Positions 1-64,000 of a stretch of 64,000 nt of DNA are shown here, in pieces. This DNA is from Candidatus Gastranaerophilales bacterium. GTDB lineage: Bacteria; Cyanobacteriota; Vampirovibrionia; Gastranaerophilales; Gastranaerophilaceae. The stretch's first letter is position 1. Every line of letters starts with the position of its first letter. The position numbers were made by a program, and so were the translations under genes. A model generated the notes under the pieces. That model did no database searches, had not been told where the DNA came from, and was given only the letters and a program-made list of their open reading frames with translations. The stretch covers positions 259,422-323,421 of the forward strand of contig CALVEH010000001.1 in assembly GCA_944326545.1 (NCBI GenBank), in the 5' to 3' direction.

Positions 1-1
1 T

Positions 2-583
2 ATGAAAGTTATTGATGAGATTATTTATCTTGCTCATCAATCAAGGGTAAAAGGACTTTTTAGTCTTAACGAGTATATAGACAACATTAGAGATCCTTTC
101 TTAAAAAGAGGTATTCAGCTTTCTGTGGATTTTAACAACAATCCGCAAATGATTTATGATATTTTGAAGGCGGAAATTTCGTACAACGAAGAAGAGGAAT
201 TAATTAATTCAAGAGTCTTTGAGGCCTTGGGAGGTTATGCTCCGACTTTTGGTATTGTTGGTGCTGTGTTTGGCTTGATTCAAATTATGGGATATATTCA
301 GCAGCCCGATATATTGGCACAAGGTATTGCTGTTGCATTTGTGTCAACGTTATATGGGGTTGGTTTTGCCAATCTTTTGTTCTTACCGATAGCAGGTAAG
401 CTCAAAATGAACACAAGAGAAAAAATTCTTTTTAAAGAGGTTGTTTTGCAAGGGATTGTTTCTATACAGATGGAAGAATCTCCTATGGTTATTGAAGAAA
501 AGCTTTTGGCATATTTAAAATATCACAACGATTATCACAAGGTAGATAAGAAAAGTCATATGGGAGCTTATGAAGTAAGATAA
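2..583 (+). CDS. motA: Flagellar motor stator protein MotA (5' truncated by window edge)
   Basis: This is the C-terminal part of the proton-channel stator subunit MotA, an inner-membrane protein that pairs with MotB and drives flagellar rotation. The visible 193 residues hold the cytoplasmic segment and the last two membrane helices, including the diagnostic GGYAPTFGIVGAVFGL helix and a second near IAVAFVSTLYGVGFANLLFLP. Full MotA proteins are about 250-290 residues with two more helices at the N-terminus, so the methionine at base 2 is probably internal and the gene begins before the window. Its stop overlaps the motB start in a TAATG junction, which implies translational coupling. The order motA-motB-fliL-fliM-fliN supports the call. 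Confidence 0.9.
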   Translation: MKVIDEIIYLAHQSRVKGLFSLNEYIDNIRDPFLKRGIQLSVDFNNNPQMIYDILKAEISYNEEEELINSRVFEALGGYAPTFGIVGAVFGLIQIMGYIQQPDILAQGIAVAFVSTLYGVGFANLLFLPIAGKLKMNTREKILFKEVVLQGIVSIQMEESPMVIEEKLLAYLKYHNDYHKVDKKSHMGAYEVR

Positions 584-1320
584 TGAAAAATGAGTATTAT
601 ACAAATTCTAATGACTATATAAACCGTTGGGTTATTTCTTATGCGGATTTTGTAACAATGCTTCTTGCATTGTTTATGGTTATGTTTGCGACAAATTCTA
701 TGGGCGAGATGAAAGTTAAAGATGTTAACAAGTCTATACAAAAAGTTTTTGCTTCTAAAACAATAGACAAAAACGAAGAAGCAGAAGTTGTCGCTCAAAA
801 GGAACAAAAAAGCACAGACGGAATTCTGGAAAATAGTGGCAAAACCATACTGGATGGCGGTGATGGAATACTTGACACTAAGCAGCTTATCGAAGAAATT
901 GAAAAGGAAATTCAGCTAAATACTTCAGTAAAAGTAATAAAATCAGACCGTGGGGTGGTAATAAGACTTAATGATACTATGCTTTTTGACCCCGGTTCTG
1001 CTATAATAAAACCACAGGCAAAGGTCACACTTGATAAAATCGCAGGTACTTTAGAAAAGTGTAAGAATCCTATACTTATTGAAGGTCATACGGATTCGAT
1101 GCCTATACAAAATGAAAGATTTCCTTCTAATTGGGAACTATCAACGGCAAGAGCTACAAATATAATCAAGTATCTTACTCAGTCACATGGTTTTCCACCG
1201 GGCAGGTTGTCGGCAGTAGGGTATGGTGAGTATATGCCGATAGAAAAAAATACTACACCTCAAGGACGCGCAAAAAACCGTAGAGTGGATATAATAGTAT
1301 TAAGTTCTGATAAAAAATAA
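583..1320 (+). CDS. motB: Flagellar motor stator protein MotB
   Basis: MotB is the peptidoglycan-anchored stator subunit that conducts ions with MotA. The single membrane helix lies at about residues 18-38 (SYADFVTMLLALFMVMFA), and Asp22 sits where the essential proton-binding aspartate is found. The C-terminal half is an OmpA-like peptidoglycan-binding domain with the typical EGHTDSMPI and NRRVDIIVL segments. Its 245 residues are a normal length. The start codon overlaps the motA stop by one base. A proton-driven motor is inferred from the MotB-like plug sequence, but PomB-type sodium motors cannot be excluded by eye. Confidence 0.95.
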   Translation: MKNEYYTNSNDYINRWVISYADFVTMLLALFMVMFATNSMGEMKVKDVNKSIQKVFASKTIDKNEEAEVVAQKEQKSTDGILENSGKTILDGGDGILDTKQLIEEIEKEIQLNTSVKVIKSDRGVVIRLNDTMLFDPGSAIIKPQAKVTLDKIAGTLEKCKNPILIEGHTDSMPIQNERFPSNWELSTARATNIIKYLTQSHGFPPGRLSAVGYGEYMPIEKNTTPQGRAKNRRVDIIVLSSDKK

Positions 1321-1342
1321 GTTTATAAGTTGGAGATATAAA

Positions 1343-1954
1343 ATGTCAAAACCTACACAGGAAAAAACACCTGAAAAAGATAAAGCAGTTAGTGAAAACG
1401 GCGGTTCAAATTCTATATTAATAAACATAATTACAACCACAATAGTTTGTATTATTTTTATCGGTGTAAATTATTTTTTGCAATCTAACCTTTTAACGAG
1501 TCAGCTTAAAAATGTTTCTGCTCAAGAAACAACAGAAGAAGACGCTGAACAGTTAGATAAACCTGAAAGGGGTTTGGTTTTAGACTTAGGTGATTTTACT
1601 ATGAACCTTAGTGATGTAGAACCAAGAAGATATTTGAAGGCTAATGTTGCTGTAGAAATAACAAATCCTGAGCCTGATCCGGCTGCTGAGGAAGTCAAAC
1701 CTTCTGGCGGTCATGGTGGACACGGCGCTCCTGCTCCAAATCCTAAAAATGCTTTAATTGCAGAGATGGAACAGTATAAACCTGCTATTAGAGATGCTGT
1801 TATTACCGTTTTAACAAGTAAAACTTCTGATGAGCTAGCAACAACGGCAGGTAAAGAATTGGCTAAGCAACAAATAGCAGAGTCTGTTAACGGCATATTT
1901 GACGGCGAAAGAGAAGTTATAAGAGTAAGCTTTGGGCAGTTTATTATGCAATAG
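1343..1954 (+). CDS. fliL: Flagellar basal body-associated protein FliL
   Basis: FliL is a single-pass membrane protein that sits around the stator and supports torque. It shows a short cytoplasmic N-terminus, one helix at about residues 24-46, and a periplasmic domain opening with LDLGDFTMNLSD, the usual FliL start of the folded part, and closing with VSFGQFIMQ. A His/Gly/Pro-rich insert (GGHGGHGAPAP, around residue 125) is a low-complexity loop not usual for the family. A GGAG ribosome site lies a few bases before the ATG. It is 22 bases downstream of motB in the same operon. Confidence 0.88.
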   Translation: MSKPTQEKTPEKDKAVSENGGSNSILINIITTTIVCIIFIGVNYFLQSNLLTSQLKNVSAQETTEEDAEQLDKPERGLVLDLGDFTMNLSDVEPRRYLKANVAVEITNPEPDPAAEEVKPSGGHGGHGAPAPNPKNALIAEMEQYKPAIRDAVITVLTSKTSDELATTAGKELAKQQIAESVNGIFDGEREVIRVSFGQFIMQ

Positions 1955-1970
1955 TTTGTGGGAGAGTTAA

Positions 1971-2984
1971 ATGTCAGATTTTCAACAAAGCAATGATAAT
2001 TTAGATATGCTTCCGTCAGAATTGACGGATAATGATTTGCTTATGAAAAGTTTTGACGGTACAGACGAACACAGAAAAGGCTACAAACTCTACAATTTTA
2101 GACGTCCTGACAAATTTTCAAAAGACCACTTAAGAGGTTTGCAAGATATCCACAAAGAGTTTTCAAGACAGCTTGCTCTTGTTTTGACTGCATACTTAAG
2201 AATGCATCTTGAGGTTGACGTAGTTTCTGTTGATCAGCTTACTTATGACGAGTTTATGCGTTCTGTTCCTAACCCTATCTCTATAGCTATTTTTGAACTC
2301 AACCCTTTGCCTGGACAGATTTTGCTTGGTATTAGCTTTGAGGTTTTATCAAGCATTGTAGATAGAATGTTGGGTGGTGTCGGCAATATTGAATCTAAAC
2401 CGAGAGAGTTGACTGATGTTGAAGAATCATTGGTTAAAAAGATGATAGAAAGAACAGTCCAAACTCTTGCAGAGGCTTGGTCACATGTTATTCCTGTTGA
2501 CGGTAATTTAATCGGTTTAGACAACAATTATTCTGGTATTCAGGTTGCAACACCGGGTGAGATTGTTGCTCTTATTACTCTTGAAGTGCACATTTCAGGT
2601 AAACATTACGGGCTTTTAAGTCTTTGTTTCCCATATCCTGTTTTAGAAAATATTTTGTCTCAGCTTACAACACAACATATTTTCCAAACCAAAGGTATTA
2701 TTGCAACAAGTGAAGAAAGACAAAAAATGATTGAAAAATTAGATACTTCACTTGTAGATATTAATGTCTTATTTGGTCAAACAGAAATATCAATGCAGGA
2801 TTTTCTTGATTTAAAAGTGGGCGATGTATTAAAATTGGATAATGCCGCTACAGAAGATTTAATTGTTAATGTCAATGGTGAACGTAAGTTTTACGCTCGT
2901 CCCGGACGTATTAAAGACAAAGTATGTGTTAAGATTACAGACAGATACGATTACTACGTGGATGCATTAAAGAGATATTTTTAG
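1971..2984 (+). CDS. fliM: Flagellar motor switch protein FliM
   Basis: FliM forms the middle ring of the cytoplasmic C-ring, binds phosphorylated CheY and sets rotation direction. The 337-residue length fits. The N-terminal portion leads into YNFRRPDKFSKDHLRGLQDIH, a strong FliM signature, followed by the CheC/CheX-like middle domain and a C-terminal SpoA (FliN-like) domain at about residues 255-335. The first 20 residues should carry the CheY-binding segment (LTDNDLLMKSFD resembles the family's LSQxEIDxLL motif). A GGGAG ribosome site precedes the start. Confidence 0.95.
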   Translation: MSDFQQSNDNLDMLPSELTDNDLLMKSFDGTDEHRKGYKLYNFRRPDKFSKDHLRGLQDIHKEFSRQLALVLTAYLRMHLEVDVVSVDQLTYDEFMRSVPNPISIAIFELNPLPGQILLGISFEVLSSIVDRMLGGVGNIESKPRELTDVEESLVKKMIERTVQTLAEAWSHVIPVDGNLIGLDNNYSGIQVATPGEIVALITLEVHISGKHYGLLSLCFPYPVLENILSQLTTQHIFQTKGIIATSEERQKMIEKLDTSLVDINVLFGQTEISMQDFLDLKVGDVLKLDNAATEDLIVNVNGERKFYARPGRIKDKVCVKITDRYDYYVDALKRYF

Positions 2985-2996
2985 AAAGGATTTTTC

Positions 2997-3530
2997 ATGT
3001 CAGAAGATAATATGCAATATGATGATTTTAACCAAAATGAAATCCCATCAGAAGGTGGTATCAATGATGTAAATCCTGCTGAAAATGCTCCTGATGCAGG
3101 TGCAGTTAATTATGATTTTACTCAAATGGATGGCAATGATGCTGTATCTTCAGTGGGTGACGAACCTCAAGAAGTACATATAGATCCTTCTATGCACGAG
3201 CAAGAACCTGTGACTGTAAGACCATTAGAGTTCACTCCTTTTGACAGTTATACACCTACTAATACAGATACAAATAAGAACCTTGAATTGTTAATGGATA
3301 TCAAGCTCGAACTAACTGTTGAACTAGGCAGATGTCAGTTGCCTGTTAAAAAAGTTCTCGAGTTGACAAGAGGTTCTATAATTGAGCTTGATAAAATTGC
3401 AGGTGAGTCTGTAGAACTTTATGCTAACGGCAAGCATATTGCAAACGGTGAGGTTGTTGTTATCGAAGATAACTTTGGCTTACGTATAACAAGTATTACT
3501 GATCCTCAAGAAAGAATTAAAAGTCTTTAG
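2997..3530 (+). CDS. fliN: Flagellar motor switch protein FliN
   Basis: FliN is the lower C-ring protein of the flagellar switch. The C-terminal 80 residues are a SpoA domain (LMDIKLELTVELGRC, then VLELTRGSIIELDKIAGE and IEDNFGLRITSI). The first 95 or so residues are acidic and low in complexity, making this 177-residue protein longer than E. coli FliN (137) and more like FliN with an N-terminal extension. It is the last gene of the visible flagellar operon, 12 bases after fliM with an AAAGGA site. Its 3' end overlaps the convergent murQ stop by four bases, and no terminator hairpin is visible there. Confidence 0.93.
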   Translation: MSEDNMQYDDFNQNEIPSEGGINDVNPAENAPDAGAVNYDFTQMDGNDAVSSVGDEPQEVHIDPSMHEQEPVTVRPLEFTPFDSYTPTNTDTNKNLELLMDIKLELTVELGRCQLPVKKVLELTRGSIIELDKIAGESVELYANGKHIANGEVVVIEDNFGLRITSITDPQERIKSL

Positions 3531-4414
3531 TAAAAGATTTTTCTTAAAACACCGTTGTTTTCTTTTAAAAGAAGATCTGCTTCTTCAAAACTTAGACCGT
3601 ATAGTATGAACAATACAGCATGTTTTGTTTTGTAGCCGTTTGTTTCAAGAACGTTTCTTGCTGTAGCGGGACGACATCCGCATATTTCAGAAACGATTGT
3701 TACTGCACGTCTTTTTAACTTGTCATTGGTTGGTTTTACATCAATCATCAGGTTATGGTATGTTTTTCCGATTTTTACCATAGATGCTGTTGAAAGCATA
3801 TTAAGAATCATTTTTTGTGCAGTGCCGGCTTTCATTCTGGTAGAGCCTGAAATTGCTTCTGCCCCTGTTTCTACACAAATAAAACAATCTGCAAAATCTT
3901 TCATTTTTGCATCAGGATTGGATGTGACTGCAACTGTTTTACATTTTTTTATTTTTGCTATTTCTAAAAATTTTACAACGTATTTTGCATTACCGGATGC
4001 AGAAATTCCGACAATAGTGTCGTTACTGCATATGTCTTTGTTTTTAAAATCTGTCGCAGCAAGTTCTTCTGAATCTTCAGCGCCTTCAATAGCTTCTCTT
4101 AGAGCTCTGTCACCACCTGCTATTATACCCTGCACCATATCAGGATTCACACTGAATGTTGGCGGGCATTCTGATGCGTCTAAAACGCCGAGTCTTCCGC
4201 TTGTTCCTGCTCCTACGTAAAAAAGTCGTCCACCATCAAGGAAATTTTTGACTATAATATCAACAGCCTGAGCTATTTCAGGGATACATTTTTGTACGGC
4301 TGATGCAACTTTCATATCTTCTTGATTGATCATTGTAAGAATATCATAAGTGCCTACCATATCTATATTAACTGTATTTTTATTAATTAGCTCGGTAGCT
4401 GTTTCATCAAACAT
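3527..4414 (-). CDS. murQ: N-acetylmuramic acid 6-phosphate etherase MurQ
   Basis: MurQ cleaves the lactyl ether of MurNAc-6-phosphate to give GlcNAc-6-phosphate and D-lactate in cell-wall recycling. The 295 residues carry the SIS-fold signature FYVGAGTSGRLGVLDASECPP at about residues 65-86 and the downstream EAISGSTRMKAGTAQK substrate-binding stretch. It is the last gene of a minus-strand operon and follows anmK, whose product makes its substrate. An AGGA ribosome site lies nine bases before the ATG. Confidence 0.95.
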   Translation of the reverse strand: MFDETATELINKNTVNIDMVGTYDILTMINQEDMKVASAVQKCIPEIAQAVDIIVKNFLDGGRLFYVGAGTSGRLGVLDASECPPTFSVNPDMVQGIIAGGDRALREAIEGAEDSEELAATDFKNKDICSNDTIVGISASGNAKYVVKFLEIAKIKKCKTVAVTSNPDAKMKDFADCFICVETGAEAISGSTRMKAGTAQKMILNMLSTASMVKIGKTYHNLMIDVKPTNDKLKRRAVTIVSEICGCRPATARNVLETNGYKTKHAVLFILYGLSFEEADLLLKENNGVLRKIFY

Positions 4415-4423
4415 AATAAATTC

Positions 4424-5548
4424 CTATTGAGTGTGAGATATTACTCCCATGATAACGCTTTTTTTAGCTCCTGTACAGCTTGGTAGGTTATTCGGAGTAT
4501 TGTTTAATGTGCAAAAACCAAGCATTGCAAATGCAATTGCTTCTTTAAATTTGTCATCTATACCAAAATCGTTGTGTGTTTTTACACTAATACCAGTGTA
4601 GTTTTCAATAAGTTTTAACATTGTTTTATTGTATGCTCCACCACCACCGATAACAATTTCGTCCAAATTTGTTTTTGAAAGCACAAAATCTTTGTATGAA
4701 TTTGCTATTGTTTTTGCTGTTAATGCAGTGAGTGTCGCAATAGTATCATATTTATCCTTTGGAGCTGTTTGTGAAATTGCCCTTACGTAATCATCATTAA
4801 ACAGCTCTCTGCCTGTAGATTTGGGTGGCGTTAAACTGTAGTAATTTTCATTTAACAACTCGTTTAGCCAAGTTTCGTTAATTTTCCCTTGAGCAGCAAT
4901 TTCTCCGTCTTTATCAAAAGGAAGATTAAATAACTTTTTGCAGAATGCATCTATAAGCATATTACCGGGGCCTGTGTCAAAGGCAAATGTTTCACAATCT
5001 TTTGATAAAACAGTAACGTTACCTATGCCCCCGATATTTTGAATGGCCCTGTTTTTGTCTTTTTTGAAAATCAACTCATCAGCAAAAGGGACTAAAGGTG
5101 CGCCTTGCCCGCCTTGAACGATATCTTTTGAACGGAAATCACCAATGGTCGTTATTCCTGTAAGTTCGGAAATAACTGATATATTCCCAATTTGCAAGGT
5201 ACTACCTGTTTTGATTCCGCCGATATCTTTAATTTGCGGAATATGAAATACTGTCTGACCGTGAGAAGCTATGTAATCAATGTCTTTAGCTTTTAATCCT
5301 GATTTTGCAATGAGTTCGTTTGCACATTGGGCAAAAAGTTTGCCGACAACAAAACCCATAAAACAAATATCCGAAGTATTTCCTTTGTTGTTAGCAATTT
5401 CAAGCAGCTTTGCTCTAACCTCTTTTGGATAATCAAGTGAGTGGCCTGTTATAAATTCGAAATTAAAATTATCATCGATATTTACGAGTGCCGCATCGAT
5501 ACCATCCATAGAGGTACCTGACATAAGACCAATAGCTGTTTTTTTCAT
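4424..5548 (-). CDS. anmK: Anhydro-N-acetylmuramic acid kinase AnmK
   Basis: AnmK hydrolyses and phosphorylates 1,6-anhydro-MurNAc, giving MurNAc-6-phosphate for MurQ. Anhydro-sugars are made by lytic transglycosylases, so the gene points to muropeptide recycling of the Gram-negative kind. The N-terminus IGLMSGTSMDGIDAAL is the family signature, and the phosphate and sugar-binding stretches GGIGNVT and FDTGPGNMLIDA are present. Its 374 residues are a typical length. It starts three bases after the purine nucleoside phosphorylase gene and is followed nine bases later by murQ. Confidence 0.95.
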   Translation of the reverse strand: MKKTAIGLMSGTSMDGIDAALVNIDDNFNFEFITGHSLDYPKEVRAKLLEIANNKGNTSDICFMGFVVGKLFAQCANELIAKSGLKAKDIDYIASHGQTVFHIPQIKDIGGIKTGSTLQIGNISVISELTGITTIGDFRSKDIVQGGQGAPLVPFADELIFKKDKNRAIQNIGGIGNVTVLSKDCETFAFDTGPGNMLIDAFCKKLFNLPFDKDGEIAAQGKINETWLNELLNENYYSLTPPKSTGRELFNDDYVRAISQTAPKDKYDTIATLTALTAKTIANSYKDFVLSKTNLDEIVIGGGGAYNKTMLKLIENYTGISVKTHNDFGIDDKFKEAIAFAMLGFCTLNNTPNNLPSCTGAKKSVIMGVISHTQ

Positions 5549-5551
5549 AGA

Positions 5552-6352
5552 TTATATCTCTCGGATTATCGAAATAAGTAATTTTTTAAAGTCAGTTTTT
5601 ACTTTTTCTGCTGTTTCAACAACTTCAGCATGAGAAAGTCTTGAAGGGTGTACTCCCGCAGCAGAATTTGTTATACAACTTATTCCAAGTACATCCATAC
5701 TGCAATAATTTGCCACTAAAGCTTCAGGAACAGTAGACATTCCGACAGCATCTGCGCCCATTATCCTTAGCATATTGATTTCCGCAGGTGTTTCATAACT
5801 TGGCCCGCTCATTGCAGCATAGATACCTTGTCTTATTTGTATATTTAATTCTTTAGCTTTTTTCTTTGCCATGTCTATGAGTGATTTTTTATAGATTTCA
5901 CTCATATCCGGGAATCTGTCACCCAAAGATGAATCATTTTCACCAATTAACGGGTTAACGCCCATAAGGTTAATGTGGTCGGTGATTAACATCAAATCAC
6001 CTGCATTGTATCTTTTATTGACCCCACCTGCAGCATTTGTGATGAAAAGAGTTTTTACACCAAGCTTTTTCATTACTTTTATGGGATAAACAATACGGCT
6101 TATATGATACCCTTCGTAGTAGTGGTATCTGCCTTGCATGATTACTGCTTTTTTGCCTTCTACTTCACAAAAAACGAGCTGTCCTTTGTGGCCTGCGACT
6201 GTTGATGTTTCGAAACCGGGAATGTCGTTATAACGAACCCTTACTCCTTGCACGTTATCTGCAAAATCACCAAGACCCGAGCCCAGAATAATACCTATTT
6301 CAGGTTGAAAATCTTTAATCTGTTTTTTTATGTACTCAATTGTTTCGTTCAT
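5552..6352 (-). CDS. punA: Purine nucleoside phosphorylase (trimeric, PNP family 2)
   Basis: The enzyme splits inosine and guanosine (or their deoxy forms) with phosphate, for purine salvage. The 266 residues match the trimeric PNP/MTAP family: phosphate-binding IILGSGLGDFA at residues 21-31, GHKGQLVF, QGRYHYYEGY, the ITNAAGGVN loop and the specificity-loop segment GADAVGMSTVPEALVA. The ITNSAAGV stretch near the C-terminus is also typical. Its presence between the kor genes and the cell-wall recycling genes is odd in function, but the gaps of 3-4 bases show one transcript. MTAP-like activity is less likely given the sequence after the AAGG loop. Confidence 0.9.
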   Translation of the reverse strand: MNETIEYIKKQIKDFQPEIGIILGSGLGDFADNVQGVRVRYNDIPGFETSTVAGHKGQLVFCEVEGKKAVIMQGRYHYYEGYHISRIVYPIKVMKKLGVKTLFITNAAGGVNKRYNAGDLMLITDHINLMGVNPLIGENDSSLGDRFPDMSEIYKKSLIDMAKKKAKELNIQIRQGIYAAMSGPSYETPAEINMLRIMGADAVGMSTVPEALVANYCSMDVLGISCITNSAAGVHPSRLSHAEVVETAEKVKTDFKKLLISIIREI

Positions 6353-6355
6353 ATT

Positions 6356-6925
6356 TTATACGGTAACCATTTGTTGTCTTATAATATTTGCACCAAATTC
6401 AATAGATTCTAAATTGTTTGGAAGTAATGCAGCTTTTTTGGCAGAAACTGTTTTTGCCATTTCTTTCATAACTTCTTTAACCGATTCTATTTTTAAAATC
6501 TTAGTTTTTTCTAAGAATGCACCTAGGGCAATAACATTAACAAATGCAGGTTGTGTAAGCTTTTGAGCAAGTTCGTTAAGCGGGATTTTTATGTAATCGA
6601 TGTCTGTTCTTTTTGGCTTTATATGAGACAAGGAAGAATTTATAATCATAAATCCGCCTGATTTTACTTTATGTTCAAACTTTTCTTGTGAAGCATCGTT
6701 TAATGCAATAACTGCATCTGCCTCATCGATAACAGGAGAAGGTACTTCGCGATCAGAAATATTAACTGAACAGTTAACTGCACCGCCTCTCATTTCTGCA
6801 CCGTAGGCAGGGAACCAGGTAGTGTGTTTTCCTTCAAATACGGCAGCGTGGCAAAGCAAAATGCCTGCAAAAAGCGCCCCTTGTCCGCCAAATCCTGATA
6901 TAATTACACTTAAGTCGCCTTTCAT
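6356..6925 (-). CDS. korC: 2-oxoacid:ferredoxin oxidoreductase, gamma subunit (KorC-like)
   Basis: This is the gamma domain subunit of a four-subunit 2-oxoacid:ferredoxin oxidoreductase, probably the 2-oxoglutarate type. The N-terminus SVIISGFGGQGALFAGILL is the family's glycine-rich start, and the PAYGAEMRGG motif follows. Its 189 residues are usual. The ATG overlaps the korB stop in a TAATG junction, with GGAG upstream. The reduced ferredoxin made would serve anaerobic electron flow. The exact substrate (2-oxoglutarate versus another 2-oxoacid) is inferred from subunit layout, not proved by sequence. Confidence 0.88.
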   Translation of the reverse strand: MKGDLSVIISGFGGQGALFAGILLCHAAVFEGKHTTWFPAYGAEMRGGAVNCSVNISDREVPSPVIDEADAVIALNDASQEKFEHKVKSGGFMIINSSLSHIKPKRTDIDYIKIPLNELAQKLTQPAFVNVIALGAFLEKTKILKIESVKEVMKEMAKTVSAKKAALLPNNLESIEFGANIIRQQMVTV

Positions 6926-7683
6926 TATTTGTTCTCCTGTGCGGTAATATCTTTGAATACACCTAACGGGTGTACTGTTTCAATTACGTTTTGTATATGT
7001 TTTACTGATTCAACTGGTGTCATATGCCAGTTTGTAGGACAAGCTGCAAGCACTTCAATAAAGCTGTAGCCAAGCCCTTTTATTTGCATTTCAAAAGCTT
7101 TTTTAATTGCTTTTTTAGCTTGCATAATATTTTTTGTATCTGTAATAGCAACTCTTGCGCAGTATGCTGTGCCGTCACATTGAGAGATTATTTCAGCTGC
7201 ATGCAAAGGATAACCTGTTAACTCAGGTTTTCTTCCTGCCGGAGTAGTTGTTGTAACTTGTCCGACAAGAGTTGTTGCACTAGCTTGTCCGCCTGTCATA
7301 CCGAAGTTTGTGTTATTAATCATTATTGTAGTGATATGTTCACCACGACAAGCAGTATGGATTGTTTCATTAAATCCTATGGTAGCTGCATCTCCATCAC
7401 CTTGATAAGTAAATACAAATTTATCAGGTTTGCATCTTTTTACACCTGTTGCTACACAAGGTGAACGGCCGTGCGATGCGCCTGCGACGTCAAGGTTAAA
7501 GAATTTTTCCAAAAATATTGAACATCCTACAGAAGATATTGCAATAGTATCTTTTTGAAGATTAAACTCGTCAATGAGTTCTGCTATTATCCTTAAAATT
7601 ACTCCGTGTCCGCATCCGGGGCAGAAGGTAAAGTGTCCGTCTTTTAGTAGTGATTCAGGTCTTTTATATACCAATGTTTCCAT
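6925..7683 (-). CDS. korB: 2-oxoacid:ferredoxin oxidoreductase, beta subunit (KorB-like)
   Basis: The beta subunit binds thiamine diphosphate and carries the catalytic site. The TDP-binding motif GDGDAATIGFNE followed by NNTNFGMTGGQ is clear, and CPGCGHG at about residues 21-27 is the conserved N-terminal cysteine motif of the family. At 252 residues it matches KorB. It lies two bases from korA and overlaps korC, so the complex is probably made in balanced amounts. Confidence 0.92.
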   Translation of the reverse strand: METLVYKRPESLLKDGHFTFCPGCGHGVILRIIAELIDEFNLQKDTIAISSVGCSIFLEKFFNLDVAGASHGRSPCVATGVKRCKPDKFVFTYQGDGDAATIGFNETIHTACRGEHITTIMINNTNFGMTGGQASATTLVGQVTTTTPAGRKPELTGYPLHAAEIISQCDGTAYCARVAITDTKNIMQAKKAIKKAFEMQIKGLGYSFIEVLAACPTNWHMTPVESVKHIQNVIETVHPLGVFKDITAQENK

Positions 7684-7685
7684 AA

Positions 7686-8768
7686 TTATCTGACCCCTGC
7701 TTGTGTTTTGTTTTCAAGTGTTGAATATAACTCTTTGATTTTGTTAAAAATCATATCTGGTGTGAGTAAGCCGCCTGCTGTTCTTCCGTAAAATTCAACA
7801 GGACAAGCACCAAATACTGCAGAACGTACGTCTAAAAGCATTTGTCCTTTGTTTAATTCCAAATCAAGAATCATATCTGCTTTTTGTGCAACTTTGTTTA
7901 AGTCTTTGTCAGGGAATGGGAATAATGTAATTGGTCTGAATAAACCAACTTTCATTCCTTCTTCTCTTGCTCTGTCAACAGCTGCTTTGGCAACTCTTCC
8001 TACAGACCCAAAGGCTGTTAATACAAGTTTTGCATCTGCAAATTTGTAGTCTTCGTATGTAGTTTCGTTTTGTGCAACGAGTTCATACTTTTCAAAAATT
8101 TCGTTTGTTAGTTCTTCCATTGCGCCTTCAGGCATGTGTAGAGAAACAACATTTCTTGCCGGACGATTGTTTGCACCGTCTAAAGCCCATTCGCTTACAT
8201 CCGGGTCTTTGTAAGGGTATTCTCCAAACTCTGCCGGTTCCATCATCTGGCCTAAAATGCCGTCCGCCAATAACATAACAGGGTTTCTGTATTTTAAAGC
8301 CAAGTGGAAAGCTCTGTATGTTAAATCAATAGCTTCTTGAACCGTTGACGGAGAAAGAACGATAATTTTGTAATCGCCGTTGCCTCCACCTTTTAATGCT
8401 TGAAAATAATCAGCTTGAGCAGGGGCAATGTTTCCTAATCCGGGGCCGCCTCTCATTACACTGACAATAACACCTGGTACTTGCGCACAACACATTGCTG
8501 AAAGCGCTTCTTGCATAAGAGCAATTCCGCAAGAAGATGAAGATGTCATTGCTTTTGTTCCTGTGGTCCCTGCTCCGATTACCATATTAATTGAAGCAAG
8601 TTCACTTTCTGCAGTGATGAATACTCTTCCAAGTTTTGGAAGGTGTTTGCCCATATATTCGCCTATTTCACTTTGCGGTGTTATAGGATAACCAAAATAG
8701 CATTGGCAACCTGCATTGATAGCAGCTTGTGCAATTGCTTCATTCCCTTTAACTAATACTTTAGCCAC
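7686..8768 (-). CDS. korA: 2-oxoacid:ferredoxin oxidoreductase, alpha subunit (KorA-like)
   Basis: The alpha subunit supplies the pyrimidine-binding and C-terminal domains of the oxidoreductase. NAGCQCYFGYPITPQSEIGEYM at residues 18-39 is the diagnostic pyruvate:ferredoxin oxidoreductase domain I motif, with MTSSSSCGIALMQEAL and MRGGPGLGN after it. The 360 residues are in the KorA/VorB range. The start is GTG at 8768, overlapping the ferredoxin-subunit stop (TAGTG), which explains why no ATG is found at the N-terminus MAKVLVKGNEA. Confidence 0.92.
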   Translation of the reverse strand: MAKVLVKGNEAIAQAAINAGCQCYFGYPITPQSEIGEYMGKHLPKLGRVFITAESELASINMVIGAGTTGTKAMTSSSSCGIALMQEALSAMCCAQVPGVIVSVMRGGPGLGNIAPAQADYFQALKGGGNGDYKIIVLSPSTVQEAIDLTYRAFHLALKYRNPVMLLADGILGQMMEPAEFGEYPYKDPDVSEWALDGANNRPARNVVSLHMPEGAMEELTNEIFEKYELVAQNETTYEDYKFADAKLVLTAFGSVGRVAKAAVDRAREEGMKVGLFRPITLFPFPDKDLNKVAQKADMILDLELNKGQMLLDVRSAVFGACPVEFYGRTAGGLLTPDMIFNKIKELYSTLENKTQAGVR

Positions 8769-8977
8769 TATCTGTAAACCTCTCTTATTGCTACATCAGG
8801 GCAATTCATTGCACACATTGCACAGCCGATGCATTCATTTTTTTCATCTTTAAATTCAACCGGAAAATCTCCGTGTAAATTAGGTTCGTCACTCTTTTTT
8901 AGTAAACCCTTAGGACATGCGTTGATACACAAATAGCAACCCTTACACACATCTCTGTCAATTACAATCCTGCCCAT
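8768..8977 (-). CDS. korD: 2x[4Fe-4S] ferredoxin subunit of 2-oxoacid oxidoreductase (KorD-like)
   Basis: This 69-residue protein is a bacterial-type ferredoxin with two four-cysteine motifs, CKGCYLCINACPKG and CIGCAMCAMNCPDVA. It should pass electrons from the KorAB centre. It is the first gene of the operon korD-korA-korB-korC-punA-anmK-murQ. The stop codon overlaps the korA GTG start. The ribosome site is weak (GAGA). A sigma70-type promoter lies about 40-65 bases upstream. Confidence 0.9.
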   Translation of the reverse strand: MGRIVIDRDVCKGCYLCINACPKGLLKKSDEPNLHGDFPVEFKDEKNECIGCAMCAMNCPDVAIREVYR

Positions 8978-9013
8978 AAATATCTCGATTTTTAATATAG
9001 TTTCCCTTACATA

Positions 9014-9041
9014 ATTGTAGCACGCGTAAGCTAAAATACAA
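9014..9041 (-). promoter_or_regulatory. Predicted sigma70-type promoter of the kor-punA-anmK-murQ operon
   Basis: Read on the minus strand, TTGTAT (36-41) and TACAAT (14-19) are separated by 16 bases. The start of transcription would fall near 9007, about 30 bases before the korD ATG. Nothing else in the 156-base gap resembles a promoter this well. Confidence 0.55.
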
Positions 9042-9076
9042 CTTAAAACAAGTGTTAGGTGTTTTATTTGTTAACA

Positions 9077-9112
9077 AAAAGAGTGTGACTTTTATAAAGT
9101 TCACACTCTTTT
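9077..9112 (-). terminator. Rho-independent terminator of the SLH protein gene
   Basis: A 12-base-pair perfect stem (AAAAGAGTGTGA with TCACACTCTTTT) encloses a 12-base AT-rich loop and is followed by a T run on the minus strand. It lies 22 bases after the SLH gene stop. The flanking A and T runs would allow it to work in both directions. Confidence 0.85.
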
Positions 9113-9133
9113 AAATTAGCTACCTTGAATTAA

Positions 9134-11266
9134 TTATTTGCATCCGCAATCATCGTCGCAATCGCAAGGTTCAGGGGCTGCACAAGGGTCGCAAGGTTGT
9201 TGGATAGGTGCTGCACAACCTGTGCAAGAGTTGCAACCGAAAGCAACTGTGATGTTTTCTCTTGGGTTAACAGATGTAACTCTGTTGCCTTTTGGGTCAA
9301 CAAGGTATGCAACTTCGTCGCCTGTTGTTTGTAAAAGGCCCATTGTACCTGATAGAGCAGTTCTTGTGAGGTCGATAGGAGCTTTTACAAGAGCTTTAGA
9401 TGCATCCATTAAGCTTCTACCAGCTGCTGGTAATTCACCTTGTAGTGTTTCACCAAGAGTAAGACCTACGCCGTCAGTTACGTGTTCTGCTGCGTTACCT
9501 GCTGCAATAATTGCTCCGCCTACTGTTCTACCTACGGTACCAACGATACTGCCTGCCCAGTTAAATGGCATTTCAATTGCTCTTGCAAAGAAGTTTGGTT
9601 TTTTGTCGTTTTTAACTTGAGCTGTAAGTACTTGTTGCGGCAAGTCAGCTTTGCAGTTGTGGCATTGAATTCTTTCAAAAGAAAGTTTTAAACCGCCTTT
9701 GCAGTTGCCTGTTGGTCTTTCAACTTCGGTAACTTTACCGTAAACATTTGAACCAGCAGGGAATGTTTTACCGTCAATTGTTACTGCTTCAGTTGTTTTT
9801 GCTGCAAATCTGTCACCGATTGTAGCTGATTTTGCACTGATTTCGTCTTCAAATTTTAAACAAAGTGTAGGAATAGTTACAACTTCGTCTTTTGCCATAA
9901 ATGCTGCGCCGCCTGTGCATCCGCAATCAGATGTGTAAGCTACGTCTTTTTTAGAATAGCCCATTGCTACTCTGACTGATTCAAGCATTGATGCTACATC
10001 AGCACGGCTTGCATCTTTGCAGGCTTGGATTTCATTTGGGTTTGGAACATCATTCAATGCACCTGATTCAATAGCTTTTGCTACAGGGATTTTTGCCCAA
10101 GCAGGTACTTTATTTCCGTCGCAATATTTGCTTAAGATTTGTTCTGCTTTGCAATTATCCATTTCGCAAGGTATACCTTTTGCGAGTGTTACCATTGCTT
10201 CTGCTCTTGAAACAGGTTTGTTCGGATGGAACATATCTCCTGGGTAGCCTTCCATTAATCCGTTAGCTACAGCTGTGTTAATAGCTTGGTTTGCCCAGTG
10301 ATCTGCAGGAACATCTTTAAATTGTTTAGAAGGGCATCCGCAGCTTCTTAAATTGAATCCGTTAACAGCCATTGATGCGATTTCTGCACGTGATACAGGT
10401 AAATTTGGTTTGAATGTTCTGTCAGGGTAACCGGCTACAACTTTGTTTTCTGCAAGAAGGTTGATGTCACAACCAGCCCAGAATCCGTCAGGAACATCTT
10501 CAAATGAAGAAGCACCAGTTATTGGTGAAGCACCGCCTGTGATTGGTGCATTGTAAGGAACGATTGTTCTTTTAATAACTTGCATTCCTGATTGTGTTTG
10601 CATTTCTACAGGGCAACCGCCGTTTGTTGCTGTTGGGTCAACAGGTGCTGCACCGCCTGTAATCATTTGGTTGAAGTCAAAGTTTGTATTGCCAATTACA
10701 GGCATGTTTGCTGCTGCTCCGGTTGTAATACCTTCTCCGCAACCGCATCCGCAAGTTGGCAGATCAGAAACCATTACACCCGGTGTTGGGCATAAAGAAC
10801 AACCGCATTGTGATGATTCGCCAATAATTACATTATTAGCTTCAGAACCTACTGATTGGCTATCAGAGTATACGTTTGCTGGGTAAGCATAATGCTGCTT
10901 TGATACTGATTTGCCGTCACATTGAGAAGCGCATACAGACTGTACTACAGGTTGGCAATCACAAGGTGGAGCAACCGCTTCACAAGGGTTGCAAGGATCT
11001 ACAGGTGCGCAAGTGTTGCAAGGGTCACAAGGACAAGGTGCTGCTGCACCTGTTTCGCATCCGCAATCGTTTTGTGGTGCAGGTGTGCAAGGGCAGACTG
11101 CTGTTGAAGGCGTTACATCTGCCTCACATCCTGATAACGGGCAAGCAGCAAGTTTTGTCATATCTAAACTTGAAATATCTACGTTACTTGCAATCCCCGA
11201 GTTCATTGTACCTGCCATCAATCCTATTGTTAGGGCTGCGGCAAGTGTAAGTTTGTTAATTGTCAT
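9134..11266 (-). CDS. Cysteine-rich exported protein with S-layer homology domains
   Basis: This 710-residue protein starts with a signal peptide (about residues 1-27, cut near GIAS). Residues 40-180 form a Cys/Pro-rich region with 22 cysteines as CxC and CxxC pairs. SLH domains follow at about 255-310 and 317-372 (FKDVPADHWANQAI, GYPGDMFHPNKPVSRAEA), with a weaker third at 385-435. Residues 465-550 look like a beta-rich domain (IDGKTFPAGSNVYGKV), then an alanine/glycine-rich stretch and a C-terminal tail with ten cysteines ending in CGCK. It has 45 cysteines in all. SLH domains bind cell-wall-linked polymers, so an envelope location is likely; no porin domain is seen. A strong AAGGAGGG ribosome site suggests high expression. 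Confidence 0.8.
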   Translation of the reverse strand: MTINKLTLAAALTIGLMAGTMNSGIASNVDISSLDMTKLAACPLSGCEADVTPSTAVCPCTPAPQNDCGCETGAAAPCPCDPCNTCAPVDPCNPCEAVAPPCDCQPVVQSVCASQCDGKSVSKQHYAYPANVYSDSQSVGSEANNVIIGESSQCGCSLCPTPGVMVSDLPTCGCGCGEGITTGAAANMPVIGNTNFDFNQMITGGAAPVDPTATNGGCPVEMQTQSGMQVIKRTIVPYNAPITGGASPITGASSFEDVPDGFWAGCDINLLAENKVVAGYPDRTFKPNLPVSRAEIASMAVNGFNLRSCGCPSKQFKDVPADHWANQAINTAVANGLMEGYPGDMFHPNKPVSRAEAMVTLAKGIPCEMDNCKAEQILSKYCDGNKVPAWAKIPVAKAIESGALNDVPNPNEIQACKDASRADVASMLESVRVAMGYSKKDVAYTSDCGCTGGAAFMAKDEVVTIPTLCLKFEDEISAKSATIGDRFAAKTTEAVTIDGKTFPAGSNVYGKVTEVERPTGNCKGGLKLSFERIQCHNCKADLPQQVLTAQVKNDKKPNFFARAIEMPFNWAGSIVGTVGRTVGGAIIAAGNAAEHVTDGVGLTLGETLQGELPAAGRSLMDASKALVKAPIDLTRTALSGTMGLLQTTGDEVAYLVDPKGNRVTSVNPRENITVAFGCNSCTGCAAPIQQPCDPCAAPEPCDCDDDCGCK

Positions 11267-11549
11267 CTTTCCCTCCTTAATTAAACAAACTGAAATCGGA
11301 TTTTTGTATTCAAATCCAATTTATGATTATTAACATCTTATGCCGTATTATTACTGAGAAACCTGCAAAAAATCATTACCGCAAGCGATTGCCTTGGCAG
11401 GCTATTAGTATTTGTTTATCAATAATATTTTTTATTCAAAATCCTGTAAATGCACTAGCTGCATGGGGTTACATTTGCTACAAAAATAGTATATAATATA
11501 AGTAGAAGATTATACTTCATTGCGTTACTAAGAAAAGAAACAGGGAAAA
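11267..11549. other. Divergent intergenic region between the SLH gene and a small ORF
   Basis: These 283 bases hold the SLH leader on the minus strand and the promoter of the small plus-strand gene. On the minus strand a weak stem-loop (GGATTT/AAATCC, about 11300-11320) lies just before the ribosome site, and further out CCTGCC/GGCAGG-like segments near 11364-11402 could pair imperfectly. No RNA family was recognised. Confidence 0.4.
11469..11497 (+). promoter_or_regulatory. Predicted promoter of the 87-residue protein gene
   Basis: TTACAT (11469-11474) and a perfect TATAAT (11492-11497) are separated by 17 bases. Transcription would start near 11504, giving a leader of about 46 bases. Confidence 0.6.
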
Positions 11550-11813
11550 ATGTCTTTTGGCATCAATGGTCCAAGTCCCAAATTCGGGATTCAAGAAGCA
11601 CAAAACATGCGCAACAACGGTGGCGGTGGTAATTTGGGCTATTTTCAACGCAGAAAAAAAGATGATAAAAAGAAAAAAGATGAAATAGATGTTTTTCAAT
11701 CTAATGATGAGAATGATATTTTTGTTCCTGAAGAAGCGCTTGAAGATGATGGTATTTTGAAAAAAGCTTCTGATTTTATAAAACAATTTAAAAAACCAAG
11801 AAGGTCGTTATAA
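11550..11813 (+). CDS. Small hypothetical protein, 87 residues
   Basis: I do not recognise the family. The protein has a Gly/Asn-rich N-terminus (NNGGGGNLGYF), a lysine/aspartate stretch (RRKKDDKKKKD) and an acidic then basic C-terminus. No signal peptide or membrane helix is seen. It is preferred over the overlapping minus-strand frame (11517-11786) because it has a good promoter, a purine-rich ribosome site (AGGGAAAA) and a terminator directly downstream. Confidence 0.6.
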   Translation: MSFGINGPSPKFGIQEAQNMRNNGGGGNLGYFQRRKKDDKKKKDEIDVFQSNDENDIFVPEEALEDDGILKKASDFIKQFKKPRRSL

Positions 11814-11820
11814 AACAATA

Positions 11821-11850
11821 AAAAAGCTCTGAAGATTCAGAGCTTTTTTT
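11821..11850. terminator. Bidirectional Rho-independent terminator
   Basis: AGCTCTGAA pairs with TTCAGAGCT, flanked by five A on the left and seven T on the right. It sits between two convergent small genes and can end both transcripts. Confidence 0.85.
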
Positions 11851-11866
11851 ATATTCTATTTTTATT

Positions 11867-12121
11867 TTATGCGTATAACATTTGTAATTTAGCACCGGGC
11901 TCAGCGTTATTTGGTTGAAGTTCACCTGTTCCGTTATATGCAGGGATGAATCTTCTTACATCAGCCAGTTCTCTATCAACAGCAGAACCACCGGATGTTC
12001 CGAATGCACCGCCGGCTTTTTCTGTGCCGCCGACACGTTGGGTGCCTTGACCGCCTACAGCACCAATTTGCTGTACCGGTTGTTGAAATAGATTAACTTT
12101 TGGAATTTCAAATCCGCCCAT
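11867..12121 (-). CDS. Small hypothetical protein, 84 residues
   Basis: The family is not recognised. It is Gly/Gln/Ala-rich in the first half (QQIGAVGGQGTQRVGG) and has no signal peptide or membrane helix. The start is supported by an AAGGA ribosome site, and the gene is framed by terminators at 11821-11850 (downstream) and 12246-12279 (the end of secY). The second half (RELADVRRFIPAYNGTGELQPNN) is the most protein-like part. Lineage-specific hypothetical genes with such short disordered products are common in this window. Confidence 0.55.
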   Translation of the reverse strand: MGGFEIPKVNLFQQPVQQIGAVGGQGTQRVGGTEKAGGAFGTSGGSAVDRELADVRRFIPAYNGTGELQPNNAEPGAKLQMLYA

Positions 12122-12245
12122 GATTTTCCTTTGATTAAACTCTATATCTAAATAAAAACATGCGAATAAAAAAAATTGCTAGTTTTTTAACAAAGTTTAC
12201 AAAAGTTTTAGTTATTTTATTCTGTTTTTTATAATTAACCAAAAA

Positions 12246-12279
12246 GAAAACCCTTACAAATTGCTTAATAAGGGTTTTC
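12246..12279 (-). terminator. Rho-independent terminator of the rpsE-rpmD-rplO-secY operon
   Basis: An 11-base-pair stem (GAAAACCCTTA with TAAGGGTTTTC) with a 12-base loop is followed on the minus strand by CTTTTTGG. It lies 26 bases after the secY stop. Confidence 0.8.
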
Positions 12280-12304
12280 TAAATAGTATTTATATTTCTT
12301 TATT

Positions 12305-13654
12305 CTACTTTGGTTCTTTTAAGAAGCTTTCGTAGTTTCTTGCAAGGAGTTGTGTCTTAATTTGATTAATGAAATCAAGAGCAACCCCAACCATGATGAT
12401 TAAAGATGTTGCACCAATACCTTGTAAAGTAGTGATATTGGTAATGTAAGACGCTCCTGACGGAATCAAAGCAATGATACCTAAGCATAGTGCACCTAAC
12501 AATGTAAGTCTTGAAATAATTTTATCAAGAGCTTCTGCTGTTGGTTTACCAGGTTTTATGCCAGGGATAGAAGATCCGTATTTTTTGAGGTTGTTTGCTA
12601 TTTCTTTAGGCTGCATGTTTGGCATAATTGATGCATAGAAGAAAGTTAAGAAAACAATCAACAAGAAATACAATAGATAGTGAATCCATCCGGAAGGGCT
12701 CAATACTGTTGATAACCAAGTGATAGAGTCTTTCAAAGCCCCTGCCGGTAAGTTAGCTTGCCCAATAATGCTTATAACTGTTGTTGGGAAAAGCAAAATT
12801 GCAATCGCAAAGATGATTGGCATTACACCACCAGGGTTCATTTTAAACGGAATATAAGTATTAACTCCGCCGTATATTTTGTTACCAACCTGTCTTTTAG
12901 GGTTAACAATAAGAACTTTTCTTACTGCTTCTTGCATAATTACAATTAATACCATTGTTGCAAAGAAGATTGCCAACAATACTAATAAAGCAAGCTGCAA
13001 TGAAGAATCATTTGCAACAAGCTGACCTGTTTTTTCAAAATAGAAAGGTATTCTTGAAATGATACCGACGAAAATCAACATAGAACCGCCGTTACCAATA
13101 CCTCTTTCTGTCATAAGTTCAGCAAGCCACATAACAAATACTGAACCTGCAGTTAAAATTATTGCAGAACCGATGAAAAAGGCGATGTGTGATACACCCG
13201 GCAAAATAGCTGCAGGTGCTTGATGTAACAAGTACAACAAGAAAATACAAGCTTGAAAGAAAGATATAAATACAGTGAAGTATCTTGTGTATTGAGAAAT
13301 CTTTCTTCTTCCTGCTTCGCCTTCTTCTTTTTGCAACTGTTCAAGGTGTGGAATAATTACCGTTAAAAGTTGCATGATAATTGATGCTGTGATATATGGT
13401 CCGATACCTAATGCCAATATAGAAACATTTGCTAACGCACCACCTGAAAATAAATCGATAAAACCGATAATATTGTTGCCCTGAGCGATTTTAGAAAAAA
13501 CTTCGTTGTTGATACCATATAACGGTAAAGCAACACCTAATCTAAAAACAACAATCATTGCAAAAGTAAATATTAATTTTGCTTTCAAGCCGGAAGCCTG
13601 AAACATAGAGACCACATCATCCATAGATGGGGGCTTCATTCTTGCATTTTGCAT
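12305..13654 (-). CDS. secY: Preprotein translocase subunit SecY
   Basis: SecY is the channel-forming subunit of the SecYEG translocon in the inner membrane. The 449 residues show ten hydrophobic segments, the SecY signatures FRLGVALPLYGIN and GIGPYITASIIMQLL, and TERGIGNGGSMLIFVGIISR before the cytoplasmic loops. The cytoplasmic tail is short. It ends the rpsE-rpmD-rplO-secY cluster. In most bacteria adk, map or infA follow secY; here a terminator does, and infA lies 42 kb away on the other strand. Confidence 0.97.
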   Translation of the reverse strand: MQNARMKPPSMDDVVSMFQASGLKAKLIFTFAMIVVFRLGVALPLYGINNEVFSKIAQGNNIIGFIDLFSGGALANVSILALGIGPYITASIIMQLLTVIIPHLEQLQKEEGEAGRRKISQYTRYFTVFISFFQACIFLLYLLHQAPAAILPGVSHIAFFIGSAIILTAGSVFVMWLAELMTERGIGNGGSMLIFVGIISRIPFYFEKTGQLVANDSSLQLALLVLLAIFFATMVLIVIMQEAVRKVLIVNPKRQVGNKIYGGVNTYIPFKMNPGGVMPIIFAIAILLFPTTVISIIGQANLPAGALKDSITWLSTVLSPSGWIHYLLYFLLIVFLTFFYASIMPNMQPKEIANNLKKYGSSIPGIKPGKPTAEALDKIISRLTLLGALCLGIIALIPSGASYITNITTLQGIGATSLIIMVGVALDFINQIKTQLLARNYESFLKEPK

Positions 13655-13709
13655 TTGAGTATTATCCTCTCCATATTATCTGCCCGTAATTATAAACGGG
13701 TTAAATGGT

Positions 13710-13745
13710 ATAACCGCAAGCCCTGTTTTTGAGCTTGCGGTTTAT
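13710..13745 (-). promoter_or_regulatory. Stem-loop between rplO and secY (possible attenuator or processing site)
   Basis: AACCGCAAGC pairs perfectly with GCTTGCGGTT around an 11-base loop, directly after the rplO stop. A smaller stem CCCGT/ACGGG (about 13683-13700) follows before secY. The strong stem lacks a full T run on the minus strand (TTATACCATTT), so partial termination or RNA processing is more likely than a full stop. Confidence 0.5.
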
Positions 13746-13752
13746 ACAATCA

Positions 13753-14205
13753 TTAAACTAATTCAGCTTTACCGCCTGCTTTTTCGATTTTTTCTTTAGC
13801 TGACGGAGTGAAGTATCTTGCTTTAACTGTAACAGCTTTTGAAATTTCACCGTTACCCAAAACTCTTAATACTTCTGAGCTTGGGTGAGCTTTGCCGTTT
13901 TCGATTAACCAGCACAAATCAATTTCAGTAGCATCTAATTTTTCGATGTCTTTTACGTTGATTTCTGCGCAGTTAAGAGCTGCAAAGTTTCTGAAGCCTT
14001 TAAGTTTAGGCATTTGTCTGTAAGATGGCATTTGTCCACCTTCGAAACCTCTCTTTTGAGAGCTGCCTGAACGTTGTCCTTCACCGTTATGACCACGGCA
14101 AGATGTTTTACCGTGACCTGATGATCTGCCTCTGCCTACTCTTTTTATTTTGTGAGTAGCACCTTCAGCAGGTCTTAAATCTTCTAATGTTATTCTTTCT
14201 GCCAT
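13753..14205 (-). CDS. rplO: 50S ribosomal protein L15
   Basis: L15 is a late-assembly large-subunit protein that contacts 23S rRNA. The N-terminus carries KRVGRGRSSGHGKTSCRGHNGEGQRSG, split here as the Gly/Arg-rich rRNA-binding tail at residues 22-48, and the middle holds RGFEGGQMPSYRQMPK. The 150-residue length is standard. It sits between rpmD and secY, the usual spc-operon order. Confidence 0.97.
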   Translation of the reverse strand: MAERITLEDLRPAEGATHKIKRVGRGRSSGHGKTSCRGHNGEGQRSGSSQKRGFEGGQMPSYRQMPKLKGFRNFAALNCAEINVKDIEKLDATEIDLCWLIENGKAHPSSEVLRVLGNGEISKAVTVKARYFTPSAKEKIEKAGGKAELV

Positions 14206-14240
14206 TTTTATATGTCCTTATTAATTATTGTACTTAACTA

Positions 14241-14432
14241 CTACTTAATAACTGTAACAAGGTGAGGAACTTTGTTTACCATACCCATGATTGTTGGGCT
14301 GGCAAAGTGTTCAACAACATCGTTAGTCTTTTTCAAACCAAGAGCTCTAACTACTTTGATTTGGTCTTTTGTTGAGCCGATTAAACTTCTTGTAAGCTTA
14401 ATCGAAACTTTTTCAAATTTATCTTTAGCCAT
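14241..14432 (-). CDS. rpmD: 50S ribosomal protein L30
   Basis: L30 is a 63-residue ribosomal protein. The segments VSIKLTRSLIGSTKDQIKVVRALGLKK and VVEHFASPTIMGMVNKVPHLV are the family signature. It keeps the canonical position between rpsE and rplO. Photosynthetic cyanobacteria generally lack L30, so its presence is worth noting if the organism is a non-photosynthetic cyanobacterial relative. Confidence 0.95.
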   Translation of the reverse strand: MAKDKFEKVSIKLTRSLIGSTKDQIKVVRALGLKKTNDVVEHFASPTIMGMVNKVPHLVTVIK

Positions 14433-14484
14433 TTTTATTATTTCCTTTTCTTAATTTGTTTGTTCTGATTAAAACTTACGCTAA

Positions 14485-15129
14485 TTATGCATTAAGCATT
14501 TGGTTAAGAGACAAACCTCTAGTTTTAGCAACATCGTTGAATGTTCTCAATTCTTTTAATGCTTCCATAGTAGCATTAGCTGCGTTAAGCGGAGATTTTG
14601 AACCTAAAGATTTGCTCAAAATGTTTTCGATACCAGCAAGTTCTAATACTGCACGAACAGCACCACCTGCGATAACACCAGTACCTTGAGAAGCAGGTTT
14701 CAACATAACAGCACCGGCTCCTGAACGACCTGTGATAGGGTGAGGAATTGTTGTTTTGAATATAGGTACTGTAATAAGATTTTTTCTGCCTTCTGCAATG
14801 GCTTTTTGAATAGCGATGATAACTTCAGAAGCTTTAGCACAGCCAACACCTACTTGGCCTTTGCCGTTACCAACGATAACGATAGCTCTAAAGCTCAATT
14901 TTTTACCACCTTTTACAACTTTTGTTACACGGCTGATTTGAACAACTCTTTCTTTCCATTCAGATTGAGGAGCATTTTCAACTGTTTCAACTTTTTTTCT
15001 GCCTTTGCCCTTAGCTTGACCTCTGCCTTTTTTGCCTTGAGCAGGTGCTTTTTCTTCTGTTGATTCAACAGCTTCTGCAACTTCTGCAGTTTCAACTGTT
15101 TCAACTTCTTGAATTTCTTTTTCTTCCAC
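14485..15129 (-). CDS. rpsE: 30S ribosomal protein S5 with a long N-terminal extension
   Basis: S5 helps shape the mRNA entry tunnel and decoding accuracy. The core begins near residue 58 ([20 protein letters not shown]) and carries [19 protein letters not shown] and the C-terminal dsRNA-binding-like fold. The length is 214 residues against about 166 in E. coli, because about 55 residues precede the core: an acidic Glu/Val/Ala run and then a basic [13 protein letters not shown] run. It is the first gene of a detached spc fragment. rplR and rplF, normally just upstream, are absent here. Confidence 0.95.
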
Positions 15130-15371
15130 TGTATTACCTTTCCTTAGTGTGTTTGTAAACTATTTAAAACAATTTAACAACAAAAGTAAAACCGAAAAAT
15201 ATCGGTCGAACGTATATTAAATTGTTGGGTAACTTTTCTGACATTATTATCATACATGGTAATTTTTTTTGCGCAATACAACTGGTAATATTTTGTAACG
15301 AGAATACATATTTTTAATATTTGACTTATAATGTATACATATTTTGTCCATCAAATTTGAAAGGCGCTAAT

Positions 15372-17615
15372 ATGCAAAAAAATGCCCACAAAAATGTTAA
15401 TTTTAAAAGATTATTACCGGTTGTATTTTTGCTAGCTATGATGAATCTTCCAGCTTTTTCGGAAGATAATGTAGTTAAGGTGAACTACGATAATTCAGGA
15501 TACTCGGAACAAGGTTCTGTGTATTACAACAATGGGCTAAATTATCTTAAATCTAATCAATATACTGAAGCCATTACTGAATTTAGAAAGGCTTTGAGAG
15601 AAAACCCACAAGATAAGTCTTCAAGAATTCAATTGGTAAATGCATACCTTGCTCGTGCCCAGTACTTTAATAATAAAGCGATGGACTATAATAAAGCTGC
15701 AAATGATTTGCGTTCGGCTCTTTTTTATATGAAGTATTACAATAACGAACCTGCTGATGCAAAATACATTGCTGACATTAATACGATGGAAGAAAATCTG
15801 GAGACGATCCTTTATGCGATAAATGCAGACCAAACACCTAAAGGTCATTTTATGATGGGGAAATCTCTGAGAGCTCAAGGTGAATTTGCGGCAGCTATGA
15901 CAGAGTTTCAAAAATCGGTTAACGATACAACATACCGCAAGCCATCTTTGGCAAATATCGGTGAAATATACTACGTGTTGAATTTAAATACACAAGCTGT
16001 TGACAGTTTGAAAGAGGCAATAGCTCTTGATAATAAAAACAACAATCTTCATTTAAAACTTGCAGGTGCTTATGAAAGACTTGGTAAAGTTGATTTGGCT
16101 GCAGAAGAATACAATAAAGCTTTAACAAAAGACGGTTGTAATGAAGATGTAATAATGTCATTGGAAAACATTTGGCGTCAAAAGGTTTCTGATGATCCTA
16201 ACGATGCAGAAGCCCACGCAAACCTTGGGGCTGTGTTACAAAGAAAAAAAGATTATCAAGGGGCATTAGCCCAATATCAAATGGCTGAATCGATTAATCC
16301 TTCTAACACTACAACCAGACTCAATATGGGCACTTTGTACCAAGAACAAAAGGATTATGAAACAGCAATTGAAGCTTATGATACAATAACAAACTTTAAT
16401 CCTAATTTTATGCTTGCATATTTGTACAAAGCTCAGTGTTATAAGGCTTTGGGCAAAAAAGATGCTGCTATAGAAAACTATAAACTGGCTCTTAATCTTG
16501 ATCCAACTAATCAGGATATTAAAAACGAGCTGTATAATATGTATGAAACTACTATGACTCCTGAAGAAAAACTTGCATACTTAAAATCCCAAGTTTCTGA
16601 AGAACCAAATAATGCAGGTATTTTATACAATTATGCTTATGAACTTCATAAAGCAAACAGGGTTGCAGAAGCTATTCCTTACTATAATCAGGTAATTAAG
16701 CTTGCACCAAAAAATGAAAATGCTTATATAAATTTGGCTCAGGCATATACTCAACAAAGCAGCTATGATAAAGCTCGTGCAATTTTAACTGATGCAAAAG
16801 CTTTATTCCCAGAAAACCAAGTTATAAAAAAACAATTAGCATCTATCGATGCAGAAACTATTTCTCTGTTGTATAACGATGCGTCAAAATTATACAGCCA
16901 GAAAAAGTATCAAGAAGCTATTGCTGTTTATAACAAGATTTTACCTAACACCCCTGAATCTTTATTGGGTATAGGCGCTTGTTACCAAGCAATGGGTAAC
17001 AACAAGATGGCAGCTGAGTCTTACGCAAAATCACTTACTTTAGACCCACAAAATGTTGAAACTGCATATTTTACAGCATTAGCATACGCTAATGACAATA
17101 ACTATGCTAAAGCAAGAGAATATGCTCAAAAAGCTCTTGCTATAAACCCTCAACATAAATCAACAAAAGAACTTGTTGATTACGTAACAGAGCAAGAATC
17201 AACTGCTCAATTGGATAAGGCAATTGCTCTTATTGATGCTCAAAAAAATGCTGAGGCTATGACAATTTTGAATAATGTCATTAAGTCTGACCCTAAAAAC
17301 GCAGATGCGTACTATTATAGAGCCAGTGTTTATGACTCTCAGAAAAAATATCAATTGGCTATTAATGATTATAAAAAAGCATTGCAATTTAATCCTCAAT
17401 TGACTATTACAAACTACTCAATAGCAATTGATTACGATTATCTTGCACAATATTCAAACGCACTTTCATACTATAAAAAATATTTAGCAGAAACAAAGAA
17501 AGTTGGAGAAACAAACGAATACACAAGATATTCTGCAAAAAGAATACAGGATTTGAAAGCTTATGAACCAAAACCTGCAGCAACAAACACAAAGCCTGCC
17601 GCAACTAAAAAATAA
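15372..17615 (+). CDS. Exported tetratricopeptide-repeat protein
   Basis: This 747-residue protein begins with a signal peptide (KRLLPVVFLLAMMNLPAFSE) when started at the ATG at 15372, which has an AAAGG ribosome site; an upstream TTG in frame at 15321 overlaps a promoter-like TATAAT (15327-15332) and is rejected. The rest is an array of 34-residue TPR units (for example DAEAHANLGAVLQRKKDYQGALAQYQMA cut short here), about fifteen by eye, ending in a Pro/Ala/Thr/Lys tail. TPR arrays bind other proteins; the specific role is unknown. An envelope or periplasmic scaffold is inferred from the signal peptide. Confidence 0.85.
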   Translation: MQKNAHKNVNFKRLLPVVFLLAMMNLPAFSEDNVVKVNYDNSGYSEQGSVYYNNGLNYLKSNQYTEAITEFRKALRENPQDKSSRIQLVNAYLARAQYFNNKAMDYNKAANDLRSALFYMKYYNNEPADAKYIADINTMEENLETILYAINADQTPKGHFMMGKSLRAQGEFAAAMTEFQKSVNDTTYRKPSLANIGEIYYVLNLNTQAVDSLKEAIALDNKNNNLHLKLAGAYERLGKVDLAAEEYNKALTKDGCNEDVIMSLENIWRQKVSDDPNDAEAHANLGAVLQRKKDYQGALAQYQMAESINPSNTTTRLNMGTLYQEQKDYETAIEAYDTITNFNPNFMLAYLYKAQCYKALGKKDAAIENYKLALNLDPTNQDIKNELYNMYETTMTPEEKLAYLKSQVSEEPNNAGILYNYAYELHKANRVAEAIPYYNQVIKLAPKNENAYINLAQAYTQQSSYDKARAILTDAKALFPENQVIKKQLASIDAETISLLYNDASKLYSQKKYQEAIAVYNKILPNTPESLLGIGACYQAMGNNKMAAESYAKSLTLDPQNVETAYFTALAYANDNNYAKAREYAQKALAINPQHKSTKELVDYVTEQESTAQLDKAIALIDAQKNAEAMTILNNVIKSDPKNADAYYYRASVYDSQKKYQLAINDYKKALQFNPQLTITNYSIAIDYDYLAQYSNALSYYKKYLAETKKVGETNEYTRYSAKRIQDLKAYEPKPAATNTKPAATKK

Positions 17616-18600
17616 CGAAAATTTTCAAATAAAAATTGGAGACGTTACACTAAAAAGTTGTGTAATGCTTGCTCCTATGGCTGGAATTACTGATTTGCCA
17701 TATAGGCAGCTTATTAGAAGGTTCTCTTCAAACAGCCTTTTGACAACAGAAATGATAAGCTCTGAAATGCTTATGCAAAACAGAAAAGACGGAAATAAAA
17801 TCCTTGAAAATCTTGAGAACGAATTTCCTTTGTCATATCAGATATCGGGCCATAAACCTCAAATGATGGCAACTGCAGCTAAAAAGCTTATGAATCTTGA
17901 GAGAAAACCGTCCATAATAGATATAAATATGGGCTGTCCTGTTAGAAAAGTTGTCTGTGGCGGTGACGGTTCCGCTCTTATGAGAACTCCTCAGCTTGCG
18001 TCTGATATAGTCAAAGCAGTTAAAGATGCAGTAGATGTACCTGTTACGGTAAAATTTCGACTGGGGTATACGGTTTCTGAAATAAACTTTAAGGAGTTTG
18101 CAAGTCTTATGCAAGAATCAGGAGCCGATGCGATGACGATACATTGCAGAACACGCTCTCAAATGTACTCAGGTGTTGCAGATTGGAAAGCAATAGCAGG
18201 AATTAAAGCATATATTAGTGTTCCTGTTTATGCAAACGGAGATATTACATCACCGCAAAAGGCTAAAGAATGTTTGGAAATAACAGGTGTTGACGGTATA
18301 GCTATAGGCAGAGGAACATTGGGTTCTCCTGATTTGATTCATAGAATTGAACATTACCTTTTGACAGGTGAGATTATTGAAGAAGCAGATATACAAACAA
18401 AAATCAAATGGGCAAAAGAACACATTGATGCAGAAGTAGCTTTGAGAGGCGAAAAGAATGCTATTCCGTTTATGAGAAAATTCTACCCTTATTACATAAA
18501 AGGTGTCCAAAATGCTGCAGCAACACGTGGAACACTAATGAGCGCGACTGATTATAATACAATAATTGATGAATTAGACAGAATTTCGCAAATGTTCTGA
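17563..18600 (+). CDS. dusB: tRNA-dihydrouridine synthase (DusB-like)
   Basis: Dus enzymes use FMN and NADPH to reduce uridines in tRNA. The FMN-binding start LAPMAGITDLPYRQLIRRF, the INMGCPVRKV motif, GSALMRTP and the phosphate-binding VYANGDITSP and GIAIGRGTLG segments are all present. The length of 345 residues assumes the ATG at 17563, inside the end of the TPR gene (53-base overlap); no other ATG, GTG or TTG in frame precedes the conserved core, so the overlap is probably real and couples translation. The B-type assignment is by overall similarity. Confidence 0.9.
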   Translation: MNQNLQQQTQSLPQLKNNENFQIKIGDVTLKSCVMLAPMAGITDLPYRQLIRRFSSNSLLTTEMISSEMLMQNRKDGNKILENLENEFPLSYQISGHKPQMMATAAKKLMNLERKPSIIDINMGCPVRKVVCGGDGSALMRTPQLASDIVKAVKDAVDVPVTVKFRLGYTVSEINFKEFASLMQESGADAMTIHCRTRSQMYSGVADWKAIAGIKAYISVPVYANGDITSPQKAKECLEITGVDGIAIGRGTLGSPDLIHRIEHYLLTGEIIEEADIQTKIKWAKEHIDAEVALRGEKNAIPFMRKFYPYYIKGVQNAAATRGTLMSATDYNTIIDELDRISQMF

Positions 18601-18602
18601 TT

Positions 18603-18851
18603 ATGGAAAAGAAATTTTATACCTATATTATTCTTACTGTTGATAATACGCTATATTGCGGTTATACAGACGATCCTGAAAAACGATTTGAAAAACATAA
18701 AGAAGGTACAGCAGCCAAGTACACTCGTGTACACAAACCGTTAAAAATGGTTTATTTAAAAGAGTTTGATACCAAATCAGAAGCGATGAAAGAGGAATAT
18801 CGAATAAAACATCTTTCAAGAAAAGAAAAAGAAGCTCTCTGTGATTTTTAA
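18603..18851 (+). CDS. GIY-YIG domain protein (UPF0213/YhbQ-like)
   Basis: The 82 residues fit a stand-alone GIY-YIG endonuclease-fold protein: the TYIILTVDNTLYCGYTDD strand pair carries the two Tyr motifs, followed by RFEKHKEG, AKYTRVHKP and the C-terminal EYRIKHLSRKEK segment, the same order as YhbQ family members. These small proteins are suspected DNA repair or stress nucleases, but their substrate is unsettled. It follows dusB by two bases and precedes recA. Confidence 0.85.
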   Translation: MEKKFYTYIILTVDNTLYCGYTDDPEKRFEKHKEGTAAKYTRVHKPLKMVYLKEFDTKSEAMKEEYRIKHLSRKEKEALCDF

Positions 18852-18878
18852 ACTGTCCACTTTTTTATTAAAAACTAT

Positions 18879-18907
18879 TTGTATAAAACGCCTTAATAGG
18901 GTAAAAT
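18879..18907 (+). promoter_or_regulatory. recA: Predicted recA promoter
   Basis: TTGTAT (18879-18884) and TAAAAT (18902-18907) are spaced by 17 bases. Transcription would begin near 18914, which rules out a longer RecA start at 18906 and supports the ATG at 18942. I did not see a recognisable LexA box. Confidence 0.6.
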
Positions 18908-18941
18908 GGAGATTATACAAACTTTAAAGGGGAGAAAATTA

Positions 18942-19967
18942 ATGGCAGTAAAAGAAAAAGATGAAGCAGTTGCTGTTTCTGAAGAAAAGAATAAAGCACT
19001 AAAACTTGCTATTGAAAAAATAGAAAAAGATTTTGGTAAAGGCTCTATTATGAAGCTCGGTGATAAAACAGCCGTAGCTTGTGAAGCTATACCGACAGGT
19101 GCACTTGCTTTAGACCTTGCGCTAGGTATAGGCGGTGTTCCTAGAGGACGTGTAATCGAAATTTATGGGCCTGAATCATCAGGTAAAACAACACTTGCAC
19201 AACATATCGTTGCAGAATGTCAAAAAAGAGGCGGTATTGCTGCGTTTGTTGATGCTGAGCATGCACTAGACCCTGAGTATGCAAGAGCTTTGGGGGTTAA
19301 TGTTGATGAATTGCTTATCTCTCAACCTGATACAGGTGAACAAGCTCTTGAAATTGCAGAAGAACTTGTACGTTCTGCAGCTGTTGATGTTGTTGTTATC
19401 GACTCTGTTGCAGCACTTGTTCCTAAAGCAGAAATTGAAGGTGCTATGGAAGATCAACAAATGGGCTTGCAAGCTCGTTTGATGAGTAAAGCTTTAAGAA
19501 AATTGACAGGTATCGTAGGTAAAACTAATACAACTGTTATTTTTATCAACCAATTACGTCAAAAAATTGGGGTTATGTACGGTAACCCTGAAACAACAAC
19601 AGGTGGTAACGCGTTGAAATACTATTCATCTGTACGTCTTGATATCAGAAGATGCGATTCTATCAAAAAAGATGATAAAGATATCGGTAACAGAGTAAGA
19701 GTAAAAGTTGTTAAAAACAAAGTAGCTCCACCGTTTAAAACTTGTGAGTTTGATATTATCTTTGGTAAAGGTATCTGCAAACTCGGTTGTATTTTAGACG
19801 TTGCTGTTAATATGGATATTGTTAAAAAAGCAGGTGCTTGGTTTAGCTATAACGAAGAAAAACTTGGACAAGGTCGTGAAAAAGCAAAAGAATATTTTGA
19901 AGCTCACCCTGAGGTCCTTGAAGAAGTTGAAGCTAAAGTAAGAGAAAAACTTGCTGCTGAAAGATAA
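18942..19967 (+). CDS. recA: Recombinase RecA
   Basis: RecA forms filaments on single-stranded DNA for strand exchange and SOS signalling. With the start at 18942 (AAAGGGGAG ribosome site) it has 341 residues, a normal length. Motifs include Walker [10 protein letters not shown], the [12 protein letters not shown] stretch, Walker B-like [10 protein letters not shown], loop L1/L2 sequences and [18 protein letters not shown]. No intein is present. It is followed by a terminator and closely precedes the AddAB-like genes. Confidence 0.98.
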
Positions 19968-19974
19968 AAAAATA

Positions 19975-20001
19975 AAAGGGTGTGATAAAATCACACCCTT
20001 T
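19975..20001. terminator. Bidirectional terminator after recA
   Basis: AAAGGGTGTGA pairs with TCACACCCTTT around a five-base loop, eight bases after the recA stop. On the minus strand it is followed by a T-rich tract, so it may serve the convergent small gene too. Confidence 0.8.
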
Positions 20002-20018
20002 GTTTATAAATAATATTT

Positions 20019-20312
20019 TTAAACTGTTTTATCGAGTAGTTTGTCTGCCAGTTTTTGAGCGCCTGCTTTAAAATGTGCTTCAGGTAAAGATGTTACATCA
20101 TAAGATTTTCCGTTTATATAAACAACATCTTTTGTTTTATCACTGGCAAATAAATCAGGAGCTTGGGTTACGTAATATTTTTCCCCGTTAATATTAACGG
20201 CTTCTGCTTTTACCGGTGCAAAAGTACAAATTCCTGTGTTGTTTTTTGTTGTTTTTTGGACATTGTACACTTGTCCGTCTACTGCGATTGCTCTGTTTCC
20301 TACTGACTGCAT
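20019..20312 (-). CDS. Small hypothetical protein with repeated beta-hairpin motif
   Basis: The 97-residue product is not assigned to a family. Three short internal repeats are visible: AVDGQVYNVQ, NINGEKYYVTQAP and YINGKSYDVTSLP, each a probable beta hairpin of the form hxG(K/E)xYxVT. No signal peptide or helix is seen. A strong AAAGGAGC ribosome site precedes the ATG, and the gene ends at the shared recA terminator. It could be a small surface or adaptor protein, but that is a guess. Confidence 0.6.
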   Translation of the reverse strand: MQSVGNRAIAVDGQVYNVQKTTKNNTGICTFAPVKAEAVNINGEKYYVTQAPDLFASDKTKDVVYINGKSYDVTSLPEAHFKAGAQKLADKLLDKTV

Positions 20313-20561
20313 AACCTGCTCCTTTCACACTTTTTTATAAAAATTTGCACAAGTTTCATTCCACACATTTTAGCCTTCATTTGTATAAAGTGATTTTTTC
20401 TCTAAAATTTGCTAGAAAGATTGTGTTATTTGATAAATCTTAATAATACATTGTGTTGTTTTTATTCAATTGACTGTATGTAGGTAATATGCTACACATA
20501 GAGTATAAAATGATATTGGCTCATTATTGATATTTTGCAAGGATAACAAAAGGAATATAAT
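20313..20561. other. Divergent intergenic region upstream of the GNAT gene
   Basis: This 249-base AT-rich gap contains the leader of the small minus-strand gene and a weak plus-strand promoter candidate, TTGACT (20470-20475) with TACACA 17 bases on, or TATAAA at 20504-20509. An AAGGAA ribosome site lies just before the GNAT start. No structured RNA was seen. Confidence 0.4.
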
Positions 20562-21059
20562 ATGTTTGATTGGGTTAAGGTAGAAATAGAAGAACAAATA
20601 AAAGAGTTGTGCTCACTAGCTAAAGAAATATGGAATGAATATTCAATATGTTTTATTTCTCAAGAACAAATTGATTATATGCTTGAAAAATTTCAATCAG
20701 AACAGGTTGTAAAAGGGCAGATTAATTTTCAAAACTATCAGTATTATTTTATGGAAGAAGATGGTGAAAATATAGGATATTTTGCTGTTCAAAAACAAAA
20801 AGATAATTTGTTCTTGTCAAAAATCTATATTAAAAAAGACTTTAGAGGCAAAGGTTTTGCAAGAAAAGCTTTTACTAATGCAATTATACCTATAGCAAGA
20901 GAACTGGAACTACCTAAAATCACCCTTACTGTAAACAAATACAATTTTGCCTCAATAATGGTATATGAAAAACTTGGTTTTGACAGAGTTGACTCAAAAG
21001 AGTTTGATATCGGCAACGGCTACATAATGGACGATTACATTTATGAATACACAATCTAG
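20562..21059 (+). CDS. GNAT-family N-acetyltransferase
   Basis: The 165 residues form a GCN5-related acetyltransferase: the acetyl-CoA-binding stretch is IYIKKDFRGKGFARKAFTNA (R/Q-x-x-G-x-G/A), preceded by the beta4 segment YFAVQKQKDNLFL and followed by LTVNKYNFASIMVYEKLGF, the usual C-terminal motif. The substrate cannot be told. It overlaps the next gene by 17 bases, so it is in one operon with the nuclease and helicase genes. It could modify a protein or a small molecule. Confidence 0.85.
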   Translation: MFDWVKVEIEEQIKELCSLAKEIWNEYSICFISQEQIDYMLEKFQSEQVVKGQINFQNYQYYFMEEDGENIGYFAVQKQKDNLFLSKIYIKKDFRGKGFARKAFTNAIIPIARELELPKITLTVNKYNFASIMVYEKLGFDRVDSKEFDIGNGYIMDDYIYEYTI

Positions 21060-23625
21060 TGATGATACTGTTTTTATCGAAGAAACAGGTTCTAACAAAA
21101 CAAACTATAGATTTTTAGCATTTAACATATTAAAAGCTAAGGCCAAAGTTCTTTTTAAAGACAATCCTGCACTTATGTGTCTGGCTAAATCAGATATGTT
21201 TTTTCAGGAGCTATCAAACATTTTTAGCTTGCTTTATCAAAACAACATAATGCCTTTGTCGTTTGAAAATATTGTTAAAAGCATAAAAACTTCTGAGACT
21301 GATAATAAAAGGCTGTTGTTAATATCTAAGCTTTATGCAGTCTATTTATCAACAATGGAAGAAAACGGTTTTAAAATCCCATTTTCTTTACAGAATAGTA
21401 GTTTTTTCTCAAAAGCCGATAATGTCGATGTTCAAAAACGTGTTGAATATTTGTATAACAGCTTTAACGGCAAAATTATACCTGAGTTAGTTACAGAAGA
21501 ATCCAACAGTATAAAATACTTAGAGTTTTCCGATATACAAAACGAAACTTTGTACATAATTGATGAAATAAAAAAACTTGTAGAAAATGGTGACGCCAGT
21601 TACTCTCAAATTGCTGTTTTTATTGATAAGACAGAGGCTAGAAAAAAGTTTTTAGACCTTGTGAAATCGCAAAACCTTCCTGTAATAAGCAGTATTTACA
21701 GCGAAGACTATGAAAACCTTAAGCACAAAATTAATTTATACCAAAAAATTTCTGATGTTTTTCTTGAATTAAATCTGCAAGAGTTTTCTTATGACGAAAT
21801 AAAAAATATAAATATTTCTTCAAAAGCACAAAAAGAAATAAGTTTTGAAAAGCTTGATGACCTTTTTAAAACGGTAGTTTTAGAAACCTCAAAAAATCCG
21901 TATAATGCAGACAAGATTTTTTCTAATAAAGAGAATTCTCAAAAATCTTTGTTAGAATGTATATTTGCTCTTTGGAATACACTTGAGGAAGACGACAAAA
22001 ACAATTTGTCACAAGAATTTAATTCAATAAAAAATTTCTACGAAGACTACAAAAATCAAAATTATGCAAAAGCAATAGAAACTCTTATCAAAAAAAATCT
22101 TTCAAAGTTTGAAAATACACAAGTAAAAGACGCTGTTTTAGGTAAAATAAAAAGCCTAAACGAATTACAAAATCTTTTTGAAAAGATTGATGCACCCTTA
22201 GAATTTGATTCTTTTAAAGAAATTATGCAGGGCTTGCCAAAGGATAAGGAACTTGAGAAAAACGCAATTTTTCTTTCTTCAATAACTACAGATACTAAAA
22301 AACTAAAAGATATAAAATATGTTTATATAGTAGGTTTGACACAAAATAACTATCCTGCTGCTAATAATGCTTATCCTTTTATTTCTCAGCAAACAAACAC
22401 AGAACTTTTAAAAGAACTTCAAAAAATATCTCCTGATTTTGATTTCTTTTTAAAAACTGATGAAATATATTTTAGCCAAAAGCTTTGTGCATTATGCTCT
22501 GCTATGGGTGTTGCAAAAAACAAATTAACATTGACAACTCACAACTACGAAGCTAAAAAACAAGCTCAACCGTCAGTGTTTTTTAAACTTTTGACAACAG
22601 CGGATAAAATTAATTATAAAGAGGTAAATGATGTTGTCTCTGATTCGACGGTTCAAACTGATTTGCAGGCCAAAACAGTAGCAATAGAATCAGCTTCAAA
22701 AATTATAAAAGAAAACGATACTTTAAAGCTCAATCCGTCAGCAATAAACACATTTTTAAAATGTCCGAGAAAATATTATTATAAAAACCTTTTAAACCTA
22801 AAAGAACCATACACTTTTTCTGCAAGTTACGGAAGTATCGTGCATGCGGTTTTTCAGGTTTTAAATACAAGATTTAAAGACAAATACAATAAAAATGTAG
22901 CATTAGAACTTGCAGATATACTTTTTAATTCTGCAATCGATGAAGAAAAAGCTAAACAAGCAGGTTTTTCTGATATAGATATAGAACTTGTTAAGGCGGC
23001 ACCTGAACTTTCTATAGAAGAAATGAAAAACAATTTTAAAGAGGCTGTTGAAGATTATGACTACTCAGGCGGGTTTGATTATCCTCCGACAGAAGCTGTT
23101 TGTGAAAAATCTTTTTCTTTCACTCTGGAGGAATTACCAAACGTTGTTTTTGACGGCAGAATCGATGCAATTATAACAGATTCTAACGGAGTAACAAAGG
23201 TTATTGACTATAAAACAGGCAAAGATAAAACTAATTCTCTAGATTATGCAATAAGCGATAATGGCGTTAACTTTAGGCTTAAATCAGGTAAAGAACCATC
23301 AAATATAGAAAATGTTCAAAAAGCTTATGATTACCAAATTCCGCTATATTATCTTGCTATACAAAACAGCAAAGAACTGGAAAATTACAAAGACAAAGTT
23401 ACTGATTTGGGATTGGTTTATATTAGACCAAAAGCAAAAGATAACGGCTGTAATGAGGATTTTGTAAGTGCAAAACAAATAGAAACATACAAGGACAAAA
23501 TTATTCAAAACCTTAAAGAAACAGTAGTAGATAAAATAATTAACGAGACAGAATTTAAACCAGAAAAAGGCTGGAATTGTGACACTTGTGCATACAATTT
23601 CTTGTGCGATAAGGAGGAAGAATAG
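21043..23625 (+). CDS. AddB-like Fe-S cluster nuclease subunit (PD-(D/E)XK)
   Basis: The 860-residue protein resembles AddB/RexB, the nuclease partner of an AddAB-type end-processing complex. A C-terminal PD-(D/E)XK domain shows FDGRIDAI and VIDYKTGK, and the four cysteines of an Fe-S nuclease are in place: one in LKCPRKYYYK (about residue 572) and three in NCDTCAYNFLCD at the end. The middle keeps the AddB/RecC-like helicase-fold motif YIVGLTQNNYPA. The N-terminus has TGSNKTNYR where a P-loop would be expected, so ATP binding is probably lost. It is shorter than Bacillus AddB (about 1170). It adjoins the helicase gene directly. Confidence 0.72.
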   Translation: MNTQSSDDTVFIEETGSNKTNYRFLAFNILKAKAKVLFKDNPALMCLAKSDMFFQELSNIFSLLYQNNIMPLSFENIVKSIKTSETDNKRLLLISKLYAVYLSTMEENGFKIPFSLQNSSFFSKADNVDVQKRVEYLYNSFNGKIIPELVTEESNSIKYLEFSDIQNETLYIIDEIKKLVENGDASYSQIAVFIDKTEARKKFLDLVKSQNLPVISSIYSEDYENLKHKINLYQKISDVFLELNLQEFSYDEIKNINISSKAQKEISFEKLDDLFKTVVLETSKNPYNADKIFSNKENSQKSLLECIFALWNTLEEDDKNNLSQEFNSIKNFYEDYKNQNYAKAIETLIKKNLSKFENTQVKDAVLGKIKSLNELQNLFEKIDAPLEFDSFKEIMQGLPKDKELEKNAIFLSSITTDTKKLKDIKYVYIVGLTQNNYPAANNAYPFISQQTNTELLKELQKISPDFDFFLKTDEIYFSQKLCALCSAMGVAKNKLTLTTHNYEAKKQAQPSVFFKLLTTADKINYKEVNDVVSDSTVQTDLQAKTVAIESASKIIKENDTLKLNPSAINTFLKCPRKYYYKNLLNLKEPYTFSASYGSIVHAVFQVLNTRFKDKYNKNVALELADILFNSAIDEEKAKQAGFSDIDIELVKAAPELSIEEMKNNFKEAVEDYDYSGGFDYPPTEAVCEKSFSFTLEELPNVVFDGRIDAIITDSNGVTKVIDYKTGKDKTNSLDYAISDNGVNFRLKSGKEPSNIENVQKAYDYQIPLYYLAIQNSKELENYKDKVTDLGLVYIRPKAKDNGCNEDFVSAKQIETYKDKIIQNLKETVVDKIINETEFKPEKGWNCDTCAYNFLCDKEEE

Positions 23626-26085
23626 ATGAACAAAGTTATAGAAAATATCGCACAAGGCCTTAACGGAGCTCAAAGACAAGCTGTCTTAAACCCTCTTGAT
23701 TCCTGTACCAAAATAGTTGCAGGGGCGGGAACAGGTAAAACGCAAATTATCTCTCGCAGATTTACAAAACTTGTTGTTGATTTGCTTAACCAAGGGGTTG
23801 AAAATCCTCAGTCGAAAATTCTTGTAATCACATTTACGGACAAAGCCGCCGGAGAAATGAAAGACAGAATTGTCAAAACTCTTGAATCTAATGGCATAAA
23901 AGCTCTGGGTACGGAAGATTTATGGATTTCTACTTTCCACAGCTTTTGTATGAGGATACTTAAAAAATATTCAATAGAAGCAGGTCTGTCTCCGTCTTTT
24001 AAAATGGCAGATGAAAAACAGCTTAAGCAAATTTATGACAGATTGATAAAAAGAATAAAGTACGGAGAACTCCTTGATATAAAAGAAATTTCTCAATTGA
24101 ATAAAATCAATGATATAGATACAATTCTAGAGGATATTTATTCGGTAATTAAAAAAATTAAGTCGTTAGGTATTTCGCCTCAAGAGTTTTTGGACCAAGC
24201 AATCAAAGCTACAAAAAACTTTTCTCAAACAATGGAATCAATTCCATTCAAGTTTGATACAAAAGAAGATTACGCTTACAGCTGGGCAAGACACTTTAAT
24301 TCTTATACAGATGACAGCACTGTTTTAGATGAAAAAATATTTGATGAAATTGCAAAACCAAAACTCATATTAGATAAAAATAATAAAAGAAAAGCTATAG
24401 ATTACGGACAAGCACAAGGTTTCCCCGAAAATATCCCTGTAATCGAAGAAACAGAACTTTTGCTTACAAAAATAATTGCTCAGATTTATGATTTGTATCA
24501 AAAAGAGCTTGAAAAAGAAGACCTCGCTGATTTTGACGATTTAATCAACAAGACAATACAGATTTTTAAACAAAACGAGCTTATAAGAGAATATTATCAA
24601 AACTATTTTAAACAAATTATTGTGGACGAATTCCAAGACACAAACGGTGCACAACTTGAACTTATAGAACTTTTGTTAAATCCTGATTATGCAAACCTTA
24701 CTTTTGTAGGGGATAGAAAACAATCTATCTACGCATTCAGATATGCACAGATGGAAAACTTGGAAGTTCTTTATGAAAATGTTGAAAAAAAATATGGTAA
24801 AAAATATTCACCAATAAATCTTTCTATCAACTATCGTTCGACACCTGAAGTCTTAAATGCTGTAAATTACGTTACACAAAATGAATTAAACCTTAAAGAC
24901 GAAAATCTAAATGCCAACCCTGATAAAACATACCCGGATACTTCAAAAGATATAAAAGTAACGGTTATTGAAGGGTTTGAAAACGCACACGAACAAAAAA
25001 TTGCTGAAGCAAATTACATAGCACAAGAAGTTGAAACTCTTATTGAACGAGACAAAGCTGATTTCAAAGATTTCGCCGTGCTTGTAAAATCCCACGCTCA
25101 GGCCGATATTGTTGAAAGAGAATTGAAAAAAAGAAATATTCCGTCTGTCAAAAAAGTGAACACAAGCTTTTTTGAAGAACCGGTTGTAAAAAATGTAATA
25201 TGTGCCCTAAGGCTTATAAAAAATACAGAAGATGAACAAGCATTGATAAGACTTTTGAAAACAAGCTTATCGGATTCTCAAATTTTTGAAATGAAAAAAT
25301 CTTTTGACAAAAAGCTTATTGATACAGTTGAATATGATGAACTAAAAAGACTCAACTTTGCACAAAAGTTTATGTCTTTAGAAGAAGAATCAAGAGAAGA
25401 ATATCAACTGCTCGATGAAATATACAAAAACATTAATTATCTTAGAAAAAATAAAAACGTTCTTACACTTTTGCAGGTGTTTGAAATAATAAAAACAAAA
25501 CTGCCGATATACAAACTTTCCGAACAATCAGCTCAGGCTGAAACAGTCAGTTTGCAGAATAATTTAAATACTATCGCCAAAATAATTGATGATTATGAGC
25601 AAAACGAAAACTACATTAGCATAAACAATTTAATCGATTATTTTGACCAAATAAAAGATGATAGAAACTTTGAGCTTCCGTCAGTGAATACTCAAGAACT
25701 AAACGCTGTTCAGATTCTTACAATCCACGCATCAAAAGGGCTAGAGTATCCTTATGTATTTGTTTTGAGTATTGCTAATTCCGCAAAAAATATTGATAAA
25801 ACAAGCATTATATTTGATATGCAATATGGCAATAAACCTGGTTTTGGGGTTATAGCTGCAAAATACAAAGGTAAATCTACAGCTAAAGCTCTTATATACA
25901 AACAACTGTGGCAAAAGCCAAGGGAAGAAAACGAAGCCTTAAGACTTTTTTATGTTGCTGTAAGTCGTGCCAAAAAATATCTTAATGTATTGAGCTTTGA
26001 ACCTTACGCATCAATAAAACCTGTAGAATATATAGAAAACTTAGCTCAATATCTTAATGTATACAGTGAGAAGTGTAACAATTAG
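23626..26085 (+). CDS. UvrD/AddA-like superfamily 1 DNA helicase
   Basis: This 819-residue SF1A helicase has Walker A VAGAGTGKTQ (residues 31-40), motif II VDEFQDTNGAQ, motif III DRKQSIYAFRYA, motif IV NYRSTPEVLNAV, motif V IHASKGLEYPYVF and motif VI LFYVAVSRAKKY. It has no C-terminal nuclease domain, unlike AddA (about 1230 residues). Since its ATG follows the stop of the nuclease gene directly, the two probably form a two-subunit helicase-nuclease loading RecA at breaks. It could alternatively act alone as a UvrD/PcrA repair helicase, but the operon context favours the complex. Confidence 0.85.
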   Translation: MNKVIENIAQGLNGAQRQAVLNPLDSCTKIVAGAGTGKTQIISRRFTKLVVDLLNQGVENPQSKILVITFTDKAAGEMKDRIVKTLESNGIKALGTEDLWISTFHSFCMRILKKYSIEAGLSPSFKMADEKQLKQIYDRLIKRIKYGELLDIKEISQLNKINDIDTILEDIYSVIKKIKSLGISPQEFLDQAIKATKNFSQTMESIPFKFDTKEDYAYSWARHFNSYTDDSTVLDEKIFDEIAKPKLILDKNNKRKAIDYGQAQGFPENIPVIEETELLLTKIIAQIYDLYQKELEKEDLADFDDLINKTIQIFKQNELIREYYQNYFKQIIVDEFQDTNGAQLELIELLLNPDYANLTFVGDRKQSIYAFRYAQMENLEVLYENVEKKYGKKYSPINLSINYRSTPEVLNAVNYVTQNELNLKDENLNANPDKTYPDTSKDIKVTVIEGFENAHEQKIAEANYIAQEVETLIERDKADFKDFAVLVKSHAQADIVERELKKRNIPSVKKVNTSFFEEPVVKNVICALRLIKNTEDEQALIRLLKTSLSDSQIFEMKKSFDKKLIDTVEYDELKRLNFAQKFMSLEEESREEYQLLDEIYKNINYLRKNKNVLTLLQVFEIIKTKLPIYKLSEQSAQAETVSLQNNLNTIAKIIDDYEQNENYISINNLIDYFDQIKDDRNFELPSVNTQELNAVQILTIHASKGLEYPYVFVLSIANSAKNIDKTSIIFDMQYGNKPGFGVIAAKYKGKSTAKALIYKQLWQKPREENEALRLFYVAVSRAKKYLNVLSFEPYASIKPVEYIENLAQYLNVYSEKCNN

Positions 26086-26177
26086 TATTTAAATAATTTA
26101 ATACACCAAATTATACAGTAAATATTTTCTTAGCAGTTGTTTTTATATAGATATACAATGCGAGGGGAATTTTACTA

Positions 26178-27020
26178 TTGGTTGAGAAAATAAACTCTGG
26201 TGATAATTATTGGCAAAACTTGTCATTAAAATCAGAAAAAAATGACAATGGCTTCCCTGTGAGCATTTATTCTGTACCTATTCAAACTATTAAAAAAGTT
26301 CGATATGTAATTGATTACAGCACAGGGAAACCCGATATAGACGGTCAAATAGGAGATTATTTTCAAACCCAAAACAACTGCTGGTTTTTATCAGGTATAT
26401 CGGCACTCGCATCGACTAAAGAAGGTCAAAAAATTATAAAAAAATCAGTGAAAAAACTGCCTAACAATAGTATATATGTTAATTTTGTAGGGGTAAATCA
26501 AACTGTAATGATTTCGCCTGAAACATTTGAAGCTGCTAAAAAAAGCAAATGTTACGCAAGAGGCGATGATGATGTAATTGCTCTTGAAATTGCAGCAGAA
26601 TATTATAAAAGAACACTTTTGGACAATAATGCCCAAAACGCTCAAAAACACCCCAATACCATAAACGGTAAAAACACCAGTAATGATATAAACTGGCCTT
26701 TAGCAGGCGGTTTTTCTTCTGATGTAATGTATATGTTAACAGGGAAAAAAGCAGAGACACATTTTAACAACGGTAATAAAACGCCAAAACAAATTACCGA
26801 CTCAATAGAAAAGATAAAAAAACATTCGGAGATATTTGCTGCTACTTGCAACTTCAAAAAGCCAAAAGATGGCGTAATTATACATCACGCGTATTGTATA
26901 AAAAGCGCTGATGATGATTATGTTACTTTGATAAATCCACATGACACTAAAAAAGAAGTAAAAGTGCCTATCAATAACTTTTTAGAAAACATCAACTCTA
27001 TAACAATATTAAAAGTATAG
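26178..27020 (+). CDS. Calpain-like cysteine protease (family C2-type)
   Basis: The 280 residues match the calpain catalytic core. The nucleophile is in QTQNNCWFLSGISAL (Cys68, with Gln63/Gln65 as candidate oxyanion residue), the histidine in IIHHAYCI (His237) and the asparagine in TLINPHD (Asn253). The central segment VIALEIAAEYYKR matches the calpain stretch between them. No signal peptide is visible, so it is either cytoplasmic or exported by another route. The start is TTG at 26178 behind GAGGGG. Bacterial calpain-like proteases are scattered; the substrate is unknown. It precedes the nrdDG riboswitch but probably has its own transcript. Confidence 0.72.
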   Translation: MVEKINSGDNYWQNLSLKSEKNDNGFPVSIYSVPIQTIKKVRYVIDYSTGKPDIDGQIGDYFQTQNNCWFLSGISALASTKEGQKIIKKSVKKLPNNSIYVNFVGVNQTVMISPETFEAAKKSKCYARGDDDVIALEIAAEYYKRTLLDNNAQNAQKHPNTINGKNTSNDINWPLAGGFSSDVMYMLTGKKAETHFNNGNKTPKQITDSIEKIKKHSEIFAATCNFKKPKDGVIIHHAYCIKSADDDYVTLINPHDTKKEVKVPINNFLENINSITILKV

Positions 27021-27074
27021 TTTTTATAAACTATCTGAATGTTGACCTTAAATAAAAAAAGAATTATTATATGA

Positions 27075-27213
27075 ATACCATTTAAGGAAAGCAGGGTGAA
27101 ATTCCCTCACTGGTCCGCAGCCGTGCCTTATTTTGCAGGTTTAAGAATGCAAAATGGCCTCACCAAAAGACCTGTTCTTATAAAGTGAGAAAGTCGGAAT
27201 GCTTATCTGGTAT
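27075..27213 (+). promoter_or_regulatory. Cobalamin (B12) riboswitch upstream of nrdDG
   Basis: The leader has the cobalamin aptamer signatures: GGGTGAAATTCCC, CACTGGTCCGCAGCCGTG (B12 box region) and the AGTCGGAATGC / TCTGGTAT close. The ends pair as ATACCA (27075-27080) with TGGTAT (27208-27213). An AAGGAG ribosome site and the nrdD ATG follow within 30 bases, so control of translation start is the likely mechanism. The ligand preference among adenosyl-, methyl- and hydroxocobalamin cannot be read by eye. Confidence 0.9.
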
Positions 27214-27242
27214 GTATTACTTCGAGACAAGGAGATTTTTTC

Positions 27243-29183
27243 ATGGAATTAAAACAACAAAACATTAGCCGTTCACAAAACGGAGTGTTGAAGCTTGCGC
27301 AAAATCAAGAATCAACAAAATTAACCAATCCTTATACAAGCAAAACTGCAGAGATAAAAGATTTTTCTGTAGATAAAAATATCAAGCTTGTTGATGATTA
27401 TTTAAAGAAAATTGATTGGCAAGTAAAAGAAAATTCAAACATGACATATTCTATCCAAGGTTTGAACAATTATATATCATCAGAAATAAGTAAAAATTAT
27501 TGGCTTAATAAGATTTATACAAAAGCAATAAGACAAGCCCATCAAAACGGTGACATACATATTCACGACCTAAATATGATTTCAACATACTGTGTAGGTT
27601 GGGATTTAAAAGATTTACTAATGGAAGGTTTTACGGGTGTAAACGGAAAAGTCAAATGTGCTCCGCCAAAACACTTTAGAACAGCATTAGGACAAATAGT
27701 AAATTTTCTTTATACAATGCAAGGCGAAGCCGCAGGCGCACAAGCCTTTTCCAACTTTGACACTTTGCTTGCTCCTTTTATCAAGTACGACAATCTTGAT
27801 TACGAACAAGTAAAACAAGCCATGCAAGAATTTGTCTTTAATCTTAACGTGCCCACTCGTACTGGATTTCAAACACCGTTTACAAATATAACGATGGATA
27901 TGGTTGTTCCTTCTTATTATGCTGATGCGCCGGTTATTATCGGTGGAGAACTTAAAGAACAAACCTATAAAGAATTTCAAAACGAGATGAATCTTATAAA
28001 CCAAGCATATTTTGAAGTAATGATGCAAGGCGATTACACAGGCAAAGTATTTACATTCCCGATACCAACATACAACATAACAAAAGACTTTGACTGGGAA
28101 AATCCGGCTCTTGAAGGTTTATGGGAAATGACCGCAAAATACGGTATTCCTTATTTTTCAAACTTTATTAACTCTGATATGAACCCTGAAGATGCTCGTT
28201 CTATGTGTTGCAGACTTAGAATTGACAACAGGGAACTTGAATACAGGGGCGGGGGCTTATTTGGCTCTAACCCTCTTACAGGTTCTGTCGGAGTTGTTAC
28301 TATAAATTTGCCAAGAATAGGTTATCTTGCAAATAATGAGGCAGAATTTTTTCAAATGCTGTGCAGAAATATGGAGCTTGCTAAAGAAAGTTTGGAAATT
28401 AAAAGAGCAGTGATAGAAGAATATACAGAAAAAAATCTGTATCCATATACAAAATTTTATCTAAAAGATATAAAAGCTCGTTTTGGCCAATATTGGAAGA
28501 ACCATTTTTCAACTATTGGTATTGTCGGTATGAACGAAACCTGCGAAAACTTTATGGGTAAAAATATCGCCTCTAAAGAAGGAAAAGAATTTGCACTAAA
28601 GGTTATGGATTATATGAGAAATTTAATCTCAGCTTTTCAAAAAGAAACAAAAAACAACTACAACCTAGAAGCAACACCTGCAGAAGGTACATCTTACAGA
28701 CTCGCAAGATTAGATAAAACAAAATTTGATACAATAATATGCGCTAACGAAAAAGATTATCAAATAGGTGCTAAACCTTTCTACACAAACTCTACTCACC
28801 TACCTGTTAATTATACCGACGATATTTTTGAGCTTTTAGACAATCAAGATGAGCTTCAAACAAAATATACAGGCGGCACAGTGGTACATATCTTTGCAGG
28901 GGAAAGAATATATGATACTAATGTGGTTAAAAACTTGGTTAAAAAGGTTTGCGAAAATTACAAGCTACCTTATTTTACGTTTTCGCCAACATTTAGCATC
29001 TGTCCGACACACGGTTATGTCGCTGGAGAACACTTTACTTGCCCTGATTGTGGAGAAAGTTGTGAAGTGTTTTCTCGTGTTGTAGGTTACATAAGCCCTG
29101 TTAATCAATGGAATGAAGGCAAAGCCGAAGAATTTAAAAATAGAAAATACTTCAATATAAAAGAATGTGCTTGCGGAGAATAA
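27243..29183 (+). CDS. nrdD: Anaerobic (class III) ribonucleoside-triphosphate reductase NrdD
   Basis: NrdD reduces ribonucleotides to deoxyribonucleotides with a glycyl radical, so works only without oxygen. The radical site is RVVGYI with Gly615 in the 646-residue protein, and a zinc site is formed by CPTHG and CPDCGESC just before it. The core holds HDLNMISTYCVGWD and the conserved cysteine-bearing segments. At 646 residues it lacks the extra N-terminal length of the ATP-cone-bearing E. coli enzyme (712), resembling the shorter Thermotoga-type. It is under a B12 riboswitch although the enzyme does not use B12. Confidence 0.96.
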   Translation: MELKQQNISRSQNGVLKLAQNQESTKLTNPYTSKTAEIKDFSVDKNIKLVDDYLKKIDWQVKENSNMTYSIQGLNNYISSEISKNYWLNKIYTKAIRQAHQNGDIHIHDLNMISTYCVGWDLKDLLMEGFTGVNGKVKCAPPKHFRTALGQIVNFLYTMQGEAAGAQAFSNFDTLLAPFIKYDNLDYEQVKQAMQEFVFNLNVPTRTGFQTPFTNITMDMVVPSYYADAPVIIGGELKEQTYKEFQNEMNLINQAYFEVMMQGDYTGKVFTFPIPTYNITKDFDWENPALEGLWEMTAKYGIPYFSNFINSDMNPEDARSMCCRLRIDNRELEYRGGGLFGSNPLTGSVGVVTINLPRIGYLANNEAEFFQMLCRNMELAKESLEIKRAVIEEYTEKNLYPYTKFYLKDIKARFGQYWKNHFSTIGIVGMNETCENFMGKNIASKEGKEFALKVMDYMRNLISAFQKETKNNYNLEATPAEGTSYRLARLDKTKFDTIICANEKDYQIGAKPFYTNSTHLPVNYTDDIFELLDNQDELQTKYTGGTVVHIFAGERIYDTNVVKNLVKKVCENYKLPYFTFSPTFSICPTHGYVAGEHFTCPDCGESCEVFSRVVGYISPVNQWNEGKAEEFKNRKYFNIKECACGE

Positions 29184-29184
29184 A

Positions 29185-29874
29185 GTGCAAATAGCAGGGC
29201 TACAAAAATCATCTTTGGTGGATTATCCGTCTAAAATTGCGGCTGTAATTTTTACTTTAGGCTGCAATTTTAGATGCCACTATTGTCACAATCCAAATAT
29301 TTTGACAGCAGTTTCTTCAAACAAACTTTTTGAAGAGGCTGCTGTGTTTGATTTTTTAGAAACCAGAAAGGGAAAGCTTGATGCAGTAGTCGTCTCTGGG
29401 GGTGAACCGACATTGCAAAAAGATATTGCAGGATTTTTTAAAAAGCTTAAAGAAATGGATTTTTTGACCAAACTTGATACTAATGGCACAAACCCACAGG
29501 TGCTAGAACTTTTAATTAAACAAAAACTTGTTGACTATGTGGCAATGGATATTAAAGCTCCGCTAGAAAAATACCAAGACATTGTTGCAACCAATATTGA
29601 TACAAATAAAATACACCAAAGCATAAGTATTTTAAAAAACGCTGATATACCTTATGAATTTAGAACAACAACAGTTAAATCTCAGCTTTCTTATGCTGAT
29701 TTTGAAAAAATAGGACTCTTGATAAAAGGTGCACCCCTATATTACTTGCAAAAATTCAAATCTGATACAACACTCAATCCGAATTTTTCAAAAGAAAAAA
29801 CTTATTCTGACGAAGAATTTTTAAAGATAAAAGCTATGCTGCAAACATACATAAAAAACGTATTTATAAGATAA
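29185..29874 (+). CDS. nrdG: Anaerobic ribonucleotide reductase activating protein NrdG
   Basis: NrdG is a radical-SAM enzyme that puts the glycyl radical on NrdD. The iron-sulfur motif CNFRCHYC (CxxxCxxC) and the following GGEPTL SAM-binding stretch are clear. Start choice: GTG at 29185 lies six bases after GGAG and gives the natural N-terminus MQIAGLQKSSLVDYPSK; an upstream GTG at 29167 lies inside nrdD and is less likely. The gene begins one base after the nrdD stop, so translation is coupled and it shares the riboswitch. Confidence 0.92.
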   Translation: MQIAGLQKSSLVDYPSKIAAVIFTLGCNFRCHYCHNPNILTAVSSNKLFEEAAVFDFLETRKGKLDAVVVSGGEPTLQKDIAGFFKKLKEMDFLTKLDTNGTNPQVLELLIKQKLVDYVAMDIKAPLEKYQDIVATNIDTNKIHQSISILKNADIPYEFRTTTVKSQLSYADFEKIGLLIKGAPLYYLQKFKSDTTLNPNFSKEKTYSDEEFLKIKAMLQTYIKNVFIR

Positions 29875-29936
29875 ATTGTTCCGCCTTATGTATGAATTGT
29901 TTTGAAAAACCGATTGATTTATGCTAAACCTTTATT

Positions 29937-30602
29937 ATGAAAAGATTTATTATTTTATTTTTGGTAGTTTTAGTATATTCAATATCGTTATTTAATACAC
30001 AGGCATTAGCTGATGTAATGCCTTATTATACAGGTTCGATAAGCAATGACACCATTGGCTTTTTACAAGTTCCAAAAAGCTTTAAGCTTTATCTCTATCC
30101 GAGAGAAGATTCGCAAAATATAGAAAATGTCACTTGGACAGATACTGAAGTTAAGCTTAATAAAAAAACAATAGAACCTGCTGCTCTTTTTGCTGCTCAA
30201 GTGCAGGCAAAGGATCTTGCTTTTTGTATGGTTGTTGATATGCAAGACGATTGGTATCAAATTATATATGACAAAGACGACAACAAAAAAGGCTGGATAA
30301 AATCAACAAATATCGATAATTTTTGGAGCCTTAAAGATTTTTATTCTTACTATGGAAGAAAATATGGTCTGTATTACATGAAGAATATAGATTATCGCAA
30401 AAGAGGATACTACAGCGGAGCTGACAAGCTATCTCAAAAACTTGGCGGTTTTACATATATACGCTCAATAAAATTGAGTAAAATTAGTGGAAACTGGGCA
30501 CTTGTAACAGTACTTGATATGGGCGGTCAGCTAAAAATAGGTTATGTTCAATGGAGAGAAGACGATGGTTCTATAAGTCTTTTCCCAAAACTTGCCAATT
30601 AG
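29937..30602 (+). CDS. Exported protein, possible SH3-like domain
   Basis: The 221-residue product begins with a signal peptide (FIILFLVVLVYSISLFNTQALA, cut near residue 25). The mature part is beta-rich; the section FCMVVDMQDDWYQIIYDKDD followed by KKGWIKSTNIDNFW resembles the WYQVxxxxxxGWV pattern of bacterial SH3 domains, which often bind peptidoglycan. No catalytic motif is seen. It ends convergently with the STAND gene, overlapping by four bases. Function is not assigned beyond an envelope location. Confidence 0.65.
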   Translation: MKRFIILFLVVLVYSISLFNTQALADVMPYYTGSISNDTIGFLQVPKSFKLYLYPREDSQNIENVTWTDTEVKLNKKTIEPAALFAAQVQAKDLAFCMVVDMQDDWYQIIYDKDDNKKGWIKSTNIDNFWSLKDFYSYYGRKYGLYYMKNIDYRKRGYYSGADKLSQKLGGFTYIRSIKLSKISGNWALVTVLDMGGQLKIGYVQWREDDGSISLFPKLAN

Positions 30603-33600
30603 ATTTTTATATTATTTAGCTGACAAAATGTTTTAAACGAATTAAAGCTTTTTTGAACATCTTCAATAACTGCTTCTATTTCAAGTTTTTCTGCTTGTTC
30701 GATTGCTTTTTTGTATGCAGCTACTGCGTTTTGTGCGTATGTATGTCCGTTTTTAGGCTTTCTTAAAACCATTTCTTCAAGATATTTTGCATAAAGTTGA
30801 TAAACAGAAACTTTTAAAAGTTTCATATTGTATTTTTTAGCAATTCTCAACGATTTTTCTATATACATTTTTGCTGCATCCATATCACCCTTGATAATAT
30901 AGATTTCTGCAATAAGTTTTTTAAATAAAACCATAAAGTAGTAATTTGAAATCTTAGGATTTTTGGCAACATCCAATGCTTTTTGAGAAATGTGCAAGGC
31001 TTTTTCACTTCCGTCTGTCACAAGAGTAAGCTTCGCTATATAATACCAGCAAAGGAAAGCACCTGCAGCTATTTTTTCTTTAGCAAAGACAGTAATTTGT
31101 TCGTTGAATATATTTAAAGCTTTAGAAAGATTTCCTTCTTCTTGAAGTATTTTGCCTAAAAATACTCTCAAAAGATTTTTAACAAGAACGTCGTTATAGT
31201 TGTTTGCAAAAGTCACAACAGAGAACAAATCTGCCTTGATATTTTGCCAGTCATGTCTGTGCAGTTTATTCAATATATTTATGAAATTCCACATTGAAAT
31301 GACTTCCGGTTCAACAATTTCTTTTGATGTTTCTTGTGTAAGCTCAATGAGAATATCATCAGAGCGTTTTAAATTGCCTTGCATTGAGTACGCAAGAGCG
31401 CGTGCTAATTTTACTCGTTGCAAATAGTTTTTATTGTCAACGTGGTTCTTTTCAACTATTTCATCAATTAGTTTTAAAATTTCGAAACTTTTGTTATTAC
31501 CTTGAGAAATTAGCGCCATTGCTAAAGTTAAATTACACTCTAACCAAGCTTCGTAGATTGTATCTTTAGATATACCATTAGTTGGAGATTCCTGCGAAAG
31601 AGCTTTTTCAACAATCGGGATGATATCATTGGTTGCTACGTTATAAATTTCTTCCGAATTTCCAATACAAAACATTGCATTGAGTTTCTTTTGTTTTATT
31701 AATGCACATTCTAGTTTTTTTTCAGGGCTTTCTATTAATTTTAGAGCTGTATCAACAGATTCTATAACTCCATAATAGTTACCTGTGAGTGAACAACTTT
31801 TGCTCAAATAACCTGCTAGTTCAATAATCTTGGGCTTGTTATCTACTTTCATTGCGTTATTAATTGCAGCAGACAAATAAGAAATAGCCTCTGATGGTTT
31901 TGTTTGATAGATGAGTTTGCCCATTCTTTCCTGAATATTATTGATAATAACAGAATTGTTTTCAGGTTTTTCTTCTTGCGCTATTTTTAAACATTGTTTT
32001 TGTGACAATGTCCACAAATGTTCGTCGCCAAGATATGCGCATAATTTTATGTTATCTGTCCAAATATTTAACGCCAGCAATTTTTGGTTTAAGCTTTGTG
32101 CGATAAGTGCTTTTAAAGCATTGCTTGAAAGTGTGAAAGAGCTGATAATATCAAAAATCTTTTCATTCAACAGTACAAAATCTTTGCTTTGTTTTGCTTT
32201 TTCATAAACAAAACGCCAAAGCAGAGTGTTTTTAAATTCATATATATTGCTATTAAATTGCGAAATATATGCGAACGTACTAAGCATCTTTATTACATTT
32301 TGGAATTGTTGAGCTTCAAGCTTCATAATTATTCCAAGAAGCTTAACGTTAAACTTATTACCCATAATGGCTGCTGTGCATAGAGTTTTAAATGCAAGAG
32401 GAAATTTCTTTTGCAAATGAGTCAATCTATACACAAGTATCTCGTAAAGATTCTTAGGTAGATTTAATGCAATCGGATTTTGAGCATATCTTATTTTTCC
32501 GCTTTCGGAATAAAATGCTTTGTTCTCGTTTAAAAGAACAATCATTTGTTCGATATATGCACTGTTGCCTTGGGATAATGTATAAATTCTTTCAAAAATC
32601 TCTTTTGGTAATGGATTTGAACCTTTTAAGAATAATTTTATCAGATTGTCTGCGTCACGTGGTGAAAGATTAGATAATCTTATGTCTTCGTATTGATTTT
32701 GGAATATTTTTTCTGAATAAAAATAGCCTTGGGTAATGCGGTTATCTTTGTATGAAATTATTAGTTTTATGTTTTCGTTAAGATTGCCTCTATCAACGAA
32801 ATAAGATAAAAATTCGTATGAAGCTCCGTCAATCATGTCAAAATCGTCAATTATTATTATCAATTTTGATTTTTTCGACAATTCACAAATAAGTTTTTCT
32901 AACAGAGCAAAAGTCACATCTTTGTTGTTTAAAATGTCCTCAAAGTTTGCAGTCAATGTCGGATACAAAAAGTTGAACAAATTGTTTATTTCATCAACAT
33001 TAAAGAATGGCAAACTTTGTGACAACATTCTTTTTGCTTGGCGCAGAAAATCGTTTGACATATTAGAAAAATTCGGCATATTGAAAAATGTCAAAACTAT
33101 TTCTTGGAAGATGCCAAAAGGGCTAATTTGAGAGTTTGCGCTACATTCTCCCCAAAGCCAGATGTAATTTTGCTTTAATAAATCGTTAAAAAGATACCTT
33201 AAAACAGTAGATTTGCCGCATCCTTCAGGTGCACTTAGACCTATTATAAGTTTTTCCGGTTGAGCTATTGCTGATATGATACGATTTTTGGCTTTTATTT
33301 GATCCAGCTCTTTCGGTAGATCTCCAACCAAACTTTCTTCTTGTACTATTGGGACTGTTTTGTTATCTGAAGAAAACTCTTTATTTAATACATCTTTAGA
33401 TTTGTTTTTTACAGTCTTTTTATTCGGCTTTACATTATCTATAGGTGATTTTTGGGTGAAAGTTTCTATGTTTTTGACAACTTTTTCTTCAGAAACAACA
33501 ATATCTGTGTTTATGACTTTTTTAGATTTTATATTTTCTTTTTTTAATCCCGAAGATATTTTATCAGTGCCATCAGGTATTGCCAATAAATCTTTTGACA

Positions 33601-33934
33601 CACCTTTGTATATAGTATTTGATTGTTTTTCTTGTGGCTTTTGGGTTTGTTGTTCTTCGAATTTCTTCATCTTCGATAAATCTGTTATCGAAACTTCTGC
33701 TACAACTTTTTTAAAAAGTGTACCGCATTTTCTGCAGCTTTGTGCTTTAGGAAGATTCAAACTTTTACATTTTGGGCAGTGCTTTAAAAGCTGCAATCCG
33801 CATCTTTTGCAATATTCGGCAATGATTGGGTTTACGTTGCCGCAAACAGGGCATACCGACTGAACCTTGGTGTGACAATGATTACATCTTAATGCGTTAT
33901 CAGGTATTTCTTTTTTACATTTTAAACAGAGCAT
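30599..33934 (-). CDS. Zinc-ribbon STAND-type ATPase with TPR-like C-terminus
   Basis: This 1111-residue protein starts with three Cys4 zinc ribbons (Cys 3/6/17/20, 28/31/42/45, 53/56/67/70), then about 140 charged residues. An AAA/STAND ATPase follows: Walker A APEGCGKST at about residues 235-243 and Walker B LIIIIDDFDMI near 360. Residues 500-1100 are helical repeats of TPR or MalT-like type. STAND proteins act as signal switches, folding up until a ligand binds; zinc ribbons may contact nucleic acid or protein. It has no visible HTH output domain. It is the third gene after the anti-sigma-like and sigma-like genes, 80 bases after the latter. The ligand is unknown. Confidence 0.75.
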   Translation of the reverse strand: MLCLKCKKEIPDNALRCNHCHTKVQSVCPVCGNVNPIIAEYCKRCGLQLLKHCPKCKSLNLPKAQSCRKCGTLFKKVVAEVSITDLSKMKKFEEQQTQKPQEKQSNTIYKGVSKDLLAIPDGTDKISSGLKKENIKSKKVINTDIVVSEEKVVKNIETFTQKSPIDNVKPNKKTVKNKSKDVLNKEFSSDNKTVPIVQEESLVGDLPKELDQIKAKNRIISAIAQPEKLIIGLSAPEGCGKSTVLRYLFNDLLKQNYIWLWGECSANSQISPFGIFQEIVLTFFNMPNFSNMSNDFLRQAKRMLSQSLPFFNVDEINNLFNFLYPTLTANFEDILNNKDVTFALLEKLICELSKKSKLIIIIDDFDMIDGASYEFLSYFVDRGNLNENIKLIISYKDNRITQGYFYSEKIFQNQYEDIRLSNLSPRDADNLIKLFLKGSNPLPKEIFERIYTLSQGNSAYIEQMIVLLNENKAFYSESGKIRYAQNPIALNLPKNLYEILVYRLTHLQKKFPLAFKTLCTAAIMGNKFNVKLLGIIMKLEAQQFQNVIKMLSTFAYISQFNSNIYEFKNTLLWRFVYEKAKQSKDFVLLNEKIFDIISSFTLSSNALKALIAQSLNQKLLALNIWTDNIKLCAYLGDEHLWTLSQKQCLKIAQEEKPENNSVIINNIQERMGKLIYQTKPSEAISYLSAAINNAMKVDNKPKIIELAGYLSKSCSLTGNYYGVIESVDTALKLIESPEKKLECALIKQKKLNAMFCIGNSEEIYNVATNDIIPIVEKALSQESPTNGISKDTIYEAWLECNLTLAMALISQGNNKSFEILKLIDEIVEKNHVDNKNYLQRVKLARALAYSMQGNLKRSDDILIELTQETSKEIVEPEVISMWNFINILNKLHRHDWQNIKADLFSVVTFANNYNDVLVKNLLRVFLGKILQEEGNLSKALNIFNEQITVFAKEKIAAGAFLCWYYIAKLTLVTDGSEKALHISQKALDVAKNPKISNYYFMVLFKKLIAEIYIIKGDMDAAKMYIEKSLRIAKKYNMKLLKVSVYQLYAKYLEEMVLRKPKNGHTYAQNAVAAYKKAIEQAEKLEIEAVIEDVQKSFNSFKTFCQLNNIKI

Positions 33935-34014
33935 TACAAAAACCGCTTATTTGTTTAAGCATATTATATGATAAAGATTGATGAATTTATATAATCAAAC
34001 AGAGCTAAGAACAA

Positions 34015-34608
34015 CTAAAAATGAGATTTAACTATTTTTAAAATCTCTATTAATCTTTTGCTTACTTCTGCTTGAGATATATTTACATCTTTAGCAATAT
34101 CTTTTTGCTTAAACTCTCTTACATATCTCAAATAAAATATCTTCAAAAATTCTTTTGAAGGATTTTCTCTTTGAGCAACCAGAACAATATCAACTATTTT
34201 TTGAAGAAGATCCTTTCTAACGATTTTTTCTTCAAAAGAATCTCTCGGATCAGCTATATCGTAAACAAAAGGTTCGCTTGCAACGATACTAGTTGCTTGA
34301 GTTTTTTCAACTTCAGGCTCTTCTACTTTTGCTGGAACCGGATTCATTAGCACTTCACGAGTGCTAACATATTTGTTTTCTCTACGTCTAACTCTACCGT
34401 TTTGTTTAAGAACGGTCAGGATAGATGTGTTTACGACTTTAGCAATATAATTTTCTATGTCTTTGATATTTACGTTATCAAATAATGAATATGATCTTTT
34501 TAATGTTTCTGAACAAAAATCTTCTAAAAGATCTTCATTCCCCTTATATTTATTATTCGACTTTATTAATTTTTCTATAAGCTCTTTTTGTTCGTTTATA
34601 GTATCCAA
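34015..34608 (-). CDS. Sigma-70-like (ECF-type) regulator
   Basis: The 197-residue protein has a C-terminal helix-turn-helix of the sigma region 4 kind (FKQKDIAKDVNISQAEVSKR) preceded by LKIFYLRYVRE. The N-terminal half (NEDLLEDFCSETLKRSYSLF) resembles the ECF region 2 helix, but the sequence is divergent and the linker is long (about residues 85-125). It could be a true alternative sigma factor or an HTH regulator of similar fold. The product lies between an anti-sigma-like zinc protein and a STAND ATPase on one strand, with a 52-base gap after the former, which favours a sigma/anti-sigma pair. Confidence 0.65.
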   Translation of the reverse strand: MDTINEQKELIEKLIKSNNKYKGNEDLLEDFCSETLKRSYSLFDNVNIKDIENYIAKVVNTSILTVLKQNGRVRRRENKYVSTREVLMNPVPAKVEEPEVEKTQATSIVASEPFVYDIADPRDSFEEKIVRKDLLQKIVDIVLVAQRENPSKEFLKIFYLRYVREFKQKDIAKDVNISQAEVSKRLIEILKIVKSHF

Positions 34609-34660
34609 TTTCGCAACCCAATTCTATAAATAACTTTATTGATTATATCATATCATAGAA

Positions 34661-37600
34661 TTAGAAATTAATTATCAAAGTTAAGAAATAATCTGAGTTG
34701 TAATTTTTTAATTTTGGAACACTAACGTATTTAAGAGTATTTTTTATGCTCTTTGTTATTGCTGCATCTATTTTGTCGGAACCGCTGGATTCCAGTACCT
34801 GTATGCCTTTCATTGTATTGTCAGGTGCTATTTCAAATGAAACTTTTACACTATTATTAAATGCAACATCAGAGGCATTTGCTAAATCATTTTGTAAATT
34901 TAGCTGAATATTTTTACCTGCAGTTTGTAAATATTCTTTAACAGAAGGTTCAACTGCAAGTTTTTCATTTATTTGCCAAGATAATTTTGTAATAGATATA
35001 GCAGCAGGTTTGTCAGAGAATGAGTTTGTCATTGATTTGTTTATATCTTGAGATACAGCCGCTGATGATGTATCAGCTGCTTCTTCTTCTGAACCTTTAT
35101 TTTGAAAATCAAATACTTGATTATCCTGTGCTGTGTCAATGGAATCGTTATTTGCCGCTATATTTTTTTGATACATATAAAATCCACCGGCAGCACCTCC
35201 AATAGCAAGAAGTGTTATTAATGCACCTGCAACTGCCAGTTTTTTAGTCTTTTTAACAGCTTCTGCACTCATTGGTTCTTGAGATAAATCTAGTTCAACA
35301 TGTTCACCATCTTGAGGAACATTTTGTTCATCAAAAAGATTTTCTATTTCACCATTTTCTGCAGTTTGACCATTTTCTGGATTTTCTGATTCTGGTTGTT
35401 GATAATCTTCGTCAGTTAATTCTATACCTTCTTGTAAATCTTCGGTAGAGTTTTGGGTATTTAGTGAGTCGTTATCTTGAGTTTGCGTGTCATCGTCAGA
35501 TAATAGAGCAAGAAGATCGTCATCTAAAAGGTCTTGCAATTCACTGTTTTCTTGAGATTGTTCAGAATTAGTGTTGTTTTCATTAAAATATGTTTGTTCA
35601 TCTGCCGGTGGCATATCAGAAATCTCCTGTTCCTCGTTAAACTCTGTATTTACTTCACTTGAAAACTCAGTAGAATTATTGTCTTGGTAATCATTAGTTT
35701 CTGTTGTTATGTTTTCTTTGAATTCTTCTGCTCTGTTTTCTTCAAGAGTTGTCTCTTCGTCAATTTTGAAATCTGCTGTTGCATCGTCGTTTGGGATATT
35801 ATTTTCTTCCTGCAATTCGCTAATTTCATTAAGTTCGTCAATTGTTTCTAAATCTTCAAACTCTAGAGAATTGTCAGCTTCTTGTGATTCTTCAAATTCT
35901 TGGTTTTGAGAAAGTTTTTCTGTTGTATTTTCTTGCAATATTTCATCAGATAATTCATCCAGCTGTTCAACTTCTTCAATTGGATGAATATCTTCTGGTT
36001 CGTTATTTTCTAATGATATTTTTGCTTCAGAGATGTCTTCATTTAATTTGTCGGATTCAATACCAATTAAATCTTGTTCTGAAGTTTCTTCTAATGTCTC
36101 TGGTTGTTCATTAGGATTATTAAATGAGTCTTCTTCGATATTGTGTTCTTCCAAAATAATATCTTCTGAAACATTTAAAGTGTCATCATTTGTTGTTTCT
36201 TCTAATTCTAATGATATGTCATCGTTGAGTTCTTCAATATTATCTAATTCTTGATTTTCAATTTCGAGATTAATATTGTCGTTTTCTTCTTCTTTAATTT
36301 CTTCATGAAGGTCATCAAGCTCAACATTCGTATCTAAATTAGTTTGTGAGTTATCTTCAGCAACTTCTTCAAGTTCCATAGGAGTATCTAAATCGGCTTG
36401 TAAGTTGTCTTCAGCAATTTCTTCAAGCTCCATAGGAGCATCTAAATCGGCTTGCAAGTTGTCTTCAGCAACTTCTTCAAGTTCCATAGGAGTATCTAAA
36501 TCGGCTTGCAAGTTGTCTTCAGTGACTTCTTCAAGTTCTATAGGAGCATCTAAATCGGCTTGCAAGTTGTCTTCAGTGACTTCTTCAAATTCCATATGCG
36601 TTTCTAAATCGGCCTGTAAGTTATCCTCTGCAACTTCTTCAAGTTCCACAGGAGAATCTAAATCAGCTTGCAAGTTATCTTCAGCAACTTCTTCAAGTTC
36701 TATAGGAGCATCTAAATCGGCTTGCAAGTTGTCTTCAGCAACTTCTTCAAGTTCTATAGGAGAATCTAAATCAGCTTGCAAGTTATCCTCTGCAACTTCT
36801 TCAAGTTCTATAGGCGTTTCTAAATCTGCCTGTAAGTTATCCTCTGTAACTTCTTCGTCAGTTGCTTCTGATAGTGGTTCTTTTGTCTCTGCCAAATCCT
36901 CTACAGGAGAGCTTGCAAAAGCTTCTATAGATGCATTTAATTCATCGAAAGATTCTTGATTGATTGAATCTATTTCATCAAGCTGTTCTAAGTCATCTTC
37001 TGTTAAATTATCTGATTCTACAAGGTTTTCTACCTCAGTATTGGAATCATCCAAAGCAATATTGTCTTGTTCAGATAATTCAACATCTGTTTGATTATTT
37101 TCAGGCGTTATTTCTTGGTCTTCTTCTGTAAGGGATTCTATTTCTTCTTGCTCAGAAATTAAAGATTCATTGTTATCTGTTAAAGTTTCTTCAATTTCTG
37201 AAGAACTTTCTTCTTTTTGTTGTTCTTCCTGATCATCATAAAGATTTAAAATCTCAGGCTCAAGTTCTTTTCCGATTTCTTCAACAACTTCGGCAGCGCC
37301 TGCAGCTAAAGCACCTTGAGCAATAATTGATGCCGCTTCACCCGAGACTAATGCCCCAGATGCAGACGGGAGTGCACCCCCCAGTTTTATTGCTTCTTCG
37401 TCCGGCAAATCTTCGCCGGCATTTTCAACAAACGCCATATTGGCGATAACAGCTTGATCCACCTCCTTTTTGTTTCCGGATAAAACACTTAAAGTACTAT
37501 CATTTAAAAGTTCGTGGTAATTTTTGAGTTGTGACACAATGTCGTCAAAATCATTCATATCACAGAATGTCTCTCGACATACAGGGCAGGTCGCCACGTG

Positions 37601-38191
37601 TTTGATAAAGTATATTTTATCCGCTTCGGATGCTTCTTCATCAAGAAAACTTAGGCAAAGTTCTTTAACGTTTTCGTGATCTGTTTCGCTATATTTAGAA
37701 GGTGTTATGTCTAATTTTTGAGCATAAGGAATAAAATCTTCAATTGGATTCAAAATTTCAAGAGGATATGTGTAATATTCATCTCCATTTTTATCAAAAG
37801 TTAAATCTTCAGATGGGATGAATCCTAAGAAGCTTATGTCTTTTAATGTAGAGTCAAATTTTACAACAATGTAAGCTTGCGGTTTAATGTCATATTTTAC
37901 GTGAAGCTTTGGAACTGTAAATGTTGTGTCGTTGAATGTTACACGAACATCGAATCTGGCGTTGTTTGCATAAATGTCAGCTATTTCTACTTCTTTTGCA
38001 AAAACTGCTGAACGATATAGGCTGTGATTTGATAATGTTTTTAATCCGTTTGCATTTAAATATTTTGCTGTTGCATTAGCTGCAATACCAAGAGCGTAGG
38101 CTCTTTTTCTTAAGTACGTTTCATCAATTTTACTTGCGACAAACTTTGCATTATCAAGTACATCGTTGTCTATAGCCACATTTATACTCAT
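34661..38191 (-). CDS. Giant anti-sigma-like membrane protein with acidic repeats and TonB-C-like domain
   Basis: This 1176-residue protein combines several parts. Residues 1-175 form an unknown folded domain. At 179-205 a zf-HC2-like anti-sigma zinc motif appears (Cys179, HVATCPVC with His198, Cys202, Cys205). A very acidic, low-complexity region of about 700 residues follows and contains ten 18-residue repeats (446-625, EEVAEDNLQADLDAPIEL type). One membrane helix lies at about 984-1006 (LAVAGALITLLAIGGAAGGF), and the last 110 residues resemble a TonB C-terminal domain (SFEIAPDNTMKGIQVLESSG). Most of the chain should be cytoplasmic with only the end across the membrane. It is the first gene of the locus; its likely partner is the sigma-like protein just downstream. 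Confidence 0.7.
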   Translation of the reverse strand: MSINVAIDNDVLDNAKFVASKIDETYLRKRAYALGIAANATAKYLNANGLKTLSNHSLYRSAVFAKEVEIADIYANNARFDVRVTFNDTTFTVPKLHVKYDIKPQAYIVVKFDSTLKDISFLGFIPSEDLTFDKNGDEYYTYPLEILNPIEDFIPYAQKLDITPSKYSETDHENVKELCLSFLDEEASEADKIYFIKHVATCPVCRETFCDMNDFDDIVSQLKNYHELLNDSTLSVLSGNKKEVDQAVIANMAFVENAGEDLPDEEAIKLGGALPSASGALVSGEAASIIAQGALAAGAAEVVEEIGKELEPEILNLYDDQEEQQKEESSSEIEETLTDNNESLISEQEEIESLTEEDQEITPENNQTDVELSEQDNIALDDSNTEVENLVESDNLTEDDLEQLDEIDSINQESFDELNASIEAFASSPVEDLAETKEPLSEATDEEVTEDNLQADLETPIELEEVAEDNLQADLDSPIELEEVAEDNLQADLDAPIELEEVAEDNLQADLDSPVELEEVAEDNLQADLETHMEFEEVTEDNLQADLDAPIELEEVTEDNLQADLDTPMELEEVAEDNLQADLDAPMELEEIAEDNLQADLDTPMELEEVAEDNSQTNLDTNVELDDLHEEIKEEENDNINLEIENQELDNIEELNDDISLELEETTNDDTLNVSEDIILEEHNIEEDSFNNPNEQPETLEETSEQDLIGIESDKLNEDISEAKISLENNEPEDIHPIEEVEQLDELSDEILQENTTEKLSQNQEFEESQEADNSLEFEDLETIDELNEISELQEENNIPNDDATADFKIDEETTLEENRAEEFKENITTETNDYQDNNSTEFSSEVNTEFNEEQEISDMPPADEQTYFNENNTNSEQSQENSELQDLLDDDLLALLSDDDTQTQDNDSLNTQNSTEDLQEGIELTDEDYQQPESENPENGQTAENGEIENLFDEQNVPQDGEHVELDLSQEPMSAEAVKKTKKLAVAGALITLLAIGGAAGGFYMYQKNIAANNDSIDTAQDNQVFDFQNKGSEEEAADTSSAAVSQDINKSMTNSFSDKPAAISITKLSWQINEKLAVEPSVKEYLQTAGKNIQLNLQNDLANASDVAFNNSVKVSFEIAPDNTMKGIQVLESSGSDKIDAAITKSIKNTLKYVSVPKLKNYNSDYFLTLIINF
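36317..36856 (-). repeat. Ten-copy 54-base in-frame tandem repeat
   Basis: Ten adjacent units of exactly 54 bases encode EEVxEDNLQADLxxPxEL variants inside the anti-sigma-like gene. Units 1-9 are closely alike at the DNA level, with a few differing codons (T/A, D/E, S/A/T, I/M/V); the tenth (EDNSQTNLDTNVEL) is degenerate. This points to recent expansion by slippage or unequal recombination. Confidence 0.92.
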
Positions 38192-38380
38192 AAACTATCC
38201 TCTTATTTAATCCTCTAATTATATAGATTACAGTTCTTCAAAAAATATTCCAAAATAATTTAATGAATGTTATAATGTAACAAAATGTTTCATAATAAAT
38301 GGCATGGTTTGGCCATGTAGCAATAAAAAGTTTTCTGCAGTTTTATATAAACACAAGTGTGTAATAAAAGGAGTGTTAGC

Positions 38381-38785
38381 ATGTCAACAAGTTTTTCTAC
38401 CATTACGCCCATGAATCCGGCTACAATTTCTAAAAAACCGACATACGCTGTGAATACACCACAAGCTCAGCCGGCGGCAAGTACACCTATGAACGGACCG
38501 TATGATCAACCAACTAAGAAAAAAAGTCATTGGTTTAGAAATACAGTAATTGGTGCAGTTGTATTAGTAGCTGCTGCTACTGTATTAAGAGGCAAAGTCG
38601 GAATGTTTAAAGATTTTGATAAAGCTGCTCAATTAGGACAAGATGCAAAATTGCTTGAAAAGGCTGCTCATTATGGTAAAAAAGCAGTTGCAGAAGTGGG
38701 TGACTTTGTAATGACTTATGCCCAAAAAGCTTATGAATGGGGCAAAGGTCTATTTAACAAAGGTACTCAAGGTACAAATCCTTAA
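38381..38785 (+). CDS. Small single-pass membrane protein of unknown function
   Basis: With the ATG at 38381 (AAAAGGAG site; an upstream in-frame start at 38357 has none) the product has 134 residues. A Pro/Thr-rich N-terminus carrying FSTITPM leads into a lysine cluster (TKKKSH), a membrane helix (TVIGAVVLVAAATVL) and an amphipathic helical C-terminus (FVMTYAQKAYEWGKGLF). The TITPM tag, basic cluster and helix recur in the protein at 48307-50025. A TATAAT (38271-38276) lies about 105 bases upstream. Function unknown. Confidence 0.65.
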   Translation: MSTSFSTITPMNPATISKKPTYAVNTPQAQPAASTPMNGPYDQPTKKKSHWFRNTVIGAVVLVAAATVLRGKVGMFKDFDKAAQLGQDAKLLEKAAHYGKKAVAEVGDFVMTYAQKAYEWGKGLFNKGTQGTNP

Positions 38786-38810
38786 TAGGATAAAATTAAG
38801 TTAAGACTAA

Positions 38811-38844
38811 AATAAAACCCGATACTTTTGTATCGGGTTTTATT
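38811..38844 (+). terminator. Rho-independent terminator
   Basis: A 15-base-pair perfect stem (AATAAAACCCGATAC with its complement) with a TTTT loop runs into TTTTG. It lies between the small membrane protein gene and the convergent era gene, so it probably serves both. Confidence 0.85.
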
Positions 38845-38864
38845 TTGTATATTATGTTTTTATT

Positions 38865-39752
38865 CTAAACCCAATTTTCTAAATCAGGAGTCTTTTTTCT
38901 CCAATCTTTAGATACTTTTACATTAAGTTCTAAGAATACTTTTTTCTCAAGCATTTTTTCAAGCTCATATCTTGCTTGAGTTCCGATAGTTTTTAACATT
39001 TGGCCTTTTTTACCAATCATAATACCTTTTTGGCTATCGTGTTCTACGTGTATTGTTGCAGAAATTCTGTCTATATCTTCTTTTTCTTCGTATTTTTCGA
39101 TAAGAACAGCAACGCTGTGAGGAATTTCATCTTTTGTATTTAAAAGTATTTTTTCTCTAATTATTTCCTGAGCAATAGAACGCATACTTTCATCTGTTAA
39201 GTCATCTTCATCGTATATAGGTTGACCGCAAGGAAGTTTACGCATAATTGTAGAGATAAGCGTATCGATATTTCTACCTGTTTGAGCAGATATTCTTGCT
39301 GTTGGTAGGTTAACATCAAAAAGCGTTTTATATGTTAATACATTTTGTTCTTTTTTTATAGGGTCTTTTAATTTATCAACTTTGTTCAATACAATAATTA
39401 TTGGAATATCTGTTTTTTTTAGTAAATTTTCAACAATCCATTTATCGCCTGCACCTGCAGGTTCAGATGCATCTACTAAAAATAAAATTAAATCCGCATC
39501 AGGGATGGAGCATTTTGCCTCGTCCATAAGGAATTCACCGAGTTTATCCAGTGGTTTGTGGATTCCAGGGGTGTCAATAAAAACAATTTGACCTTCTTCG
39601 TTTGTATAAATGCCTTTTATTCTTTTTCTTGTTGTTTGTGCTTTGTCAGTTGCAATAACAATTTTTTGACCGATTACAGTATTGAGTAATGTTGATTTTC
39701 CTACATTAGGACGCCCAATAATAGCAACAAAACCTGATTTATATTCTTTCAT
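38865..39752 (-). CDS. era: GTPase Era
   Basis: Era is an essential GTPase that binds 16S rRNA during 30S maturation. The G1 motif GRPNVGKST, G3 DTPG, G4 NKVD and G5-like SAQTG are all present, with the Era-specific KAQTTRKRIKGI switch. The C-terminal KH domain shows IMIGKKGQMLKTIG. Its 295 residues are the expected length. Its ribosome site AAGGG lies inside a 14-base-pair stem-loop (39758-39807) that may also end prfA transcription. Confidence 0.97.
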   Translation of the reverse strand: MKEYKSGFVAIIGRPNVGKSTLLNTVIGQKIVIATDKAQTTRKRIKGIYTNEEGQIVFIDTPGIHKPLDKLGEFLMDEAKCSIPDADLILFLVDASEPAGAGDKWIVENLLKKTDIPIIIVLNKVDKLKDPIKKEQNVLTYKTLFDVNLPTARISAQTGRNIDTLISTIMRKLPCGQPIYDEDDLTDESMRSIAQEIIREKILLNTKDEIPHSVAVLIEKYEEKEDIDRISATIHVEHDSQKGIMIGKKGQMLKTIGTQARYELEKMLEKKVFLELNVKVSKDWRKKTPDLENWV

Positions 39753-39757
39753 AAATT

Positions 39758-39807
39758 AAACCCTTGTATGTAACAATAAGCAATTTACTATAAACATACA
39801 AGGGTTT
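39758..39807 (-). terminator. Strong stem-loop between prfA and era, covering the era ribosome site
   Basis: AAACCCTTGTATGT pairs over 14 bases with ACATACAAGGGTTT around a 22-base loop. It lies after prfA and is followed by only a short T-rich tail (TTTAATTT) before the era ATG. The AAGGG at 39761-39765 in the 3' arm is eight bases from that ATG, so folding would hide it. Confidence 0.65.
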
Positions 39808-39848
39808 AAATATACTAATTTAAATGTTTAATGATTTTTTATAAACGG

Positions 39849-40931
39849 TTAATTAATTTCTGCAAGTTTTTCGAGTTTGAGTTTTTGGTCGTGTTCCATC
39901 AAAAGATTGATTAACTCATCCAAATCACCGTCAATAACAGTCCAAACATTGAGGTTTTGTCCGATACGGTGGTCTGTTAAACGACCTTGAGGGAAATTGT
40001 ATGTTCTAATACGTTCAGAACGATCTCCTGTACCAACCTGTGAACGTCTAAGGTCAGTTATTTCTTGCATTTGCTTTTGTGTTTCGATGTCATATAATTT
40101 TGCTTTTAAAATCTGTAATGCACGTTCTTTGTTTTGAAGTTGAGAACGTTCTTCTGTACAGAAAATCATAATTCCTGAAGGTTTGTGGAACACACGAACA
40201 GCAGTTTCAACCTTGTTAACGTTTTGTCCGCCTGCACCGCCTGAACGAGCAGTAGAAATTTCTAAGTCATTAGGATTCAATTCAATTTCTACGTCATCAA
40301 CCTCAGGCATAACAGCAACTGTAGCTGTTGAAGTATGAACACGTCCTTGAGATTCTGTTTGTGGAACACGCTGTACACGGTGTACACCTGACTCGTATTT
40401 CAATTTAGAATAAATGCTATCGCCTTTAATTGAGATAATAACTTCAGATACACCGCCTGCCTCGCAATCTGTTTTACTCAATATTTGAGATTGCCAGCCT
40501 TGTTTGTCTGCGTAGCGAAGATACATTCTCATAAGGTCGCCGGCAAATATGTTAGCTTCGTCACCACCTGCGCCGCCTCTGATTTCAAGCATAATGTCCT
40601 TGTCGTCCATAGGGTCACGTGGCAAAAGTAAAACTTTCATTCTCTCTTCAAGCTCAAGATTTTTTGCTTCATTGGAATCTATTTCGCCATGAAGAAATTG
40701 TTTCATTTCAGGATCTGATTCTGATTTTAAAAGCTCTTTTGCATCTTCAATGGCGTCCATATTGTCTTTCCATTGATGATACACTTCAACGGTTTCTTCC
40801 ATAGCTTTTCTTTGTTTAGACAAATCTCTAAACTTTTCATAGTCAGCTATTACATCAGGGTCAGAGAGTATTGTTCCCAATTCAACATATTTTTCTTCTA
40901 TTTGAAGAATTTTATCTAACATATCTTTCAT
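39849..40931 (-). CDS. prfA: Peptide chain release factor 1
   Basis: RF1 reads UAA and UAG stop codons and triggers release. The catalytic [16 protein letters not shown] (GGQ loop) is clear. The stop-reading loop should be PxT-like near [22 protein letters not shown], where VHTST follows. The length of 360 residues is standard. The start ATG follows AGGAA by about nine bases; a second ATG four codons later (MLDKI) is possible. RF1 rather than RF2 is assigned because no RF2-type programmed frameshift is present and the length fits. Confidence 0.95.
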
Positions 40932-41020
40932 AATGGCGTGTTCCTGTTCTTGCTTGTTATTTTATAATAACCCAAGCAAAATTTTTGTGGAAGTCTATTT
41001 GATGATATTGTTAGTATTAT

Positions 41021-43618
41021 TTAACTGTTTTTCTTAGATTCTTTTTCTTTGAGTTGTTTCATAGCTGCTGTCAGTGGCGACATAGCTTTATCGAAAGTTT
41101 CTCTGTAAAAATCTGTATTGATATTGAGTTTGTTTCCGAGTTCTAAAAGCAGTAATACAAATTTTCTGTCATAATCGCTGCTTATATCATCGATATTTGA
41201 AACAACATCTTCAAGAATTTCGTGTATTTTGTTAAAGTATGTATTTTGAGATTCAGAAGTGTCAATGTTTAACTCAAGAGCATCCACATATTTGAAAAGA
41301 TTCAAAACAGTTTCTATTCTGTGAATTTCAGGGTTTTTAGCTAACTCATACATTGCATCTGTCACTTTTTCCGTAAACACTGTATTAGCGAGTTTTTTAT
41401 CTAAAGAAACACCAAGCATTTTTGCTTCGTTATAAATATCTATAGCTTCTTGCAACTCGTGTTCGTGAATAGATTTTTTAGAGTATTCAATTTGTTTGTT
41501 AAATTCAACACCCAAAACGTATTTTGCTGCAATTTTAAACTCATCAGGCGGATTTAAGCCGAGGTTTTTAAAGTGGAATATAGAAGCTTTTCCGTCTTCG
41601 TAGATATCTTTATACAAGCCTGAGAATTTGCTTGTTTTACCTTGTATCATGATATTGAGGATTTTTCTTCTTTCTTCAATAAAGATATCTTTTAGTGTGT
41701 AATATTCTGTACCAAAGCTCTTATCCAAGCTTCTGATTATCTCTGTCAATGGATAATCCATAAATATTGCGGTTAAATTGCGCTTGATATCATTGCATTC
41801 TTCTGCAGAAGCAAACTCTTTTATTGCACAGTGGAAATCGCCACCAGAGTATTTTAAAAGAGCAAAAATCATATCGTATTTTTCTAGCGTAATTTGAGAT
41901 CTTACTTCAACACGACCAAGATACAAGCTGTTTTTGCCTTTTGATACAATCTTGTAGCTCAAACGTTTCATATCATAGCAATAGAATGATGTTTCATCCT
42001 CCATATCTTCTTCGTATAAAGAAGATATGGCCCATAAACTTACAATTTGCTTGATTGTTACAACAGAAGGTTTTACAAATTTTCTGTAAATATCAGCGCC
42101 TGAGCCAAATTCTTTTATGTTACTTTGTGCATTTGCAAGAATGTTAACAAATTCTGTTTCGTAGTCTTTTTCTGTAAAGCTTTTAGCAAGCTGCATAGCT
42201 CGAGCAGCATATTTCATAATCTGAGTTGTTTCAATGCCTGAGATATCAGCAAAGAACCAACCGCAACTTGTGTACATAAGCATAGCTTGTCTTTGCATTT
42301 CCAAAAGCTTCATTGCTGCAACTTTGTCGCTATCGTCACAATTTGGTTTAAGATTATTTCTTAAGAAGTTTTTGATTGACAATTCACTTCTGTCCAAAAT
42401 TACGTTGATATATTCATTACGAACATCCCAAGGATTTTTTGTGAAAAATTTCTTTCCGTATTTTTCATAAAGTTCAATCAAATTGTCTCTTAAATAATCA
42501 AGAGCTTCTCTTAACGGTCTTCTCCAGCGTTGGTTCCAACTTGGTTGTCCGCCTGTAGAACATCCGCAATCTTCTTTCCATCTGCCAACACCGTGGAAAC
42601 AACTCCAAGAAGAAGCTTGTTTTATGTCTACTTCATCGTGTACACCGTATTTTTCTAAGTATTCGCCATAGTTTGTTATAGTAAAGCCTTCTTCTTTTGC
42701 TTTTACTCTTAATACATAGGCAAGTGCCATATCACCAAATTTTGTATGGTGACCGTAACTTTCCCCATCTGTACCGATGTTTATAAGTTGTGCATAATTT
42801 CTTGTGTCTGAAACACCTTCTTTTAAACGAGCAACAAACTTATTGCCGTCTTGTAGAATATTGTCAAAGGCAACGGATTTTGAAATAGCTCCGTCATAGA
42901 AGAACAAATCAACAAACTTTTTAGGATTGTTTTTTATGAAATATCTGTATGGCTTTGCTGGGTCTATGTTTCCCCAACCTGCGTCAGTCCATTCTTTAGC
43001 GCCAATTTTTCTGTATTTTAAAGATTGATAAGGCGAAAGAATTGTGAATTTAATACCGTTATCAGCAAGAACTTCAAGTGTTTCATCATCAACTGCAGTT
43101 TCTGCAAGCCACATTCCTTCAGGCATTCTGCCGAATCTGTATTCAAAATCTCTTATGCCCCATTTAACTTGAGTTTCTTTATCTTTACGATTTGCCAAAG
43201 GCATAATCATATGGTTATAAACTTGTGCAATTGCGTTGCCGTGTCCTGAAAACTCAACACGACTAACAACATCTGCCTTTATAATCCTTTCATAAGTTTT
43301 TGGAGCGTGCTTTTCCATCCAAGAAAGTAATGTAGGGCCAAAGTTATAGCTCATTAACGAATAATTGTTTACAATATCAAGGACTTTATTTTTGGCATCA
43401 ACAATCCTTGATGCAGAGTTAGGATTGTAACATTCAAGATTAACTCTTTCATTCCAATCATGAAAAGGTAAAGCGCTGTCTTGTAATTCTATTGCTTCCA
43501 ACCAAGGGTTTTCTCTTGGTGGTTGGTAGAAATGTCCGTGAATTGTTAAATAAACTTTGTTTTTTTCTTCAGTTTTTTCAACTTTTTCAACTTTATTATT
43601 TTTTGTACTTGCACTCAT
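41021..43618 (-). CDS. Glycoside hydrolase family 57 protein with DUF3536 domain
   Basis: The 865-residue protein has a GH57 (alpha-amylase / 4-alpha-glucanotransferase family) catalytic barrel. Its N-terminus TIHGHFYQPPRENPWLEAIE is the family start, GMWLAETAVD holds the likely nucleophile Glu173, and GTDGESYGHHTKFG is the conserved DGE motif. The second half is a long helical region of the DUF3536 kind. GH57 enzymes act on alpha-glucans such as glycogen; this subgroup is usual in Cyanobacteria and relatives. No signal peptide is seen, so it is probably cytoplasmic and acts on stored glucan. Exact reaction unproved. Confidence 0.85.
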   Translation of the reverse strand: MSASTKNNKVEKVEKTEEKNKVYLTIHGHFYQPPRENPWLEAIELQDSALPFHDWNERVNLECYNPNSASRIVDAKNKVLDIVNNYSLMSYNFGPTLLSWMEKHAPKTYERIIKADVVSRVEFSGHGNAIAQVYNHMIMPLANRKDKETQVKWGIRDFEYRFGRMPEGMWLAETAVDDETLEVLADNGIKFTILSPYQSLKYRKIGAKEWTDAGWGNIDPAKPYRYFIKNNPKKFVDLFFYDGAISKSVAFDNILQDGNKFVARLKEGVSDTRNYAQLINIGTDGESYGHHTKFGDMALAYVLRVKAKEEGFTITNYGEYLEKYGVHDEVDIKQASSWSCFHGVGRWKEDCGCSTGGQPSWNQRWRRPLREALDYLRDNLIELYEKYGKKFFTKNPWDVRNEYINVILDRSELSIKNFLRNNLKPNCDDSDKVAAMKLLEMQRQAMLMYTSCGWFFADISGIETTQIMKYAARAMQLAKSFTEKDYETEFVNILANAQSNIKEFGSGADIYRKFVKPSVVTIKQIVSLWAISSLYEEDMEDETSFYCYDMKRLSYKIVSKGKNSLYLGRVEVRSQITLEKYDMIFALLKYSGGDFHCAIKEFASAEECNDIKRNLTAIFMDYPLTEIIRSLDKSFGTEYYTLKDIFIEERRKILNIMIQGKTSKFSGLYKDIYEDGKASIFHFKNLGLNPPDEFKIAAKYVLGVEFNKQIEYSKKSIHEHELQEAIDIYNEAKMLGVSLDKKLANTVFTEKVTDAMYELAKNPEIHRIETVLNLFKYVDALELNIDTSESQNTYFNKIHEILEDVVSNIDDISSDYDRKFVLLLLELGNKLNINTDFYRETFDKAMSPLTAAMKQLKEKESKKNS

Positions 43619-43660
43619 TTTCGTAACTCCGCAATTATCCTTTTGAGCTAATTTTTATAA

Positions 43661-44230
43661 CTATTTTGTTTCTTCTTTTTTCTTTTTAGTTAAAACAACT
43701 AATTTGTCTGTTTCAACCCAAGCATCTGTTAACGCGTCAGAAAATACTTTTCCGTAAACTTCTATAATATCTCCTGAATCAAGTTCAATAAATTTTTCTG
43801 CTTCGCTGCGTTTAATAAATATTTTCATTTCTGACAACGGTACAGTATGATCTGTCACATCATCTCTTTTAATCAAGAAAGAAATATATTTTTGCGAATC
43901 TCTAAATGCCGGTTTGTAGTCCAAACCTAAAGTAGAAAACTTATCAAAAGCTGCTCTGAATTTAATTTTTTTATTCAAATATGCTGAAGGGTTGTTCACC
44001 ACATTCAAAGAAGAAACCGCAACATACTCATTTGCGTTAGCTGGAGGTGTGTTATTTGCAACAGGCTTTTCTTCAGCTGCCTTAGCTGTTAAATCTAAGT
44101 TTACTTGAGCAGGTGCTTGAGGTTTTACTGTTTCAGTAACCGGTGCTTTTGCAGCAAAAGTAATCAAACTCCCTGCAAGAATAAGCCCCATTATTGATGT
44201 AACTATTACATTATTTTTAATATTTTTCAT
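43661..44230 (-). CDS. Exported protein of unknown function
   Basis: The 189-residue product has a signal peptide (VIVTSIMGLILAGSLITFAAKA), a Pro/Ala-rich linker to about residue 65 and a folded part of about 110 residues. The segment VVNNPSAYLNKKIKFRAAFDKF with IEVYGKVFSDALTDAWVETDKLV resembles a small OB-like barrel as in other envelope proteins. It ends in a lysine-rich tail (KKKKEETK). It sits 43 bases after the GH57 gene start, on the same strand, but no link in function is clear. Confidence 0.6.
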   Translation of the reverse strand: MKNIKNNVIVTSIMGLILAGSLITFAAKAPVTETVKPQAPAQVNLDLTAKAAEEKPVANNTPPANANEYVAVSSLNVVNNPSAYLNKKIKFRAAFDKFSTLGLDYKPAFRDSQKYISFLIKRDDVTDHTVPLSEMKIFIKRSEAEKFIELDSGDIIEVYGKVFSDALTDAWVETDKLVVLTKKKKEETK

Positions 44231-44298
44231 TGTTTCTATCCTAATTTCTCTAAATTAACAATTTTAATTCTATCATACATCATTAAATAAGTAATTGA

Positions 44299-45636
44299 TT
44301 AATTCACACTGTCCGGTTTACCGATTCTTAGATTTATAGCAAATAAAAATAAGAATAACGGTAATAACTGTAACATTAATCTGTCCATAGAATTTTGTAC
44401 TAACCAGTTAATATCGTGAGGTGAGAATAAATACACCATAAAATAGCCAATAGCGCTGAGTACAAAAATAACAATACTTAAGATGAATGGTATTTTGTTA
44501 TTTTCTTTTATTTTAAAACCTTTTATACACAATAAAACTAATACAATCAGCAGTGGAAATCTTAATAAAAACATTTTTATAAATGTCTTTATGATTACAA
44601 CATATCTGCTAAAATCAAACGCAAAATTGTATGTTTTTAATGCAACAAATCCTGCTATCAAGTCATTTGCTGCGTGAGACATATACTTGTACATTACTAT
44701 CAAAACGATTGGTACAATGGTTGTTAAAACAGTAAGACCAGCTTTTTTGAATTTTTTTGCAGATAAAAAATATCCCAAAACGGTCACTAAGTATACTGCA
44801 AAAAATAAAATGCCTTCATTTTTTGTCCAAGCACTCAATGCTGCAAATAGTACTGACAGAACAATATATGAAAATTTTTCTTTTCTAAAATATAAAAACA
44901 AACTGACTATAGCGGCTAAATACATATAAGCAAGCGGAATATCTGCACATTGGGCAGCTCCGTTTACAAGAAATATATCAAGTATCATAAACACTGATGT
45001 AACAGCTATTGCAACTTTTTCACTTTTAAAATAAGTGAGAGCTTGATACAAAAGATAAACAAGCCCAAAAGTAAAAAACAGGCCTATTGTTGCGTTAATT
45101 GCGTAATTTTCAATACCTGTGTAGCTCCACAACCTTGCTGTAACAGCAGGAATCATCATTGGGTAATCATTATGAGACATAAAATGTGGGAGTGAAAATA
45201 CGTTTTGCCATAATGGATTATTTTGGAACAAAAATTCTGCTTTTATGTTCCATATTCTAAAACCGTCCCAGCTGCCCATTGGGTTGTTTATAAAGTATTT
45301 AAGATAAATCAACACTGCATATAAATTCAATAAATAAAACCAATTGGACAGTTTTCTGAATTTATGTTTGCTCAAATCAGGTTTTTCTTCGTTGTAGTAC
45401 ATTAAAGCAAGTACAACAGCTACTGCGAGCTCAAACCATTTGAAATATTCAAAAGTGTTGAAATTAAAGCAAAGGAATAAAAAATACAAAATGGAATTTA
45501 TCCCAAACCCCAAAGGTATTGCAAACAATAACCTAAATCTCAATTCCATTTCTCTCTCGATTACAGAAACTGCAAAGTACCCCGTAAACAAGGTTATGAG
45601 TAATCCGAGTATAAATCCTAATATTGAGCCTGACAT
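44299..45636 (-). CDS. Polytopic membrane protein, probable GT-C-type glycosyltransferase
   Basis: The 445 residues contain about ten to twelve hydrophobic helices. The first large loop carries NNPMGSWDGFRIWNIKAEF and SHNDYPMMIPAVTARLW, with acidic and aromatic residues placed as in membrane-embedded, polyprenyl-linked sugar transferases (GT39/PMT-like superfamily, ArnT-like). The assignment is by topology and these loop motifs only. Its ATG overlaps the stop of the upstream single-pass protein by one base, so the two are probably made together. A pathway cannot be named. Confidence 0.6.
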   Translation of the reverse strand: MSGSILGFILGLLITLFTGYFAVSVIEREMELRFRLLFAIPLGFGINSILYFLFLCFNFNTFEYFKWFELAVAVVLALMYYNEEKPDLSKHKFRKLSNWFYLLNLYAVLIYLKYFINNPMGSWDGFRIWNIKAEFLFQNNPLWQNVFSLPHFMSHNDYPMMIPAVTARLWSYTGIENYAINATIGLFFTFGLVYLLYQALTYFKSEKVAIAVTSVFMILDIFLVNGAAQCADIPLAYMYLAAIVSLFLYFRKEKFSYIVLSVLFAALSAWTKNEGILFFAVYLVTVLGYFLSAKKFKKAGLTVLTTIVPIVLIVMYKYMSHAANDLIAGFVALKTYNFAFDFSRYVVIIKTFIKMFLLRFPLLIVLVLLCIKGFKIKENNKIPFILSIVIFVLSAIGYFMVYLFSPHDINWLVQNSMDRLMLQLLPLFLFLFAINLRIGKPDSVN

Positions 45637-46088
45637 TAGTCTTTTATCCTTTTATATAAATAAGTTCTATTATTAATTTTTTTGTAAGTCATAAAATTAT
45701 CAGGTGCTGTAATTTTTTGCGGAGTATATTCATAAGCACCTATGACATAATTTTCGAGTTTATCATTTTTCAAAATAGAAGGAACAATTGCGTACTGTGC
45801 CAAATAAAAATTACGGATTGAATCTTCGTAATCAAAAACACTACTTTCTTGAGTGTCAGAAACAAATCCTATCTTACCTTCATCTTGAAAATCTTTAACA
45901 CTAACTATTGTTGATTTGATATCTTTTACTTGGGAATAAAAAGAGTTGCTATTTAAATAATCAACAAACAACATAGTGAACGGAATCTGTACGATTAAAA
46001 ACAGGTATTTTAAATTCCATAAAATAAGCAATGCAAAAATTACACGGAAGATAAATCTGTCGGGGATTTTATGGAGTTTAAATATCAT
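45636..46088 (-). CDS. Single-pass membrane protein of unknown function
   Basis: The 150-residue product has a hydrophobic N-terminal region (residues 15-42, FRVIFALLILWNLKYLFLIVQIPF) and a soluble domain likely outside the membrane, with IVSVKDFQDEGKIGFVSDT and KYEY-like beta segments. It overlaps coaE by four bases upstream and the glycosyltransferase-like gene by one base downstream. The soluble part resembles the extracytoplasmic tail seen next to GT-C transferases (reading of a sugar donor or acceptor is a guess). No family was recognised. Confidence 0.55.
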   Translation of the reverse strand: MIFKLHKIPDRFIFRVIFALLILWNLKYLFLIVQIPFTMLFVDYLNSNSFYSQVKDIKSTIVSVKDFQDEGKIGFVSDTQESSVFDYEDSIRNFYLAQYAIVPSILKNDKLENYVIGAYEYTPQKITAPDNFMTYKKINNRTYLYKRIKD

Positions 46089-46675
46089 GACCAGAGCCTT
46101 TCAAGAGTTCTTTCAATCTGATTTTCCAATTCAATTAAGTTGTTATTATTTTCGATAATAAAATCAGCAAGATTTCTTTTTTCTTCTTGAGAAACTTGAG
46201 CATTGATTCTTTCTAATGCGTGTTCCAAAGGGTATCCTCTACGGGTCATAAGTCTTTGCAGACGTATTTTTTTATCTGCACAGACGAGGACTGTTCTGTC
46301 AAAAAGATTTTGCATATTTTCTTCAAATAACAAAGGAACGGATGCAACAACTATTTCTTCGTTTTCGTTTTCTTCAAAGAATTCCAAAATCTTTTTTTCA
46401 ACAAGCGGATGCAATATATCTTCTAAAGCTTCCATCTTTTCAGGGTCAGCAAAAACAATAAGGCCTATTTTATGGCGGCCGAGTCTTCCGTCTTCAAGAA
46501 AAATATCTTGGTCAGGAAAAAGAGCCTTAACCTTTTCGATAACTTCTTCGTTATCGTCCATCAAACGGTGACAAATCCAATCCGCATCAATAACGGGGAT
46601 GCCTTTTTTTTCGATATAACTTTGTACGATTGATTTACCTGAGGCAATATTGCCTGTGAGACCTACTTTTAACAT
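46085..46675 (-). CDS. coaE: Dephospho-CoA kinase
   Basis: CoaE catalyses the last step of coenzyme A synthesis, phosphorylating the ribose 3'-hydroxyl of dephospho-CoA. The P-loop GLTGNIASGKS at residues 5-15 and the family motif VIDADWICHRLM are present, and VASVPLLFEENM lies at the CoA-binding site. The 196-residue length is normal. It is 26 bases downstream of cysS on the minus strand and overlaps the next unknown gene. Confidence 0.96.
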   Translation of the reverse strand: MLKVGLTGNIASGKSIVQSYIEKKGIPVIDADWICHRLMDDNEEVIEKVKALFPDQDIFLEDGRLGRHKIGLIVFADPEKMEALEDILHPLVEKKILEFFEENENEEIVVASVPLLFEENMQNLFDRTVLVCADKKIRLQRLMTRRGYPLEHALERINAQVSQEEKRNLADFIIENNNNLIELENQIERTLERLWS

Positions 46676-46701
46676 AATCTTGCCAACTTTCCGTAAGTTA
46701 A

Positions 46702-48138
46702 CTATTTCAATTCAAAAACCGTTCCTTCTTTAGAATCTTTTAAAACGATATTGATTTTATCCAAAGAATTTCTTATCGCATCGGCAGTGGCCCAATCTTT
46801 TTGAGCTCTGGCATTGTTTCTTACTTCTATAATCTTTGCCATAATATCTTTTGCGTCAGCATTTTTATCAGTAATAAAATCAAAGTCGTTGATGATTGTA
46901 TTTAATTTTTCTTTTAATTGGTTTTCATCAAGTTCAATTTTTTCTAAATCAAAGCCCATTACACGTGCCAGTTTAATAAGCATTGAAATATACTTAACAG
47001 CATTTTCTTTGTCGTTTGAATCTTTTGCCTTGTTAGCTTTTGTTGCAAGTTCAAACAGTACAGCAAGAGCTTTAGATGTATTAAAGTCTTCGTTCATTGC
47101 GGCTTTGAATTCTTCAATTTCTTCACCTTCAATGTTTTCAACAAGGGCATCTTTTCCAACCCAAGCAAGAACATTGTTTGCCGCATTCTTTAGCCTTTTT
47201 GCACCTGCTGATGCAGCTTCAAGCGCTTCGTCATTAAATTCAACAGGCATTCTGTAATTGTTTGTTAATATGAAAAATCTTATTGTGTTAGCATCGTATT
47301 TTTCGAGCAAGCCGTCAATAGTAATGAAGTTACCCAAAGATTTTGACATTTTTTCTTTGTTAATGGTAACAAAACCATTGTGTAACCAATATTTAACGAA
47401 TTTGCAACCGTTTGCACATTCTGACTGTGCTATTTCATTTTCGTGGTGAGGGAAAATTAAATCTGCGCCGCCGGCATGAATGTCAATTTCGTCGGCCAAA
47501 TGTTTTTTGCTCATTGCTGAACATTCGATATGCCATCCCGGACGACCAACACCCCAAGGGCTTTTGTAACCGAATTTTTCGTCTTTTTTCCACAATGCAA
47601 AGTCAAGCGGATCTTCTTTTATATCTGATGCTTCTACCCTTGCTCCGGATTCGAGATCATCGATAGGTTGTTTGCTTAAATAACCGTATCTTGGGAATTT
47701 TTTAACCCTGAAATATACATCTCCGTTGACTTCGTAGGCATAACCTTTTTCTATCAAAGTTTTGACCATTTTTATCATATCGCCTAAAGTCTTTGTGGCA
47801 AAAGGCTCTACATCAGGTTTAAGGTTGTTAAGCTTTTTCATTGACTCTGAGAAAATGTCATAATATTTTTTAGCTATTTCATCAGGAGTACAGTTTTCTT
47901 TAACTGACTTATTCAAAATTTTGTCATCAACGTCAGTAACGTTTCGACAGTATTTAACGTCATAACCTAAGAATTTTAAATATCTGTATACAACATCCCA
48001 AGTAATATAACAACGTGCGTGACCCAAATGCGGATGATCATATACTGTTGGTCCGCAAACGTACATATTTACGTGGTTTCCGTTAATTGGTAAAAATTCT
48101 TCTATTGTATTTGAATAAGTATTAAATAATTTCAACAT
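46702..48138 (-). CDS. cysS: Cysteinyl-tRNA synthetase
   Basis: CysS charges tRNA-Cys. The class I motifs are present: HIGH-type HLGHARCYI in CGPTVYDHPHLGHARCYITW (split here), and KMSKSLGNF near residue 270. The zinc ligands are Cys28, the cysteine in WHIECSAMS and the HHENEIAQSE histidines. The length of 478 residues is standard. It begins the cysS-coaE-unknown-glycosyltransferase-like run. Confidence 0.97.
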   Translation of the reverse strand: MLKLFNTYSNTIEEFLPINGNHVNMYVCGPTVYDHPHLGHARCYITWDVVYRYLKFLGYDVKYCRNVTDVDDKILNKSVKENCTPDEIAKKYYDIFSESMKKLNNLKPDVEPFATKTLGDMIKMVKTLIEKGYAYEVNGDVYFRVKKFPRYGYLSKQPIDDLESGARVEASDIKEDPLDFALWKKDEKFGYKSPWGVGRPGWHIECSAMSKKHLADEIDIHAGGADLIFPHHENEIAQSECANGCKFVKYWLHNGFVTINKEKMSKSLGNFITIDGLLEKYDANTIRFFILTNNYRMPVEFNDEALEAASAGAKRLKNAANNVLAWVGKDALVENIEGEEIEEFKAAMNEDFNTSKALAVLFELATKANKAKDSNDKENAVKYISMLIKLARVMGFDLEKIELDENQLKEKLNTIINDFDFITDKNADAKDIMAKIIEVRNNARAQKDWATADAIRNSLDKINIVLKDSKEGTVFELK

Positions 48139-48306
48139 AATAAACTAACCTGATTTGCTTAATAATAATTAATATATTACAACAAATCTGACATTCTTTA
48201 AAGTACCAGATTGTTAAACATAAAAGACTATATGTATAATCCTGTGTTGGGGTTTATTGCACTAACTTTTGTTTATTATCCAAATGCTTACCTTTTAAAA
48301 TCGTTA

Positions 48307-50025
48307 TTAGGAAATTTTTTCGGTTGAACCCAATGTTGTATTGTGGTTTTGTGTTTTTTGTAATTTAGCCATTAAATCAAAGGCTGCTTTTAGTTTTTTC
48401 TGTTCACCGCGGTATTTTTTCACAAGTTCATCAATCTTTGTACCTATTATATTGAGTACCCAACCTGATCCAAGACCTAAAGCAAGGTTTTTAAAGCCGG
48501 TAAAACCTCTTACTGTTCCATAATAAGTAACTCCAACACCACCTAAAATAGGTAAACCTTGGGTTAGTGTTTTAGAAATTTTTTCTTCTTTGTTATCAGC
48601 TCCGACAACAAGTCCTACACCGAGAGCAGTTGGCCAAAGGATACCAAAAACGTCTGATGGGGCAGAACCCACTGCTAATTCAGCAAGTTTTTCGTATGTA
48701 TTGTTTTCCTGAGCGATTGCATTATTTAATTTTGCGTTCATGTTTTCCATGTATTTTAAAGCTTGTTTGTATTCTACAGAATTTTTGCCATCTGGAAACA
48801 TGTTTTTTATATCTGTAATTGCTTCTTGAGCTAAACCTTTTTTGTAAGATTCCGGTTTTAAAAGTTCAGTAAGTTTTTCAATACGTTTTTTAGCAAGATT
48901 GTAATCATTTTTGTCTTGTAAATCATTTTTAGCTATAGCTAATAAATCATCAAGATTTGCTTTAACTTTTGAAAAAACGGCTTCTCTTGCAGTTTTTTCA
49001 GTTTTACCTTGCAATAATTTACTTTCATTAATTAAATTGTTTATATTTTTTATAATATCAACTGCTTTTGTGTTTTGAGAATCTACACTGATTTTGACTT
49101 CGTTTAATGCTTGCTTAATAGTTTCGTTAACGTCTGTAAGATTGTTTGAAATATTGGCTTTTGCTTTGTATAAGTCCCCCATTACAATGCTTCTTCTTTC
49201 AGCAATGAGGTCTGCTGTTAAATAAGAACGGAATTGCTTTAAGTTTTTGAAAAATCCGCCTTCAGGCTTAAACAAAGAAGAGTATACTTTTTCATGCAAA
49301 CCATCCATGCTTTCCCAAGCTTCTTCAGCACGTTTTATATGGTTTTGAGCAGAAAATTTAGCTGAATAATCAGCCATTATTTGTTTTGCCTTTTGTGCAA
49401 GTTCTGGAGAGCCTTTTTGTTTTGCCAGTTTTTCAAGGTAATTGCAAAACTCAATAGATGCAATTTCTGCCTGATTATAAGCTGCATTTTTTGTTTTAGG
49501 TACGAGCTTGTTTCTAAAGAATTTGTTTATTGCATTGGCAACAGGTTCCATGTGCAATTTTTTCATAAGTTGAAGCATTGCACTGTCTTTAACAGCAGAA
49601 ATATTTGAAGTTGCTTGCAATGCATCCGCAACATGTTGAACACCCTTATGCAGTCTCAATTTCATTTTTTGTTTATCTGTTAAATTTTGAGATTGAGTGT
49701 TTAATTCATAAATAGCTTTTTTCGCTCTGTCTGAAATTTTAGAGAGTCTTCTTGCAATATTGCCTGAAAAACCTTTACTTAGCGTGAATACGCCAATAGT
49801 TATTAGTAGTAAGGCAGAGCCTATTGAAAATGCCAGCAAGCCAAGCATTTTTTTTCTGTGATTTTTATTAGTTTTCTCTTCTTTAATTTGTACAGTATCT
49901 TTTTCAAGAGAAACATCACCCACTCTGACTGCAGCAACATCAGTTTTAGGCGCTGTCATAGGTGTGATAGTTCCTGAAGTGCTTATAAAATTTTTAAATG
50001 TATTATTTACTGAATTTAAAGACAT
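48307..50025 (-). CDS. Large coiled-coil membrane protein of unknown function
   Basis: Starting at the ATG at 50025 (an upstream TTG at 50067 gives an unlikely Cys/Phe-rich leader), this product has 572 residues. A short N-terminal tail with GTITPM precedes a basic cluster (NKNHRKKM), a membrane helix at about residues 57-80 (LGLLAFSIGSALLLITIGVF), a long helical, coiled-coil middle with many Lys/Gln/Asn, and two further hydrophobic stretches near the C-terminus (GILWPTALGVGLVVG; GFKNLALGLGSGWVLNIIG). No known domain is recognised. The N-terminal plan matches the small protein at 38381-38785. Confidence 0.65.
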   Translation of the reverse strand: MSLNSVNNTFKNFISTSGTITPMTAPKTDVAAVRVGDVSLEKDTVQIKEEKTNKNHRKKMLGLLAFSIGSALLLITIGVFTLSKGFSGNIARRLSKISDRAKKAIYELNTQSQNLTDKQKMKLRLHKGVQHVADALQATSNISAVKDSAMLQLMKKLHMEPVANAINKFFRNKLVPKTKNAAYNQAEIASIEFCNYLEKLAKQKGSPELAQKAKQIMADYSAKFSAQNHIKRAEEAWESMDGLHEKVYSSLFKPEGGFFKNLKQFRSYLTADLIAERRSIVMGDLYKAKANISNNLTDVNETIKQALNEVKISVDSQNTKAVDIIKNINNLINESKLLQGKTEKTAREAVFSKVKANLDDLLAIAKNDLQDKNDYNLAKKRIEKLTELLKPESYKKGLAQEAITDIKNMFPDGKNSVEYKQALKYMENMNAKLNNAIAQENNTYEKLAELAVGSAPSDVFGILWPTALGVGLVVGADNKEEKISKTLTQGLPILGGVGVTYYGTVRGFTGFKNLALGLGSGWVLNIIGTKIDELVKKYRGEQKKLKAAFDLMAKLQKTQNHNTTLGSTEKIS

Positions 50026-50097
50026 AAAAACACAACTTACCTGTACTGTTATAGTAAAACAAAACAAGGTTAAAAGTTGCTAAAACGTTAACTATTG

Positions 50098-50943
50098 TTA
50101 ATTAATGCGCTTTTTTAAACCTGTTTTTACTAAAAAGTTGCATATTGACTGAGGAAGGTAAGACATAAACCTGGCAAAAACAGAATCATTGCCTATGTTG
50201 TATGAAAGCGCAGGCTTTTTAACTGTCAAAACTTTATACACAAGATTTGCGATATCTTGTGATTTCAATCCTTTTTCGTTATTTTTTCTTGCATTTGCCG
50301 CTAAAAATTCAAACTCTTTTTTATACTTGTTTTTACCTTCTTCGCACAAATGTTCTAAGTTCTTCATTGATTCGTCAACGGATTTGTTCCAAATAGGGGT
50401 GGAGACAACACCTGGTTTAATAGAAATTACTTTTAAATTTGGCATTTTACACTCTATTAACAAAGAATTAAAAAACATATCGAGTGCTCTTTTAGAAACA
50501 CAGTAGGGTGATACAAAAGGGAAAATCCCATAACTTGCCATAGAACTTATATTAACAATTCTGCAGTCATCGGACTTTTGCAAAAAGGGTAATGCCTTTT
50601 GAGCTACTCTTATTGCACCAAAAACATTTACTTCAAACTGTTTTTGTAAAATTTCAATCGGAATATATTCTACAGGGCCTGCAAGAGCAATTCCTGCATT
50701 GTTAACTAGCGCATATAGTTTTGGCGTTGTTTTTAATATTTGTTCAAATGCACAATTAACACTTTCTTCGCTTGTTACATCAATAAATATCGGAATGATA
50801 TTTTTGTGTAAATTTTCCAAAGTTTGTTTGTCTTCTGATTTTCTTACTCCGGCAAAAACCATAAAACCGTTATCTGCTAATTTTTGAGCAGTAGCTTTGC
50901 CTAAACCTGATGATGCACCGGTAACTAAAACATATTTTTCCAT
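50098..50943 (-). CDS. Short-chain dehydrogenase/reductase
   Basis: The 281-residue product is a classical SDR: TGASSGLGKATA for the NAD(P) dinucleotide, NNAGIA at the core, INISSMASYGIFP with the catalytic Ser, and the YCVSKRALDMF motif (Tyr and Lys of YxxxK). The arginine in GVRKSEDK after the second strand suggests NADP preference. The substrate is not predictable; similar proteins act on fatty acyl, steroid-like or sugar substrates. It is transcribed alone, divergent from ffh. Confidence 0.88.
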   Translation of the reverse strand: MEKYVLVTGASSGLGKATAQKLADNGFMVFAGVRKSEDKQTLENLHKNIIPIFIDVTSEESVNCAFEQILKTTPKLYALVNNAGIALAGPVEYIPIEILQKQFEVNVFGAIRVAQKALPFLQKSDDCRIVNISSMASYGIFPFVSPYCVSKRALDMFFNSLLIECKMPNLKVISIKPGVVSTPIWNKSVDESMKNLEHLCEEGKNKYKKEFEFLAANARKNNEKGLKSQDIANLVYKVLTVKKPALSYNIGNDSVFARFMSYLPQSICNFLVKTGLKKRIN

Positions 50944-51002
50944 ACGTGTTTTGTATCACAAACAACAGGTTTATAGAAGATAATTTTTTATTTATTTTTT
51001 CA

Positions 51003-51011
51003 TGCTATAAT
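51003..51011 (+). promoter_or_regulatory. ffh: Extended -10 promoter of ffh
   Basis: TGCTATAAT is a perfect extended -10 element (TGnTATAAT), which does not need a good -35. It gives a leader of about 55 bases. A small stem (CGTCA/TGACG, 51042-51056) lies next to the GGAGGG ribosome site. Confidence 0.6.
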
Positions 51012-51072
51012 CTCAATCATCACAATACTACTTAGGGAAAGCGTCATTAATTGACGGAGGGATGTTTTTAAT

Positions 51073-52449
51073 ATGTTTGATAGTTTGTCAGATAAATTAC
51101 AAGAGATAATAAGAAAAACTTCGGGCAATGATAAGCTGACAGAAGATAATATGCAAGATGCACTAAGAGAGATTCGCCGTGCTTTGCTTGAGGCTGATGT
51201 TAATTTACGTGTTGTAAAAGCTTTTGTTGCTTCAGTAAGAGAACGTGCTGAAGGTGAAAATGTAGTACAGGGTGTTAATCCTGCACAGCAATTGATAAAG
51301 ATAGTAAATGACGAGCTTGTAAAACTTCTTGGTGAAAAAAATGAACCTCTAAATCTTAGCGGTCATCCTTCAATCATTATGATGCTTGGCTTGCAAGGTT
51401 CAGGTAAAACAACTTCAAGTGCTAAACTTGCTGTTAAATTAAAAAAAGAAGGAAAAAATCCTCTTCTTGTTGCCTGTGACGTGTATAGACCTGCAGCTAT
51501 TGCTCAATTAAAAACTTTGGGCGAACAAATCGGGACTCAAGTTTTTACTATTGATGGTTGTACTGATGTTCAAAGAATTGCATCTGAAGCGTTAGAATAT
51601 GCAAAAAACAACGGATTTAATGTTGTTATTTTAGATACTGCCGGTCGTTTGCAAATTGATACACAAATGATGGCAGAACTTTTATTGTTAGACAGAGCTT
51701 TTCATCCTCAAGAAAAATTGCTTGTTATAGATGCTATGACAGGTCAAGAAGCTGTTAATGTAGCTGAAAACTTTAACGAACAACTTGAGATTACTGGTTT
51801 AGTGTTAACAAAATTAGACGGCGACTCAAGAGGCGGTGCTGCACTCAGTGTTGTTTACTGTACACAAAAACCTATTAAATTGACAGGTGTAGGTGAAAAA
51901 ATAGATGCACTACAAGATTTTCACCCCGATAGAATGGCAACAAGAATTCTTGGTATGGGCGATATTGTTTCTCTTGTGGAAAAAGCCCAAGAAAACTTTG
52001 ATGCTAAAAAAGCAGAAGAACTTGAAAAGAAAATGAGAAAAGCTGAGTTTTCTTTCAATGACTTTTTAAATATGCAAAAAACAATGAAAAACTTTGGATC
52101 TTTGGATCAATTGCTCGGAATGTTACCTATTCCCGGACTTAAAAAAGACGACAGACAGTTGATTGCCAATGAAGGCGAAAAACATATGAAAAGAATTGAG
52201 GCTTTCATTCAAAGTATGACACCTGAAGAAAGAGATAACCCGTCTTTAATAAATACAAGCCGTAAAAAACGTATTGCAAAAGGTTGTGGTATGCAGCTTC
52301 AAGACGTAAACCAATTTATTACACAGTTTGAGCAAATGCGTAAAATGATGCAAGGTTTTACGAAAATTTCTGACGGCGTTAAGTCAGGCAAGATAAAAAT
52401 CCCTAAATTGCCAAAAGGTTTTGGGAAACATTCTAAGTTACCTTTTTAG
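51073..52449 (+). CDS. ffh: Signal recognition particle protein Ffh (SRP54)
   Basis: Ffh binds signal sequences on nascent chains and the SRP RNA, and delivers ribosomes to FtsY at the membrane. The NG domain shows G1 GLQGSGKTTSSAKLA, VACDVYRPAAIAQL, DTAGRLQID and TKLDGDSRGGAALS. The C-terminal M domain starts near residue 325, with LLGMLPIPG and the RNA-binding stretch INTSRKKRIAKGCG. At 458 residues it is a normal size. The SRP RNA it should bind lies about 3 kb downstream. Its end overlaps the convergent gene by 17 bases. Confidence 0.97.
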   Translation: MFDSLSDKLQEIIRKTSGNDKLTEDNMQDALREIRRALLEADVNLRVVKAFVASVRERAEGENVVQGVNPAQQLIKIVNDELVKLLGEKNEPLNLSGHPSIIMMLGLQGSGKTTSSAKLAVKLKKEGKNPLLVACDVYRPAAIAQLKTLGEQIGTQVFTIDGCTDVQRIASEALEYAKNNGFNVVILDTAGRLQIDTQMMAELLLLDRAFHPQEKLLVIDAMTGQEAVNVAENFNEQLEITGLVLTKLDGDSRGGAALSVVYCTQKPIKLTGVGEKIDALQDFHPDRMATRILGMGDIVSLVEKAQENFDAKKAEELEKKMRKAEFSFNDFLNMQKTMKNFGSLDQLLGMLPIPGLKKDDRQLIANEGEKHMKRIEAFIQSMTPEERDNPSLINTSRKKRIAKGCGMQLQDVNQFITQFEQMRKMMQGFTKISDGVKSGKIKIPKLPKGFGKHSKLPF

Positions 52450-53281
52450 CTTTTTTATCTTTTTCAAAGCTTTCAATAGCTCGTTTGAAATTTATATTTT
52501 TAAAGTCGATGGAGTCTATAGCATCGTCCCATTTATTGTGGTATTTTTCGGCGACTTTTCTTCCTGCCAAAGAGCCTACTGTTAAAGCAACAAATAATGC
52601 AGGATATTTTATGTACCATTTTTTATTATCTACAGCCAGTGATACACCAGAAATTAATACAGTCGGAACTAAGGAATTAGCAATAAGCTCTTTTGCCGTC
52701 CTTTTGATTTTATTATTGTAGCCTTCTGTTTTTGCTACAGACATCCCTGTTAATGCAAGCATTGGTGCTGCCGTTAAAAGGCTCATGTTGGGTAATGCCA
52801 GTACCGTAAAGGCTGTTTGTTTAAATTGTTGGTTTACGTAATTAAAGTTTTGAAAAACTTTACTTTCAACCAGTACTTTATGTTCTAATGCTTTTTTATC
52901 TGCAATTTCTTGTTGTTTAAAAAACGGTTTACTAAGAATATATTTATGAGCAAGTTCATTTGCTCCAATTGCCCCTAAAATTCCGCCAAGAGTTACCGCT
53001 ACAGCACCTGCTGTTTGTTTGAGTATGTATTCAGTTTGCTTTAGTACAACTTTATTAAATACATTTTTTTTACATAAAGCGTTTGCTATAGGGTTGGTTA
53101 CCAAAAAGCCTGCCAATGAACCTGTTAGCATGGCAGTGTCTTTTACAAGAACTGTTTTCTTTTTTGAAGGTCTTGCTTTTTCATAATCGTGCATTGTTTT
53201 CCCTGTACTGACGGCAAGAAATACTGTCGGTGCAAGGAATCTTGGACTTGATAAAGCTTTTGATACCTGTTTTATGTTCAT
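52433..53281 (-). CDS. Multi-helix membrane protein of unknown function
   Basis: The 282 residues hold several hydrophobic stretches (for example AMLTGSLAGFLVTNPIA, AGAVAVTLGGILGAIGANELA, and ALFVALTVGSLAGRKVAEK) alternating with lysine-rich loops. A Gly/Ala-rich helix pattern suggests a membrane-embedded protein with four or so passes. No domain is recognised. The C-terminus is basic (KDKKAKKVT). It overlaps the convergent ffh gene by 17 bases. The start is followed by MNIKQVSKALSS and no signal peptide. Confidence 0.6.
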   Translation of the reverse strand: MNIKQVSKALSSPRFLAPTVFLAVSTGKTMHDYEKARPSKKKTVLVKDTAMLTGSLAGFLVTNPIANALCKKNVFNKVVLKQTEYILKQTAGAVAVTLGGILGAIGANELAHKYILSKPFFKQQEIADKKALEHKVLVESKVFQNFNYVNQQFKQTAFTVLALPNMSLLTAAPMLALTGMSVAKTEGYNNKIKRTAKELIANSLVPTVLISGVSLAVDNKKWYIKYPALFVALTVGSLAGRKVAEKYHNKWDDAIDSIDFKNINFKRAIESFEKDKKAKKVT

Positions 53282-53427
53282 GATGTGTTGTGAATATCAG
53301 TAAACTCTTTTGGGTAAATACTATTAAACACCTAAATTAAAAATTTTGCGCTATTTAATTTCTTTGTAAAGAAATGTAACAGTATATACTCAAAAGTGAA
53401 ATTTCGAACTTAGTATATACTTTATAT

Positions 53428-53574
53428 ATATGTAAGCATTAAATAAAAAACGAGAAACCAATAAAAAAGATTTTAAATAAGACGAGACTTTCACACTAAC
53501 ACTAACCTACCTAACTTCCTAACCTTCCCTTCCTATTAAAAGTATTGCTCTAATGAAATTAGAGCTTTTTTTTT
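53428..53574 (+). ncRNA. Candidate small RNA with C/U-rich segment and terminator
   Basis: The plus-strand terminator at 53547-53574 has no upstream gene on its strand (ffh ends 1.1 kb earlier), which implies a separate transcript. The best -10 is TATACT (53416-53421), giving a start near 53428 and a length of about 147 bases; the -35 is poor. The C/U-rich body contains CTTCC, CCTTCCC and TTCCT, able to pair with GGA/GGAAGG ribosome sites. No known RNA family was recognised. Confidence 0.4.
53547..53574 (+). terminator. Rho-independent terminator (plus strand)
   Basis: GCTCTAAT pairs with ATTAGAGC around GAA and is followed by nine T. The T run is only on the plus strand, so it does not belong to the minus-strand gene that ends at 53586. 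Confidence 0.85.
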
Positions 53575-53585
53575 GCGTAAAAATC

Positions 53586-54467
53586 TTAAATTTGATGGAG
53601 GATTGGGCTTTTTTCAATTTTTTCCATATATTGTTGTATAACGTTTTGAGGCATATACATGTAAATTCCGAATAAGTCCGATGTATCAACTTTTTGACCT
53701 TTTGGAGTTTCTTTGATTCTTTTTTCTATAATTTGGTTTGGGTCATTTGTTCCGTACTCTTTGACAAACTCGTAATAATCCAAATCCTTGTCATATTTGT
53801 CTACAGGTAAAAAACGTCTGCCCCTTTTGTAGTGCGCTGCGTGTGAATTTGGTTCTGCTAAAGATAATATGTTTGGTTCAATACCTTCTTGCAAACAGTA
53901 TTCTATTGCTATTTGGTCAGATAGTTTGCCTATGCCTGAGTAATGTTCTTCGTCGTTGTTTTGCAAATATTCTATAGAAATCCTGTCACCTTCTATTCCT
54001 ATTTCAGGAAAATCATCAAGAAGTTTGCTGTTGTCGAGATAGTAATCGTATGCCGGATTTAGCTTTGCAAGATGCCAATCTTCTATTATCACAAAACCAA
54101 GTTCTTTATTTGTTTCAGGTTCTAAAAAGTAATAACTCACAGTGTGTTTGTCACTGGATTTTGCTATGTTGACTGCTACTGGGATTTTTTCAATTTTATT
54201 GTTTTTTTTGTTAAATATTTTTTTATATATTATGCCTTTATCCTGTGGATTTATTTGTACCGTTATTTTTTTAGGCGTTTTTGTTTTTGCACAAATGTGT
54301 TCAATTTCTACATCAAAAATTTGGGGCTTTTCTACAGTCTTTTCAAATACATCTTTGTCTAAAACATTTAGTTTGTTTTCTGGCGTGGAAATATTTTCTT
54401 TTTTTATTTTTATTGGGCGAATGGGTGTATCTAAGCCAAATAAGCTGTTAAAATCATTTATGTTCAT
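53586..54467 (-). CDS. Hypothetical protein with GNAT-like C-terminal region
   Basis: The 293-residue product is not assigned. Residues 45-130 look beta-rich with many lysines (ICAKTKTPKKITVQINPQDKG, cut short). Residues 140-225 run FVIIEDWHLAKLNP, RISIEYLQNNDEEHYSGIGK, LSDQIAIEYCLQEGI and LAEPNSHAAHYKRGRRF, an order like the acetyl-CoA fold of GNAT enzymes (beta4, Y-G-x-G turn, alpha3, C-terminal H/Y-x-x-x-G). The typical R/Q-x-x-G-x-A loop is replaced by YSGIGK. It could be a divergent acetyltransferase or a structural relative. No signal peptide is seen. Confidence 0.55.
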   Translation of the reverse strand: MNINDFNSLFGLDTPIRPIKIKKENISTPENKLNVLDKDVFEKTVEKPQIFDVEIEHICAKTKTPKKITVQINPQDKGIIYKKIFNKKNNKIEKIPVAVNIAKSSDKHTVSYYFLEPETNKELGFVIIEDWHLAKLNPAYDYYLDNSKLLDDFPEIGIEGDRISIEYLQNNDEEHYSGIGKLSDQIAIEYCLQEGIEPNILSLAEPNSHAAHYKRGRRFLPVDKYDKDLDYYEFVKEYGTNDPNQIIEKRIKETPKGQKVDTSDLFGIYMYMPQNVIQQYMEKIEKSPILHQI

Positions 54468-54555
54468 ATTTAGATTAAAACCGTAAATATAAATATTTGC
54501 TATAGTATGATAAAATTTTTAATAAACTTTGTTGATTTTGTAAATTTAAGCAAAA

Positions 54556-55137
54556 ATGAATTTTAATCGTAATTATTATAAAATACTTGGAATTGAACCT
54601 ACAGATGACGAAAAGGCAATAAAAAATGCCTATAAACGTATGGCAAAACGTTGGCATCCTGATATTAACGATAACTCTGCAGAAAGTCGTCAGATGATGA
54701 AGGATATCAATGAAGCATATGAGGTTTTGTCGGATTTTCGCTTGCGAAATGAGTATAACAAAGTGATGTTTGGTTCGGCAAAAGCTAAACATCGAGAGAA
54801 ATCCGCATATAATTATTCTGGTGGATTTTCGTACTCACCACAGTCTGAAGAAGCAAGGGAAAAAGTCCGTAAAAGGTACGAAAACAAGTATAAAGATGCA
54901 AATTTGTATTATAAAGAGTTCGAAAAAAATATAGAAGAAGGAAGACAAAATATTTGTACCGGTTCATTTTTTGATAAGTTTCATCTTCTTATTGCAGATT
55001 CGATATACTTACCTTCTGGTTTAAAATTTTTTATGATTCCTGTTTTTGTTATTTTGGCAATAATTTGGCACGGAGTTGATATAACAAGCAAAATTTTTCT
55101 TGCTGTGTTTCATTTTTTTGTTGCTGATAAACGTTAA
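54556..55137 (+). CDS. J-domain (DnaJ-like) membrane protein
   Basis: Residues 6-68 form a J domain with the catalytic HPD motif in MAKRWHPDIND, which stimulates Hsp70 (DnaK) ATPase. The rest lacks the Gly/Phe and zinc regions of true DnaJ. A charged helical section leads to a hydrophobic C-terminal segment (FFMIPVFVILAIIWHGVDI) and a second helix, so this is a membrane-linked J protein of 193 residues. It would recruit DnaK to the inner membrane; the client is unknown. Confidence 0.85.
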   Translation: MNFNRNYYKILGIEPTDDEKAIKNAYKRMAKRWHPDINDNSAESRQMMKDINEAYEVLSDFRLRNEYNKVMFGSAKAKHREKSAYNYSGGFSYSPQSEEAREKVRKRYENKYKDANLYYKEFEKNIEEGRQNICTGSFFDKFHLLIADSIYLPSGLKFFMIPVFVILAIIWHGVDITSKIFLAVFHFFVADKR

Positions 55138-55144
55138 ATTATGC

Positions 55145-55310
55145 AAAAAAAAATGCTTACAATTCGTTGCAAGCATTAAATAAACACGAGGATATTAAGA
55201 GAGAGAGAGTATATGGATAAAACTTTATTAATCTTTTTTTAGTTAAGTTCAATCTCTAACTTAAAGATATATATGGTTTTTAGCTTCCTTTAAATTTTTG
55301 ATTTCCCTTA
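55145..55310 (-). ncRNA. Possible minus-strand small RNA
   Basis: A hairpin (AATGCTT/AAGCATT with inner CAA-UUCG-UUG-like cap) at 55152-55177 is followed by nine T on the minus strand only, yet no minus-strand gene lies within 600 bases upstream. The stretch before it holds CTCTCTCTCT and TCCTCG (complement of ribosome sites). A -10 TATATA (about 55315-55320 on the minus strand) is plausible, the -35 is not. It may instead be an inefficient bidirectional terminator for the J-domain gene. Confidence 0.25.
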
Positions 55311-55603
55311 CTCTTATATAAAGTATTTTTTAATTCTAAAATTGCCTGACTTGTTTTAAATTATTAAGAAATGTAAAGCAGATTTAAAAATGCGGTATTA
55401 GATTTGGAGTTTGTTTATTTAATAATTAAATAATTAAAAAATTAATATAACTTTACAAAAAATCCCGAAATCCTTATAAAAAGAAGAAGTCGGACATAAT
55501 CGATTTTATTAAATATGTCTTATTTTTTATTAAACAAACAAGGCGCAGTTTTTAAAAATTGGCTTAAAGTTTAATAAAATCAATGAAAAACACTTGCTTA
55601 TGA

Positions 55604-55694
55604 TTTTTGAGCATGTAAGATTAGAAAGGTGGGGCATATTGTGTCCTGAAGGGAGCAGTGTTACAGCCGAAACAACACCCTACAGCCTCAAATA
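55604..55694 (+). ncRNA. ffs: Signal recognition particle RNA (small, 4.5S type)
   Basis: The core GTCCTGAAGGGAGCAGTG matches the SRP domain IV apex (GUCC-GNRA-like loop-GGGAGCAG). Nested pairs close it: TTTGAG (55606-55611) with CTCAAA (55687-55692), TGTA with TACA, and GGTG with CACC. The apex loop is UGAA in place of the usual GGAA. It is about 90 bases and lacks the long Alu domain. A TATGAT at 55599-55604 may be its -10; if so the RNA starts near 55611. ffh lies 3 kb upstream. Confidence 0.82.
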
Positions 55695-55742
55695 TACCCA
55701 AAACGCCAATGATACACAATCAAAAAAGTCAAAGAAGGTAAA

Positions 55743-55958
55743 ATGGCAAAAGATGTAATTGAATTTGAAGGCAAGATTTTAGAGTCTTTACCAAACGCAA
55801 TGTTTAGAGTTGAACTCGAAAACGGACACGAAATCCTTGCTCATATATCAGGAAAAATCAGAAAAAACTTTATTAAGATTCTTCCGGGTGACAAAGTAAA
55901 AGTTGAAATGACACCTTATGACCTGACAAGAGGAAGAATCACTTACAGACTTAAATAA
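55743..55958 (+). CDS. infA: Translation initiation factor IF-1
   Basis: IF-1 binds the ribosomal A site during initiation. The 71 residues form the S1-like OB fold with [19 protein letters not shown] and the C-terminal [13 protein letters not shown]. It begins the infA-rpmJ-rpsM-rpsK-rpsD-rpoA-rplQ-truA-rplM-rpsI cluster. An AAGGTAAA site precedes the ATG. Confidence 0.97.
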
Positions 55959-56045
55959 CAGCTTCGGCTTTATTCATATACAAAGTGTCCCGCCTCTCGG
56001 GACATACGCGGCAAAAACAATAAAACACTAGATAAGGAAAACAAA

Positions 56046-56159
56046 ATGAAAGTAAGAGCATCAGTTAAAAAAATGTGCAAAGACTGCAAATTCATCAGAA
56101 GAAGAGGCAGAATCACAGTTATCTGCAAAAACCCAAAACACAAACAAAGACAAGGGTAG
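56046..56159 (+). CDS. rpmJ: 50S ribosomal protein L36
   Basis: This 37-residue protein reads [16 protein letters not shown] and then [21 protein letters not shown]. It is the zinc-binding form of L36: Cys11, Cys14, Cys27 and His32 are in place. The ATG follows AAGGAAA. It lies between infA and rpsM as in most bacteria. Confidence 0.96.
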
Positions 56160-56358
56160 CGGATTTCTGTACGGGCGCCGAGTGAGCATAGCGAACCCAG
56201 CCCGTAATGCGAAGCACAAAGTGAGTTATACCTAAGCGAAACTAACGACAGTGCTGAGCGAAAAAGAAATTCAAGACAACGGATTTTGTAGCATTAGCAA
56301 ACATCAATATCCGACTTGTAAGACAAAAAACAATCACAAAATAAAATAAGGAGAAAAG
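56160..56358 (+). promoter_or_regulatory. Structured, GC-richer spacer between rpmJ and rpsM
   Basis: These 199 bases are richer in G and C than the surroundings and hold TACGGGC/GCCCGTA (56170-56206) and CGGAT/ATCCG (56280-56313) stems. Repeats of AGCGAA/TGAGC type occur in between. No ORF fits. It may be a ribosomal protein leader; no known leader was recognised. Confidence 0.4.
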
Positions 56359-56724
56359 ATGGCAAGATTGGCTGGGGTTGATTTACCCCGTAACAAAAGA
56401 ATGATAATCGCATTAACCTATATCTACGGTATAGGACCAACTCGTTCTGCTAAAATTCTTGAAGCTTGTGGTATTTCTCAAGACTTAAGAACAGACGATT
56501 TGACAGATGACGATATCAAAAAACTCAGAAATGAGCTTACAAACTATCATATCGAAGGTGACTTGAGAAGAGAAGAATCTCTTAACATCAAGAGACTTTC
56601 AGAAATCAACTCTTACAGAGGTATGAGACACAGAAGAAAACTTCCTGCAAGAGGTCAAAGAACAAAAACTAACGCTAGAACAAGACGCGGTAAAAAAACT
56701 GGTCCAGTTTCTAAGAAGAAGTAG
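56359..56724 (+). CDS. rpsM: 30S ribosomal protein S13
   Basis: S13 sits at the 30S head and contacts the 50S subunit. The 121 residues contain [35 protein letters not shown] and the basic C-terminal tail [16 protein letters not shown]. Its ATG follows AAGGAG. It begins the rpsM-rpsK-rpsD-rpoA-rplQ unit and has a long upstream spacer. Confidence 0.97.
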
Positions 56725-56873
56725 AACGCGTTAGCCGCGGTGAAGCCTTGAAAGGCTTTCAGAACTGAAAGACTGTAAAGGCGGAACTTAATATCAGCGA
56801 CGTAGGAGTTTTGGAAAAACTCCACAGGAGCAATAAAAACAACATTAATAGTAATAATTTAAAGGAAATAAAA
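56725..56873 (+). promoter_or_regulatory. Structured spacer between rpsM and rpsK
   Basis: In 149 bases there are several hairpins: CTTTCA/TGAAAG with a GAAC loop (56756-56771), GGAGTTTT/AAAACTCC (56805-56823) and outer CCGC/GCGG pairing (56735-56784). The arrangement suggests a multi-branch leader, perhaps a binding site for an r-protein encoded downstream (S4 is a known autoregulator of this operon type). Confidence 0.45.
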
Positions 56874-57260
56874 ATGGCAAGACCAATAAAAACTAAAAAG
56901 AAAGAAAAAAAGAATGTATTGCAAGGTGTTGTACATATTCAATCAACATTCAACAATACAATCGTGACTTCTTGCGATACTCAAGGTAATGCTATTGCTT
57001 GGGCATCAGCAGGAGGATGCGGATTCAAAGGTGCCAGAAAAGGTACTCCATTCGCAGCTCAATCAGCAGCAGCTCAAGTAGCTAAAAAATCTGTTGATCA
57101 AGGCATGAAAAAAGTTGAAGTCTATATCAAAGGACCTGGTTCAGGCCGTGAAACTGCTATCAGAGCTATTCAGGCTGCAGGTTTAGAAATCACATTAATC
57201 AAGGACGTTACTCCAATTCCACACAACGGATGCCGTCCACCTAAAAAACGTAGAGTGTAA
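56874..57260 (+). CDS. rpsK: 30S ribosomal protein S11
   Basis: S11 lies on the 30S platform. The 128 residues begin [18 protein letters not shown], and [25 protein letters not shown] and [13 protein letters not shown] at the C-terminus are diagnostic. The start at 56874 has an AAAGGAA site; an upstream in-frame ATG at 56811 adds 21 residues from the structured spacer and is rejected. Confidence 0.97.
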
Positions 57261-57286
57261 TTAATTAACGACAAAGGAGTCAAAAA

Positions 57287-57886
57287 TTGGCTAAATATAC
57301 AGGACCTTCAAATAAATTATTCCGTAACTACGGTGTTACGGACTTATCTAACAGAAAGTTGGTTTCTTCTTTGAGACAGACTGCTTCAGGTCAGCATGGT
57401 GCTGCAAGAAAAAAACTTTCTGACTATGCTATTCACTTAAATGAAAAGCAAAAAATCAGACTTACTTACTTGGTAAGTGAAAAACAATTCGCAAAATATT
57501 ATAACAAAGCTGCTAGAACAAAAGGCGTTACAGGTACAGTTCTTTTACAATTATTGGAAAGAAGAGTTGATAACGTATTGTTCAGAGCTGGCTTTGCTAC
57601 TACAAGAAAACAAGCTAGACAAATCGTTAACCACGGTCACGTATTAGTTAACGGTAAAAAAGTTGACATTCCATCTTACCTATTAAAAGTTGGCGACGTT
57701 GTTACAATCAGAACAAGAAGTTCAGAATTTGTAAAAACTGTTATGGAACCGCTTGATGTGGCTGCTCCTCAATGGATGACAGTAGATGCGGCTGCTCAAA
57801 AAATTGTATTCGACAGAATACCGGAAAGAGAAGAACTCGATCCTGAATTTAAAGAGCAACTCGTTATTGAGTACTACTCAAAATAA
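57287..57886 (+). CDS. rpsD: 30S ribosomal protein S4
   Basis: S4 is an assembly-initiating 16S rRNA-binding protein and represses its own operon in many bacteria. The 199 residues start with TTG (AAAGGAGTCAAAAATTG), giving [11 protein letters not shown]. The RNA-binding S4 domain appears as [20 protein letters not shown] and [17 protein letters not shown]. It has no cysteines, so it is the zinc-free type. The structured spacer before rpsK is a possible autoregulatory site. Confidence 0.96.
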
Positions 57887-57928
57887 TCCACATAAAGTCC
57901 GAATAACAACAAATTAGGAGAAAAACAG

Positions 57929-58918
57929 ATGGAATTAAAAATTAAAAACGTTACAACAACAACAGGTTCTGACGGTTCACAATACGGTAAATTCGTAATT
58001 GAACCATTAGAAAGAGGTTTTGGTAATACAATCGGAAACGCTTTAAGACGTGTGTTGTTATCTTCTTTGGAAGGTGCAGCAGTTACCGCTGTAAGAATCG
58101 AAGGTATTACTCACGAATATACCGCTATTCCTGGTATTGTTGAAGACGTAATTGATATAATGCTTAACCTCAAAGGTATGGTTGTTAAAACAGAATCAGC
58201 TGAACCTGTGCAATTGAGATTAGACGTTGATAAACCAGGCCCTGTTCTTGCTTCTGATATTGAACTTCCTGCAGGTGTTAAAATTGTTAACCCTGACTGG
58301 TTGATCTGTACAGTTGCAGAAGGCGGTTCAATCCACGCTGATATCGTTGTAGAAACTGGTAAAGGTTATATCGCTCATGACGTGTTGAAAAACAATGACG
58401 GTTCTATGCCGATTGATATGTTGCCTATCGATGCAACATTTATGCCTATCAAACGTGTTAGCTACAATGTAGAAAACACTCGTGTAGGTGACGTTACTGA
58501 CTTTGATAAATTAAACTTGGAAATCTGGTCAAACGGATCAATCGATGTAAACGTTGCATTATCTCAAGCAGCTAACATCTTAATCGAACACTTTATGCAG
58601 ATTGCATCAATTTCAGGTGGCGCTCCTGTTCTTTCAGTAGCTCCTGTTGCAGCTGTAATTGAGGAAGAAGAAGTTGTTGATACTGCAGCTCCTACAATTT
58701 CTATCGAAGATTTGGAATTGTCAGTAAGAGCTTACAACTGCTTGAAAAGAGCAAGCATTAACAACATGGCTGAATTATTGAAAAAATCAGAACATGACTT
58801 GTTAAATATTAAAAACTTCGGTAAAAAATCATCTGATGAAGTTATCGAAAAATTACACCAATTCGGTTTAGACCTTATGCCTAATCCTGAAGGTGTAGAT
58901 ATGGACGAACTTGTATAG
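57929..58918 (+). CDS. rpoA: DNA-directed RNA polymerase alpha subunit
   Basis: RpoA starts RNA polymerase assembly and reads UP elements. The N-terminal domain has FGNTIGNALRRVLLSSLEGAA and the C-terminal domain (from about residue 255) ISIEDLELSVRAYNCLKRA with LLNIKNFGKKSSDEVIEKL, the two helix-hairpin-helix segments that touch DNA and activators. The length of 329 residues is normal. It is preceded by AGGAG. Confidence 0.98.
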   Translation: MELKIKNVTTTTGSDGSQYGKFVIEPLERGFGNTIGNALRRVLLSSLEGAAVTAVRIEGITHEYTAIPGIVEDVIDIMLNLKGMVVKTESAEPVQLRLDVDKPGPVLASDIELPAGVKIVNPDWLICTVAEGGSIHADIVVETGKGYIAHDVLKNNDGSMPIDMLPIDATFMPIKRVSYNVENTRVGDVTDFDKLNLEIWSNGSIDVNVALSQAANILIEHFMQIASISGGAPVLSVAPVAAVIEEEEVVDTAAPTISIEDLELSVRAYNCLKRASINNMAELLKKSEHDLLNIKNFGKKSSDEVIEKLHQFGLDLMPNPEGVDMDELV

Positions 58919-58961
58919 TCTGTATTTTGAATAGACATAATTAAGAAAAAGGATAAATAAA

Positions 58962-59399
58962 ATGAGACACCAGTCTAAAAAACATCACTTAGGAAAAGCA
59001 CAAGATCAAAGAAATGCTTTGCTTCGTTCTTTAGCGACTGAACTTATTTTGCACGGTGAAATAAAAACTACTATGGCAAGAGCAAAAGCTCTTAAACCTT
59101 ATGCAGAAAGAATCATCACTCTTGCAAAACAAGGTACTCTTCATTCAAGAAGATTGGCTGCTAAATTTATCTTTGATAGAGAAACAGGCAAATTCATGAA
59201 CTTTGAAACTGGCGAAGTACTTGAAAACGTAACAAAAGCTGATAAAGAGCAAAAAGCAGTTGCTCAAACTGTATTGAGAAAATTATTTGCTGAAACTGGC
59301 AAAAAATACTCAAACAGAAACGGTGGTTACACAAGAATTTACAGAATGCCTCCAAGACGCGGTGACGCTTCTGAAATGGCATTGATTCAACTCGTTTAG
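58962..59399 (+). CDS. rplQ: 50S ribosomal protein L17
   Basis: L17 lies near the peptide exit tunnel. The N-terminus MRHQSKKHHLGKAQDQRNALLRSL matches the family (RHxKxxxKLGRxxxHRxALLRNL), and the C-terminal part YTRIYRMPPRRGDASEMALIQLV is complete. At 145 residues it is longer than the E. coli protein (127), with an insert around residues 68-90. It follows rpoA as usual. Confidence 0.95.
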   Translation: MRHQSKKHHLGKAQDQRNALLRSLATELILHGEIKTTMARAKALKPYAERIITLAKQGTLHSRRLAAKFIFDRETGKFMNFETGEVLENVTKADKEQKAVAQTVLRKLFAETGKKYSNRNGGYTRIYRMPPRRGDASEMALIQLV

Positions 59400-59410
59400 T
59401 CGAGGGTGTA

Positions 59411-60166
59411 ATGCCGAAGTATTCAATGATTGTTGAATATATCGGAACTAATTATTCGGGCTCACAAGTTCAGCCTGATAAGGTAACGATTCAGTCTGAA
59501 CTTAACAAAGCCCTTCGTACTTTAGATAAATCTATAGTAAAAACAATTTTCTCCGGCAGAACAGATGCAGGGGTACACTCAAAAGGTCAGGTTGTCCATT
59601 TTGAGAGTGAGTTGCCGATTGTTGCTTCAAGGTTCCTTAACTCTTTGAACGGGATACTTCCTGATGATATTAGCGTAAAGTCTATACAATCTGTTGATGA
59701 TTCTTTTCACGCACAGTTGAGTGCAAAATACCGCGTGTATCAATACAAAATTGTCAATCGACAACAACGTTCTGTTTGGGATGGGCATTCGCTTCTAATT
59801 CGAGAACCCTTAGATTTGGAACGAATGAACAAGAGTCTTAGCTATTTGATAGGAGAACACGATTTTTCTTCATTCAAGTCATCTAAGACCGAAAACCCCG
59901 CAAAGGATTGTGTTGTTTATAAAGCTCACTGCACTAAGGACGGTGATGTCATCACTTTTGAAATAGCTGCAAACAGATTTTTGTACAACATGGTTCGTAC
60001 GATAGTTGGTACTTTGTTGATGATAGAACACAATAAATTTGAACCCGAATTTATGAAAACGGTTCTTGACGCAAAGGACAGGACTAAAGCGGGACCGACA
60101 ATTAGCCCGGATGGGTTGACGTTGGTAGAGGTAGGGTATCAACCTTACAAATTAAATGAGAAGTAA
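59411..60166 (+). CDS. truA: tRNA pseudouridine synthase A
   Basis: TruA makes pseudouridine at positions 38-40 of tRNA anticodon stems. The catalytic aspartate is in FSGRTDAGVHSKGQVVHF and further motifs are NRFLYNMVRTIVGTL and AGPTISPDGLTL. The 251 residues match the family. It lies between rplQ and rplM, a neighbourhood typical of Cyanobacteria. Confidence 0.95.
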   Translation: MPKYSMIVEYIGTNYSGSQVQPDKVTIQSELNKALRTLDKSIVKTIFSGRTDAGVHSKGQVVHFESELPIVASRFLNSLNGILPDDISVKSIQSVDDSFHAQLSAKYRVYQYKIVNRQQRSVWDGHSLLIREPLDLERMNKSLSYLIGEHDFSSFKSSKTENPAKDCVVYKAHCTKDGDVITFEIAANRFLYNMVRTIVGTLLMIEHNKFEPEFMKTVLDAKDRTKAGPTISPDGLTLVEVGYQPYKLNEK

Positions 60167-60194
60167 CTATTAAAATATAAAAGGAAACTGAAAG

Positions 60195-60632
60195 ATGAAA
60201 ACATATTCAGCAAAACCTCTTGAAGTTGAAAGAAAATGGTATATCATCGACGCTGAAGGTAAAACTTTAGGTCGTTTGGCTACTGTTTGTGCTAACTTGT
60301 TGAGAGGCAAATTAAAACCTGAATATACACCTAACGTTGATACAGGTGATTTTGTTATCGTTATTAACGCTGACAAAGTTCAGGTTACTGGTAAAAAAGA
60401 AACTGATAAAATCTATTTGCACCACACTGGTTACCCAGGTGGATTGAAAACAGCATCATTCAAAGAAATGATGGAAAAAGATCCAAGAAAGGTTATCGAA
60501 AAAGCTGTTAAAGGTATGTTGCCTCACAACACTTTAGGTGCACAACAATTTACAAAACTCAAAGTATATGTAGGTTCTGAGCACCCACACGAAGCTCAAA
60601 AACCTGTAGTATATGAAATGGAGGTTAAATAA
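60195..60632 (+). CDS. rplM: 50S ribosomal protein L13
   Basis: L13 is an early-assembly 23S rRNA-binding protein. The 145 residues contain [38 protein letters not shown] and [21 protein letters not shown]. The ATG of rpsI overlaps its stop (TAATG), so the two are coupled. Confidence 0.97.
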
Positions 60633-61030
60633 TGGCTGATAATAAAGTAATTATGGCAACAGGCAGAAGAAAGACCTCTATTGCAGTTGTTAAATTAGTT
60701 AAAGGTAAAGGCAGAATTTTTGTTAACGGCAAAACTCTTGATGCTTATCTTGGTAACAGACCTGCTATGAAAATTTTGGTTTACAAACCTTTGGCATTAA
60801 CAGAAAATATGGAAAACTTTGACGTAAGAGTTAAAGCTGTTGGTGGTGGTATTTGCTCACAAGCAGGTGCTATCAGACACGGTATCTCTAGAGCATTGCT
60901 CGAATACAACCCTGAATTAAGAAGTGTTCTTAAAGCAGAAGGTTTGTTAACAAGAGACGCTCGCGTTAAAGAACGTAAAAAATACGGTAGAAAAAGAGCA
61001 AGAAAAAGATTCCAATTCTCAAAACGTTAA
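60632..61030 (+). CDS. rpsI: 30S ribosomal protein S9
   Basis: S9 has a C-terminal tail that reaches the P-site tRNA. The 132 residues contain [39 protein letters not shown] and end in the basic tail [17 protein letters not shown]. It closes the operon, followed by a terminator. Confidence 0.97.
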
Positions 61031-61073
61031 TCAACATTTGCGAAAGACAATCTTTGTTCTTATCAAAAATATC

Positions 61074-61108
61074 AAAGCAGAAGTTCACTTTTGGGCTTCT
61101 GCTTTTTT
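61074..61108 (+). terminator. Rho-independent terminator of the rpsI operon
   Basis: AAAGCAGAAG pairs with CTTCTGCTTT around a 12-base loop and runs into T6, 43 bases after the rpsI stop. Confidence 0.88.
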
Positions 61109-61181
61109 AATATAAGTTAATAAATCAGCAAAAAAATTTTGTTATGTGTTTTAGACCTTTCAAAGAGAGGTATGGTAGATT

Positions 61182-61856
61182 ATGAGAATAAATTACATAA
61201 CTAATACTATTGTTGGTAGAAATATAAACTTTTCAGGAAAACAAAAGGAAAAAGCTTCACAAAAAATTGAAGATTCTCAATTAAAAAATATTAAAAATGT
61301 ACCTGCAGAAAAGTTATTGCCAGCTGTTATTGCATTATCAGGAGTTATGGCTTTAACCGGATGCTATGACGATTTGAAATACGCTGATATGGATGATTTT
61401 AAAGATGAATATTTTAAAAGCGTATCGGATTATGAAAAACATCTTTCTAAGATGGATGAAAAAACTTATGTATTTAATGCTCATAAAGACAGTTTATACA
61501 AAGAAAATGATGAGTATAAATATAACCACGTAAGAGTTTTTTCACCTGACCATACTACTGTTTTTGGTGAAATTGAAAGAAAAAATGACAATAAAAAAAT
61601 TAAATTTATAAACGTTTATGATAAAGATGACGTTATAAAATCAAGTATATTAAAAGATCCTTATACTGATGAAACTTTTTATGTAAATTATACTCACAAC
61701 GGGCATTTTAAAGAAATAAAAAATGGTGAAGGCGAAGAAATTCCTTCATCTAAATACGGTGATATTACTGCTATATTATTATTGGCTTTGGGGATATATG
61801 CTGCTGGACACACTGGTAGAGTGATAAGTGAGCACCGTAACAAACAGAAATCATAA
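61182..61856 (+). CDS. Lipobox-containing hypothetical protein with N-terminal extension
   Basis: The 224-residue product has an N-terminal leader of about 45 residues (NINFSGKQKEK) before a hydrophobic segment ending in the lipobox-like ALTGC (residues 57-61). A charged, beta-rich domain with many Asp/Lys/Tyr follows, and a C-terminal membrane helix (AILLLALGIYAAGHTG). It could be a lipoprotein with an unusual long cytoplasmic leader, or simply a two-helix membrane protein. No family is recognised. The NxNFSGK leader resembles short N-terminal tags of lineage-specific proteins here. It ends convergently with the subtilase gene. Confidence 0.6.
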   Translation: MRINYITNTIVGRNINFSGKQKEKASQKIEDSQLKNIKNVPAEKLLPAVIALSGVMALTGCYDDLKYADMDDFKDEYFKSVSDYEKHLSKMDEKTYVFNAHKDSLYKENDEYKYNHVRVFSPDHTTVFGEIERKNDNKKIKFINVYDKDDVIKSSILKDPYTDETFYVNYTHNGHFKEIKNGEGEEIPSSKYGDITAILLLALGIYAAGHTGRVISEHRNKQKS

Positions 61857-61900
61857 TATGTTTTTATTCTTTTAAATTCCAGACATTGTTCGCTTACAGT

Positions 61901-63169
61901 TTAAATAATATCTTTTAACATTAAGTACTTTGTGTATTCTGCAGTGCGTCGTGGAGTTGCCCAAGATGTCCCGTTTCTTATTATTGTTTCTGGGGTTACT
62001 TCATTAAACATTGTATTTATTTTTAAGGGGATACCTTGGTAGAAATTGACGCCGTCTGTTTCTTTAATTTTAGGAGAGTTTGGATCCAATTTTTTAATTC
62101 TTTTATAAAGACTTGCTACAGTTTTTGTATAAGGTATATCTATACCTGCTCCACCTGAAATATTGAATCCTCCGTCTCTATATTCAATGCATAGATTTCC
62201 ACTTTCGTAATGGGGTGTAAAAATACTTTTTCTGCTTGATGAATAGTGTGCAATTTTACCTTCGTGGTTTAGTGCTCCAACGCCTTCGGTTGCATTAGTT
62301 ATAAGATTATAGTTCAGGGTCTCTGTAAATTCTCCGTTTATTGTTTTTGTTCCATTGCCCGAACCAAAAAAGATTTTTACGCCTTTTGCTTTAAGCTTTT
62401 CAAAAAGCTCAAATTCTTTTTTCATGTCTTTTAATTCTTTATACTGTTCTATTGTTTGTTGCAAAAGCTTTTTTTGTTCAACCATAGATTTGTTTTTGAG
62501 TGTTATGCCCATCATATCTTCTAAATTTTCATATGTGAATTCTTTTGCAAAAGAACAAGATATTGCATCAATTTTTTCACCTGCTTCGATTCTTTCTAAT
62601 ATTTTTTTTAGCATACTTGCAGCAGAAATGGTTTTAGAACTTTTAGACACGTCAATAAATTCGTAGTCGTTAAAAGGATTGCTTCGTATTATTAAGTGCT
62701 TAACAACTTCCCCGTGTGGTATTTTCTGTTTTTCATTGTATGTCATTCCGGTAGTTTTGTGTCTAAAATCGTCAAGCACGATAACTTTTTTAGGCTTGAT
62801 TTTACCCTCTTTTACAAAAGCTCCGTCAGAATCTAAAATTCGTACAGTTAATGTACCGTTATTGTTTCGTTGTTTTAAAAGGATATGGTAATCTTTTAAA
62901 TCTTTTGGATTTGTATAAGTACATTTTTTTAAAATATCTTCCGGGGCTGCGGATAAAAGTAGTTTTAAATCCTCACTTGATGCAGCAGGGAAATAGCCTT
63001 CTAGAGGTTCTCTATTTCCTGCAAGCAAGGGGTCTCTGTATGTAGCTGTTTTGTTTAGAGCACGAGCTATTTTACCTTCTTTTGTACAGAAGATTTTTTT
63101 TATTTCATTTCTAACGTATCTAGAGCCTTTTTGAAACTGATTGTTTATGCGCATAAATTGATAAAACAT
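61901..63169 (-). CDS. Subtilisin-like (S8) serine protease, apparently intracellular
   Basis: The 422 residues contain a subtilase triad in the right order: Asp133 or Asp134 in VIVLDDFRH, His152 in IPHGEVVKHL (HGxxV motif), oxyanion Asn272 in FGSGNG, and Ser402 in NGTSWATPRR (GTSxAxP). The Asp-His spacing of about 19 is shorter than usual and the catalytic domain carries a large helical insert (residues 180-265, ending ELFEKLKAKGVKIFFG). No signal peptide or propeptide is clear, so it may act in the cell or leave by another route. The ribosome site is weak, and ATG at 63154 is an alternative start. Confidence 0.72.
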   Translation of the reverse strand: MFYQFMRINNQFQKGSRYVRNEIKKIFCTKEGKIARALNKTATYRDPLLAGNREPLEGYFPAASSEDLKLLLSAAPEDILKKCTYTNPKDLKDYHILLKQRNNNGTLTVRILDSDGAFVKEGKIKPKKVIVLDDFRHKTTGMTYNEKQKIPHGEVVKHLIIRSNPFNDYEFIDVSKSSKTISAASMLKKILERIEAGEKIDAISCSFAKEFTYENLEDMMGITLKNKSMVEQKKLLQQTIEQYKELKDMKKEFELFEKLKAKGVKIFFGSGNGTKTINGEFTETLNYNLITNATEGVGALNHEGKIAHYSSSRKSIFTPHYESGNLCIEYRDGGFNISGGAGIDIPYTKTVASLYKRIKKLDPNSPKIKETDGVNFYQGIPLKINTMFNEVTPETIIRNGTSWATPRRTAEYTKYLMLKDII

Positions 63170-63202
63170 CTGAAAGTTTAAATTTGCCTATATTAAAAAA
63201 TT

Positions 63203-63224
63203 ATATTGACCATGTGGTCAATAT
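63203..63224. promoter_or_regulatory. 22-base perfect palindrome between divergent genes
   Basis: ATATTGACCA pairs with TGGTCAATAT around TG, midway between the subtilase gene start and the AMIN-like gene. Size and symmetry fit a dimeric repressor operator. A GTTTTTTTG tract follows on the plus strand, so a weak terminator is an alternative. Confidence 0.5.
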
Positions 63225-63350
63225 GTTTTTTTGAAGCTTTAACCCCGTGATTGATGTTTTTAACATGCCAAAAACGTATGATTTATATGTGAACGATGAG
63301 TATCACGTTTTTGATGATGTTGAGTAACCCGTGGGGAGTATTGGGAAATA

Positions 63351-64000
63351 ATGAGAAGTATCGCAAAATTTAGTACAAGATTATCGATTGCAGGGCTTGC
63401 AGTTTTGATGGGGATGTCGGCTGCTTTTGCAAACACTCTTTCAGAAGTGCAAATTAATGCTCAAGATTCAGGATATGGAATTGTTTTAAAAACTGACGAG
63501 ACACCTCAGATGAAAAAGACAGTTTCTTCTGATAATAAACTCACTATACAGCTCAAAGATGTTGAAGTATCTCCCGACTTAAACACTGTGTACAATAATG
63601 TTGCGAATCTCGATAATGTCACAGTTGCTCCTGCAGGTAAAAGCGATATAAAAATAATTTTTAAAGGTGAAGGTATTTCAAATAGTAAAGTATATTTTGA
63701 AAATATCAAAACAGATTTGAGTGCAAATGCTCCGGCTAAAGAAACAATAAGCTTAAGTGCTCCTGTTTCAAGTTACACTCCTGTTTATAATACTCAGGCT
63801 GTGGAAGCTGATGAAGAACTTGATCAAACCGCAAACCCTCAGGTTAATGAAGTTTTGACTCAAATGCACATTTCAAGAGGAATGCTTGTTGGTGTAAAAA
63901 ACACAGCGAAGAAAATTATAAAAAAAGCTACATCAGGTGATATCAATTTAATCACTATTATAGGAGTTTTGTTTATCATTGGTTCTATGTTGTTTAGACC
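63351..64000 (+). CDS. AMIN-like exported protein (3' end beyond the window)
   Basis: The visible 216 residues begin with a signal peptide (SIAGLAVLMGMSAAFA, cut after Ala27). The following 90 residues look like an AMIN domain, a small beta sandwich of envelope and division-site proteins: VQINAQDSGYGIVLKT, NKLTIQLKDVEVSPD and SDIKIIFKGEGI. A Pro/Ser/Thr linker and a membrane helix at the end (LITIIGVLFIIGSMLF) follow. The frame stays open to base 64000. The ATG follows GGGAAATA. In Cyanobacteria AMIN domains are often found in amidases and type IV pilus secretins; the C-terminus would decide. Confidence 0.6.
   Translation, partial: MRSIAKFSTRLSIAGLAVLMGMSAAFANTLSEVQINAQDSGYGIVLKTDETPQMKKTVSSDNKLTIQLKDVEVSPDLNTVYNNVANLDNVTVAPAGKSDIKIIFKGEGISNSKVYFENIKTDLSANAPAKETISLSAPVSSYTPVYNTQAVEADEELDQTANPQVNEVLTQMHISRGMLVGVKNTAKKIIKKATSGDINLITIIGVLFIIGSMLFR

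Follow-up and report, generated by a model that had tools for sequence, protein, structure and literature searches.

The window, i.e., the whole stretch of 64,000 nucleotides analysed here, carries a three-gene locus that we consider reasonably likely to be an ECF sigma/anti-sigma switch that regulates its own expression and has a STAND ATPase as partner. The genes are called ASF, SIG and STAND in transcription order, and the basis of all results on them is computational. The genome to which the window belongs comprises 2.19 Mb in 19 contigs. A preliminary description of this DNA had claimed three adjacent minus-strand genes, and the respective open reading frames, 34661-38191(-), 34015-34608(-) and 30599-33934(-), were found exactly where it placed them. 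The features of the locus are as follows, with the respective evidence in brackets.

38224 to 38251, minus strand: ECF-type promoter GGAATATTTTTTGAAGAACTGTAATCTA (GGAATA at 38251-38246, TGTAATCTA at 38232-38224)
34661 to 38191, minus strand: ASF, 1176 aa, predicted membrane-anchored anti-sigma factor (open reading frame; DUF1822, zf-HC2 and TonB_2 matches; RsiW-like model)
37688 to 38176, minus strand: DUF1822 domain, ASF residues 6-168 (Pfam profile; AF2 model)
37532 to 37681, minus strand: class I (ASDI/ZAS-type) anti-sigma domain with Hx3Cx2C, ASF residues 171-220 (zf-HC2, RsiW and RslA matches)
35252 to 37471, minus strand: acidic repetitive linker of ASF, predicted cytoplasmic, residues ~241-980 (composition, variable length, repeats in the translation)
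35183 to 35239, minus strand: predicted transmembrane helix of ASF, residues ~985-1003 (hydropathy peak)
34664 to 34909, minus strand: TonB_2/TolA-like C-terminal domain of ASF, residues 1095-1176, predicted periplasmic (TonB_2 profile)
34015 to 34608, minus strand: SIG, 197 aa, ECF-type sigma factor with TTG start (TIGR02937; AF2 model)
30599 to 33934, minus strand: STAND, 1111 aa, with three Cys4 zinc ribbons, P-loop ATPase and TPR repeats (DZR, AAA_16, conserved motifs)

The sigma factor is recognised by profile as well as by fold. SIG matches TIGR02937 (sigma70-ECF) over residues 13-194 with 43.8 bits (cut-off 42.9), while the Pfam scan of SIG places region 4 below the cut-off and gives no match for region 2. 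In its AF2 model, a linker of low confidence connects the sigma2 helices to those of sigma4, and the best PDB matches of this model are ECF sigma factors, including sigmaE with RseA. Judged by profile and model, SIG has the architecture of ECF (group 4) sigma factors, i.e., sigma2 and sigma4 without region 3. The preliminary description had named two findings that would speak against it, namely a sigma-like protein lacking region 2/4 homology and genes that are not neighbours in related genomes. Neither occurred, since homology to both regions was found and the three genes adjoin in most relatives.

For ASF, the description had listed a zf-HC2-like motif, an acidic linker, one helix and a TonB-C-like end, all of which were borne out by the Hx3Cx2C motif, composition, hydropathy and the TonB_2 match, respectively. 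The zf-HC2 profile covers residues 176-206 with 21.2 bits, just below its cut-off of 22.2, and Hx3Cx2C begins at residue 198. The structure model is more telling: residues 1-220 were modelled by AF2 with a mean pLDDT of 91.7, and residues 171-220 of this model superpose on RsiW (5wuq_D; Z 6.9, rmsd 1.3, 50 residues) and on RslA (3hug_F; Z 6.1, rmsd 1.8, 49 residues). The RsiW match of this region has a Foldseek probability of 0.90. The genus of the window and several further genera retain the ligands of Hx3Cx2C, whereas many genera have other residues in their place, with the adjoining residues still conserved. That is, the zinc ligands are gone in many genera though the domain stays, so that the general sensor is not zinc itself. 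Class I anti-sigma domains are known to include groups in which zinc and non-zinc members are mixed (PMC7406223). As modelled, the helical domain of ASF fits the class I (ASDI/ZAS) definition, for which Hx3Cx2C is dispensable.

An anti-sigma-like protein could also serve its partner positively, i.e., ASF could be a co-activator or membrane localiser needed for SIG activity, as are some FecR-type regulators. Such a role would agree with the co-occurrence of ASF and SIG in one operon, with zinc ligands that evolution can dispense with and with a DUF1822 domain for which no inhibitory function is known. We nevertheless regard it as unlikely, because the model of residues 171-220 is a close match to the domains with which RsiW and RslA inhibit their sigma factors. 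That SIG and ASF form a sigma/anti-sigma pair is, in our judgement, highly probable.

The pair is a near-constant part of the order. SIG is found in 274 of 286 genomes and 49 of 50 genera, mostly as a single match, and ASF in 276 of the 286 genomes, mostly single-copy. Six genomes lack both genes, where 0.4 would be expected if the two were independent; three of these six belong to one genus, so the absences are not independent events. When the loci around SIG were read, ASF lay directly upstream in 130/135 and STAND directly downstream in 118/135; some of these loci are the same genomes reached via two collections, such that there are fewer genomes than loci. The remaining flanking genes that we compared are common mainly within a genus. 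Given its recurrence across most genera of the order, the three-gene arrangement is not due to chance.

At 17 of the 135 loci, one or both neighbours are missing beside SIG. Among the genomes behind these loci, 11 were searched for STAND (G107, G212, G150, G155, G166, G002, G004, G011, G006, G012 and G016), and all 11 have it unlinked. Of five genomes without ASF beside SIG that were searched for it, the gene is present elsewhere in four (G155, G166, G006 and G012), while a search of G016 did not find it. The co-occurrence of the three genes is thus strong, if not proven for every genome.

An alignment of the DNA 5' of ASF reveals the conserved signal TTGGAATATTTTT-N8-TGTAATCTATAT, i.e., a promoter of the form GGAATA-N13-TGTAATCTA directly upstream of the gene. 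It precedes ASF in 47 of the 48 loci of the adjacency set (families f1, f2, f4 and f5); a matrix built from 31 of these loci recovered 16 of the other 17. The signal also stands before ASF in G006 (L315, family f6), although ASF and SIG are unlinked there, which speaks for the switch as well. A pattern search with at most 2 mismatches in 34 genomes yielded 46 promoter matches vs. 6 for a control pattern, and with the same tolerance the window's own genome contains exactly one match, at ASF (control: 0). The promoter is absent at the examined ASF genes of genus g18, of families f3 and f7, and of locus L052. Its conservation speaks for autoregulation in the greater part of the order, and we consider it quite probable that the ASF-SIG locus is autoregulated through the mapped promoter. 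Recognition by SIG is what the ECF-like form and the location of the signal would suggest. The interpretation given in the preliminary description has gained in its sigma/anti-sigma part, which is strengthened both by the likeness of the modelled zinc region to RsiW and by the conserved ECF-type promoter.

The extent of the regulon was approached with wider searches. A widened pattern shows no excess in the window's own genome (10 matches vs. 9 for the control), and no second promoter target common to six close species was found; hence no wider regulon can be named. The unlinked STAND genes (L300-L310) carry no promoter copy, and STAND is therefore not a constant member of the regulon. These observations bear on another explanation, in which the conserved promoter is served by a different sigma factor, while SIG acts on other targets and its operon shows no more than co-transcription. 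It would account for the lack of further genomic copies as well as for the promoter at the ASF gene of G006 (L315, family f6), where SIG lies elsewhere. The ECF-like form (GGAAT at -35, TCTA at -10) and the near-confinement of the signal to this operon argue against it, and we deem it quite unlikely.

Following the anti-sigma domain, ASF extends through an acidic stretch of ~740 residues (34% D+E, 2% K+R) whose length varies among relatives. A hydrophobic segment before the C-terminal domain is found in 50/51 ASF relatives, and from the lysine-rich stretch directly ahead of the helix we infer that the C-terminus lies in the periplasm. The TonB_2 profile scores 25.6 bits on the whole protein and 29.6 bits on the C-terminal fragment (cut-off 22). 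Three further TonB_2 proteins are encoded in the window's genome, one of which adjoins an ExbB-like gene; the cell thus appears to own a conventional TonB-type system, whose partners could be contacted by the tail of ASF. No TonB-dependent receptor was recognised beside the locus. Whether the envelope is sensed via the TonB-like tail is, to our assessment, an even call.

The N-terminal DUF1822 domain (PF08852) had been overlooked in the preliminary description. It was recovered by scanning residues 1-255 of ASF, where it scores 33.7 bits (cut-off 25) and covers only profile positions 2-171 of 370, and was missed by the scan of full-length ASF. A Foldseek search with this part of ASF gave no PDB match (best E 0.26). 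In VIA, the DUF1822 model reaches Z values up to 8.4, mostly with nuclease folds, where a typical best background Z is 7-8. The matches to nuclease folds are thus at background level. With regard to a PD-(D/E)XK-like fold, the conserved residues are D72, D81 and R83 rather than a clear D-(D/E)xK.

DUF1822 leads from the order into the wider phylum. At E ≤0.001, 102 of the 146 genomes searched from the phylum have it, a set that includes those of the order itself, while all 14 control genomes lack it. Cyanobacterial genomes have up to 11 copies, those of the order mostly one. In the cyanobacterial loci that we fetched, 27/30 DUF1822 genes are directly preceded by a same-strand open reading frame, and 16/30 loci contain a match to the SIG profile at E ≤1e-3. 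TIGR02937 reaches 107 bits at L087, the one locus tested from the best group of these loci; some of the upstream reading frames show no sigma match. Within Cyanobacteria, SIG-profile matches that extend past the helix-turn-helix sit in genes beside DUF1822 genes, whereas elsewhere in the phylum the profile matched only the helix-turn-helix, in proteins of 250-310 aa. When the ASF profile matches in Cyanobacteria, the match does not reach the anti-sigma domain. Since cyanobacterial DUF1822 genes lie directly downstream of sigma genes, sigma plus DUF1822 is an older pairing, while the fusion to zinc domain, transmembrane helix and TonB-like domain as well as the STAND gene are seen only in this order.

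Such pairs have been noted before: Kaur et al. 2021 describe ECF sigma, DUF1822 and EACC2-caspase genes together and read them as a conflict system (PMC8195603). As in these neighbourhoods, the DUF1822 gene of our locus adjoins an ECF-type sigma gene. The order differs, i.e., sigma precedes DUF1822 in Cyanobacteria while ASF comes first here, and so does the third gene. The preliminary claim that no described system has this combination was therefore only partly right. The searchable papers yielded no case in which a STAND gene goes with a zinc-type anti-sigma domain, a membrane helix and a TonB-like domain, and literature on Gastranaerophilales, Melainabacteria and Vampirovibrionia yielded no work on sigma or anti-sigma factors, while DUF1822 ties the locus to the published sigma/DUF1822 pairs.

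The kinship raises the question whether our locus is itself a conflict or immunity system. DUF1822 and ECF sigma factors do belong to such neighbourhoods (PMC8195603), and STAND-TPR proteins are common in conflict and immunity systems. Yet defence islands are patchy in their distribution, unlike the near-universal, mostly single-copy spread of this locus across the order. Among the genes of the loci inspected, none was recognised as a caspase or toxin gene, and the sole PADLOC match is weak (mad8, E 0.006), so that we hold this explanation to be very improbable. Read as a sigma/anti-sigma switch, the locus would provide a testable function, i.e., that of a sigma partner, for a domain of unknown function that is present in many of the Cyanobacteria examined. 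It also identifies, for an order of non-photosynthetic Cyanobacteria from the gut and the environment, a conserved regulatory system together with its promoter, and a sigma circuit in which only one promoter can be detected would be out of the ordinary.

The third gene agrees with the three Cys4 ribbons and Walker A/B core that had been ascribed to it. The double zinc ribbon (DZR) and AAA_16 profiles exceed their cut-offs, TPR_MalT stays below (41.9, cut-off 45), and the NCBIfam scan gave a partial match only, to TOMM_kin_cyc. Six CxxC motifs at fixed spacing are present in all STAND relatives listed, and Walker A GK[S/T] and Walker B D[D/N] are conserved in nearly all relatives. STAND shows the Walker A, Walker B and downstream superstructure-forming repeats of STAND ATPases, with a consensus lacking a clear GRE motif before Walker A and with STAND-specific models under their cut-offs. 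For its action on the same pathway as SIG and ASF, we see the chances as equally balanced.

Combining these results, we propose the following course of events. SIG would be held on the cytoplasmic side of the inner membrane by the RsiW-like helical domain of ASF, and DUF1822 may aid this hold, both by analogy to homologs. An envelope change would be felt by the TonB/TolA-like tail, such that the hold is weakened or destroyed, either by conformational change or by stepwise proteolysis. Free SIG could then direct RNA polymerase to GGAATA-N13-TGTAATCTA, a site whose role as a promoter is strongly suggested by its conservation. Firing of the promoter would provide more ASF, SIG and, where linked, STAND. 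The weakest step of the model concerns STAND, which probably acts on the same pathway as a scaffold or switch that depends on ATP. This order would have elaborated the older DUF1822/sigma partnership by adding the zinc domain, the membrane anchor and a tail like that of TonB. A bolder version, which we put forward only tentatively, takes DUF1822 as a widespread cyanobacterial sigma partner with a nuclease-like, probably inactive fold that was fused order-wide to an anti-sigma domain and TonB-like sensor, with the operon itself as the only conserved regulon and STAND as the real effector.

Several known systems share parts of this design. With SigW/RsiW and other class I pairs, the locus has in common the helical Hx3Cx2C domain, a single membrane helix and a predicted autoregulated operon; in contrast to SigW/RsiW, the anti-sigma domain of ASF is internal, i.e., it follows DUF1822, and is combined with a long acidic linker and a TonB/TolA-like periplasmic domain. 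In FecI/FecR cell-surface signalling, a membrane anti-sigma factor has a periplasmic domain of a kind able to contact envelope proteins. ASF is predicted to be alike in this respect, while its TonB_2 domain is of a different family and the scans run gave no FecR match. Finally, Nostoc SigR unites a region 4 with NB-ARC and TPR_MalT domains (PMC11119718), i.e., a sigma-type helix-turn-helix is likewise coupled to a STAND-TPR protein. SigR is one fused protein, whereas the respective parts are encoded by separate genes here, and zinc ribbons and DUF1822 are found only in the present locus.

Residues 1–165 of the predicted membrane-anchored anti-sigma factor, i.e., its DUF1822 part (model m26ecdc9fc416), resemble PD-(D/E)XK nuclease folds with Z-scores only at background level; D72, D81 and R83 are conserved. 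The acidic linker of the same protein contains repeats, listed here with two other features of the window:

about 36400-36960 (-): 18-residue acidic units of the VAEDNLQADLDTPMELEE type, repeated almost perfectly in the linker (from translation)
38357-38785 (+): 142-aa protein with a hydrophobic segment, divergent from the anti-sigma gene
26178-27020 (+): protein of 280 aa that matches a calpain-type C2 peptidase at 24.4 bits (cut-off 23.8)

The 142-aa protein, for which a Pfam scan returned no match, is conserved next to the anti-sigma gene within the window's genus and in a few genera close to it.

In 21 of 48 loci, a TTGTWAC box precedes the GGAATA promoter of the anti-sigma gene, its spacing to GGAAT being fixed (26 or 32-35 bp). 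The box is possibly an activator site.

Two further loci are located on contigs C2 and C6 of the same genome:

L326 225-2115, contig C6 (-): adjoining ExbB/TolQ-like and TonB-like genes
L329 3998-7495, contig C2 (+): second zinc-ribbon STAND-like protein of this genome (1165 aa)

The ExbB/TolQ-like and TonB-like pair is close to a BamA-like C-terminus, an arrangement that suggests a diderm cell envelope.
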